Source: Christensenellaceae bacterium
GTDB lineage: Bacteria; Bacillota; Clostridia; Christensenellales; Aristaeellaceae
Length of the DNA stretch: 33,891 nucleotides
Reading direction: 5' to 3'
Assembly: GCA_022510815.1 (NCBI GenBank)
Contig: JAFLST010000002.1
Coordinates: forward strand, 1-33,891
Of this stretch, positions 1 through 33,891 are shown in pieces (the first letter of the stretch is position 1; every line of letters begins with the position of its first letter). The position numbers and the translations under genes are program-made. The notes beneath the pieces were generated by a model. That model was not told the DNA's origin and did not search any database. It was given only the letters and a program-made list of their open reading frames with translations.

Positions 1-1839
1 TTACTCCACGGTCACGGACTTCGCCAGATTCCGGGGCTTGTCGACATCGCAGCCGCGGCTGACGGCCATCGAGTAGGCGAGGAGCTGCACGGGGATGATT
101 GCCAGCAGGGGCAGGAGCGCGTCCGGCGCGTCAGGGACGGTCCAGAGCTCGTCGGCCTCCTTGCCGCAGCGCTCCGCCAGCGATTCGGTGCAGATGACCA
201 GCGCCTTCGCCCCGCGGCTCTTGACCTCGCGGACGTTGGAGAGCGTCTTGTCCGCCAGCGCCGCCTGCGTCACCAGCGCACAGACCAGCGTGCCCGGCTC
301 GATCAGCGCGATGGTTCCGTGCTTCAGCTCGCCCGCGGCGTAGGCCTCGGACATGATGTAGCTGACTTCCTTGAGCTTGAGGCTGGCCTCCATTGCCAGC
401 GCGTAGTCGAGACCGCGGCCGATGTAGAAGACGTGCTTCTTGTCAAAATAACGGCTGGAAAAGCGCTGGATGTCGTCCTCGCAGTCGGTAAGGAGCGCCT
501 CCGCTTTGTCGGGAATGTCCGTCATGGCTGTGAGCAGGGCCTTCGCCTCTTCAGCGGCGATGGTGCCGCGCTTGAGGGCCAGATCGACTGCCAGCAGAAC
601 CATCATCTCGATCTGCGTGATGTAGGCCTTTGTGCTCGCCACGGCGATCTCCGGGCCCGCGTAGGTGTAGAGGACGTTGTCGCCTGCCAGACGGGCGATG
701 GAGGAGCCAACCACATTGGTCAGCGCCATCACCTTCGCGCCCAGCCGGGAAGCCTCGCGCATGGCGGCAAGGGTGTCGGCGGTCTCGCCGCTCTGGGAGA
801 TGGCGAGGAACAGGTCGCCGGGGCCCATGATCGGGTCACGATAGCGGAACTCGCTGGCCACGTCGACCGTCACGGGCAGCCGCGCCAGCTTTTCAATGAC
901 GTACTTGCCGATCACGCCCGCGTGGTAGGCCGTGCCGCAGGCCACGATGGTCAGGGTGGCAAGGGACTTCGCCTCCTCCTCGGTGAAGGGGAAGGCGTCT
1001 TGGCGCAAGGTCATCGTGTTTGTGTCCACATGGGCGGTGAAGGTCTTGCTCAGGGACGCGGGCTCCTCGTGAATTTCCTTGACCATGAAGTGCGGATAGC
1101 CGCCCTTCTCCGCGGCCTCGACATCCCAGTCCACATGAATGGGCTTCAGCGCGCGCTGGCGGCCGTAGGGATCGTAGATAACGGCGCTGTCCCGGCGGAG
1201 CACGGCGATTTCCTTGTCCTCCAGCAGCTCCACCTCGCGGGTGTGATGGAGCAGGGCGGGAATATCGCTGGCCACATACTGCGCGTCACGGGAGAGGCCT
1301 ACCACCAGCGGGCTGTCCTTGCGGGTGCAGTAGAGCACGTCCGGCTCGTCAATGTTCAGCACGCACAGGGCATAGCTCCCTTCCAGCACCGCCGCAGCCT
1401 GCCGGAGGGCCGAGAGCATATCGCCGCTGTAGAGGCGGTTGAGCAGGTGTACGATAACCTCCGTGTCCGTCTGGGAAACAAACTGACAGCCCTGCGCCAC
1501 CAGCTCGGCCCGGAGCTGCTCATGGTTTTCAATGATGCCGTTGTGCACGAGGGCGATGCTGCCGCGCATGTCGGTGTGGGGATGGGCGTTGAGGTCGCTC
1601 GGCTCGCCGTGGGTGGCCCAGCGGGTGTGACCGATGCCGATGGTGCCCTGCAGGGGGCTTCCCTCCAGCCGATCAACCAGATTCTGCAGGCGGCCCTTGG
1701 CCTTCATGAGATGGATCGCGCTGCCGTCCATGACCGCGATGCCAGCGCTGTCATAGCCTCTGTATTCCAGTCGGGACAGGCCGTCCAGCAGGATAGGCTG
1801 GGCCTGCTGATTTCCAATGTATCCGACAATACCGCACAT
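1..1839 (-). CDS. glmS: Glutamine--fructose-6-phosphate aminotransferase (isomerizing)
   Basis: GlmS makes glucosamine-6-phosphate from fructose-6-phosphate and glutamine, the first committed step to UDP-GlcNAc for peptidoglycan, in the cytosol. The 612-residue protein has the usual length. It begins MCGIVGYIG, so Cys2 becomes the N-terminal nucleophile of the class II glutaminase domain (about residues 1-230, with the RGYDSAGIAV segment). Two SIS sugar-isomerase domains follow, and it ends with the typical DKPRNLAKSVTVE tail. The ATG at 1837-1839 is preceded by AGGAGG with 8-nt spacing. It lies downstream of the spoIIQ-like gene in the same direction but has its own sigma-A promoter at 1875-1903. 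The predicted leader is only about 30 nt, too short for a glmS ribozyme. The stop codon is the first three bases of the window, so the gene is complete. Identification is secure. Confidence 0.98.
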   Translation of the reverse strand: MCGIVGYIGNQQAQPILLDGLSRLEYRGYDSAGIAVMDGSAIHLMKAKGRLQNLVDRLEGSPLQGTIGIGHTRWATHGEPSDLNAHPHTDMRGSIALVHNGIIENHEQLRAELVAQGCQFVSQTDTEVIVHLLNRLYSGDMLSALRQAAAVLEGSYALCVLNIDEPDVLYCTRKDSPLVVGLSRDAQYVASDIPALLHHTREVELLEDKEIAVLRRDSAVIYDPYGRQRALKPIHVDWDVEAAEKGGYPHFMVKEIHEEPASLSKTFTAHVDTNTMTLRQDAFPFTEEEAKSLATLTIVACGTAYHAGVIGKYVIEKLARLPVTVDVASEFRYRDPIMGPGDLFLAISQSGETADTLAAMREASRLGAKVMALTNVVGSSIARLAGDNVLYTYAGPEIAVASTKAYITQIEMMVLLAVDLALKRGTIAAEEAKALLTAMTDIPDKAEALLTDCEDDIQRFSSRYFDKKHVFYIGRGLDYALAMEASLKLKEVSYIMSEAYAAGELKHGTIALIEPGTLVCALVTQAALADKTLSNVREVKSRGAKALVICTESLAERCGKEADELWTVPDAPDALLPLLAIIPVQLLAYSMAVSRGCDVDKPRNLAKSVTVE

Positions 1840-1874
1840 AGCGATTTCCTCCTTGACAAGACGTATTATAACGT

Positions 1875-1903
1875 ATTATACCATGCCTTCCATGAAAAGG
1901 CAA
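1875..1903 (-). promoter_or_regulatory. Sigma-A promoter of glmS
   Basis: On the minus strand TTGCCT (1898-1903) is followed after 17 nt by a perfect TATAAT (1875-1880). A second TATAAT lies 10 nt further downstream (1865-1870). Transcription should begin about 30 nt before the glmS start codon. Confidence 0.75.
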
Positions 1904-1919
1904 GCCATTCGATCATGAT

Positions 1920-2570
1920 TTACGGTTGTGACAATGCCAACAGCGTCATCGGGTCGATGGGCTGCGCGTCCTGCGTGATTCGCAGATGCAGGCATGGCAG
2001 GCCCTGACCATGGGCTTCGCCAGCATATCCGACGGTCTCGCCGGCGCTGACTTCCTGACCGGCCTGACAGTCCGTCCGCGACAGCTCCGCGTATTCGGCG
2101 ACGCAGCCATCTCCGTGGTCGATAACGACGCTGACGCCGCTTGCGGCCGCAGTCGCTTCCAACACAGTGCCGTCCCGCAGCGCCATGATCGCCTCGCTCT
2201 CCGACGCTGCCAGATCGACCGCGTCATGCACGCGCCACAGGCCGGGTATGCCCGTTGGAACAAGGCGTTCCGCGTCAAAGCCCTGAAGGACGGTGATTTC
2301 CGTGAGCGGGCTGTGCCATGCGGGCGGTGCTGTCACAGCGGGCGTTTCCGTGGCTGCGCTCTGGAGCGACTGCTGCCACAGGTCTGCCGCGGACTGGGCG
2401 TCGTCGGCAAGGGGCGACGGATTCAGCCGCTGAAACCCTGCCTGCCGTGTCCATGCGGCGCTGCCCGCGATGACCGCCGCACAGATGACCGTCATCACCA
2501 CGAAGCCCTGCCGCCGGACGAATCGCCTGTACCGCCATGAGAGGGCCTTCCTGAGCCGTGTCCATGCCAT
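1920..2570 (-). CDS. spoIIQ: SpoIIQ-like M23-family (LytM fold) membrane protein, degenerate metal site
   Basis: In known sporulators SpoIIQ is made in the forespore, spans its membrane, and docks with SpoIIIAH to form the channel joining forespore and mother cell. This 216-residue protein has a basic N-terminus, one membrane segment (about residues 22-40), a linker, and a C-terminal M23/LytM domain (about 92-216). The first metal motif is intact as H115-x3-D119. The usual HxH motif reads H195-L-R197, so the second His ligand is replaced by Arg and peptidase activity is doubtful. B. subtilis SpoIIQ is also degenerate here. It directly follows spoIID, as in Bacillus. I chose the ATG at 2570, which has AAGGGG upstream. 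A GTG at 2615 overlapping the spoIID stop (GTGA) is an alternative that adds 15 residues. The SpoIIQ assignment rests on neighbourhood plus fold; a generic M23 protein is the alternative. Confidence 0.8.
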   Translation of the reverse strand: MAWTRLRKALSWRYRRFVRRQGFVVMTVICAAVIAGSAAWTRQAGFQRLNPSPLADDAQSAADLWQQSLQSAATETPAVTAPPAWHSPLTEITVLQGFDAERLVPTGIPGLWRVHDAVDLAASESEAIMALRDGTVLEATAAASGVSVVIDHGDGCVAEYAELSRTDCQAGQEVSAGETVGYAGEAHGQGLPCLHLRITQDAQPIDPMTLLALSQP

Positions 2571-2611
2571 ACCCCACACCCCTTTGGCGGATAGGGTGTC
2601 CCGGCGGACGG

Positions 2612-3688
2612 TCACTCATTCATGGGCGGGAGCAGGGACAGGTGGGTGCCCGGATAGTAGTGGGCAAGGATGTCCGCGTAGGTTTCGCCTGCTGCGGCCA
2701 TGGCCTGCGCGCCTGCCTGACTCATGCCCACGCCGTGGCCGTAGCCCCGGGTCTGGAAGGTGATGCTGTCCTCGTCGCAGTCCCATGTGCAGAGGGTGCT
2801 GCGCAGGCCCAGCGCCTGCCGGAGCTGAGCGCCGGTGATCAGCCGGGAGCCGACGGACACGGTGTCAACACGTCCCGAGGCGGTGGAGGAGCGCAGCTCG
2901 AGCTGGTTGGGCAGATCGGCCTCCGTGACGCCGCAGTCCGGAAAGGCCTCCGTGAGCATCCGCACCGCCGCGCTGCGGGAGAAGGTGATCTGTGTGACAT
3001 AGCCCGCATAGCCCTCCTCGCCGGGGCTGTCCACACTGATCAGATAGGGCCGGGAGGAGGAGAACACCTCCGCCGCGTCCTCGGTCATGCCGCCGGAGGA
3101 AGCGTGATACAGCGCCTCGATGGGCATACCGTCGTAGGTGAGAATCTGCCCGGCGGTCACGCGGACGGCGCTCTCCACCCGCGCGGCCATGGCGGTGTAT
3201 TCTCCGGGCCACTTGTCCCGCTGAGCGGCAGGGGTCAGATAGCCCTGACAGCAGGCGCTGTCGATGCATGCGTCGCTGCCGGGATGGCTCTTGCAGCCGC
3301 TGCCGCCCAGCTCCCGGCACTGGCGGATGGCAAAGGTCCGCGCGGCAACGGCCTGACAGGCGAGGGCCTCGGGATGGTATCTCGCGGGCATCTCCGCGGC
3401 GACCACGCCGGCGACATAGTCTTCCAATAGGATGGATCTCGCGGCCTGCAGCTCCGGGTCCCAGATGGAAAGGGTCAGATTGACCACCCGGGTCTCCGCG
3501 GAGGCCTCGGGCAGCCACCGAATGAGAACGTTGCGCATCCGCATGGGAATCTGCCGCAGCATCAGGCCGAACCGGTCTGGGATGCTCTGCCACTCCACGC
3601 GGGTCAGAGGCGCACCGGCAGCGGCCCAGGCGACGGCCAGACACAGGATGAGCGCGCACAGGCGGACGGACGGCGCGTGCCGACGCAT
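2612..3688 (-). CDS. spoIID: Stage II sporulation protein D (peptidoglycan lytic transglycosylase)
   Basis: SpoIID cleaves glycan strands between MurNAc and GlcNAc in the septal wall during engulfment, working with SpoIIM and SpoIIP in the mother-cell membrane. The 358-residue product has an N-terminal membrane anchor (about residues 8-26). The family motif VVAAEMPA follows, with E99 matching the catalytic Glu. Further on are a Cys-rich insertion typical of the family (about 133-160), HASSGG, and near the C-terminus GYGHGVGMSQ. The ATG at 3686-3688 is fixed by an AGGAGGG ribosome site at 3694-3700; longer in-frame extensions upstream run into the divergent glgB region and are not credible. 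It overlaps or abuts the spoIIQ-like gene, suggesting co-transcription. SigE control is expected from the family, but no convincing SigE promoter was found. Confidence 0.95.
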   Translation of the reverse strand: MRRHAPSVRLCALILCLAVAWAAAGAPLTRVEWQSIPDRFGLMLRQIPMRMRNVLIRWLPEASAETRVVNLTLSIWDPELQAARSILLEDYVAGVVAAEMPARYHPEALACQAVAARTFAIRQCRELGGSGCKSHPGSDACIDSACCQGYLTPAAQRDKWPGEYTAMAARVESAVRVTAGQILTYDGMPIEALYHASSGGMTEDAAEVFSSSRPYLISVDSPGEEGYAGYVTQITFSRSAAVRMLTEAFPDCGVTEADLPNQLELRSSTASGRVDTVSVGSRLITGAQLRQALGLRSTLCTWDCDEDSITFQTRGYGHGVGMSQAGAQAMAAAGETYADILAHYYPGTHLSLLPPMNE

Positions 3689-3881
3689 AAAATCCCTCCT
3701 GTCAAATCTTGTCGTTTCATGAAGGATCGGGGCTTCCTCTGGTAACCCTATGCCGCGAAAATGACCCCCATGACAGGCACTTTCTTGTGAAGTCTGGAAC
3801 TTTTTTGACCAGAAAAGAATGTTTTTTCGTGCAAAAAAGCCTCTTTTTTTGAAAAAATGTGTGTAAAAGGATGATTTTACC

Positions 3882-3911
3882 TTGACGAGAATGCGTCCCT
3901 GTGTGTAAAAT
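3882..3911 (+). promoter_or_regulatory. Sigma-A promoter of the glg operon
   Basis: TTGACG (3882-3887), an 18-nt spacer and TAAAAT (3906-3911) lie about 75 nt before glgB. The surrounding 180 bp toward spoIID are AT-rich (runs of T and A near 3820-3860), unlike the flanking genes. The 11-mer TGTGTGTAAAA occurs twice, at about 3858 and 3900. Confidence 0.7.
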
Positions 3912-3985
3912 AGAAAGGGTAAAGTGAACGGAGAAAAACAGAGAGACGAAACACGCCTGATTCTCAGGAGAAAGCAGGTGCATCC

Positions 3986-6235
3986 ATGCGCTATCACGGA
4001 CCGTCTGCGGAGGTACGGGAGTGGTTCCATCAGGGGACAAATCGCCGCGCCTATGAGATGCTGGGCGCGCACCCTGTGGAGCAGGAAGGCAGGGAGATGT
4101 GGGCCTTCGCGGTCTGGGCGCCGAACGCCAGGGCGGTGTCCCTGATCGGCGAGTTCAATCACTGGGATAAAACCGCCACGCCGATGACCAAGCAGTTTGA
4201 CGGCACATGGGAAGTCCGCGTGCCTGCCGAGCTGTTCGACGTAGCCTCTGACCCGCATCGCTACGACTATCCTGACGCCGAGAAGAAGATCAAGACCTAT
4301 AAATACTGCGTCCAGCATGGGGATGGCACATGGCATGACAAGGCCGATCCCTATGGCTTCGCGATGCAGAACCGTCCGGACACGGCTTCTGTGATCTGTG
4401 ATCTGGAGGGCTATGCGTGGGGGGACGCGGACTGGATTGCCCGCCGCAGCCAGTGGGACCCCTATCACAGCCCGGTGAACATCTATGAGATGCACCTCGG
4501 CTCATGGCGCCGCCGCGAGGATGGCACCATGATGTCCTATACCGAGATTGCCGACCAGCTCATTCCTTATATTCAGGAGATGGGGTACACCCACGTTGAG
4601 CTGCTGCCGGTGATGGAGCATCCGCTGGACATGTCGTGGGGCTATCAGGTCTCCGGCTACTATGCCGCGACCGCCCGCTACGGCGAACCGAAGGAGCTCA
4701 TGGAGCTCATCGACCGCTGCCATCAGGCGAACATCGGCGTGATTCTCGACTGGGTTCCCGCTCATTTCCCCCGGGACGCGATGGGTCTGCGCCGCTTTGA
4801 CGGCACCGCCTGCTATGAGCATCCCGATCCCCGGCGCGGCGATATGGAGCAGTGGGGCACCCACATGTTCGACTTTGCCCGGGGCGAGGTGTGTTCCTTC
4901 CTGCTGTCGAATGCCTGCTTCTGGCTGGACTGGTATCATGCCGACGGCATCCGGGTGGACGCGGTGTCCGCCATGCTCTACTATGACTTCTGTCGGGAGC
5001 CGGGCCAGTGGCTGCCCAACCAGTATGGCGGGCACGAGAACCTTGACGCCATCGCGTTCCTGCGCCGCCTCAACGAGACGGTGTACCACGATTTCCCGGG
5101 CGTGATGATGATCGCCGAGGAGTCCAGCGCGTATCCGATGGTCACCCGGCCCATTTATCTGGGCGGTCTGGGCTTCGGCTTCAAGTGGAACATGGGCTGG
5201 ATGAACGATATGCTGTCCTACATCAAGCTCGATCCGGTTTACCGCAAGTATCATCACGACAAGCTGACCTTCTCGCTGATGTACGCCTTCAACGAGAATT
5301 ACATCCTGCCTTTCTCCCACGACGAGGTCGTTCACGGCAAGCACTCCATGCTGGACAAGCAGCCTGGCGATCTGTGGCGGAAGTTTGCGGGTCTGCGGGC
5401 GCTCTATGGCTACACCATGGCGCATCCGGGCAAGAAGCTGCTGTTCATGGGCAGTGAGTTCGCCCACTTCATCGAGTGGAAGTTCGACGATCAGCTCGAC
5501 TGGTTCCTGCTGCTCTATGACAAGCACCCGCAGGTGCAGGCCTGTGTGAAGGCGCTGAACCGGCTCTATCGGGAGAACAGCGAGTTCTGGGAGATCGACG
5601 ACGGCTGGGACGGCTTCCAGTGGATTCAGGCCAACGATCAGGATCACTCCATCACGGCGTTCCTGCGCACGGATCGGAAGAATCGCTCCATCCTCTGCGT
5701 CACGAACTTCACGCCCGTGTTCTATCCGGAGTACCGCATCGGCCTGCCCTATGGCGGCACGCTGGAGGAAATCTTCAACACTGACCGCGCGGAGTGGGGC
5801 GGCTCCAACCAGTACAACGCTTGGACGATTGAGGCGCAGGAGGAGAGGCTCTACGACTTCCCCTTCAGCGCGACCATCTGCGTGCCCCCGCATGCGACGG
5901 TATACTTCCGCTATGAAAAGATCATCCCGCCGCCCGCCCCAAAGAAAGCGGCGAAGGCTGCGGCAGCGGAGGAAGCCCCCAAGCCGAAGAAGGCTCCGGC
6001 CAGAAAGAAGACCGCTGAAGCAGGCGGCGCAGCCACGAAGGCGGAGGGCAAGGCGAAAAGGCCCGCCGTCAGGAAGGCTGCCGTCAAGACAGAAAAGACG
6101 GAAGCGCCTGCTAAGGCAGAGAGCAAGCCGAAGAGGCCCGCGGTCAGGAAGACGGCTTCCAAGGCTGAACCGGCGGAGGCGCCCAAGCCCCGCACACGCC
6201 GCAAAGCGGCGACCCCATCCGGCGATTCGGTCTGA
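3986..6235 (+). CDS. glgB: 1,4-alpha-glucan (glycogen) branching enzyme with Lys/Ala-rich tail
   Basis: GlgB creates alpha-1,6 branches in glycogen. It has an N-terminal CBM48-type beta-sandwich (about residues 20-130) and a GH13 catalytic barrel. Catalytic residues are visible as D325 in DGIRVDAV (nucleophile), E378 in MMIAEES (acid/base) and D446 in SHDEVVHGK. A C-terminal all-beta domain ends near residue 646. Residues 647-749 form an extra tail rich in Lys, Ala, Pro and Glu, with KRPAVRK repeated, that typical GlgB proteins lack. GlgA in the same operon has a similar tail. The ATG at 3986 is preceded by AGGTG at 3976-3980. It is the first gene of the glgB-C-D-A operon. Enzyme identity is secure; the tail's role is unknown. 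Confidence 0.97.
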   Translation: MRYHGPSAEVREWFHQGTNRRAYEMLGAHPVEQEGREMWAFAVWAPNARAVSLIGEFNHWDKTATPMTKQFDGTWEVRVPAELFDVASDPHRYDYPDAEKKIKTYKYCVQHGDGTWHDKADPYGFAMQNRPDTASVICDLEGYAWGDADWIARRSQWDPYHSPVNIYEMHLGSWRRREDGTMMSYTEIADQLIPYIQEMGYTHVELLPVMEHPLDMSWGYQVSGYYAATARYGEPKELMELIDRCHQANIGVILDWVPAHFPRDAMGLRRFDGTACYEHPDPRRGDMEQWGTHMFDFARGEVCSFLLSNACFWLDWYHADGIRVDAVSAMLYYDFCREPGQWLPNQYGGHENLDAIAFLRRLNETVYHDFPGVMMIAEESSAYPMVTRPIYLGGLGFGFKWNMGWMNDMLSYIKLDPVYRKYHHDKLTFSLMYAFNENYILPFSHDEVVHGKHSMLDKQPGDLWRKFAGLRALYGYTMAHPGKKLLFMGSEFAHFIEWKFDDQLDWFLLLYDKHPQVQACVKALNRLYRENSEFWEIDDGWDGFQWIQANDQDHSITAFLRTDRKNRSILCVTNFTPVFYPEYRIGLPYGGTLEEIFNTDRAEWGGSNQYNAWTIEAQEERLYDFPFSATICVPPHATVYFRYEKIIPPPAPKKAAKAAAAEEAPKPKKAPARKKTAEAGGAATKAEGKAKRPAVRKAAVKTEKTEAPAKAESKPKRPAVRKTASKAEPAEAPKPRTRRKAATPSGDSV

Positions 6236-6300
6236 TAGGCGGACCGTAAGCATACACGAATCCAAAGATCAGCAATACAGTTTGAAGGAGCGTGTTCCCC

Positions 6301-7482
6301 ATGAAGAAAAAGACCTGCGTTGCCATGCTGCTGGCGGGCGGTCAGGGCAGCCGACTCGGCGTGCTCACCAAGACCGTCGCCAAGCCCGCGGTGCCCTATG
6401 GCGGCAAGTACCGCATCATCGACTTCCCGCTGTCCAACTGCGCCAACAGCGGCATCGACACCGTCGGCGTGCTGACCCAGTATCAGCCCCTCGAGCTGAA
6501 CGCATACATCGGCAGCGGCGCGCCGTGGGACCTTGACCTGACCAACGGCGGCGTGTTCGTGCTCCCGCCGTATCAGAAGGCCAAGGGCAGCGACTGGTAT
6601 CGCGGCACGGCGAACGCCATCTATCAGAATATGGCCTTCATCGAGCAGTATCAGCCGGACTATGTCCTCGTCCTCTCCGGCGACCATATCTATAAGATGG
6701 ACTACAACGCCATGCTCAACTACCACATCCGCAAGGGCGCTGACGCCACCATCGCCGTGCGTCCCGTGCCGTGGGAGGAAGCGAGCCGCTTTGGTATCAT
6801 GAACACCGACGCGGACAACAATATCATCGAGTTCGAGGAGAAGCCCAAGAACCCCAAGAGCAACAAGGCCTCCATGGGCATCTATATGTTCACATGGGCC
6901 AAGCTGCGGGATTATCTGATTGCCGACGAGGCGGACAAGAAGTCCTCCAACGACTTCGGCAAGAACATCATTCCCGCCATGCTGGCTGACAAGCAGGTCA
7001 TGGTGTCCTATGACTTCGAGGGCTATTGGAAGGACGTCGGCACCATCGAGTCCCTGTGGGAGGCGAACATGGATCTGCTCAGTCAGCCCATGCCCATTGA
7101 CCTCCACGAGAAGCAGTGGCGCATTTTCGCCCGGAATCCCGGTCTGGCCCCGCACTATATTGCCAAGGGCGCGGTGGTTTCCGACAGCCTGATCACCGAG
7201 GGCTGCGAGGTGCACGGCAACGTCAAGCATTCCGTGCTGTTTGCGGGCGTGACCATCGAGGAGGGGGCGGAGATCGTGGACGCGGTCGTCATGCCCCATG
7301 CGGTGGTTCGCCGCGGCGCGGTGGTTCGCCGTTCGATTATCGCTGAGGGCGCGATTGTCGGCCCCGGCAGCATTGTCGGCGAGGAGACCGGCAACATCGC
7401 GGTCGTCGGCCACAGCGTGACCCTGCCCGCGGGCGTGAAGGTCGCGGCTGGCCAGCAGGTAGACGAGGAAACGACCTTCTGA
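6301..7482 (+). CDS. glgC: Glucose-1-phosphate adenylyltransferase, catalytic subunit
   Basis: GlgC makes ADP-glucose from glucose-1-phosphate and ATP, the rate-setting step of bacterial glycogen synthesis. The 393-residue protein has the nucleotidyltransferase signature [13 protein letters not shown] near residues 11-23, followed by the [19 protein letters not shown] segment. A left-handed beta-helix domain with hexapeptide repeats fills about the last 110 residues. The ATG at 6301 has AAGGAG at 6285-6290, 10 nt upstream; a GTG at 6292 is too close to that site. It lies 65 nt after glgB and 49 nt before glgD. As in other Firmicutes it probably forms a hetero-oligomer with GlgD. Confidence 0.97.
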
Positions 7483-7531
7483 GACGGCGCGTCGGCGCTT
7501 TCCTACACAGCAGTGAAAGGAACGAAATAAG

Positions 7532-8653
7532 ATGAAAAACGTAATGGGTGTTATCTACACCGGCGACTCCGATGCCCGCCTCCGCGAGCTGACCATGACC
7601 CGCGCCATCGCCGCGCTGCCCGTGGCTGGCCGTTATCGCGTGATCGACTTCCTTGTGTCCTCGATGGTTAACAGCGGCATCAAGAACGTCGGCATCATCA
7701 TGCAGAAGAACTATCACAGCCTGATGGACCACCTCGGCTCCGGCAAGGAGTGGGACCTGCACGGCAAGCATGACGGCCTTTACGTCCTGCCGCCCTTCCT
7801 GACCCGCGAGAATGTCGGCGTCTATAGCGGCATTCTGGACGCGCTGCGCTCCAACAGCAACTATCTGACCCGCTCCAAGCAGGAATATCTCCTGCTGTCC
7901 AACTCTGACATCATCTACAACGCCCATCTGGACGAGATGATCCAGCTTCATCGGGACAGCGGCGCGGACATCACCCTGATGTACACCCGCGATCCCTCCA
8001 TGCGGCGCAATGAGTACGGCAGCTACATCTCCGTGGACGAGAGCGGCAACGTCACCGACATCGAGGTCGAGCCCACCGAGCCCACGCTGGAGTACTCCTT
8101 CATGGACGTGATGATCATGAAGCGCGAGTTCCTCCGTCAGGTCGTCGACAAGGGCGTCGCCCACGGCCATCACAGCATGAATCGCGACATCCTGATGCCC
8201 ATCATTCAGGAGGGCCACTGCCGCGTCAATGCGTGGGAGTACACCGGGCCCTGCTGGCGGATGGATTCGGTGCAGAGCTTCTTCCGCTTCAATCTGGATG
8301 TGCTGGACGCGGAGAACCGCAAGCGCCTGTTCACGAACGATCTGCCTGTGTATACCAAGGTGCGCGATGAGATGCCCGCCCGCTATGGCGAGAACGCGAG
8401 TATCATCAACTCCATGGTCGCCGACGGCTGCATCATCGAGGGCACGGTGGAGAACTCCATCCTGTTCCGCGGCGTGCGCATCGCTCCTGACGCCCATGTG
8501 AAGAATTGCATTATCATGCAGGACGGTCAGGTGCACTCCAGCGCGTTCATCGAGAACTGCATTCTCGACAAGCAGGCGACCATCAAGCGCAATGCCAAGC
8601 TGATCGGCCCGGCTGCGTATCCCATTGTTATCGCGAAAAACGTTGTGATCTAA
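7532..8653 (+). CDS. glgD: Glucose-1-phosphate adenylyltransferase, GlgD regulatory subunit
   Basis: GlgD is a Firmicutes-specific paralogue of GlgC that modulates the GlgC/GlgD complex. The 373-residue protein keeps the overall fold: a nucleotidyltransferase domain with GRYRVIDFLVSSMVNSGI near residues 35-52, and a C-terminal beta-helix. The catalytic GGxGxRL loop is replaced by YTGDSDARLRELT (about residues 9-21), consistent with loss of catalysis. The ATG at 7532 follows an AAAGGAA ribosome site. Position between glgC and glgA supports the assignment. Confidence 0.95.
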   Translation: MKNVMGVIYTGDSDARLRELTMTRAIAALPVAGRYRVIDFLVSSMVNSGIKNVGIIMQKNYHSLMDHLGSGKEWDLHGKHDGLYVLPPFLTRENVGVYSGILDALRSNSNYLTRSKQEYLLLSNSDIIYNAHLDEMIQLHRDSGADITLMYTRDPSMRRNEYGSYISVDESGNVTDIEVEPTEPTLEYSFMDVMIMKREFLRQVVDKGVAHGHHSMNRDILMPIIQEGHCRVNAWEYTGPCWRMDSVQSFFRFNLDVLDAENRKRLFTNDLPVYTKVRDEMPARYGENASIINSMVADGCIIEGTVENSILFRGVRIAPDAHVKNCIIMQDGQVHSSAFIENCILDKQATIKRNAKLIGPAAYPIVIAKNVVI

Positions 8654-8732
8654 CATCAGATGAGCCGCGCAGGATCGGGTATCCGGCGCGGCCATCCTAT
8701 GATTGGTCAATCTTGATGTGGAGGTTGTGAGT

Positions 8733-10514
8733 ATGAAGATTCTTTTCACGGCAAGCGAATGCGTCCCCTTTGTCAAGACCGGCGGTTTGGCGGACGTGGT
8801 CGGCGCGCTGGCTCCCGTGCTGGCGAAGGAGGGCCATGACGTTCGCGTGATGCTGCCCCTGTACGCGGCCATTCCTGAGGAGTGGACGAGCCAGATGACC
8901 CATGTGGTCGATTTCGAGGTTCAGCTTGGCTGGCGGCGGCAGTACTGCGGCATTGAGAAGCTGGAGAAGGACGGCGTGGTCTGGTACTTTATGGACAACA
9001 AGTACTACTTCGGTCGTCAGTATATCTATGGCCTCGGCGGCGACGAGTATGAGCGGTTCGGCTTCTTCTGCCGCGCGGCTCTCAACGCGCTGCCGCTGAT
9101 CGACTTCCAGCCGGACGTTATCCATGCCCACGACTGGCAGTCCGGCATGGTGCCCGCGCTGCTCAAGATTCAGTACGCGCACCTGCCCTTCTATGCCAAG
9201 ATGAAGACCATCTTCACGATCCACAACCTGCAGTATCAGGGCGTCTTTGGCATCCGTGAGGTGCAGGACGTGCTGGGCCTGGGCAACAGCCTGTGGACCG
9301 ACGACAAGCTGGAGTGCTTCGGCTGCGCGAACTTCATGAAGGCCGCGCTGGTCTACACCGACCTGATCACCACCGTCAGCCCCAGCTATGCCGAGGAAAT
9401 CCAGACCGCCTACTATGGCGAGCGGCTTGACGGCCTGCTCCGGGCCCGGAAGCAGCAGGTCTTCGGCGTCATCAACGGCCTTGACATGGTCGATTATGAC
9501 CCGGCTACCGACAGCCGAATTGCCGCGACCTACACCATCGACAACCTCGCCGGCAAGGCGGAGTGCAAGCGCCAGCTGCAGGAGAATCTGGGCCTGAACG
9601 TTGATCCCAACGTGCCGATTATCGGCATGGTGGGCCGCCTGAGCAATCAGAAGGGCCTCGATCTGGTCGACTACATCATCGGTGAGATCATGCAGGAGAA
9701 CGTGCAGCTGGTTGTCCTTGGTCAGGGCGAAAGCCGCTATGTGAACCTGTTCTCTTGGGCCGAGGGCGAGTATCAGGGCCGCGTAGCTGCGAGGTTCTCT
9801 ATGGATCACGCGCTGGCGCATCAGATCTATGCGGGCTGCGACATGTTCCTCATGCCCAGCCAGTTTGAGCCCTGCGGCCTGAGCCAGCTCATCGCGCTGC
9901 GCTACGGCACGATTCCGATCGTCCGCGAGACCGGCGGCCTGCGCGACACGGTGCTCTCCTACAACGAGTATACCGGTGACGGCAACGGCTTCTCCTTCTT
10001 CAACTACAATGCCCATGACATGCTCAACACCATCCGCCGGGCGATCAGCTTCTACAATGATCAGAAGGACGTCTGGTATCTGCTCCAGCAGCGCGGCATG
10101 AACGGAGACTATAGCTGGACGAACTCCGCGCAGCGCTATGTGCAGCTCTATACGGCTCTGGTGAGCAGTGCGGCGGCGGAAGAACCCGCTGCTGAAGACG
10201 ACGGGGAATCCCACACAGCAACTGACGCACAGCCGGACAGCACCCCTGTCGAGGAAGCCCCGAAGCCCAAGAAGCCCCGCGCACCCCGCAAGAAGAAGGA
10301 GGAAACTCCTGCCGCGGAGGAGGCGCCCGCGAAGCCCAAGCGTACCCGCGCGAAGAAGGCTGTCGAGGAGGCTGCTCCTGCGGAGACGGTGGCTGAGAAG
10401 CCCAAGCGCACCCGCAAGAAGGCTGAGACCGCTCCTGCGGAGACCGTGGAGGGAGAGGCTCCTGTCAAGAAGCCCCGCGCGCCCCGCAAGAAGAAGGAAG
10501 TAACGGCAGAATAA
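8733..10514 (+). CDS. glgA: Glycogen (starch) synthase with Lys/Ala/Pro-rich tail
   Basis: GlgA transfers glucose from ADP-glucose to the non-reducing end of glycogen. The family signature KTGGLADVVGAL lies at residues 15-26 (GT5, GT-B fold). The C-terminal Rossmann half has MPSQFEPCGLSQL and a following RETGGL loop, which hold the catalytic Glu region. The normal enzyme ends near residue 477. About 116 more residues form a low-complexity tail with near-repeats of KPRAPRKKKE and KPKRTR, sharing EEAPKPKK with the GlgB tail. The ATG at 8733 has GGAGG with 8-nt spacing. It is the last gene of the operon, followed by a strong terminator. No glgP is present in the window. Confidence 0.96.
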   Translation: MKILFTASECVPFVKTGGLADVVGALAPVLAKEGHDVRVMLPLYAAIPEEWTSQMTHVVDFEVQLGWRRQYCGIEKLEKDGVVWYFMDNKYYFGRQYIYGLGGDEYERFGFFCRAALNALPLIDFQPDVIHAHDWQSGMVPALLKIQYAHLPFYAKMKTIFTIHNLQYQGVFGIREVQDVLGLGNSLWTDDKLECFGCANFMKAALVYTDLITTVSPSYAEEIQTAYYGERLDGLLRARKQQVFGVINGLDMVDYDPATDSRIAATYTIDNLAGKAECKRQLQENLGLNVDPNVPIIGMVGRLSNQKGLDLVDYIIGEIMQENVQLVVLGQGESRYVNLFSWAEGEYQGRVAARFSMDHALAHQIYAGCDMFLMPSQFEPCGLSQLIALRYGTIPIVRETGGLRDTVLSYNEYTGDGNGFSFFNYNAHDMLNTIRRAISFYNDQKDVWYLLQQRGMNGDYSWTNSAQRYVQLYTALVSSAAAEEPAAEDDGESHTATDAQPDSTPVEEAPKPKKPRAPRKKKEETPAAEEAPAKPKRTRAKKAVEEAAPAETVAEKPKRTRKKAETAPAETVEGEAPVKKPRAPRKKKEVTAE

Positions 10515-10521
10515 GCAAGGG

Positions 10522-10555
10522 GAGGAGACCTTCATATCGAAGGTCTCCTCTTTTT
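10522..10555 (+). terminator. Rho-independent terminator of the glg operon
   Basis: A perfect 12-bp stem (10522-10533 with 10539-10550) encloses a 5-nt loop and is followed by TTTTT, 7 nt after the glgA stop. Confidence 0.95.
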
Positions 10556-10576
10556 ATATCCAGAGAAAACATGAAT

Positions 10577-10613
10577 ATAAAAAGCCGCATCCAGCTCAAT
10601 GGCTGAATGCGAC
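10577..10613 (-). terminator. Rho-independent terminator of the minus-strand PEP-mutase operon
   Basis: Read on the minus strand, a 12-bp stem (10602-10613 with 10584-10595, two G-U pairs) has a 6-nt loop and then TTTTTATA. It lies 18 nt past the stop of the small membrane-protein gene and back to back with the glg terminator. Confidence 0.92.
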
Positions 10614-10631
10614 TGCAGGATGGCGAAGGGC

Positions 10632-10892
10632 TTACTCTTCGTCCTTCTTGTAGACGACGACGTCCTCTTCGACTTCCTTCTTGGCGTTCTCGTCGATGCC
10701 GAGCTTGTCCTGAACCTTCTTCTTGGCCTTGCGCCAGTAGATGCCCACCACCGCGCCGACAGCGATGGCCACGCCAGCCACGGCCTGAATGGCATAGGTC
10801 ATGACGGAGGGGTCGATGTAAGCGCTGGCGTTGCGCATGAGCAGGAGCATGAAGCAGGACGTGAAGTAGGTCATGATGAGGGTCTTTTTCAT
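10632..10892 (-). CDS. Small secreted/membrane protein with YIDPS motif, unknown function
   Basis: An 86-residue protein. Residues 1-24 look like a signal peptide or first membrane segment ending in ASA. YIDPSVMTYAIQAVAG follows directly, then a Gly/Ala/Val-rich membrane helix to about residue 54, a basic stretch (WRKAKKKVQDK) and an acidic C-terminus. From memory, short YIDPS/YIDPG proteins occur near surface-polymer genes in Clostridia, but no function is known to me. The ATG at 10890-10892 has AAGGA about 9 nt upstream; an upstream ATG at 10931 overlaps the preceding stop and lacks a site. It is the last gene of the operon, 35 nt after the PEP-mutase fusion and just before the terminator. 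A role as accessory membrane partner is inference. Confidence 0.8.
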   Translation of the reverse strand: MKKTLIMTYFTSCFMLLLMRNASAYIDPSVMTYAIQAVAGVAIAVGAVVGIYWRKAKKKVQDKLGIDENAKKEVEEDVVVYKKDEE

Positions 10893-10927
10893 GGGTATCA
10901 TCCTTTCATTCAATCTTGGCTTAGCGG

Positions 10928-12940
10928 TCATTCTTCGGGTATCAGACGAATGATATCCTTAAACGGCATCAGGGTTTGATCGGCTTCCAACGCGCGATGA
11001 TGCCGCAGAATGGTCTCGGCGGTCTGCACCATGGCCGGCACAGCGCTGCGGGTGAGTTGGTTGGCATAGATGACGATGTTGATGTTGCGCTGGGCGAACT
11101 CTTCCTCCGTCACCTGATTAAAGGAGGTGGGCACCACGACCAGAGGCGTGATCATATCCTTGGCGCGGAACTGCTCGCAGAAGGAGAAAATCTCATCGGG
11201 CGACTTCTTGCGGGAGTGAATCATGATGCCGTCCGCGCCAGCCTTGACATACGCGAAGGCCCGGGCGAGAGCGTCGTCCATGCCCTTTTCGAGGATCAGG
11301 CTCTCAATGCGGGCGATGAGCATGAAGTCCTTGGTCTTCAGCGCGCGCTTACCGGCCTGAATCTTCTCGCAGAAGTGCTCGATGGTGTCCTGCGTCTGCT
11401 CGACCTCAGTGCCGAAGAGGGAATTCTTCTTGAGGCCGATCTTGTCCTCAATGATGACGGCCGAGACGCCCATGCGCTCCAGCGTGCGGATGTTGTAGAC
11501 GAAGTGCTCCACCAGTCCGCCGGTGTCGCCGTCGAGAATGATCGGCTTGGTGGTGACCTCCATGATGTCGTCAATGGTGCGCAGACGGCTGGACATGTCC
11601 ACCAGCTCAATGTCCGGCTTGCCCTTGGCGGTGGAGTCGCACAAGCTGGACACCCACATGCCGTCGAACTGATAGGTGCGTTCATTCTCCGTGACGACCG
11701 TGTTTTCAGCGATCAGGCCGGTCAGACCGCTATGCGCCTCGATGATCGAGACAACCGGCTTGAGCTTGAGCAGGCTGCGCAGACGACCGCGGCGCATATC
11801 CGGAATGGCAAGCTGGCTGCGGGCGTTCCGCTCCAGCAGGACATGCTCTTCGGTGTTGGAGTAGGGGAATTCGATCAGCTCGCCGCCCTGTTCGCGCAGC
11901 ACGGTCAGCACGGCTTCGCGGATGCTGCTCTGGGGCCCGGTGATCCAGTCGTCGCCATGGACGACATAGTCCGGCTTGAGCGCGCGCAGGTTCTCCTCAT
12001 AGCTCAGCGTCGTCTGAGGAATGACATGCGATACGCCGCGAATGTGCCGCAGCAGTTCGGCGCGTTCCTCAAAGTGTACCAACGGGAAGCGCTTGTAGGA
12101 AGCAACAACTTCATCGGTCAGGACGCCGATGGTCAGTTCGCCCAGCTCCGCCGCCTTCTGAATGATCTTCATATGCCCCATGTGCAGGATATCTGTACTG
12201 AAGCACATGTAAACCGTCTTGGGTTTCTGAGCCAGCGCATGGAGCTGGCTGACCATGTTCTCGAGATCCTCCAAAGTGTCTACCTCCCCGCAAAGTTTGT
12301 CTCCCACATCCAGTGGCGTCAGGCAGCAACGATCTGTGCAGGTATTCAGCGCGTTCTCCGCATAGACGGAGACCTCGCTGCGCTCACAAAAAGCCTTGAT
12401 GGCTTCAAGCCACACCAGCCAGTCCGCTTGACGCAGGTGATACAGCGGCTGCGCGCTGACGGCGTTTTCAAAGCAGCTAATGCCGATCTGGGTGATTCGA
12501 CCATCCTCGAGGACTGCCTTGAAGTCCTTCTCGGGCAAGGGCTGTGTGGTGCTGACGGTCATACGGCTGCCGGGAGCGTGAATGATCGCCTGCAGCACGT
12601 CGTCCGCGAAGACAAGATCGCCGTGCATCATCAGTAGCTCGCTATCCAGCACAGACGCCGCAAGATAAATCGAGTAGATGTAATTGGTATGCGCATAATC
12701 AGGGTTGTTTACGAACGTAACCTCCAACGGCAGATTCAAGGAGGTCACATAATCCTCCAGCATCGATTGGAAGGGACCGGTCGTCATGACCACTTCCTTG
12801 ATGCCGTTCTTGGCGAGCTGCTTGAGCTGACGGGAAAGAATGGTTTCCCCCTCGCTCAACTCAGTCATACACTTGGGATGCTTAGTCGTCAGCGCGCCGA
12901 GGCGGCTGCCAACGCCGGAATTCAGAATCAATGCCTTCAT
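10928..12940 (-). CDS. Trifunctional fusion: sugar-type nucleotidyltransferase / TagD-type cytidylyltransferase / PEP mutase
   Basis: A 670-residue protein with three enzyme domains. Residues 1-235 form a nucleotidyltransferase with NSGVGSRLGALTTKHPKCM at residues 7-25 and a metal-binding HGD at 106-108, like CTP:phosphocholine or phosphonate cytidylyltransferases. Residues 240-370 form a glycerol-3-phosphate-cytidylyltransferase-type domain with H253-x-G-H256. Residues 390-670 form a PEP mutase/isocitrate lyase-superfamily barrel with DGDTGG (470-475) and EDKIGLKKNS (498-507), which fits the PEP mutase pattern EDKxxxKxNS. PEP mutase converts phosphoenolpyruvate to phosphonopyruvate, the entry to phosphonates. 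The ATG at 12940 has GGAGG at 8 nt. It starts 25 nt after the YidC-TagF fusion. No phosphonopyruvate decarboxylase is present in the window. Domain calls are strong; substrates are unknown. Confidence 0.9.
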   Translation of the reverse strand: MKALILNSGVGSRLGALTTKHPKCMTELSEGETILSRQLKQLAKNGIKEVVMTTGPFQSMLEDYVTSLNLPLEVTFVNNPDYAHTNYIYSIYLAASVLDSELLMMHGDLVFADDVLQAIIHAPGSRMTVSTTQPLPEKDFKAVLEDGRITQIGISCFENAVSAQPLYHLRQADWLVWLEAIKAFCERSEVSVYAENALNTCTDRCCLTPLDVGDKLCGEVDTLEDLENMVSQLHALAQKPKTVYMCFSTDILHMGHMKIIQKAAELGELTIGVLTDEVVASYKRFPLVHFEERAELLRHIRGVSHVIPQTTLSYEENLRALKPDYVVHGDDWITGPQSSIREAVLTVLREQGGELIEFPYSNTEEHVLLERNARSQLAIPDMRRGRLRSLLKLKPVVSIIEAHSGLTGLIAENTVVTENERTYQFDGMWVSSLCDSTAKGKPDIELVDMSSRLRTIDDIMEVTTKPIILDGDTGGLVEHFVYNIRTLERMGVSAVIIEDKIGLKKNSLFGTEVEQTQDTIEHFCEKIQAGKRALKTKDFMLIARIESLILEKGMDDALARAFAYVKAGADGIMIHSRKKSPDEIFSFCEQFRAKDMITPLVVVPTSFNQVTEEEFAQRNINIVIYANQLTRSAVPAMVQTAETILRHHRALEADQTLMPFKDIIRLIPEE

Positions 12941-12965
12941 GACGTTATCCTCCGTTACTGGATCA

Positions 12966-14846
12966 TTAGGATTCCTTTGATGCGCGAGCTGAGGCAAGTT
13001 CCTGCAGTCTTGTCAGCAGGTAATCGCCGCCAGCCTGTCCGCTGCTGCCAATGTTTGCGATCAGCCGATCGCGAATCGCGGCGATCTCGCTGGCATAACG
13101 CTCACGATCCTTGATGAGTTCGCGAATGCGTTCCGAAAGTCCTTCAACGTGCGTTGGATCAACGCGGATACCCACCTGATCGCGTAGGGACAACTCAAGC
13201 GGAATAACGCCGAGCCGCTCATATTCGGGGTTGTTGATTTTCGGCGGCGTGTCAATAAAGACTGCAGGCTTCAGCGTCACGAAGGCTGCTTCATAGGCCG
13301 TGCCAGACCAATCCGAGATAACCACGTCAGAGTCGAAGATGGATACGTTGCTGGTGAAGTCCAGCTCAAACTGGAGCTCGTCGCCAACCTTATCCTTGTA
13401 GCGCTCAACAATGGCGTTCATTCGGGCATGGTAACGCTTCATGTATTCGGGATGCGGGCGCACGACGATCTGGAAACCCTTGCCCAAAAGCTCGGACAAG
13501 ATACTATCCACACAGCTGTCAAGAATGTTATCCTTTTGCCACGAGGGTGCAAGAAGCACCTTGGGGCGTTCGCGTTGCACTTTGGGCATGGCCGCATAAC
13601 TTCGTAGCAGCTTTTCAAGCTGGCCATAGCCGCAAGCAAGCAGCTTCTTAGCGGGAAGACCGTAGATTTCCTCTGCCTTGCGAATTTCTTCAAACTGGAA
13701 GGTGCCAATGCAAAGGATGGTGTCGTAGTGGTCTAACGCCCCCTTGGGCAGCACCATGTGGGTGCTTAGCGGATAATGGAAGACATAGACATATTCCACA
13801 TCCTTGCGGGTATAACTGCGTTTGAAGTGGTAATTTTCAAGGTCCGGCATGGTCATAACAACGATGTCGGCATCCATCTTCATCATTAGCGTAATCAGCC
13901 GCTTTTCGCCAATATAGTACGGCTTGATACGTTTTTCCTGCTTGGCCTTTTCAAAGATACCATCCTTAGGGTCACTGGTAATGTAGTGAATGGCGACGTT
14001 CGAGTGCGCCAATACATACTCGATGATATCTTCAAAATACTTGTAGAAGCCGCCGCTCTCCGAGTAGAAAACAAGGTGCTTGTTGGCGATGGAGAAGAAG
14101 CGCTTGTAATCAGCCTTTTCGCGGGCGCGGTCTTCACGGGACGCGTTGCCGCCCAGCTTCTGCATGCCCTCGAGCTCTTTCTTGCTGGCGGAGAGCGCAT
14201 CATAGTCGATATACTTTTTCGGCGGAATCAGCGCGTTGAGAAGAAGCTGCTGCACGATGCTCAGCAGGTTGCTGGCGATCCAGTAAACGCCTACGCCCAG
14301 CGGAACGAACGCGCCGAGAATCAGGGAGATGGCGATGGACACGCCGTTGGTGCTCCACTGACTGGCAGGGGACTGCTCGCGCTGCAGGGGATTGAAATGA
14401 TTCTGCGCGAATCCCAGAGCAAGCGCCGAAAGACCGGCGGCAACCGGCATCAGAAGCGTCAGTCCGCCAGTCTCGGAGGGAACCCATGTCAGCGCAGTTG
14501 TCGCACCCGACAGCCATGTCCGCACCGCGGAAATGACGCCCACCAGCAGAATGAGCTGGATGAACATCGGGATCGTGCTCGCCAGCGCGTGGTAGTGTTC
14601 GCGCTTATAGAGCTCCTGCTGGGCCTCGGCAATCGCGTCGCCGTCGCCGAAGTGGTCGATCTTAATGCGGTTCAGTTCCGGCATGATGCGCACCATGGTG
14701 ATGCCATTCTTGTGCACCCACGCGGAAACAGGGAAAAGCACAACCTTGGTAAGCAGCGTGAACAACACGATGGCCAGTCCGTAATTCCGCATGAGTTCAT
14801 AGCACTGGGCCATCAGCCAAGACAGGGGCATGCTAATTGCTTCCAC
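12966..14846 (-). CDS. YidC/Oxa1 membrane domain fused to TagF-like CDP-glycerol glycerophosphotransferase domain
   Basis: A 626-residue fusion. Residues 1-210 resemble YidC: a first helix with NYGLAIVLFTLLTK, a charged cytoplasmic hairpin, several hydrophobic segments, and a last helix GVGVYWIASNLLSIVQQLLL (184-203) aligning with YFAIYW..SNLLAIAQN of the stand-alone YidC here. The TM1 Arg of YidC is Lys34. After a charged linker (210-250), residues 255-610 match TagF/CDP-glycerol transferases, with APSWQ (433-437), RPHPEY (463-468) and SDWSGTAYE (511-519). TagF enzymes transfer polyol phosphates from CDP-polyols to wall polymers. The C-terminus of YidC is cytosolic, so the transferase would be tethered to the inner face. 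I kept the GTG start at 14846 because residues 1-15 align with YidC; an ATG at 14831 is possible. The TagF half looks lower in GC than the YidC half. It is the first gene of the operon. Confidence 0.88.
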   Translation of the reverse strand: MEAISMPLSWLMAQCYELMRNYGLAIVLFTLLTKVVLFPVSAWVHKNGITMVRIMPELNRIKIDHFGDGDAIAEAQQELYKREHYHALASTIPMFIQLILLVGVISAVRTWLSGATTALTWVPSETGGLTLLMPVAAGLSALALGFAQNHFNPLQREQSPASQWSTNGVSIAISLILGAFVPLGVGVYWIASNLLSIVQQLLLNALIPPKKYIDYDALSASKKELEGMQKLGGNASREDRAREKADYKRFFSIANKHLVFYSESGGFYKYFEDIIEYVLAHSNVAIHYITSDPKDGIFEKAKQEKRIKPYYIGEKRLITLMMKMDADIVVMTMPDLENYHFKRSYTRKDVEYVYVFHYPLSTHMVLPKGALDHYDTILCIGTFQFEEIRKAEEIYGLPAKKLLACGYGQLEKLLRSYAAMPKVQRERPKVLLAPSWQKDNILDSCVDSILSELLGKGFQIVVRPHPEYMKRYHARMNAIVERYKDKVGDELQFELDFTSNVSIFDSDVVISDWSGTAYEAAFVTLKPAVFIDTPPKINNPEYERLGVIPLELSLRDQVGIRVDPTHVEGLSERIRELIKDRERYASEIAAIRDRLIANIGSSGQAGGDYLLTRLQELASARASKES

Positions 14847-15090
14847 AGAACGATCTCTGCCTTTCCGAAAAGTGATGGGGATACCACAGCGAAGCGTATC
14901 TTATGCTCGCGCAGGATACGCACAGAGCGGCAAAATAAAAGCAAGCTCCAAAACCACTGCCTGCCGGACTCGTCCCGGATGACGACATTCAAATCGTCTG
15001 GACAACTGTGCTCGCAGTATGTGCATGGAGCCGACATTTCAGCCGCGTTGTGTATACAAAAATCAACAAATGACGTTGGTTTTTGCAGAC
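14847..15090 (-). promoter_or_regulatory. Long 5' leader of the YidC-TagF/PEP-mutase operon
   Basis: About 245 nt separate the predicted transcription start from the first start codon. The leader can form short hairpins, for example a 7-bp stem GCGTATC/GATACGC near 14890-14920 and CCGGGAC/GTCCGG near 14965-14980. I recognise no riboswitch class and no terminator-like stem. A 74-codon reading frame inside it lacks a ribosome site and is not credible. Confidence 0.4.
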
Positions 15091-15096
15091 GTTTAC

Positions 15097-15124
15097 ATTA
15101 TACTACAGTTTCAAATAAAGTCAA
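15097..15124 (-). promoter_or_regulatory. Sigma-A promoter of the YidC-TagF/PEP-mutase operon
   Basis: On the minus strand TTGACT (15119-15124), a 16-nt spacer and a perfect TATAAT (15097-15102). It is divergent from the rpmH promoter about 65 bp away. Confidence 0.78.
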
Positions 15125-15186
15125 TGGCTGATTGTGCTGGCGTGTCCGCATCAACCTTTTCTTCCGGATAAAATGCGCAATTTGTC

Positions 15187-15215
15187 TTGACAAGCTTTGC
15201 CGGAACCGCTATAAT
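15187..15215 (+). promoter_or_regulatory. Sigma-A promoter of rpmH
   Basis: Perfect consensus: TTGACA (15187-15192), a 17-nt spacer and TATAAT (15210-15215). It is followed by an about 60-nt leader to rpmH. Confidence 0.93.
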
Positions 15216-15280
15216 ATAAAGGCTGTATTGCAACCATTCGGGCATTCGCCTGATTGACCACATGTGAGGAGTGTTGAACC

Positions 15281-15415
15281 ATGTTCCGTACTTACCAGCC
15301 CAAGAAGCGTCAGCGCAGCAAGGTGCACGGCTTCCGTGCCCGCATGTCCACCCGGAATGGCCGCCGTGTGCTGGCCGCCCGCCGTCGCCGCGGCCGCAAG
15401 CAGCTGACCGTCTGA
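15281..15415 (+). CDS. rpmH: 50S ribosomal protein L34
   Basis: A 44-residue, highly basic protein beginning [12 protein letters not shown], with the family core [20 protein letters not shown] and the ending RGRKQLTV. L34 is a small late-assembling protein of the large ribosomal subunit. The ATG at 15281 follows a GAGGAG ribosome site. It lies first in the conserved rpmH-rnpA-yidD-yidC-khpB order. dnaA, commonly found upstream of rpmH in Firmicutes, is not there; the divergent YidC-TagF operon occupies that side. Confidence 0.98.
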
Positions 15416-15448
15416 TCAGGCGGACGCTGACCGCTTGAATCGTGGATG

Positions 15449-15498
15449 AAGCCCGCCCAAAAGACGCCGTTTGGCGCGATGAATAAGGGCGGGCTTTT
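15449..15498 (+). terminator. Intercistronic hairpin between rpmH and rnpA
   Basis: AAGCCCGCCC (15449-15458) pairs with GGGCGGGCTT (15487-15496), followed by TTCC. A smaller GCCG/CGGC-type hairpin sits inside the loop. The T run is short, so partial termination or processing is plausible, which would fit L34 being needed in far larger amounts than RnpA. Confidence 0.55.
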
Positions 15499-15582
15499 CC
15501 TGCATATGGACCCGGACAAGCATGGCCGGGTTACCAGCGGGGCAATCGACGGACCGCGGATAAGGATGGAAAGAATTTTCAC

Positions 15583-15927
15583 ATGGAGAAACGTTATCGG
15601 CTGCAAAAAAACAAGGCGTTCCAGTATGTGTATCATCGCGGACGGAGCGCCGCCTGTCGGGATTTGGTCATGCTCGTTGCCAAGGGCAAAGGGCTGAAGG
15701 TCGGCTTTTCCGTCAGCAAAAAGGTAGGCAACGCGGTTGTCCGCAACAAGGTCAAGCGCCGCCTCCGGGAATGCTTCCGGCCCCATCTGGGGGATGTGAA
15801 ATCCGGCCTGTACGTCATCGTCGCCAGACCCTCAGCCGCCACGGCCACCTTCCAGTCGCTGCAGAAGGACGTGCGCTATCTGCTCAGGAAGCACAACGCC
15901 TTTCAGGAAGGGAATCGCGCCCCATGA
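15583..15927 (+). CDS. rnpA: Ribonuclease P protein component
   Basis: A 114-residue basic protein that binds RNase P RNA and helps it process the 5' ends of pre-tRNAs. The N-terminal [17 protein letters not shown] and the RNR signature [17 protein letters not shown] (about residues 47-63) are diagnostic. The ATG at 15583 is preceded by a purine-rich GGATGGAAAG site. Its stop overlaps the yidD start (ATGA), so the two are likely translationally coupled. Confidence 0.97.
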
Positions 15928-16166
15928 AACGCTTTCTCCTGAAGTGCATCCGCTTTTACCGCGCGGGTATCAGCCCTCACAAAGGAGGTCCATGCTGCCG
16001 CTATTCGCCCACCTGTTCCCAGTATGCCATCACGGCCATTGAGCGCTACGGCGCGCTGAAGGGCGGACTGATGGCAGTGTGGCGCATCCTGCGGTGCAAT
16101 CCCTTTGCCAAGGGCGGCTTTGACCCGGTGCCGGATGATCCCTGCATCACTTTAAGGAGGGAATAA
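15924..16166 (+). CDS. yidD: Membrane protein insertion efficiency factor YidD
   Basis: An 80-residue protein with the family pattern [20 protein letters not shown] followed by [17 protein letters not shown], and the terminal GGFDPVPD. YidD is a small membrane-associated protein that aids YidC-dependent insertion. The ATG at 15924 overlaps the rnpA stop by four bases. A strong AAGGAGG near its 3' end serves the next gene, yidC. Confidence 0.96.
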
Positions 16167-16173
16167 ACCTGCC

Positions 16174-17181
16174 ATGAATCAATTCTTCAGTAGCATTCTG
16201 CTGGGCATCAACGCGGTGATCGGCAACTACGGCTGGTCGGTCGTGGTGTTCACCCTGCTCATCCGTCTGCTCCTGACGCCGCTGGACGTCAAGAGCCGCG
16301 TCTCGATGCGCAAGATGAACAAGCTGCAGCCTCAGGTCATGGCGCTGCAGAAGAAGTACGCCAAGGATCAGCAGAAGCTGAACCTCAAGACGCAGGAGCT
16401 CTACCGCAAGGAGAAGGTCAATCCGCTCTCCTCGTGCCTGCCGCTGCTGCTGTCCTTCCCGATCCTGATCGTGATGTTCAACGCCATGCGCGGCGTTGCC
16501 AACGAGCAGATGGTCAAGCAGGCCTTCGACATCGTGCAGGGCAACACGCCGGTCATGGAGTCGTGGCTGTGGATCAAGAACATCTGGATGCCCGACAGCC
16601 CCTTCAACGCCACATGGCCTGATCTGACCCGCCTGCAGCAGATTCCCGCGAACATCTGGCAGAACGTCTTCAACAGTCTGCCTGAGACGACGGCGGCGCT
16701 GCTGACCGAGCAGCTCAGCCTCACCGCGGAGAGCTTCACCAGCGCCAATCTGCGCGATACCGTTCAGTCCATCTATGCCGCGATGGCCGCGCTGCCCGGT
16801 TATGCCGATCAGATCGCTACCATCCCGGGCTTCACCTTCAATCTGCTGGTGACGTCCGTGACCGTCTACCGCAACTTCAACGGCCTGTTCATTCTGCCGA
16901 TTTTCTCGGCTGTCAGCCAGTACCTGATGACCATCCTGCAGCCCACGCAGCCCCAGCAGACGACGAACGATAAGAACGGTCAGCAGCAGCCCAGCAGCGG
17001 CGCGTTCATGAAGTGGTTCTTCCCGCTGTTCTCTCTGTGGATCTGCTCGGGCTACTACGCCTCCTTCGCGATTTACTGGATGACCAGCAACCTGCTGGCC
17101 ATCGCCCAGAACCTTGTCATCAACTGGTATCTGGATCGCAAGGATGCCCAGATGGCCGTTTCCGAAGGGGAAGTCAAATAA
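16174..17181 (+). CDS. yidC: Membrane protein insertase YidC (stand-alone)
   Basis: A 335-residue Oxa1-family insertase that inserts and folds membrane proteins with or without SecYEG. The first helix NYGWSVVVFTLLIRLLLTPL carries the conserved Arg (R31) of the hydrophilic groove. A charged cytoplasmic hairpin follows (about residues 38-85), then further membrane segments and the final YWMTSNLLAIAQN helix. An extra non-membrane stretch of about 100 residues (120-220) lies between the second and third hydrophobic regions. The ATG at 16174 follows AAGGAGG with wide spacing. This is the canonical copy; a second YidC-like domain is fused to a transferase at 12966-14846. Confidence 0.96.
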   Translation: MNQFFSSILLGINAVIGNYGWSVVVFTLLIRLLLTPLDVKSRVSMRKMNKLQPQVMALQKKYAKDQQKLNLKTQELYRKEKVNPLSSCLPLLLSFPILIVMFNAMRGVANEQMVKQAFDIVQGNTPVMESWLWIKNIWMPDSPFNATWPDLTRLQQIPANIWQNVFNSLPETTAALLTEQLSLTAESFTSANLRDTVQSIYAAMAALPGYADQIATIPGFTFNLLVTSVTVYRNFNGLFILPIFSAVSQYLMTILQPTQPQQTTNDKNGQQQPSSGAFMKWFFPLFSLWICSGYYASFAIYWMTSNLLAIAQNLVINWYLDRKDAQMAVSEGEVK

Positions 17182-17220
17182 TTCGACAGGCGCACGCGAA
17201 TAGAAGAGGAGAAGAAGCCC

Positions 17221-18222
17221 ATGAAGAGCTATGAATCATCGGCCAAGACCATTGAAGAGGCCATTGACGCGGGCCTTACCGCGCTGGGTGCGGCCATCAG
17301 CGATGTGGATGTGCAGATTATCGACGAGGGCAGCAAGGGCCTGTTTGGCCTGTTCGGTTCCCGGCTGGCGAAGGTCCGCCTGACGCTGAAGGAGGCTGAG
17401 GAAGACCTGCTGGCGCTGACGGAGGACAAGCCGAAGGCCAAGCCTGCCCGCGAGAAGGCCCCGAAGCCTGCCCCCAAGGCGGAGCCCAAGCCCGAGCAGA
17501 AGCCCGCGGCGAAGGAAGAAGCCAAGCAGGAAGATGCCGAAACGCCTGCCGAGACCACGGAGCTGCCCAAGCCCGTGCAGCGCAAGCCCCGCCAGCCCAA
17601 GCAGCCTAAGGAAGAGGGCGAGCGTCCGGCGCGTCAGTCCAAGCCCAAGCAGCCCAAGGCTGACAAGGAGAGCAAGCCTGAGACCAAGAAGCCTCTGCCG
17701 CCCAAGGAGCCCGTCAAGCCCATTGAGAAGCCTGTGATCACCATGATCCCGGACGATCAGGTGGCGGCTGACTCCGCGGCGGGCAAGGCGCAGGCCTTCC
17801 TGAAGGAGCTCACGCACCTGATGGGTGTGGAGGTTGAAGTGGCGGTCGGCAACGATCAGGACGGCAACGTCTTTGTGCAGATGACCGGCGACACGCTGGG
17901 CATCCTGATTGGCCGTCGCGGCGAGACGCTGGATGCGCTCCAGTACCTGACCAGCCTCAAGGTCAATCGCGGTCAGGAAGGCTACACCCGCGTGACGCTT
18001 GACACGGAGAACTACCGCGCCAAGCGCGAGGAGACCCTCATCCGGCTGGCGAACCGCATGGCGAACCATGCCGTCAAGACGGGCCGCAAGGTCTCTATTG
18101 AACCCATGAACCCCTATGAGCGCCGCATTATTCACAGCGCGCTTCAGGCGAACGAGGCCGTCGATACCCACTCCGAGGGCGAAGAGCCGAATCGTCATGT
18201 GGTGATCACGCTGAGAAAGTAA
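17221..18222 (+). CDS. khpB: RNA-binding protein KhpB (Jag), with long basic linker
   Basis: A 333-residue protein with an N-terminal Jag_N domain (about residues 1-60, containing EGSKGLFGLFGS), a Lys/Pro/Glu-rich linker of about 110 residues (65-175), a KH domain with IGRRGETLDALQYL (230-243) and an R3H domain with R301-x3-H305. KhpB, with KhpA, binds many transcripts and affects cell division and elongation in Firmicutes. The linker composition recalls the GlgB and GlgA tails. The ATG at 17221 follows GAGGAG about 10 nt upstream. mnmE and mnmG, which often follow, are absent; large hairpins and convergent mscL come next. Confidence 0.95.
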   Translation: MKSYESSAKTIEEAIDAGLTALGAAISDVDVQIIDEGSKGLFGLFGSRLAKVRLTLKEAEEDLLALTEDKPKAKPAREKAPKPAPKAEPKPEQKPAAKEEAKQEDAETPAETTELPKPVQRKPRQPKQPKEEGERPARQSKPKQPKADKESKPETKKPLPPKEPVKPIEKPVITMIPDDQVAADSAAGKAQAFLKELTHLMGVEVEVAVGNDQDGNVFVQMTGDTLGILIGRRGETLDALQYLTSLKVNRGQEGYTRVTLDTENYRAKREETLIRLANRMANHAVKTGRKVSIEPMNPYERRIIHSALQANEAVDTHSEGEEPNRHVVITLRK

Positions 18223-18236
18223 TAGGGTGGTTTTGC

Positions 18237-18277
18237 GAGAGGGAGGGTGCTTTGGAACCCAAAGCACCCTCCCTCTC
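18237..18277 (+). terminator. Very stable hairpin after khpB (no U tract)
   Basis: A perfect 19-bp stem (18237-18255 with 18259-18277) has a 3-nt loop, 14 nt after the khpB stop. Neither strand has a T run next to it, so it may act as a termination or 3'-end stabilising structure. Confidence 0.6.
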
Positions 18278-18336
18278 TTGCGCTCCTTCCCGAAAGGCGG
18301 CAACCAACCGCAATAGAGCTTCTCATATACACAAAC

Positions 18337-18397
18337 AGGTTCCGCAACGCTGCTTCTATCCAAGACCATGGATAAGAACAACGTTGCGGAACCTTTT
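18337..18397. terminator. Large imperfect inverted repeat between convergent operons
   Basis: GGTTCCGCAACG (18338-18349) and its exact complement (18382-18393) bracket 32 nt that can pair further (TTCTATCC with GGATAAGAA). The plus side continues TTTTGC, the minus side TGTTTG. It sits between convergent khpB and mscL, so a bidirectional terminator is most likely; a small dispersed palindromic element is the alternative. Confidence 0.6.
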
Positions 18398-18502
18398 GCT
18401 TATAGGAAAAAGTCAGAGCCGGCAGAGTCGCTGCCTTATGGGAGGGTACGGTAGGGGGCCTTGGGCTTCAAAGTCTCTTCCCGCCGTTTCCTCCATCCTC
18501 CA

Positions 18503-18910
18503 TCACTTCAGCTCACTGGTGCAGTGCGGGCAGCGGGTCGCGGCGAGGGGAATGTCGCTCAGGCAGTAGGGGCACTGCTTGGTGGTGGGAGCGGCCTCTT
18601 CCTTCTTCTTGCCAATGGCGACCAGCTTGTTGATGCCGCGGATGAGCAGGAACAGCACAAAGGCGGTGATGATGAAGTTGATGATCGTGGTCAGGAAGGC
18701 AGAGACAGCGCCGCCGGCAGTCCATGCAACGCCGTTTTCATCCACGCCGGGGCCGCCGGTGAGGATCAAGCTCAGCAGGGGATTGATGAAGTTGGCGGTC
18801 AGCGCGGTGACGATGCCCGTGAACGCGCCGCCGATGATGACGCCGACGGCCAGATCGAGCACATTGCCGCGCAGGGCAAACGCTTTGAACTCTCCAAGGA
18901 ACTTTTTCAT
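18503..18910 (-). CDS. mscL: Large-conductance mechanosensitive channel with C-terminal zinc ribbon
   Basis: MscL opens under membrane tension to release solutes during hypo-osmotic shock. The 135-residue protein starts MKKFLGEFKAFALRGNVLDL, with the first pore helix (AVGVIIGGAFTGIVTAL, about residues 21-37) and a second helix near residues 72-93. The usual C-terminal helix is followed by CPYC (C113, C116) and CPHC (C127, C130), a zinc-ribbon module absent from E. coli MscL. The ATG at 18910 has AGGAGG just upstream. It follows metK by only 18 nt without a terminator, so it should be co-transcribed from the SAM-riboswitch-controlled promoter. Confidence 0.95.
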   Translation of the reverse strand: MKKFLGEFKAFALRGNVLDLAVGVIIGGAFTGIVTALTANFINPLLSLILTGGPGVDENGVAWTAGGAVSAFLTTIINFIITAFVLFLLIRGINKLVAIGKKKEEAAPTTKQCPYCLSDIPLAATRCPHCTSELK

Positions 18911-18928
18911 GGGAAAACCTCCTTATTT

Positions 18929-20095
<1,167 letters not shown>

Positions 20096-20138
20096 GGGGG
20101 AGTCTCCTTTCAAGGGTCTTTGGTGAATGCCTGTCATG

Positions 20139-20172
20139 CAAAAACGCCCGGTCTGCACACGAGCCGGACGGA
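20139..20172 (-). terminator. Expression-platform terminator of the metK SAM-I riboswitch
   Basis: On the minus strand GTCCGGCTC pairs with GACCGGGC (one bulged C) around a 7-nt loop, followed by GTTTTTG. It lies between the aptamer and the metK ribosome site, as expected for SAM-induced premature termination. Confidence 0.8.
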
Positions 20173-20191
20173 ATTCAATCGTTGCGATTGC

Positions 20192-20320
20192 TCCTTATCT
20201 GTCAGCGCCCGCCGCTCCTGCGGCATCGTGTGCGGCGCTGTGGGAATTGGCACCATGCTCCTTGCGAAGCCGGTTGCCGTGGCGTCATCGGGCCCGTCCC
20301 TCAGCCACTCATGATAAGGG
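20192..20320 (-). promoter_or_regulatory. SAM-I (S-box) riboswitch aptamer
   Basis: Read on the minus strand the S-box landmarks appear in order: CTTATCATGAGTGGC, GAGGGACGGGCCC, GATGACGCCACGGCAACC, GGTGCCAATTCC, and closing ACAGATAAGGAG, which pairs with the 5' CTTATC to form P1. It binds SAM and should turn metK-mscL off when SAM is abundant. Confidence 0.95.
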
Positions 20321-20339
20321 ATATTCATTTGCGGCTCCT

Positions 20340-20368
20340 ATCCTATCACAACTGACAGGGTTCGTCAA
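20340..20368 (-). promoter_or_regulatory. Sigma-A promoter of metK-mscL
   Basis: On the minus strand TTGACG (20363-20368), a 17-nt spacer and TAGGAT (20340-20345), about 20 nt before the riboswitch. Confidence 0.68.
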
Positions 20369-20425
20369 GGGGAAGCTGGACTTTTCATCAAATATATGTT
20401 ATGTTTCTTCCGGGAGGCGGTACGC

Positions 20426-21016
20426 ATGACCGTTATACTGATTACCGGCGTGCCGGCGGCGGGCAAATCGACCCTTGCGGAGGCGCTGTCCGCGCGGCTG
20501 AATCTGCCGGTGCTCTCCAAGGATGGCATCAAGGAGAGGCTCTTTGACACGATAGGCTTCACCTGCCGGGAGGAAAAGGCGAGGCTGGGCGTGGCTGCCA
20601 CGCAGGTTCTCTATTATGCCGCGGAGCAGCTGCTTAAGGCAGGTCAGACCTTCCTGATGGAGAACAACTTCGAGAACGCCTCGCGGGAGGGGCTGATCCG
20701 GCTTCTTGAGACCTATCACGCGCGGCCGCTGACCATTCGGGTGACCGGCGACGACGCGGTGATCTATGAGCGCTTTGTCATACGGGACAAAAGCCCCATG
20801 CGCCATCGCGGTCATGTGGTCAACGACCGCTATCCGGAGGAAACGCCCGGGCGGGAAGCGCCTGTGCTCTCCTATGAAGCCTTTGTCAGCGGCATCAAGC
20901 AGCGGGGCATGGCGAGCTTTGACGCGGGCGGGCCATGTCTGACCGTCGATACCACGGACTGGTCAGCCGTCGATGTGGAGGCCATTGCCGCCTGGGTTGG
21001 GGAAAATCTGCAATGA
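20426..21016 (+). CDS. P-loop kinase-like ATP-binding protein (AAA_33/zeta-like), unknown substrate
   Basis: A 196-residue protein with Walker A GVPAAGKST at residues 8-16. SKDGIKERLFD and a later YERFVIRDKSPMRHRGH segment, rich in Arg, probably form the lid. The fold matches small P-loop phosphotransferases of the AAA_33, chloramphenicol-phosphotransferase and zeta-toxin groups, which phosphorylate small molecules or nucleotide sugars. No antitoxin gene lies beside it, so a toxin role is not supported. The ATG at 20426 has GGGAGG about 8 nt upstream. It is divergent from metK and stands alone before the SRP RNA. Confidence 0.8.
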   Translation: MTVILITGVPAAGKSTLAEALSARLNLPVLSKDGIKERLFDTIGFTCREEKARLGVAATQVLYYAAEQLLKAGQTFLMENNFENASREGLIRLLETYHARPLTIRVTGDDAVIYERFVIRDKSPMRHRGHVVNDRYPEETPGREAPVLSYEAFVSGIKQRGMASFDAGGPCLTVDTTDWSAVDVEAIAAWVGENLQ

Positions 21017-21020
21017 GCCC

Positions 21021-21049
21021 TTGCAATTTCCATGCAAATAGGGTATACT
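21021..21049 (+). promoter_or_regulatory. Sigma-A promoter of the SRP RNA gene
   Basis: TTGCAA (21021-21026), a 17-nt spacer and TATACT (21044-21049), placing transcription start near 21056, where the SRP RNA begins. Confidence 0.75.
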
Positions 21050-21056
21050 AATCAGG

Positions 21057-21187
21057 CCGTATCCGCAATGACGATTGGGTCCTGTGCGATCCATCGGTGT
21101 GAACCCTGTCAGGTCCGGAAGGAAGCAGCAGTAAGCGCTGGATGGATGTGCTGCGGGGTTGCCCAGTCTGAGCGGTGCGGTATTTTT
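21057..21187 (+). ncRNA. ffs: Signal recognition particle RNA, small bacterial type
   Basis: The core holds the universally conserved Ffh-binding domain: GTGAACCCTGTCAGGTCCGG, then AAGGAAGCAGCAGTAAG (about 21099-21135), including the GGAA tetraloop and the asymmetric internal loop. Flanking arms pair back (CCGTATCCGC near the start with GCGGTGCGGT near the end), followed by a short TATTTTTG run that can end transcription. The length is about 130 nt, so it is the 4.5S-like form without the long Alu domain seen in Bacillus. Exact ends are estimated. Confidence 0.95.
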
Positions 21188-21326
21188 GTGTTATGATAGT
21201 GATGAGCCGCTTTGGCAGGTTGGCAGGCTTTCGCTGGCCGATACCAGCCAGTTTACAATGGAAGCCGGAGGGCTGCGGCTCTCCACAGCTCCCGGAGGAA
21301 TTCCCTGTACAATTGCTGTTTCCCGG

Positions 21327-21355
21327 TTGTGCTTTTGCCATGAATCGGGTATAAT
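21327..21355 (+). promoter_or_regulatory. Sigma-A promoter of glyA
   Basis: TTGTGC (21327-21332), a 17-nt spacer and a perfect TATAAT (21350-21355), about 40 nt before glyA. The stretch from the SRP RNA end to here (about 140 nt) shows only minor hairpins. Confidence 0.75.
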
Positions 21356-21395
21356 GGTAGCCATACCACAGGAGAAACGAGTGGAGGCGAAAAGA

Positions 21396-22631
21396 ATGGA
21401 ACTGGATGTGATTCGCGCGGCGGACCCGGCGGTCTGCGAGGCCATCGAACAGGAGCTGCAGCGCCAGCGCACGCATATTGAGCTGATCGCGTCGGAGAAT
21501 TTCGTATCCCCGGCGGTGATGGCGGCGATGGGGAGCTGCCTGACCAACAAGTATGCCGAGGGCTATCCGGGACACCGCTACTATGGCGGCTGCGAGTGCG
21601 TCGACGTGGTGGAGAATCTGGCGCGCGACCGGGCGAAGGAGCTGTTCGGCGCCGAGCATGCCAACGTCCAGCCTCATTCCGGTGCGCAGGCGAACATGGC
21701 CGTCTACTTTGCCATGCTCACCCCCGGCGATACCGTCATGGGCATGAACCTGTCCCACGGCGGACACTTGACGCACGGAAGCCCTGTCAACATGTCCGGC
21801 AAGTACTTCAACTTTGTGCCCTACGGCGTGAGCAAGGAGACCGAGCAGCTTGATTATGACGAGGTGCTGCGCATCGCGAAGGAGTGCAGGCCGAAGATGA
21901 TCGTGGCGGGCGCGTCGGCGTATCCGCGCGTCATTGATTTTGAGAAGCTGCGGGCGATTGCCGATGAGGTCGGCGCGCTGCTGATGGTCGATATGGCGCA
22001 CATCGCGGGCCTCATCGCGGCAGGGGAGCACCCCAATCCCGTGCCTTACGCTGATTTCGTGACCACCACCACCCACAAGACCCTGCGCGGTCCCCGCGGC
22101 GGCATGATCCTGTGCAAGGAGCAGTACGCCAAGGCTATCGACAAGGCGATCTTCCCCGGCACGCAGGGCGGCCCGCTGGAGCATATCATCGCGGCCAAGG
22201 CAGTGTGCTTTGGCGAGGCGCTGAAGCCTGAGTTCAAGGCCTATCAGCATCAGATCATCCTCAATGCCAAGGCGCTCGAGAACGCCTTCCGCAAAGAGGG
22301 CATCCGCATGGTCTCCGACGGCACCGACAACCACCTCCTGCTGCTGGACTTCACTGGCACCGAGATGACCGGCAAGCACCTTGAGGCGCTGCTGGAGGAC
22401 GCGAACATCACCGTCAACAAGAACACCGTGCCCAATGAGACGCGCTCGCCCTTCGTCACCAGCGGCATCCGTGTAGGCACTCCGGCCATCACCAGCCGCG
22501 GCCTGAAGGAAGCCGAGATGAGCAGCATCGCGGGCTGGATTGCGAAGATCGTCCGAGAAGGCGAGGTCGCTGTGCCCGAGGTCAAAGCGCAGGTCGAGGC
22601 GCTGATGTCCTCCTATCCGCTGTATCAGTAA
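21396..22631 (+). CDS. glyA: Serine hydroxymethyltransferase
   Basis: GlyA interconverts serine plus tetrahydrofolate with glycine plus methylene-THF, the main one-carbon source. The 411-residue PLP enzyme shows [11 protein letters not shown] and [15 protein letters not shown] near the N-terminus, and the PLP lysine K228 in [14 protein letters not shown], with normal length. The ATG at 21396 has GGAGG at 8 nt; a GTG at 21381 with its own AGGAG is a weaker alternative. It is monocistronic, between its own promoter and a strong terminator. Confidence 0.98.
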
Positions 22632-22638
22632 CAGTCAC

Positions 22639-22667
22639 AACGCTCTCTGCGCAGAGAGCGTTTTTTT
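22639..22667 (+). terminator. Rho-independent terminator of glyA
   Basis: The self-complementary AACGCTCTCTGC/GCAGAGAGCGTT stem (22639-22662) with a minimal loop runs into a seven-T tract, directly after glyA. Confidence 0.96.
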
Positions 22668-23041
22668 GTCGAAAAAGTCAGGCTTTCGGTATTGGTCTTT
22701 CTGAAATGCCGATGCGCGTTGGAAAATAAGAAGCTATCTGCCTACTACGCCCAAAAAAGCAAAAAAACTTTTGTCTAAAATTTCGTCATGTTAGTGTGGT
22801 ACTTTTTCTGATTTTGTGATACAATGCTAAAAGGAAGGTACTGCCGCGGGTTGGACGGCAGGCCAGTCAGCCATACACCGTATCCGGCCCGGGAAATCGG
22901 GAGGTTCGGCGGGGCGCAAGGGCGCGCGCCTGTTGGATTGAACGGAGCGGCTGTGTGTGGAATTGCGGCAGCGGATCAGTGATGTTCGCCGCCTGAATAT
23001 GCGTATTCCAGTTTAAATAGTATAGAGTAAGGAGGTATCTT
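22668..23041 (+). promoter_or_regulatory. Upstream region and GC-rich leader of rnjA
   Basis: The first 150 nt are AT-rich and hold TACAAT at about 22821-22826 as a possible -10 without a good -35. The next 150 nt or so (22840-22990) are GC-rich and can form several stems, for example GCCG/CGGC, CCCG-GGAAAT-CGGG, and the palindrome GGCGCGCGCC. They look like a structured leader RNA. No known riboswitch was recognised and no small gene is supported. A strong AAGGAGG precedes rnjA. Confidence 0.4.
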
Positions 23042-24718
23042 GTGAATCAGCGACTCCAAAACGAGCCGGCGAGCAGACTTCGCATTGTTTCTTTGGGCGG
23101 CGTGGATGAGATCGGCAAGAACATGACCGTCTTTGAATATGAAGACGACATTGTTGTCGTGGACTGCGGCAGCATCTTCCCCAAGGAGGATATGTTGGGA
23201 ATAGATCTGGTCATCCCGGATGTGAGCTATCTGGCGGCCAAGAAGAAGAACGTCCGCGGCTACCTGTTCACCCATGGCCATGAGGATCATATCGGCGCAA
23301 CGCCGTACATCCTGCGTCAGGTGCCTGCGCCGCTGTTCGGCACCAAGCTGACCCTCGCGCTGGTGGATCTGAAGCTCAAGGAGCACCGCCTTCAGGGCAT
23401 TCCCATGCAGGTGGTTCAGCCCCGCGACGAGGTGCGGCTGGGCAAGTTTACTGCCAAGTTCATCCATGTGAGCCATTCCATCGCCGGAGCATGCGCCATC
23501 GCGCTGACCTGTCCGGCGGGCACCGTGCTGGTCAGCGGCGACTTCAAGATTGACTATACGCCCATCGACGGACAGGTAACCGACCTGCAGACCCTTGCGT
23601 CACTGGGCGAGAAGGGCGTGCTGGCGATGCTGTGCGAGTCGACCAACGTCGAGCGCCCCGGCCACACCATCTCCGAGCGGAAGATCGGCACGACCTTCGA
23701 CAACATGTTCCGGGACGCCAAGGGGCGCGTCATCGTCGCCATGTTCGCCAGCAACATCCACCGCATGCAGATGGTGGTCGACAGCGCTATCCGCTATGGC
23801 AGGCGCGTGTGCTTCATAGGCCGCAGCATGGTCAACGTCAGCCGCGTCGCGATGCAGATTGGCGAGCTGCACGTTCCCGAGGAGTGCATGGTGGATGTGG
23901 ACAGCCTCGACCAGTATCCGGACGAGGAGCTGCTGGTGATGACCACCGGCAGTCAGGGCGAACCCATGGCGGGCCTGACGCGCATGGCCTATGCCGAGCA
24001 TCGCAAGCTGCAGATCCGGCCCAGCGATATGGTCATCATCTCGGCAACGCCGATTCCCGGCAACGAGAAGTACATCTCCCGGGTTATCAACCAGCTTTAC
24101 CGCTGCGGCGCGCAGGTGGTCTATGAGGCCATGGCGGAGGTGCACGTTTCCGGTCACGCGCGGCAGGAGGAGCTCAAGCTCATGCACGCGCTGGTGAAGC
24201 CCAAGTACTTCATTCCCGTGCACGGCGAATACCGCATGCTCTGGCAGCACGCGGAGCTGGCCGAGTCGATGGGCATGAACAGCAAGGACATCATCATCCC
24301 GGAGATCGGACAGGTCATCGAGATGAACGCGGAAGGCTGCTACCTGACCGATCAGGTGCCCACCGGCGGCATTCTGGTGGACGGTCTGGGCATTGGCGAC
24401 GTGGGCAACGTGGTGCTGCGAGACCGCAAGCATCTCAGTCAGGACGGCCTCATCATCGTGGTCATGGCGATCAACCGCGACGAGTGCAAGCTGGTCTCGG
24501 GGCCGGACATCATCAGCCGCGGCTTCATCTACGTCCGGGAGAACGAGGATATCATCGAGAACGTCCGCGATGTGGTGCGGCAGATTCTCGCCGATTCTAA
24601 TCTTGCCGGCGAGGAGTGGCCCAACCTCAAGAACCGCATCAAGGACGATCTGCATCGCTATATCTACGAGAAGATCAAGCGTAATCCGATGATTCTGCCG
24701 ATCATTCTCGATATTTAG
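23042..24718 (+). CDS. rnjA: Ribonuclease J
   Basis: RNase J is a metallo-beta-lactamase-fold enzyme with endonuclease and 5'-3' exonuclease activity, central to mRNA turnover and rRNA maturation in Firmicutes. The 558-residue protein has the zinc motif H78-G-H80-E-D82-H83, GTVLVSGDFKIDYTP, the beta-CASP domain motif TTGSQGEPM, and HVSGHA plus IPVHGEYRML in the later metal-binding motifs. The start is GTG at 23042, six nt after AAGGAGGT. It is the only RNase J in the window. Confidence 0.97.
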   Translation: MNQRLQNEPASRLRIVSLGGVDEIGKNMTVFEYEDDIVVVDCGSIFPKEDMLGIDLVIPDVSYLAAKKKNVRGYLFTHGHEDHIGATPYILRQVPAPLFGTKLTLALVDLKLKEHRLQGIPMQVVQPRDEVRLGKFTAKFIHVSHSIAGACAIALTCPAGTVLVSGDFKIDYTPIDGQVTDLQTLASLGEKGVLAMLCESTNVERPGHTISERKIGTTFDNMFRDAKGRVIVAMFASNIHRMQMVVDSAIRYGRRVCFIGRSMVNVSRVAMQIGELHVPEECMVDVDSLDQYPDEELLVMTTGSQGEPMAGLTRMAYAEHRKLQIRPSDMVIISATPIPGNEKYISRVINQLYRCGAQVVYEAMAEVHVSGHARQEELKLMHALVKPKYFIPVHGEYRMLWQHAELAESMGMNSKDIIIPEIGQVIEMNAEGCYLTDQVPTGGILVDGLGIGDVGNVVLRDRKHLSQDGLIIVVMAINRDECKLVSGPDIISRGFIYVRENEDIIENVRDVVRQILADSNLAGEEWPNLKNRIKDDLHRYIYEKIKRNPMILPIILDI

Positions 24719-24730
24719 CAGAAGTCGGCA

Positions 24731-24750
24731 TAATGGCGGAGCCATTTTTC
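24731..24750 (+). terminator. Possible weak terminator after rnjA
   Basis: AATGGC-GGA-GCCATT followed by TTTCC, about 15 nt past the rnjA stop. The rest of the 286-nt gap to the next gene has a second hairpin (GGGAGGC..GGCCTCCC near 24890-24920) and the next promoter, and no credible gene. Confidence 0.45.
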
Positions 24751-24944
24751 CAAGCGTAGCTGAGGAGTGTTTTCCTCCGCAAAGCGGTGCTTTGTCTCCG
24801 GGAAAATGCCCGCCCGACCGGGAAACCCGGCTGATACGATTTCACTCTTGCGGACAGCGAGAATGCTGCCTGCAGACGGGGTATTTACGGGAGGCTGCAT
24901 GGAGCATATGCGGCCTCCCTTGCGCCTGTTCGGGGCTTTTTGCC

Positions 24945-24973
24945 TTGGCAGGGATGATTTGGACTGCTTTAAT
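24945..24973 (+). promoter_or_regulatory. Putative sigma-A promoter of the ylbF-mltG-U32 operon
   Basis: TTGGCA (24945-24950), a 17-nt spacer and TTTAAT (24968-24973), about 30 nt before the YlbF-family start codon. Confidence 0.6.
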
Positions 24974-25004
24974 CGTTATAACCAATGAAAGGCAGGGGAC
25001 ACTG

Positions 25005-25352
25005 ATGGAGTATTCGACCGCCCATCGGCTGGCGCAGGAAATCCGCCAGAGCGAGGAATATCAGACTTATCACCGCCTGAAGGACGAGGTAATGTCCGAC
25101 GAGACCACCGCGGCGCTGATCAAGGAATACCGCAAGCTGCAGGTGTCGCTGCAGATGGCGGCTGTCTCCGGCAAGACGCCCGACACGGACGATATGCAGC
25201 GCTTTCAGGGCATCTCGGCGCTGCTGTTCGGCAAGCCGGAGGTCTCCCAGTACATGCTCGCCGAGATGCGGCTGCAGCAGACGCTGGCGGATATCTTCAA
25301 GATCGTGACCGAGGCGTCAGGCCTCGATATGAACATTCCCGGACTGGGCTGA
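25005..25352 (+). CDS. YlbF/YmcA-family protein
   Basis: A 115-residue, mostly alpha-helical protein starting MEYSTAHRLAQEIRQSEEYQ, with a central basic-amphipathic helix (LIKEYRKLQ) and a C-terminal helix of the DUF964 type. In B. subtilis YlbF and YmcA form a complex with YaaT that affects RNase Y activity and developmental regulators. The nearby rnjA makes an RNA-turnover role plausible, but the family includes several paralogues and I cannot say which this is. The ATG at 25005 follows an AGGGG site. It lies 34 nt before mltG. Confidence 0.85.
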   Translation: MEYSTAHRLAQEIRQSEEYQTYHRLKDEVMSDETTAALIKEYRKLQVSLQMAAVSGKTPDTDDMQRFQGISALLFGKPEVSQYMLAEMRLQQTLADIFKIVTEASGLDMNIPGLG

Positions 25353-25386
25353 GGTCTGCCCGGTCAACCAAGGAGGCGACGGCTCT

Positions 25387-26568
25387 TTGAGCAAGAAGCG
25401 CAACTATACCTACCGCTCCATGCGGGACGAGCGTGAATACGGCCCCTACTGGTACTCCGCGCTGTGGCGGATCATCCGGCCCATCCTTGTGTTTGCGGGC
25501 GCGATGATTGTGGTCATCGGCGTGCTTTACAGTGTCTGGAACAAGGTCTATGATGAATTCCTTGCTCCGGCGGACGCGGCCAGCCAGCAGGAGATCGCCT
25601 TCGCGGTGGAGAGCGGCCAGAGCCTGACCCGCGTGGCGAACAATCTGGAGGAGGCCGGGCTGATCCGCAATCACACGGTCTTCAAGTATTACTGCGACTT
25701 TGCGGGCATGGGCCAGAAGATTCAGGTGGGTTCCTATCTGCTCAAGCCCTCCATGACCATGAGCGAGATTGCTGACCAGCTCACCCGCGGCGACGGCAAC
25801 CCCATCGTGCGCAACATCACCATGATTCCCGGCTGGACCATCGAGGATTTCGCGAATGATCTGGTGAGCAAGGGCGTGCTGACCGATAGCACCGAGTTCC
25901 TTGAGCTCTGCCGCACGGGCGAAGCTTTCTCCGACTACTACTACATCGCGGACGTGCTGGCGACGAAGAATGTCTCCCAGCGCCGTTATGTCCTTGAGGG
26001 CTATCTGTCCGCAAACACCTACGAGGTCTATGTGACCGCCACGGCGGAGGACATCATCCGCCGCCTGCTGAGTCAGACGGAGCGCGCCTTCCCTGCAGAT
26101 TATCAGGAGCGGGCTGAGGAGCTGGGCTACACCATGGATCAGATGCTGACCCTCGCCAGCCTCATCGAAAAGGAAGCCAAGAACTCGGACTTTACGAAGG
26201 TCTCCGCCGTCTTCCACAACCGGCTTGACGCGTCCATGCCCCTGCAGAGCGACGTGACGATTCACTATCTGACGGGCGTGCGCAAGATGAACCTGACCAA
26301 CAGCGATCTGAGTGTGGACAGCCCCTATAACACCTACAAGGTCTCCGGGCTGCCGCTGGGCCCGATCTGCAGCCCCTCGCAGGCCGCGATCAACGCCGCG
26401 CTGTATCCGGATGAGACTTATCGCGCCGAGCGGTATCTGTACTTCTGCGCCAAGGACCCGGAGAGCGGCGAGCTGCATTTCTCCCGGACGCTGCAGGAGC
26501 ATGAGCAGGCCGTGAACATCTACGCGCCGCTGTGGTCGGCCTATGACCAGTCCAGAGGCATTCAGTAA
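25387..26568 (+). CDS. mltG: Endolytic peptidoglycan transglycosylase MltG
   Basis: MltG cuts nascent glycan strands at the membrane and sets glycan length. The 393-residue protein has a short cytosolic N-terminus, one membrane helix (about residues 33-50), a LysM-like region and the YceG-type catalytic domain. EGYLSANTYEV (204-214) and ASLIEKEA with E261 as the catalytic Glu match the family, as does PYNTYKVSGLPLGPICSPS near the C-terminus. The start is TTG at 25387, ten nt after AAGGAGG. The stop overlaps the U32 gene start by one base (TAATG). The mltG-U32 pairing is conserved in Firmicutes. Confidence 0.96.
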   Translation: MSKKRNYTYRSMRDEREYGPYWYSALWRIIRPILVFAGAMIVVIGVLYSVWNKVYDEFLAPADAASQQEIAFAVESGQSLTRVANNLEEAGLIRNHTVFKYYCDFAGMGQKIQVGSYLLKPSMTMSEIADQLTRGDGNPIVRNITMIPGWTIEDFANDLVSKGVLTDSTEFLELCRTGEAFSDYYYIADVLATKNVSQRRYVLEGYLSANTYEVYVTATAEDIIRRLLSQTERAFPADYQERAEELGYTMDQMLTLASLIEKEAKNSDFTKVSAVFHNRLDASMPLQSDVTIHYLTGVRKMNLTNSDLSVDSPYNTYKVSGLPLGPICSPSQAAINAALYPDETYRAERYLYFCAKDPESGELHFSRTLQEHEQAVNIYAPLWSAYDQSRGIQ

Positions 26569-27809
26569 TGACAAGCGCACGGAAGATGCCGGAGCTGCTG
26601 GCTCCGGCGGGAAACATGGCGTCCCTCAGGGCAGCGCTGCACTTCGGCGCAGACGCGGTCTACGGCGGCATGCGGGAGTATGGCCTGCGGGCTTTCGCGG
26701 GCAATTTCGGCGCGGAGGAGCTGCGGGAAGCGGTGCCCCTCTGCCATGCTGCCGGAAAGAAGTTCTATGTGACGCTGAACGTCTTCCCCTTTGAGGATCA
26801 AATGGATGGCTTCGTCGCGGCGGCCCGGCTGGCGAAGGACTGCGGCGTGGACGCAGCCATCGTGAGCGATCTGGGAGCCATCGTGACGCTTCGGGAGCAG
26901 GTGCCGGAGCTGCCGCTGCATGTGAGCACGCAGGCCAGCACCGTCAATGCCGCGGCGGTCAGACACTATCAGGCGCTGGGCTGCAGCCGGGTGATTCTGG
27001 CCCGGGAGGTCAGCCTTGAGCGGATGCGGCTGATGGCGGAAAATGCTCCCGGGATGGAGCTGGAAACCTTCGTGCACGGCGCGGCCTGCATGGCTTACTC
27101 GGGTCGCTGTCTGCTCTCGGCGGCGATGACCGGGCGCAGCGGCAATCAGGGAGCCTGTGCGCAGCCCTGCCGCTGGCAGTATGCCGTGATGGAGCAGAAG
27201 CGGCCCGGCGAGTACCTGCCCGTCAGCGAGGATGAGCACGGCACCTACATCTTCTCCGCGAAGGATTTGAATCTCATGCCCCTGCTGCCGGAGCTGGTTG
27301 CGGCGGGCGTTGCGAGCCTGAAAATCGAGGGCCGCATGAAAACTGAATACTATGTCGCGACGGTGGTCGGAGCCTATCGGCGGGCGCTCGATCTGCTGGC
27401 GGAAGGGGAGAATGCCTTCTGGGAGGCGCTGCCTGCGCTGATGGACGAGCTTGCCTGCGCCAGCCACCGGGACAGCGACACAGGGTTTGCGCTTGGAGCG
27501 CCCAGCCAGCCCGGCGGAGCGGAGGGGTTCCATCAATCCAGAGAGTATGTCGCGCAGGCAGTGGAAGATTCGATGCCCGGTCAGCCCGCGCGCTTTGTAT
27601 TGAAGAACCGCTTCCATGCAGGGGATTCTCTGGAGCTGATGACGCCCGGCGGAATCATCCCGGTGACGGCGGTGCCCTTCCTGCGGGAGAAAACGGGTGA
27701 AACCCTTGATACGCTGGGCGTAGCGGGGGAGCTCATCCGCATGCCGCTGAACTGTCGGGTTCGCACGGGCGATCTGCTGCGCGGCCCGGTGCGGAATCAC
27801 CGAACGTAA
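26568..27809 (+). CDS. U32-family protein, probable tRNA hydroxylation protein TrhP
   Basis: A 413-residue peptidase-U32-family protein. The N-terminus ELLAPAGNMASLRAALHFGADAV and the family signature ETFVHGAACMAYSGRC followed by GACAQPCRWQY are clear, with several conserved Cys that can bind an Fe-S cluster. Family members YrrN/YrrO (TrhP) take part in prephenate-dependent 5-hydroxyuridine formation in tRNA. Location right after mltG matches B. subtilis yrrN. It overlaps mltG by one base, so translation is likely coupled. No protease activity is implied. The YrrN- versus YrrO-type assignment is uncertain. Confidence 0.9.
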   Translation: MTSARKMPELLAPAGNMASLRAALHFGADAVYGGMREYGLRAFAGNFGAEELREAVPLCHAAGKKFYVTLNVFPFEDQMDGFVAAARLAKDCGVDAAIVSDLGAIVTLREQVPELPLHVSTQASTVNAAAVRHYQALGCSRVILAREVSLERMRLMAENAPGMELETFVHGAACMAYSGRCLLSAAMTGRSGNQGACAQPCRWQYAVMEQKRPGEYLPVSEDEHGTYIFSAKDLNLMPLLPELVAAGVASLKIEGRMKTEYYVATVVGAYRRALDLLAEGENAFWEALPALMDELACASHRDSDTGFALGAPSQPGGAEGFHQSREYVAQAVEDSMPGQPARFVLKNRFHAGDSLELMTPGGIIPVTAVPFLREKTGETLDTLGVAGELIRMPLNCRVRTGDLLRGPVRNHRT

Positions 27810-27829
27810 GAGCACTGTAAGATCATATA

Positions 27830-27856
27830 AACATTGCCATGCTGGCAGTGTTTTTC
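27830..27856 (+). terminator. Rho-independent terminator after the U32 gene
   Basis: ACATTGCCA-TGC-TGGCAGTGT stem followed by TTTTC, about 20 nt after the stop codon. Confidence 0.92.
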
Positions 27857-27885
27857 TTGCGCTCATCTCGAATGTGTGGTACAAT
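27857..27885 (+). promoter_or_regulatory. Sigma-A promoter of rex
   Basis: TTGCGC (27857-27862), a 17-nt spacer and TACAAT (27880-27885), just after the preceding terminator. No clear Rex operator palindrome (TTGTGAA..TTCACAA type) was seen here. Confidence 0.65.
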
Positions 27886-27925
27886 CAAAACGACTATAGA
27901 CAAGTCTTAATGAGGAGGCGCATTT

Positions 27926-28576
27926 ATGGCAGGCCGCGTTTCGGAGGCTGTCATTCGCCGTTTGCCGGGATATTATCGTCATCTCTGCGAGCTGGAGACG
28001 GCGGGAGTGACGCAGATTTCCTCGCAGGAGCTGGGCAAGCGGATGCAGCTCACGCCCTCGCAGATCAGGCAGGATATCAATTGCTTCGGCGGCTTTGGCC
28101 GTCAGGGATACGGCTATCGCGTCCCGGAGCTCAAGGCGCATATCGGCGATATTCTGGGGCTGAACAAGGCCCATCGCGTCATCATTATCGGCGCTGGCAA
28201 CATCGGCAGCGCGGTGGCGCAGTATCCGGACTTTGCCCGGGGCGGCTTCAAGACGGTCGCGCTGTTCGACGTGTCGGCGGAGAAGATCGGCGTGCAGGTC
28301 GGGAACATTCCCGTGCGCGGCATGGACGAGCTGGAGGATTTTCTGCGGACGACGGACGTCGACATTGCGGTGCTGGCGACGCCCGCATCCTGCGCTCAGG
28401 AGACGCTCAACCGCCTCTGTGACAGCGGCATCCGCGCGGTATGGAATTTCGCGCCGGTCGATCTGCGGCACCCGGAGGGCGTGGCGGTGGTGAACGTGCA
28501 CCTCAGCGACAGCCTGCAGATCCTGTCCTATAAGATGCTCCATCATGATAACGGCGAACCGGAGGAGAACGCATGA
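27926..28576 (+). CDS. rex: Redox-sensing transcriptional repressor Rex
   Basis: Rex represses fermentation and respiration genes until NADH rises. The 216-residue protein has a winged-helix DNA-binding domain (about residues 1-80) with SSQELGKRMQLTPSQIRQD and the family FGGFGRQGYGY wing. A Rossmann domain follows with IIIGAGNIGSA (86-96), and a C-terminal swapped helix. The ATG at 27926 follows GAGGAGG. The stop overlaps the start of the VanW gene (ATGA), an unusual partner for Rex. Confidence 0.96.
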   Translation: MAGRVSEAVIRRLPGYYRHLCELETAGVTQISSQELGKRMQLTPSQIRQDINCFGGFGRQGYGYRVPELKAHIGDILGLNKAHRVIIIGAGNIGSAVAQYPDFARGGFKTVALFDVSAEKIGVQVGNIPVRGMDELEDFLRTTDVDIAVLATPASCAQETLNRLCDSGIRAVWNFAPVDLRHPEGVAVVNVHLSDSLQILSYKMLHHDNGEPEENA

Positions 28577-30327
28577 GTCAGGGACCCGTGCAAGGGAGTG
28601 GGCGCAACCGCCGGACGGAGCGGAATCGCTCTTTATACGAAAGCAGCGGCAGTGCCAGCCGTGCGGGTTCGCGGACGGTGAAGGGCGAGAAGCAGCCCAT
28701 CGGCCTCTCGGAGGAGCTGCGTGAGCGGCAGGAGCGGTATCGCCAGCAGACGGCCCGAACGGTTGTCTATGATGACCTCGATAGCAGCGGGTATGTCCCT
28801 CCCGTCCGACAGCAGCGGAAGCGGGGCTATTCCGGAAGGCGGCGCGACCGTCATACCGGGCTGTGGCTGGCGGTCTGCGTAGTCTGCTGGCTGTGCATCG
28901 GGAGTCTCGCGCTGTTCATCGCGCCGCAGATACTGGGCGTGCATTACGCGTCCATGCCCAACTATGCCTTTGTGGGCGGAAGCATCATCCGCTTTGACCG
29001 CAGCGATTATGAGCGCTATCTGGAGCTTCGCCGAGCGATGAGCAGCGACGTGATCTACTCCGGTGTATGGATCGACGGCGTCAACGTCGGCGGCATGACC
29101 CGGGAGCAGGCCATGCAGACTGTTGGGCAGACGGAAGCCACGGGCGGCGGCGATTTCTCCATCGACATTCAGATCGGGAACGCCAGATGGACGATTGATT
29201 CCACGATGGTGCCCATGACGCGCAACATGTCGGCGGTGGTTGATCAGGCCTACGCGCTGGGGCGCGGCAACACCACGAACATCCGCGGCACGCGGGTCAC
29301 GCCCTTTCAGGAGCGCCTGAACACCGTCATGGGCCTGCAGACCAATCAGGCGGCTTTTTCCACCGAGATGACTTATGACCGGCCCACGGTGCGTGGCCTC
29401 GTGGACGCGATCGTTTCCTTTGTCAATCACGATCCCGTGAACGCCTCTGTGGAGTCCTTCAATTTCGGCACCAAGAGCTTCACCTTCACCAGCGACGAGG
29501 CGGGCGCATACGTCGATGCGGACAGCCTGTACGCGCAGATCATTCAGTGCTTGGATGGCGGCATGCGGTATGCGACGGTTAACGTGGAGCCGCAGGTGCT
29601 GCTTGCTCAGGTCACCAAGGCCGAGCTGATGAACTCCTTCCGGATGATCTCCAGCTACACCACCAGTACCACCTCCAACAGCAACCGCAACACCAATATC
29701 GACCTGTCTGCGCAGGCCATCAATGGCGTGACGGTGAACCCGGGGGAGACATTCTCCTTTAACCGCACCACGGGGCAGCGCACGCCTGAGAAGGGCTACA
29801 AGGAAGCGGCGGCCATCTCCGGCGGTCAGAGTGTGCCTGAGGTCGGCGGCGGCGTGTGTCAGACCAGCTCGACCCTGTTCAACGCTGTGGCCCGCGCGAA
29901 CCTTGAGATCGTCGATCGCAGCCCCCATGCCTGGCCCTCGGACTATGTGGAGAAGGGCATGGACGCCACGGTCAACTGGCCCGATCTTGATTTCAAGTTC
30001 AAGAATAACACTGACTGGCCAATTTTCATCGTCGCCAACTATTCCAACCGCAAGATCACCGTAGAGCTCTATGGGATGAGTCTGGGCGACGGCGTGAGCA
30101 TTGATTTGGAGAGCGTGACCACCTACACCCGCGAGCCTCCCAAGGAGATCAATTACGTCAAGAACAGCAGTCTGCCCGCGGGAACTCAGAAGACGACGAT
30201 CAAGGCCCGCACAGGCTATACCGTCGAGACGTGGCAGATATGGTATCAGAACGGGCAGGAGGTCGACCGGAAGCTACTGTGCACCTCCAATTACCGCATG
30301 TATCAGGAGACCGTCGAGTACAATTGA
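28573..30327 (+). CDS. VanW-domain membrane-anchored envelope protein
   Basis: A 584-residue protein. Residues 1-92 are hydrophilic and basic, probably cytosolic, followed by one membrane helix (about 95-118). The extracellular part has a peptidoglycan-binding-4-like region (about 150-350). The VanW domain (about 375-485) contains NPGETFSFNRTTGQRTPEKG and PEVGGGVCQTSSTLFNAVAR. A C-terminal segment of beta strands ending in TSNYRMYQETVEY resembles a G5 domain. VanW proteins are common in Gram-positives and of unknown function; the name comes from vanB-type clusters, but there are no resistance genes here. The ATG at 28573 has GGAGGAG upstream and overlaps rex. Confidence 0.92.
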   Translation: MSQGPVQGSGRNRRTERNRSLYESSGSASRAGSRTVKGEKQPIGLSEELRERQERYRQQTARTVVYDDLDSSGYVPPVRQQRKRGYSGRRRDRHTGLWLAVCVVCWLCIGSLALFIAPQILGVHYASMPNYAFVGGSIIRFDRSDYERYLELRRAMSSDVIYSGVWIDGVNVGGMTREQAMQTVGQTEATGGGDFSIDIQIGNARWTIDSTMVPMTRNMSAVVDQAYALGRGNTTNIRGTRVTPFQERLNTVMGLQTNQAAFSTEMTYDRPTVRGLVDAIVSFVNHDPVNASVESFNFGTKSFTFTSDEAGAYVDADSLYAQIIQCLDGGMRYATVNVEPQVLLAQVTKAELMNSFRMISSYTTSTTSNSNRNTNIDLSAQAINGVTVNPGETFSFNRTTGQRTPEKGYKEAAAISGGQSVPEVGGGVCQTSSTLFNAVARANLEIVDRSPHAWPSDYVEKGMDATVNWPDLDFKFKNNTDWPIFIVANYSNRKITVELYGMSLGDGVSIDLESVTTYTREPPKEINYVKNSSLPAGTQKTTIKARTGYTVETWQIWYQNGQEVDRKLLCTSNYRMYQETVEYN

Positions 30328-30335
30328 GGCAACAG

Positions 30336-30366
30336 AAAAAGGAGGGTGCGCTGCATCCTCCTTTTG
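30336..30366. terminator. Bidirectional terminator between VanW and GNAT-fusion genes
   Basis: AAAAGGAGG (30337-30345) pairs with CCTCCTTTT (30357-30365), with TGC/GCA continuing inside. The T run on one strand and A run on the other allow function in both directions between the convergent genes. Confidence 0.85.
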
Positions 30367-30368
30367 TG

Positions 30369-31160
30369 TTACCGGCAAAGCTGACCGTGGAAGAACTGCT
30401 CCTGAAACTGAATCTGCCGCAGGATTTCATCATCAGGGATATCGGTGCCATCGGGCGTGACGATCCATTTGTCCTCAATATCGTCGAAGCGGTGATAGAC
30501 GGCGATGACCCGCCCCGTGAACGCATCGACCGGCTCGTCAACGCCAAGCAAGTAGATATCCTGCATGTCGCCGTCCATAGCCGGAATGCCGTCGGCATAG
30601 CCGTAATTGACAGGATACAGGAAGCCTTCCCTTGGATGACGGGAGCCCATGGGACGGTCGATGTGCCCCGAAACGGCGCGCCCGATGAGTGGCGAAACAT
30701 CCGGCAGGCGGCCTGTATGGCGGAAGAAGACGGTCTCCATCTGGGCTGGATTCCATGGCGCGGGGCGCTCGTCCGCCTTGCGGAAGCCGTACTTCTCGTA
30801 GAGCCCCACATGATCGCTCACCAGAAAGACCCGGGAAAAGCCCAATGACGCGGCATAGGCGCTGGCTGCGTCGATCATCTGCTCGCTGAGCCGCTGTCCG
30901 CGATATGGCTCGCCCACAAAGACCATGCCGATATATGGCGTGTAGGGCACATCAGGCAGGCAGTCACGCTCAGTCAGCTCACAGAAGCCCGCGAGCTCAC
31001 CGCTGTCTGTCCACGCAGCAAAAACGCGCTCCCAACCATGAAAAGACCCGGAGCGCATGCCTTGGGCGAGCAGGGAACCAGCAGACCATGAGCAGGCGTC
31101 GGCATAGGCGGCGACAGCTTCCCAGCGCGGGTCTGCGGAGGTTAAGCCTTCAATGATCAT
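30369..31160 (-). CDS. GNAT acetyltransferase fused to inorganic-pyrophosphatase-like domain
   Basis: A 263-residue two-domain protein. Residues 1-150 form a GNAT fold with YIGMVFVGEPYRGQRLSEQM (76-95; acetyl-CoA loop) and LYEKYGFRKA (120-129). Residues 155-263 match the short pyrophosphatase-like family of Clostridia: IDRPMGSRHP (167-176), YPVNYGYADG (182-191), DGDMQDIYLL (196-205) and DDIEDKWIV (226-234), keeping acidic residues that bind metal in true PPases. The substrate is unknown. The start overlaps the TetR stop (ATGA), so it is co-translated with that regulator and probably controlled by it. Whether the PPase half is active is unclear. Confidence 0.85.
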   Translation of the reverse strand: MIIEGLTSADPRWEAVAAYADACSWSAGSLLAQGMRSGSFHGWERVFAAWTDSGELAGFCELTERDCLPDVPYTPYIGMVFVGEPYRGQRLSEQMIDAASAYAASLGFSRVFLVSDHVGLYEKYGFRKADERPAPWNPAQMETVFFRHTGRLPDVSPLIGRAVSGHIDRPMGSRHPREGFLYPVNYGYADGIPAMDGDMQDIYLLGVDEPVDAFTGRVIAVYHRFDDIEDKWIVTPDGTDIPDDEILRQIQFQEQFFHGQLCR

Positions 31161-31729
31161 ACAATACCGTCCCGGATATCCTGCTTCAGCTTGAGCGCAG
31201 CTGCTTCATAGGCGCCCTTGAGGATCGCCAGCAGACGTTCCTCCGAGATGCAGCAGGCTTTGGTAGCAATGCTGACAGCCAGACCATGGGTGAAAATCCA
31301 CAGCCATCCATGCAGCACCTTCGCCTGCTGGACGGTGAAATCACCATGCTGCTGAATCATCGACACGAGCTCCTCCGATACCGGAAGCATCTGCTCAATG
31401 TCAACGGTGGTGTCGTGCATAAAGAGTAGCTTGAACAGCTCGGATTCATCGCGCGCAAAATGCACATAGGAAAGTCCGACGGTCAGATAAGGCGTGTCGC
31501 TGCTGCGAAGAGCCTGCAGCATATACTCCTTCATCATTTCCTGCGCCAGCTCAATCACGCCGGCACGCAGCTCGTCCATCCCGGAGAAAAGCCGGAAAAT
31601 AGGCTGCGTTGAGCTGCCCAGCTCCTGTGCGACAGCCCGGGCGTTCAACGCGGAGAGCCCGTCGCGCCGAACCAGTTCAAAGGCGGCGGAGAGTACCGCG
31701 TCACGGGTATAACGAATGACAGGCGGCAT
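31157..31729 (-). CDS. TetR-family transcriptional regulator
   Basis: A 190-residue protein with a TetR-like N-terminal helix-turn-helix: a leading helix TRDAVLSAAFELVRRDG, ALNARAVAQELGSSTQPIFRLF as HTH (about residues 27-48), then MDELRAGV. The all-helical C-terminal domain should bind an unknown ligand and mediate dimerisation. The ATG at 31727-31729 is preceded by GGAGGAGG; a longer frame to 31762 lacks such a site. It overlaps the GNAT-pyrophosphatase gene, which is the likely target together with its own promoter. Confidence 0.88.
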   Translation of the reverse strand: MPPVIRYTRDAVLSAAFELVRRDGLSALNARAVAQELGSSTQPIFRLFSGMDELRAGVIELAQEMMKEYMLQALRSSDTPYLTVGLSYVHFARDESELFKLLFMHDTTVDIEQMLPVSEELVSMIQQHGDFTVQQAKVLHGWLWIFTHGLAVSIATKACCISEERLLAILKGAYEAAALKLKQDIRDGIV

Positions 31730-31760
31730 GTTTGTTCCTCCTCCATAACAAATCATGAAC

Positions 31761-31790
31761 ATTGTATACGATGCGTAAGCCGTGTGTCAA
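31761..31790 (-). promoter_or_regulatory. Sigma-A promoter of the TetR-GNAT operon
   Basis: On the minus strand a perfect TTGACA (31785-31790) precedes TATACAAT (31761-31768), giving a 16-nt spacer to TATACA or 18 nt to TACAAT. TCATGA, a 6-bp palindrome just downstream, could be part of an operator, but the flanks are not symmetric. Confidence 0.75.
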
Positions 31791-31884
31791 GGAAATCAGA
31801 GAAATAACACATAATGTTTTTTCAATATTCACATTTCTTCGGCTTATCTCAACAGCAGTTGACAACCTGCTTGCGCAGCCTCGT

Positions 31885-33090
31885 TCAGCGGACGCGCCTG
31901 CCGAAGGTGTAGGGGTTCACCCTTGTCTGCGGCGTGAGGATGGTACCGGAAAGGCTGCGGTTCTTGGTGACGTTGAGCACCAGCGCAACGCCGCCCATGT
32001 TGGTGACCATGTTGGAGCCGCCATAGGAGAGGAAGGGCAGGGGAATGCCTGTGATGGGCATCAGGCCCAGCGCCATGCCGATATTCTCAAAGACGTGGAA
32101 GAGCAGCATGCCGATAACCCCGGAAATGATGAGCATACCGTATTTGTCGCGGGTAAAGGCGGCAAGGTAGACCATGCGCAGGATGATGAGCAGGTACCAC
32201 AGGAGGAGCGCCGCGCAGCCCACGAAGCCGAAGGCCTCGCCGATGGTAGCGTAGATGAAGTCCGTCCAGTCGGCGGGCACATAGTTGAGTTGGGACATGG
32301 AGCCGTCCACAAACATGCCGATGCCCCACAGGCCGCCGGAACCGATGGCCATCTGGGACTGCAGCATCTGGTAAGCGTCGTCTTGCGGGGACAGCTCGGG
32401 GTTGATGAAGGCCAGAATGCGGTTGATACGATAATCGTCAATGCCAAAGGCGACCATGAAGCCATAGAGGGCCAGAACCATCAGCACAGCGACGGCCGCC
32501 AGTGTCAGCAGCAGACGCATATCCACGCCGGAGAAATACATCATGACCGCCGCGAGGAAAATGATCACCAGCAGCGATCCCGTCTCGCCGGAGAGCAGGA
32601 TGATGGCGCCCGGGCCCAGAATCAGCGCCATGACATGGAGGAAGTCGCGGATGGTTCCCATGGGGCGGTCGGAGCGGGCCAGCGTTTTTGCCAGCATCAG
32701 GATCATGGCCAGCTTGGCAAACTCCGTCGGCTGGATGGTGAAGCCCCAGATGATATCCAGCCATTGCTTCACGCCCTCGGCGCGGTTGAAGATAGCGACC
32801 AGAAAGACCAGCGCGGTGCTGCCGTAGTAAATCAGCTCCGTGGAGCGGCGCATCAGGTCGAATGGGAAGTTCATGATGACCAGCAGCACCACAGGGGCCA
32901 GCAGCAGGAAGAAGCACTGGCGCAGGGTGAAGTTGGACTCGACGATGTGGCCCAGCAGGGTCTCCGCGGTGGAGGTGGGCGTGTAAGTCGCAACGCACAC
33001 CGCCAGCACGCCGAACAGGGAAATGACCGCGACCATGATGATGAGCGGCCAGTCAATATGGGCGCTGGAGCGTCTGTTTTCAGCGATCAA
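31885..33090 (-). CDS. rodA: Rod-shape SEDS protein RodA (peptidoglycan glycosyltransferase)
   Basis: RodA polymerises glycan from lipid II for cell elongation. The 401-residue protein has about ten hydrophobic segments. SEDS hallmarks include GFTIQPTEFAKLA, the QSQMAIGSGGLWG loop, DFIYATIGEAFGFVG, and the C-terminal ITGIPLPFLSYGGSNMV. The start is TTG at 33088-33090, nine nt after AAGGAGG, overlapping the minD stop by 11 nt. This is the usual minD-rodA linkage, without a minE gene between. No clear terminator follows; the 120 nt to the TetR promoter hold nothing else I can recognise. Confidence 0.96.
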   Translation of the reverse strand: MIAENRRSSAHIDWPLIIMVAVISLFGVLAVCVATYTPTSTAETLLGHIVESNFTLRQCFFLLLAPVVLLVIMNFPFDLMRRSTELIYYGSTALVFLVAIFNRAEGVKQWLDIIWGFTIQPTEFAKLAMILMLAKTLARSDRPMGTIRDFLHVMALILGPGAIILLSGETGSLLVIIFLAAVMMYFSGVDMRLLLTLAAVAVLMVLALYGFMVAFGIDDYRINRILAFINPELSPQDDAYQMLQSQMAIGSGGLWGIGMFVDGSMSQLNYVPADWTDFIYATIGEAFGFVGCAALLLWYLLIILRMVYLAAFTRDKYGMLIISGVIGMLLFHVFENIGMALGLMPITGIPLPFLSYGGSNMVTNMGGVALVLNVTKNRSLSGTILTPQTRVNPYTFGRRVR

Positions 33091-33891
33091 GGCGTCTGAC
33101 CTCCTTGGGGCCCGCGTGCAGGAAGCGGCGATACCATGGCAGGCGCGCCGAACCATAGGCGGGCAGGGGCGTATCCGCCCCGTTCATGCGCCCGGCAATG
33201 CGCAGGAGAGCGCTGCGGGCTTCGCAGTCAATGTCAAGGACGGAAATATGCTGAAGCGTTGCGCGATACACGCAGGGGTCGTCCGGCACCTCGCCCAGCA
33301 GCGGCACGTCAAGGGTGTCCGCGACCGTGCGGGCGCTGTACATCTCGCCAGAGAGAACCAGATCGGGAATCAGCCGGTTGACGATCACCTGCGGTCGGGG
33401 CAGGCCCTTCTTCTCCATGATGGGAATGACCCGCTCCACGTTGCGGATGCACACGTCGTCCGGCGTGCAGATGACGACCGTCTCGTCGATCTCCTTGTTC
33501 ATCAGGCCGCGCAGGCTGCGCTCGATGCCGGCGGGGCAGTCGATCAGCGCGACGTCAAAGCTGTCCTTCAGCTCGGACAGCACCCGGCGGAAGGCTTTCG
33601 GATCCAGCTCCTTGGCCCGCGCGAACTGACTGGCCGGGAGCAGCGACAGGTTCGGTTCGCCCTCGGGGCTGATGAGCGCCTGCGAAAGAGCGCAGACCCT
33701 TTCAGCCACGTCAAGCAGGTCGAACACAATGCGGCTTTCCACGCCCAGCAGCGCGTCCTGATCCCGCAGGCCGATATCCGTGTCCACAATGCAGACCTTG
33801 CGTCCCTGCCGTGCCAGCGCCCGGGCCAGATTCGCGGTGATGGTGCTCTTGCCAACGCCGCCCTTGCCGGACGCAATCATCCAGATCTTAG
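33080..33891 (-). CDS. minD: Septum-site determining ATPase MinD (5' end outside window)
   Basis: MinD is a membrane-cycling ParA-type ATPase that keeps division at midcell. The visible 270 residues start within the N-terminal strand: KIWMIASGKGGVGKST carries the deviant Walker A (signature Lys). VDTDIGLRDQDALLG, FDVALIDCPAGIERSL (Walker B) and ICTPDDVCIRNVERV follow. The C-terminus (PWYRRFLHAGPKEVRRLDR) could be the membrane-targeting amphipathic helix. The frame is open to the window edge without a start having a ribosome site, so the true start lies beyond 33891. It is followed by rodA with overlapping ends. Confidence 0.95.
   Translation of the reverse strand, partial: KIWMIASGKGGVGKSTITANLARALARQGRKVCIVDTDIGLRDQDALLGVESRIVFDLLDVAERVCALSQALISPEGEPNLSLLPASQFARAKELDPKAFRRVLSELKDSFDVALIDCPAGIERSLRGLMNKEIDETVVICTPDDVCIRNVERVIPIMEKKGLPRPQVIVNRLIPDLVLSGEMYSARTVADTLDVPLLGEVPDDPCVYRATLQHISVLDIDCEARSALLRIAGRMNGADTPLPAYGSARLPWYRRFLHAGPKEVRRLDR

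What the first reader, a model, noticed from the sequence alone, without database searches (positions are those of the whole stretch)
10632..14846. Compact three-gene operon that may make a phosphonate-containing or polyol-phosphate surface polymer
One promoter (15097-15124) and one terminator (10577-10613) bracket three genes: a YidC-TagF fusion, a fusion of two nucleotidyltransferase domains with PEP mutase, and a small YIDPS membrane protein. PEP mutase makes phosphonopyruvate, cytidylyltransferases make CMP/CDP-activated groups, and TagF-type enzymes transfer such groups to polymers. The set could therefore hold activation and transfer steps for a phosphonate-decorated envelope polymer. 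Architecture is seen; the pathway is inference. No phosphonopyruvate decarboxylase or transaminase is present in the window, so the product may not be 2-aminoethylphosphonate.
Basis: partly seen in the sequence, partly recalled or inferred. Interest (0 to 1): 0.82.

Follow-up and report, generated by a model that had tools for sequence, protein, structure and literature searches.

The report
Phosphonate cell-surface polymer gene trio
Three neighbouring genes in an uncultured gut-type Clostridia genome probably make an activated two-carbon phosphonate and attach it to a surface polymer or lipid with an unusual enzyme fused to a membrane-insertase fold; relatives in other gut bacteria keep that enzyme but seem to swap the chemistry it is fed.

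Summary
10632-14846 (minus strand) carries G1 (YidC fold fused to a TagF-like transferase), G2 (two nucleotidyltransferase domains plus a true PEP mutase) and G3 (86-aa YIDPS membrane protein). The G2 triple fusion is already in print (Rice 2019: 42 of 1,485 Ppm proteins). My searches found no paper on the YidC-TagF fusion.

The genome encodes a phosphonopyruvate decarboxylase over its curated cut-off and an iron alcohol dehydrogenase like those beside G1 in relatives, both on other contigs; no AEP transaminase passes its cut-off. G2's middle domain best matches a PEP-mutase-fused cytidylyltransferase structure that I recall as Fom1, which makes CMP-hydroxyethylphosphonate. The product is therefore most likely 2-hydroxyethylphosphonate (HEP), activated as CMP-HEP.

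G1 is a TagF homologue by profile and fold, with both TagF-type histidines. Of 80 named loci with the fusion, 72 carry G3, 50 a sulfatase-fold gene and 17 a PEP mutase; others carry a LicC-CobD-like fusion. In the window's G1 group (31 members, motif H-YPLSTH) all 12 recognised cassettes are HEP type; none of 24 AEP or CobD-like cassettes goes with that motif.

Inferred, not shown: HEP transfer, acceptor, any polymerisation, the YidC fold's job.

The parts
15097..15124 (-). promoter-like site (TTGACT, 16-nt spacer, TATAAT), about 250 nt upstream of G1
   Evidence: 11 of 12 consensus matches; total number of sites not above chance; no Rfam match in 10300-15500
12966..14846 (-). G1: YidC fold fused to TagF-like transferase, 626 aa
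   Evidence: ORF; PF02096; AlphaFold2 pLDDT 90.7; TagF/TarL and YidC as fold matches
14232..14846 (-). YidC domain of G1 (residues 1-205); lysine where, by eye, the housekeeping YidC has the groove arginine
12966..14171 (-). TagF-like domain of G1 (residues 226-626)
   Evidence: hhalign to nine PF04464 proteins 98.2%, E 3.6e-14
13749..13778 (-). H357-YPLSTHMVL: invariant histidine plus following motif that marks the HEP-linked G1 group
13452..13454 (-). second invariant histidine H465 (RPHP)
10928..12940 (-). G2: NTP_transf_3 + CTP_transf_like + PEP mutase fusion, 670 aa
12251..12940 (-). NTP3 (LicC/PntC-like nucleotidyltransferase) domain of G2
   Evidence: PF12804 41.3 bits; 6pd1 (nucleotidyl transferase/aminotransferase class V) E 1.3e-6 and LicC 1jyk E 2.3e-6
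11861..12223 (-). CYT (cytidylyltransferase) domain of G2
   Evidence: best PDB match 5x3d, listed as phosphoenolpyruvate phosphomutase, 160 aa, E 2.5e-40, residues 234-361
11945..11956 (-). GDDW motif shared with 5x3d; absent from CYT domains of the loci with a strong AEP transaminase
10928..11788 (-). PEP mutase domain of G2
   Evidence: TIGR02320 409 bits over cut-off 319.55
11420..11449 (-). EDKIGLKKNS, the Ppm signature EDKxxxxxNS
   Evidence: signature as given in PMC6697681 section 6
10632..10892 (-). G3: 86-aa YIDPS membrane protein
   Evidence: no Pfam or NCBIfam family; in 65 of 80 named G1 loci and fused to the sulfatase-fold protein in 7 more; within 1 kb of G1 in 61 of 80
10583..10614 (-). 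terminator-like stem-loop with T run
   Evidence: 13 pairs, 7 of them GC

Best explanation
The operon makes CMP-activated 2-hydroxyethylphosphonate (HEP) and transfers it, at the inner face of the membrane, to a lipid-linked or membrane-bound acceptor of a surface polymer. Steps: PEP to phosphonopyruvate (PEP mutase domain of G2); to phosphonoacetaldehyde (decarboxylase on another contig); to HEP (iron alcohol dehydrogenase on another contig); to CMP-HEP (CYT domain of G2); then transfer by the TagF-like half of G1, whose YidC half holds it at the membrane. G3 is a small membrane partner, fused in some relatives to a sulfatase-fold membrane enzyme. The enzyme families and their presence are shown; substrates, reactions, acceptor and exact product are inferred.
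For: Own genome: decarboxylase TIGR03297 446.7 bits, cut-off 312.5; Fe-ADH 44-45% identical to Fe-ADHs lying beside G1-G3 in L148/L149 and best own match of the L039 Fe-ADH, 205.8 bits against 102.2 for the next; AEP transaminase model at most 40.7 of 360.8 bits. Relatives with the steps in one run: G3, G1, triple fusion, Fe-ADH, decarboxylase in L039 and L101/L156; 12 of 80 named loci hold G1, PEP mutase, Fe-ADH and decarboxylase. CYT best matches 5x3d, which I recall as the Fom1 domain; Fom1 makes CMP-HEP (PMC6697681 section 6). Of 47 PEP-mutase loci (45 distinct), 40 have GDDW; Fe-ADH lies near 25 of these 40 and 0 of the 7 without; a strong AEP transaminase (over 500 bits) near 0 of 40 and 4 of 7. 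G1 is a TagF homologue with both histidines. PEP mutase is in 25 of 34 G1 genomes against 74 of 266 without close G1 (p 3e-7), within 10 kb in 6 of the 25, 0.19 expected. YPLSTH-type G1: 12 of 12 recognised cassettes are HEP; 0 of 20 CobD-like and 0 of 4 AEP cassettes have it.
Against: 74 of 99 PEP-mutase genomes in the family have no close G1, so the phosphonate can go elsewhere. 4 of 22 YPLSTH-type genomes show no PEP mutase, one of them (G121) listed as 99% complete; two of the 18 with one (G220, G325) show only a partial match. 6 of 18 HEP-linked G1 genes lack YPLSTH (one of the six is the second, outward-facing copy in L144). The YPLSTH genes form one group, so the counts are not independent. 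Own decarboxylase and Fe-ADH are unlinked to the operon, and both own Fe-ADHs are below the Phn_Fe-ADH cut-off (best 164.7 of 423.7 bits). That 5x3d is Fom1 is recalled and no call confirms it. The NTP3 domain has no assigned substrate. The sulfatase-fold partner was not found in the own genome. Three GDDW loci (two distinct) hold a weak class V transaminase match (154-192 bits).
Confidence: 0.6

Rival explanations
1. The phosphonate is 2-aminoethylphosphonate, activated as CMP-AEP and attached by G1, as in known phosphonyl-tailoring pathways.
For: PntC-type NTP3 domains can prefer AEP (abstract of PMC6697681); L122, L185 and L211 pair G1 with a strong AEP transaminase.
Against: No AEP transaminase near cut-off in the own genome; the window CYT is GDDW type, and no strong AEP transaminase lies near any of 40 such loci; the window's G1 group holds no recognised AEP cassette.
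Confidence: 0.08
2. G1 uses a different donor, made by the NTP3 domain (for example a CDP-alcohol), and the PEP-mutase product goes to a secreted molecule or another acceptor.
For: NTP3-type domains turn up beside G1 in several cassette kinds, PEP mutase in only 17 of 80 loci; most PEP-mutase genomes of the family lack a close G1; in other members of the genus NTP3, CYT-PEPM and the decarboxylase sit together with no G1 beside them.
Against: The same genus data show that NTP3 travels with the phosphonate genes independently of G1; the window's G1 group is tied to HEP cassettes.
Confidence: 0.2
3. G1 works mainly as a membrane-protein insertase with a regulatory TagF-like tail.
Against: The genome has its own housekeeping YidC at 16174-17181; G1 scores just below the NCBIfam YidC domain cut-off (81.4 of 84.3 bits); the TagF half keeps its catalytic-type residues and its neighbours are metabolic.
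Confidence: 0.05
4. The mutase domain is a different lyase of the isocitrate lyase superfamily, and the cluster has nothing to do with phosphonates.
For: The superfamily is broad and weaker matches to phosphonopyruvate hydrolase and methylisocitrate lyase exist.
Against: Of the lyase and mutase models only PEP mutase passes its cut-off (409 of 319.6 bits; hydrolase 159 of 374; PrpB 93 of 354); EDKxxxxxNS present; decarboxylase present.
Confidence: 0.03

Closest known systems
Ppm fused to PF12804 and PF01467 (triple fusions, Rice et al. 2019, PMC6697681)
   Same: Exactly the domain make-up of G2; 42 such proteins of 1,485 Ppm were counted there.
   Different: 'YidC', 'TagF' and 'TagB' occur 0 times in that paper's main text; it names LicD-like phosphotransferases and glycosyltransferases for the AEP loci of oral anaerobes.
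Fom1 of fosfomycin biosynthesis (CYT domain; PDB 5x3d by recall)
   Same: CYT domain ahead of PEP mutase; GDDW motif; best PDB match.
   Different: Window G2 has an extra NTP3 domain and sits with a TagF-like transferase; later fosfomycin genes were not searched for.
TagF / TarL teichoic acid polymerases (PDB 3l7m, 8va1)
   Different: 16% identity; no Pfam PF04464 match; fused to YidC; likely donor CMP-HEP rather than CDP-glycerol or CDP-ribitol.
Phosphonyl tailoring with PntC (AEP) and the Lic pathway
   Same: Cytidylyl activation of a two-carbon phosphonate for the cell surface.
   Different: HEP rather than AEP, and a TagF-like transferase rather than a LicD-like one.
YidC / Oxa1 insertases
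   Same: YidC fold in G1.
   Different: Lysine for arginine near the groove position and a 400-residue transferase fused behind.

Membership tests
PEP mutase (Ppm) | score over the curated NCBIfam cut-off | tested here: met
   TIGR02320 409.1 bits, cut-off 319.55
PEP mutase (Ppm) | EDKxxxxxNS signature | tested here: met
   EDKIGLKKNS
PEP mutase (Ppm) | PEP to phosphonopyruvate activity | not testable with these tools
   needs enzyme assay
Ppm triple fusion of Rice 2019 | PF12804 and PF01467 fused to PF13714 | tested here: met
   all three over gathering score in G2
Fom1-type HEP cytidylyltransferase | sequence nearest to the Fom1 CYT structure, with HxGH and GDDW | tested here: met
   5x3d E 2.5e-40, the best of 30 PDB sequences matched; HMGH and GDDW present; that 5x3d is Fom1 is recalled
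Fom1-type HEP cytidylyltransferase | makes CMP-HEP | not testable with these tools
   needs enzyme assay
HEP pathway | phosphonopyruvate decarboxylase in the genome | tested here: met
   TIGR03297 446.7 bits, cut-off 312.5; 0 of 14 control genomes over the cut-off
HEP pathway | phosphonoacetaldehyde reductase in the genome | tested here: inconclusive
   Fe-ADH 44-45% identical to G1-linked Fe-ADHs, but own Fe-ADHs are below the TIGR03405 cut-off
AEP pathway | AEP transaminase over cut-off in the genome | tested here: not met
   best 40.7 of 360.8 bits; genome listed as 95.24% complete
TagF family (Pfam PF04464) | match to the Pfam model | tested here: not met
   no PF04464 match in G1 at E 0.001 or in the own genome at E 1
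TagF-like fold and catalytic residues | homology by profile and fold, both histidines | tested here: met
YidC insertase | Pfam 60KD_IMP | tested here: met
   95.7 bits, cut-off 35
YidC insertase | NCBIfam YidC C-terminal domain cut-off | tested here: not met
   81.4 of 84.3 bits
YidC insertase | inserts membrane proteins | not testable with these tools
   needs complementation

The most novel reading that the evidence does not exclude
G1 is a self-contained synthase-flippase: its TagF half polymerises HEP, whose free hydroxyl can accept the next unit, into a teichoic-acid-like chain with carbon-phosphorus bonds in the backbone, and its YidC half, a fold that scrambles lipids in vitro in E. coli YidC, moves the lipid-linked product across the membrane. 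The same chassis is re-fed with other head groups (AEP, a CobD-like phospho-amine) in related gut bacteria.
Probability: 0.12. Interest if true: 0.92.

Novelty: new variant of a known kind. Interest (0 to 1): 0.7.

Why it matters
Rice 2019 says in its abstract that the steps after PEP mutase remain enigmatic in phosphonate tailoring. This module offers a candidate transferase, a fusion that my searches did not find in print, with a motif (H-YPLSTH) that goes with HEP cassettes. It makes testable predictions in a strain that its record title presents as an isolate, links a YidC fold to surface-polymer synthesis, and suggests that gut Clostridia, Coriobacteriia and MAGs labelled Saccharibacteria share an interchangeable system for putting phosphonates or phospho-amines on their surfaces.

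Tried and rejected

Literature: a YidC-TagF fusion was sought (2 papers; 455 papers hold 2 of 3 terms, 15 listed; the list puts papers with more terms first and its top rows hold 0 of 'CDP-glycerol glycerophosphotransferase', so none holds all three; 4 papers); searches covered neighbouring subjects. No listed title or abstract start describes the fusion or its link to phosphonates. The library holds open-licence PMC papers only. What I saw: PMC6697681 abstract, sections 6 and 10, and passages; PMC8920935, PMC8931226 and PMC10491306 passages; all others search listings only. No paper in the library holds the word 5X3D, so its identity as Fom1 stays recalled, as do the species of TagF 3l7m, the catalytic role of the two histidines of TagF, and the chemistry of CobD and sulfatase-fold enzymes.

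Rows dropped or counted with care: the tree left out one over-long G1 (L195); the counts include two locus pairs fetched twice (L101/L156, L112/L157), so 45 of 47 are distinct; 12 family genomes with only weak TagF-domain hits (E 1e-31 to 1e-39) were kept out of the 34 G1 genomes (with them: 35 of 46 against 64 of 254). The pattern did not read the motif of L185; it was read by eye and is not YPLSTH. The 80 named loci are the best-scoring 80 of at least 552 relatives, not a random draw; cassettes beyond the fetched stretch or a contig end are missed.

Full report
What is there. The minus strand of 10632-14846 encodes three genes between the glycogen genes and the divergent rnpA-yidC-jag block (rnpA named by eye). 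G1 (12966-14846) is 626 aa, G2 (10928-12940) 670 aa, G3 (10632-10892) 86 aa. G2 carries PF12804/PF00483, PF01467 and PF13714. Of the lyase and mutase models in NCBIfam only PEP mutase passes its curated cut-off (409 of 319.6 bits; phosphonopyruvate hydrolase 159 of 374; PrpB 93 of 354), and the Ppm signature EDKxxxxxNS is present. The promoter and terminator are good matches in the right places, but such sites are no more frequent here than in shuffled sequence.

The missing steps. The genome has one: TIGR03297 446.7 bits against a cut-off of 312.5, on contig C67; I recognised no other pathway gene in the 20 kb fetched around it. The AEP transaminase model reaches 40.7 of 360.8 bits at best. 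Two own genes match the L039 Fe-ADH; the one on C9 is the better (205.8 against 102.2 bits) and is 44-45% identical to Fe-ADHs that lie beside G1 and G3 in L148 and L149, though both stay below the Phn_Fe-ADH cut-off (best 164.7 of 423.7). Relatives carry the whole route together: L039 reads G3, G1, triple fusion, Fe-ADH, decarboxylase, sulfatase-fold protein; of the 80 named loci, 12 hold G1, PEP mutase, Fe-ADH and decarboxylase (L139-L142, L144, L145, L156, L158, L172, L180, L189, L195).

HEP rather than AEP. The CYT domain is closest to PDB 5x3d (E 2.5e-40), ahead of ethanolamine-phosphate (8.2e-13) and glycerol-phosphate (9.2e-8) cytidylyltransferases. The listing calls 5x3d a phosphoenolpyruvate phosphomutase of 160 residues; that it is the cytidylyltransferase domain of Fom1 is recalled, and could not confirm it. 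Fom1 makes CMP-HEP (PMC6697681 section 6). Of 47 PEP-mutase loci examined (45 distinct), 40 have the GDDW motif of 5x3d and 7 do not. Fe-ADH lies near 25 of the 40 and none of the 7; a strong AEP transaminase near none of the 40 and 4 of the 7; three GDDW loci (two distinct) have a weak transaminase match. The window is GDDW type.

A wider module. Among these 80, G3 is present in 65 and fused to the sulfatase-fold protein in 7 more (within 1 kb of G1 in 61 of 80); the sulfatase-fold protein (PF00884 in the two members tested) is found in 50; PEP mutase in 17; an NTP3 fused to a CobD-like PLP domain (TIGR01140 183 bits in L184, below its cut-off of 290.6) in 16; TagH-like and TagG-like transporter genes in 14 and 7. 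The sulfatase-fold model (L188, pLDDT 82.4) comes from an alignment with invariant D320, T357, D563 and H564 and resembles sulfatases, phosphonate monoester hydrolases and PbgA/YejM. The own genome shows no match to the L039 member.

Linkage of G1 and phosphonate genes. In 300 genomes of the family, 34 have a close G1 and 99 a CYT-PEP mutase; 25 have both, against 74 of 266 without close G1 (odds ratio 7.2, p 3e-7). In 6 of the 25 the two lie within 10 kb (0.19 expected at random), in five genera. Genomes whose G1 has the window's H-YPLSTH motif hold a PEP mutase in 18 of 22 cases (two of them partial matches), other G1 genomes in 7 of 12 (tallied; Fisher p 8e-7 and 0.04 against genomes without close G1). 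Genomes are related, so these p values overstate the case.

A motif that follows the cassette. Directly behind H357 lies a variable stretch. Among G1 genes with a recognised cassette within 9 kb, all 12 YPLSTH genes have a HEP cassette; the 20 genes with CobD-like and the 4 with AEP cassettes have other motifs; 6 HEP-linked genes also have other motifs. With the motif masked, a tree of 104 genes puts the 31 YPLST genes in one group (SH-aLRT 86, not starred; the enclosing starred group of 35 rows holds 12 HEP and no AEP or CobD-like cassettes); cassette labels need 9 changes against 16.2 in shuffles (0 of 200 as low). So the window's G1 group is tied to HEP, by common descent and not by many independent switches.

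How it probably works. PEP, phosphonopyruvate, phosphonoacetaldehyde, HEP, CMP-HEP; then G1 moves HEP phosphonate to a membrane-bound acceptor. Shown: families, motifs, presence of genes, linkage. Inferred: substrates, transfer, acceptor. Whether HEP is polymerised is open. HEP has a free hydroxyl, so a TagF-type chain is chemically possible; but sister cassettes seem to make amine-ended groups (AEP, or a CobD-like product), which could not extend in that way, so decoration or capping is the safer reading. Two nucleotidyltransferase domains remain a puzzle: NTP3 is fused to or near CYT-PEP mutase in 39 of the 40 GDDW loci (L046 is the exception), also where no G1 lies beside them. The YidC half may be an anchor; a bolder idea is lipid flipping, since E. 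coli YidC scrambles lipids in vitro (PMC10491306, passages).

Novelty. The triple fusion is known (42 of 1,485 Ppm proteins). The YidC-TagF fusion, its G3 partner and the swapping of cassettes did not appear in the searches listed under Tried and rejected. I class the whole as a new variant of a known kind: phosphonyl tailoring by cytidylyl activation, with a TagF-like transferase on a YidC chassis.

Noticed in passing
L144:5787-10884 (NZ_KE159678.1, Anaerotruncus sp. G3(2012)): Two divergent G1 genes each begin in one arm of a 1,137-nt inverted repeat (95%), with a tyrosine recombinase gene in the spacer; the arms end just before the donor motif, which differs (APLSFIMTL beside a HEP cassette; GVGSTNLLL beside a cytidylyltransferase gene). 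This looks like an invertible switch between two surface-polymer operons.
   Followed up: partly
L160, L161, L162, L165, L182, L188, L201: G3 is fused to the N-terminal part of the sulfatase-fold membrane protein, in Coriobacteriia by record title in 5 of 7, which points to a direct partnership.
   Followed up: partly
L184:2023-3837 and 15 other named loci: NTP3 domain fused to a CobD-like PLP domain in G1 loci; might make a CDP-activated phospho-amine.
   Followed up: partly
window 8733-10511: Glycogen synthase GlgA with a C-terminal tail of about 110 residues rich in Lys, Ala and Pro, with repeated PRAPRKKK and PKRTRKK-like words.
   Followed up: no
window 15187-15215: A 12 of 12 consensus promoter-like site faces the other way from the operon promoter, towards the rnpA-yidC block.
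   Followed up: no
12 family genomes, for example G290:C53:7581-8645 and G250:C92:61804-62862: Shorter frames with 25-34% identity to the TagF half; 10 of these 12 genomes have a PEP mutase.
   Followed up: no
L037:9972-11972 (genome G019): Triple fusion interrupted by an in-frame TAG in the CYT domain.
   Followed up: no
L181, L190, L205, L210, L216: The YidC-TagF fusion with G3 occurs in MAGs labelled Saccharibacteria, in 4 of these 5 with TagG/TagH-like transporter genes nearby.
   Followed up: no
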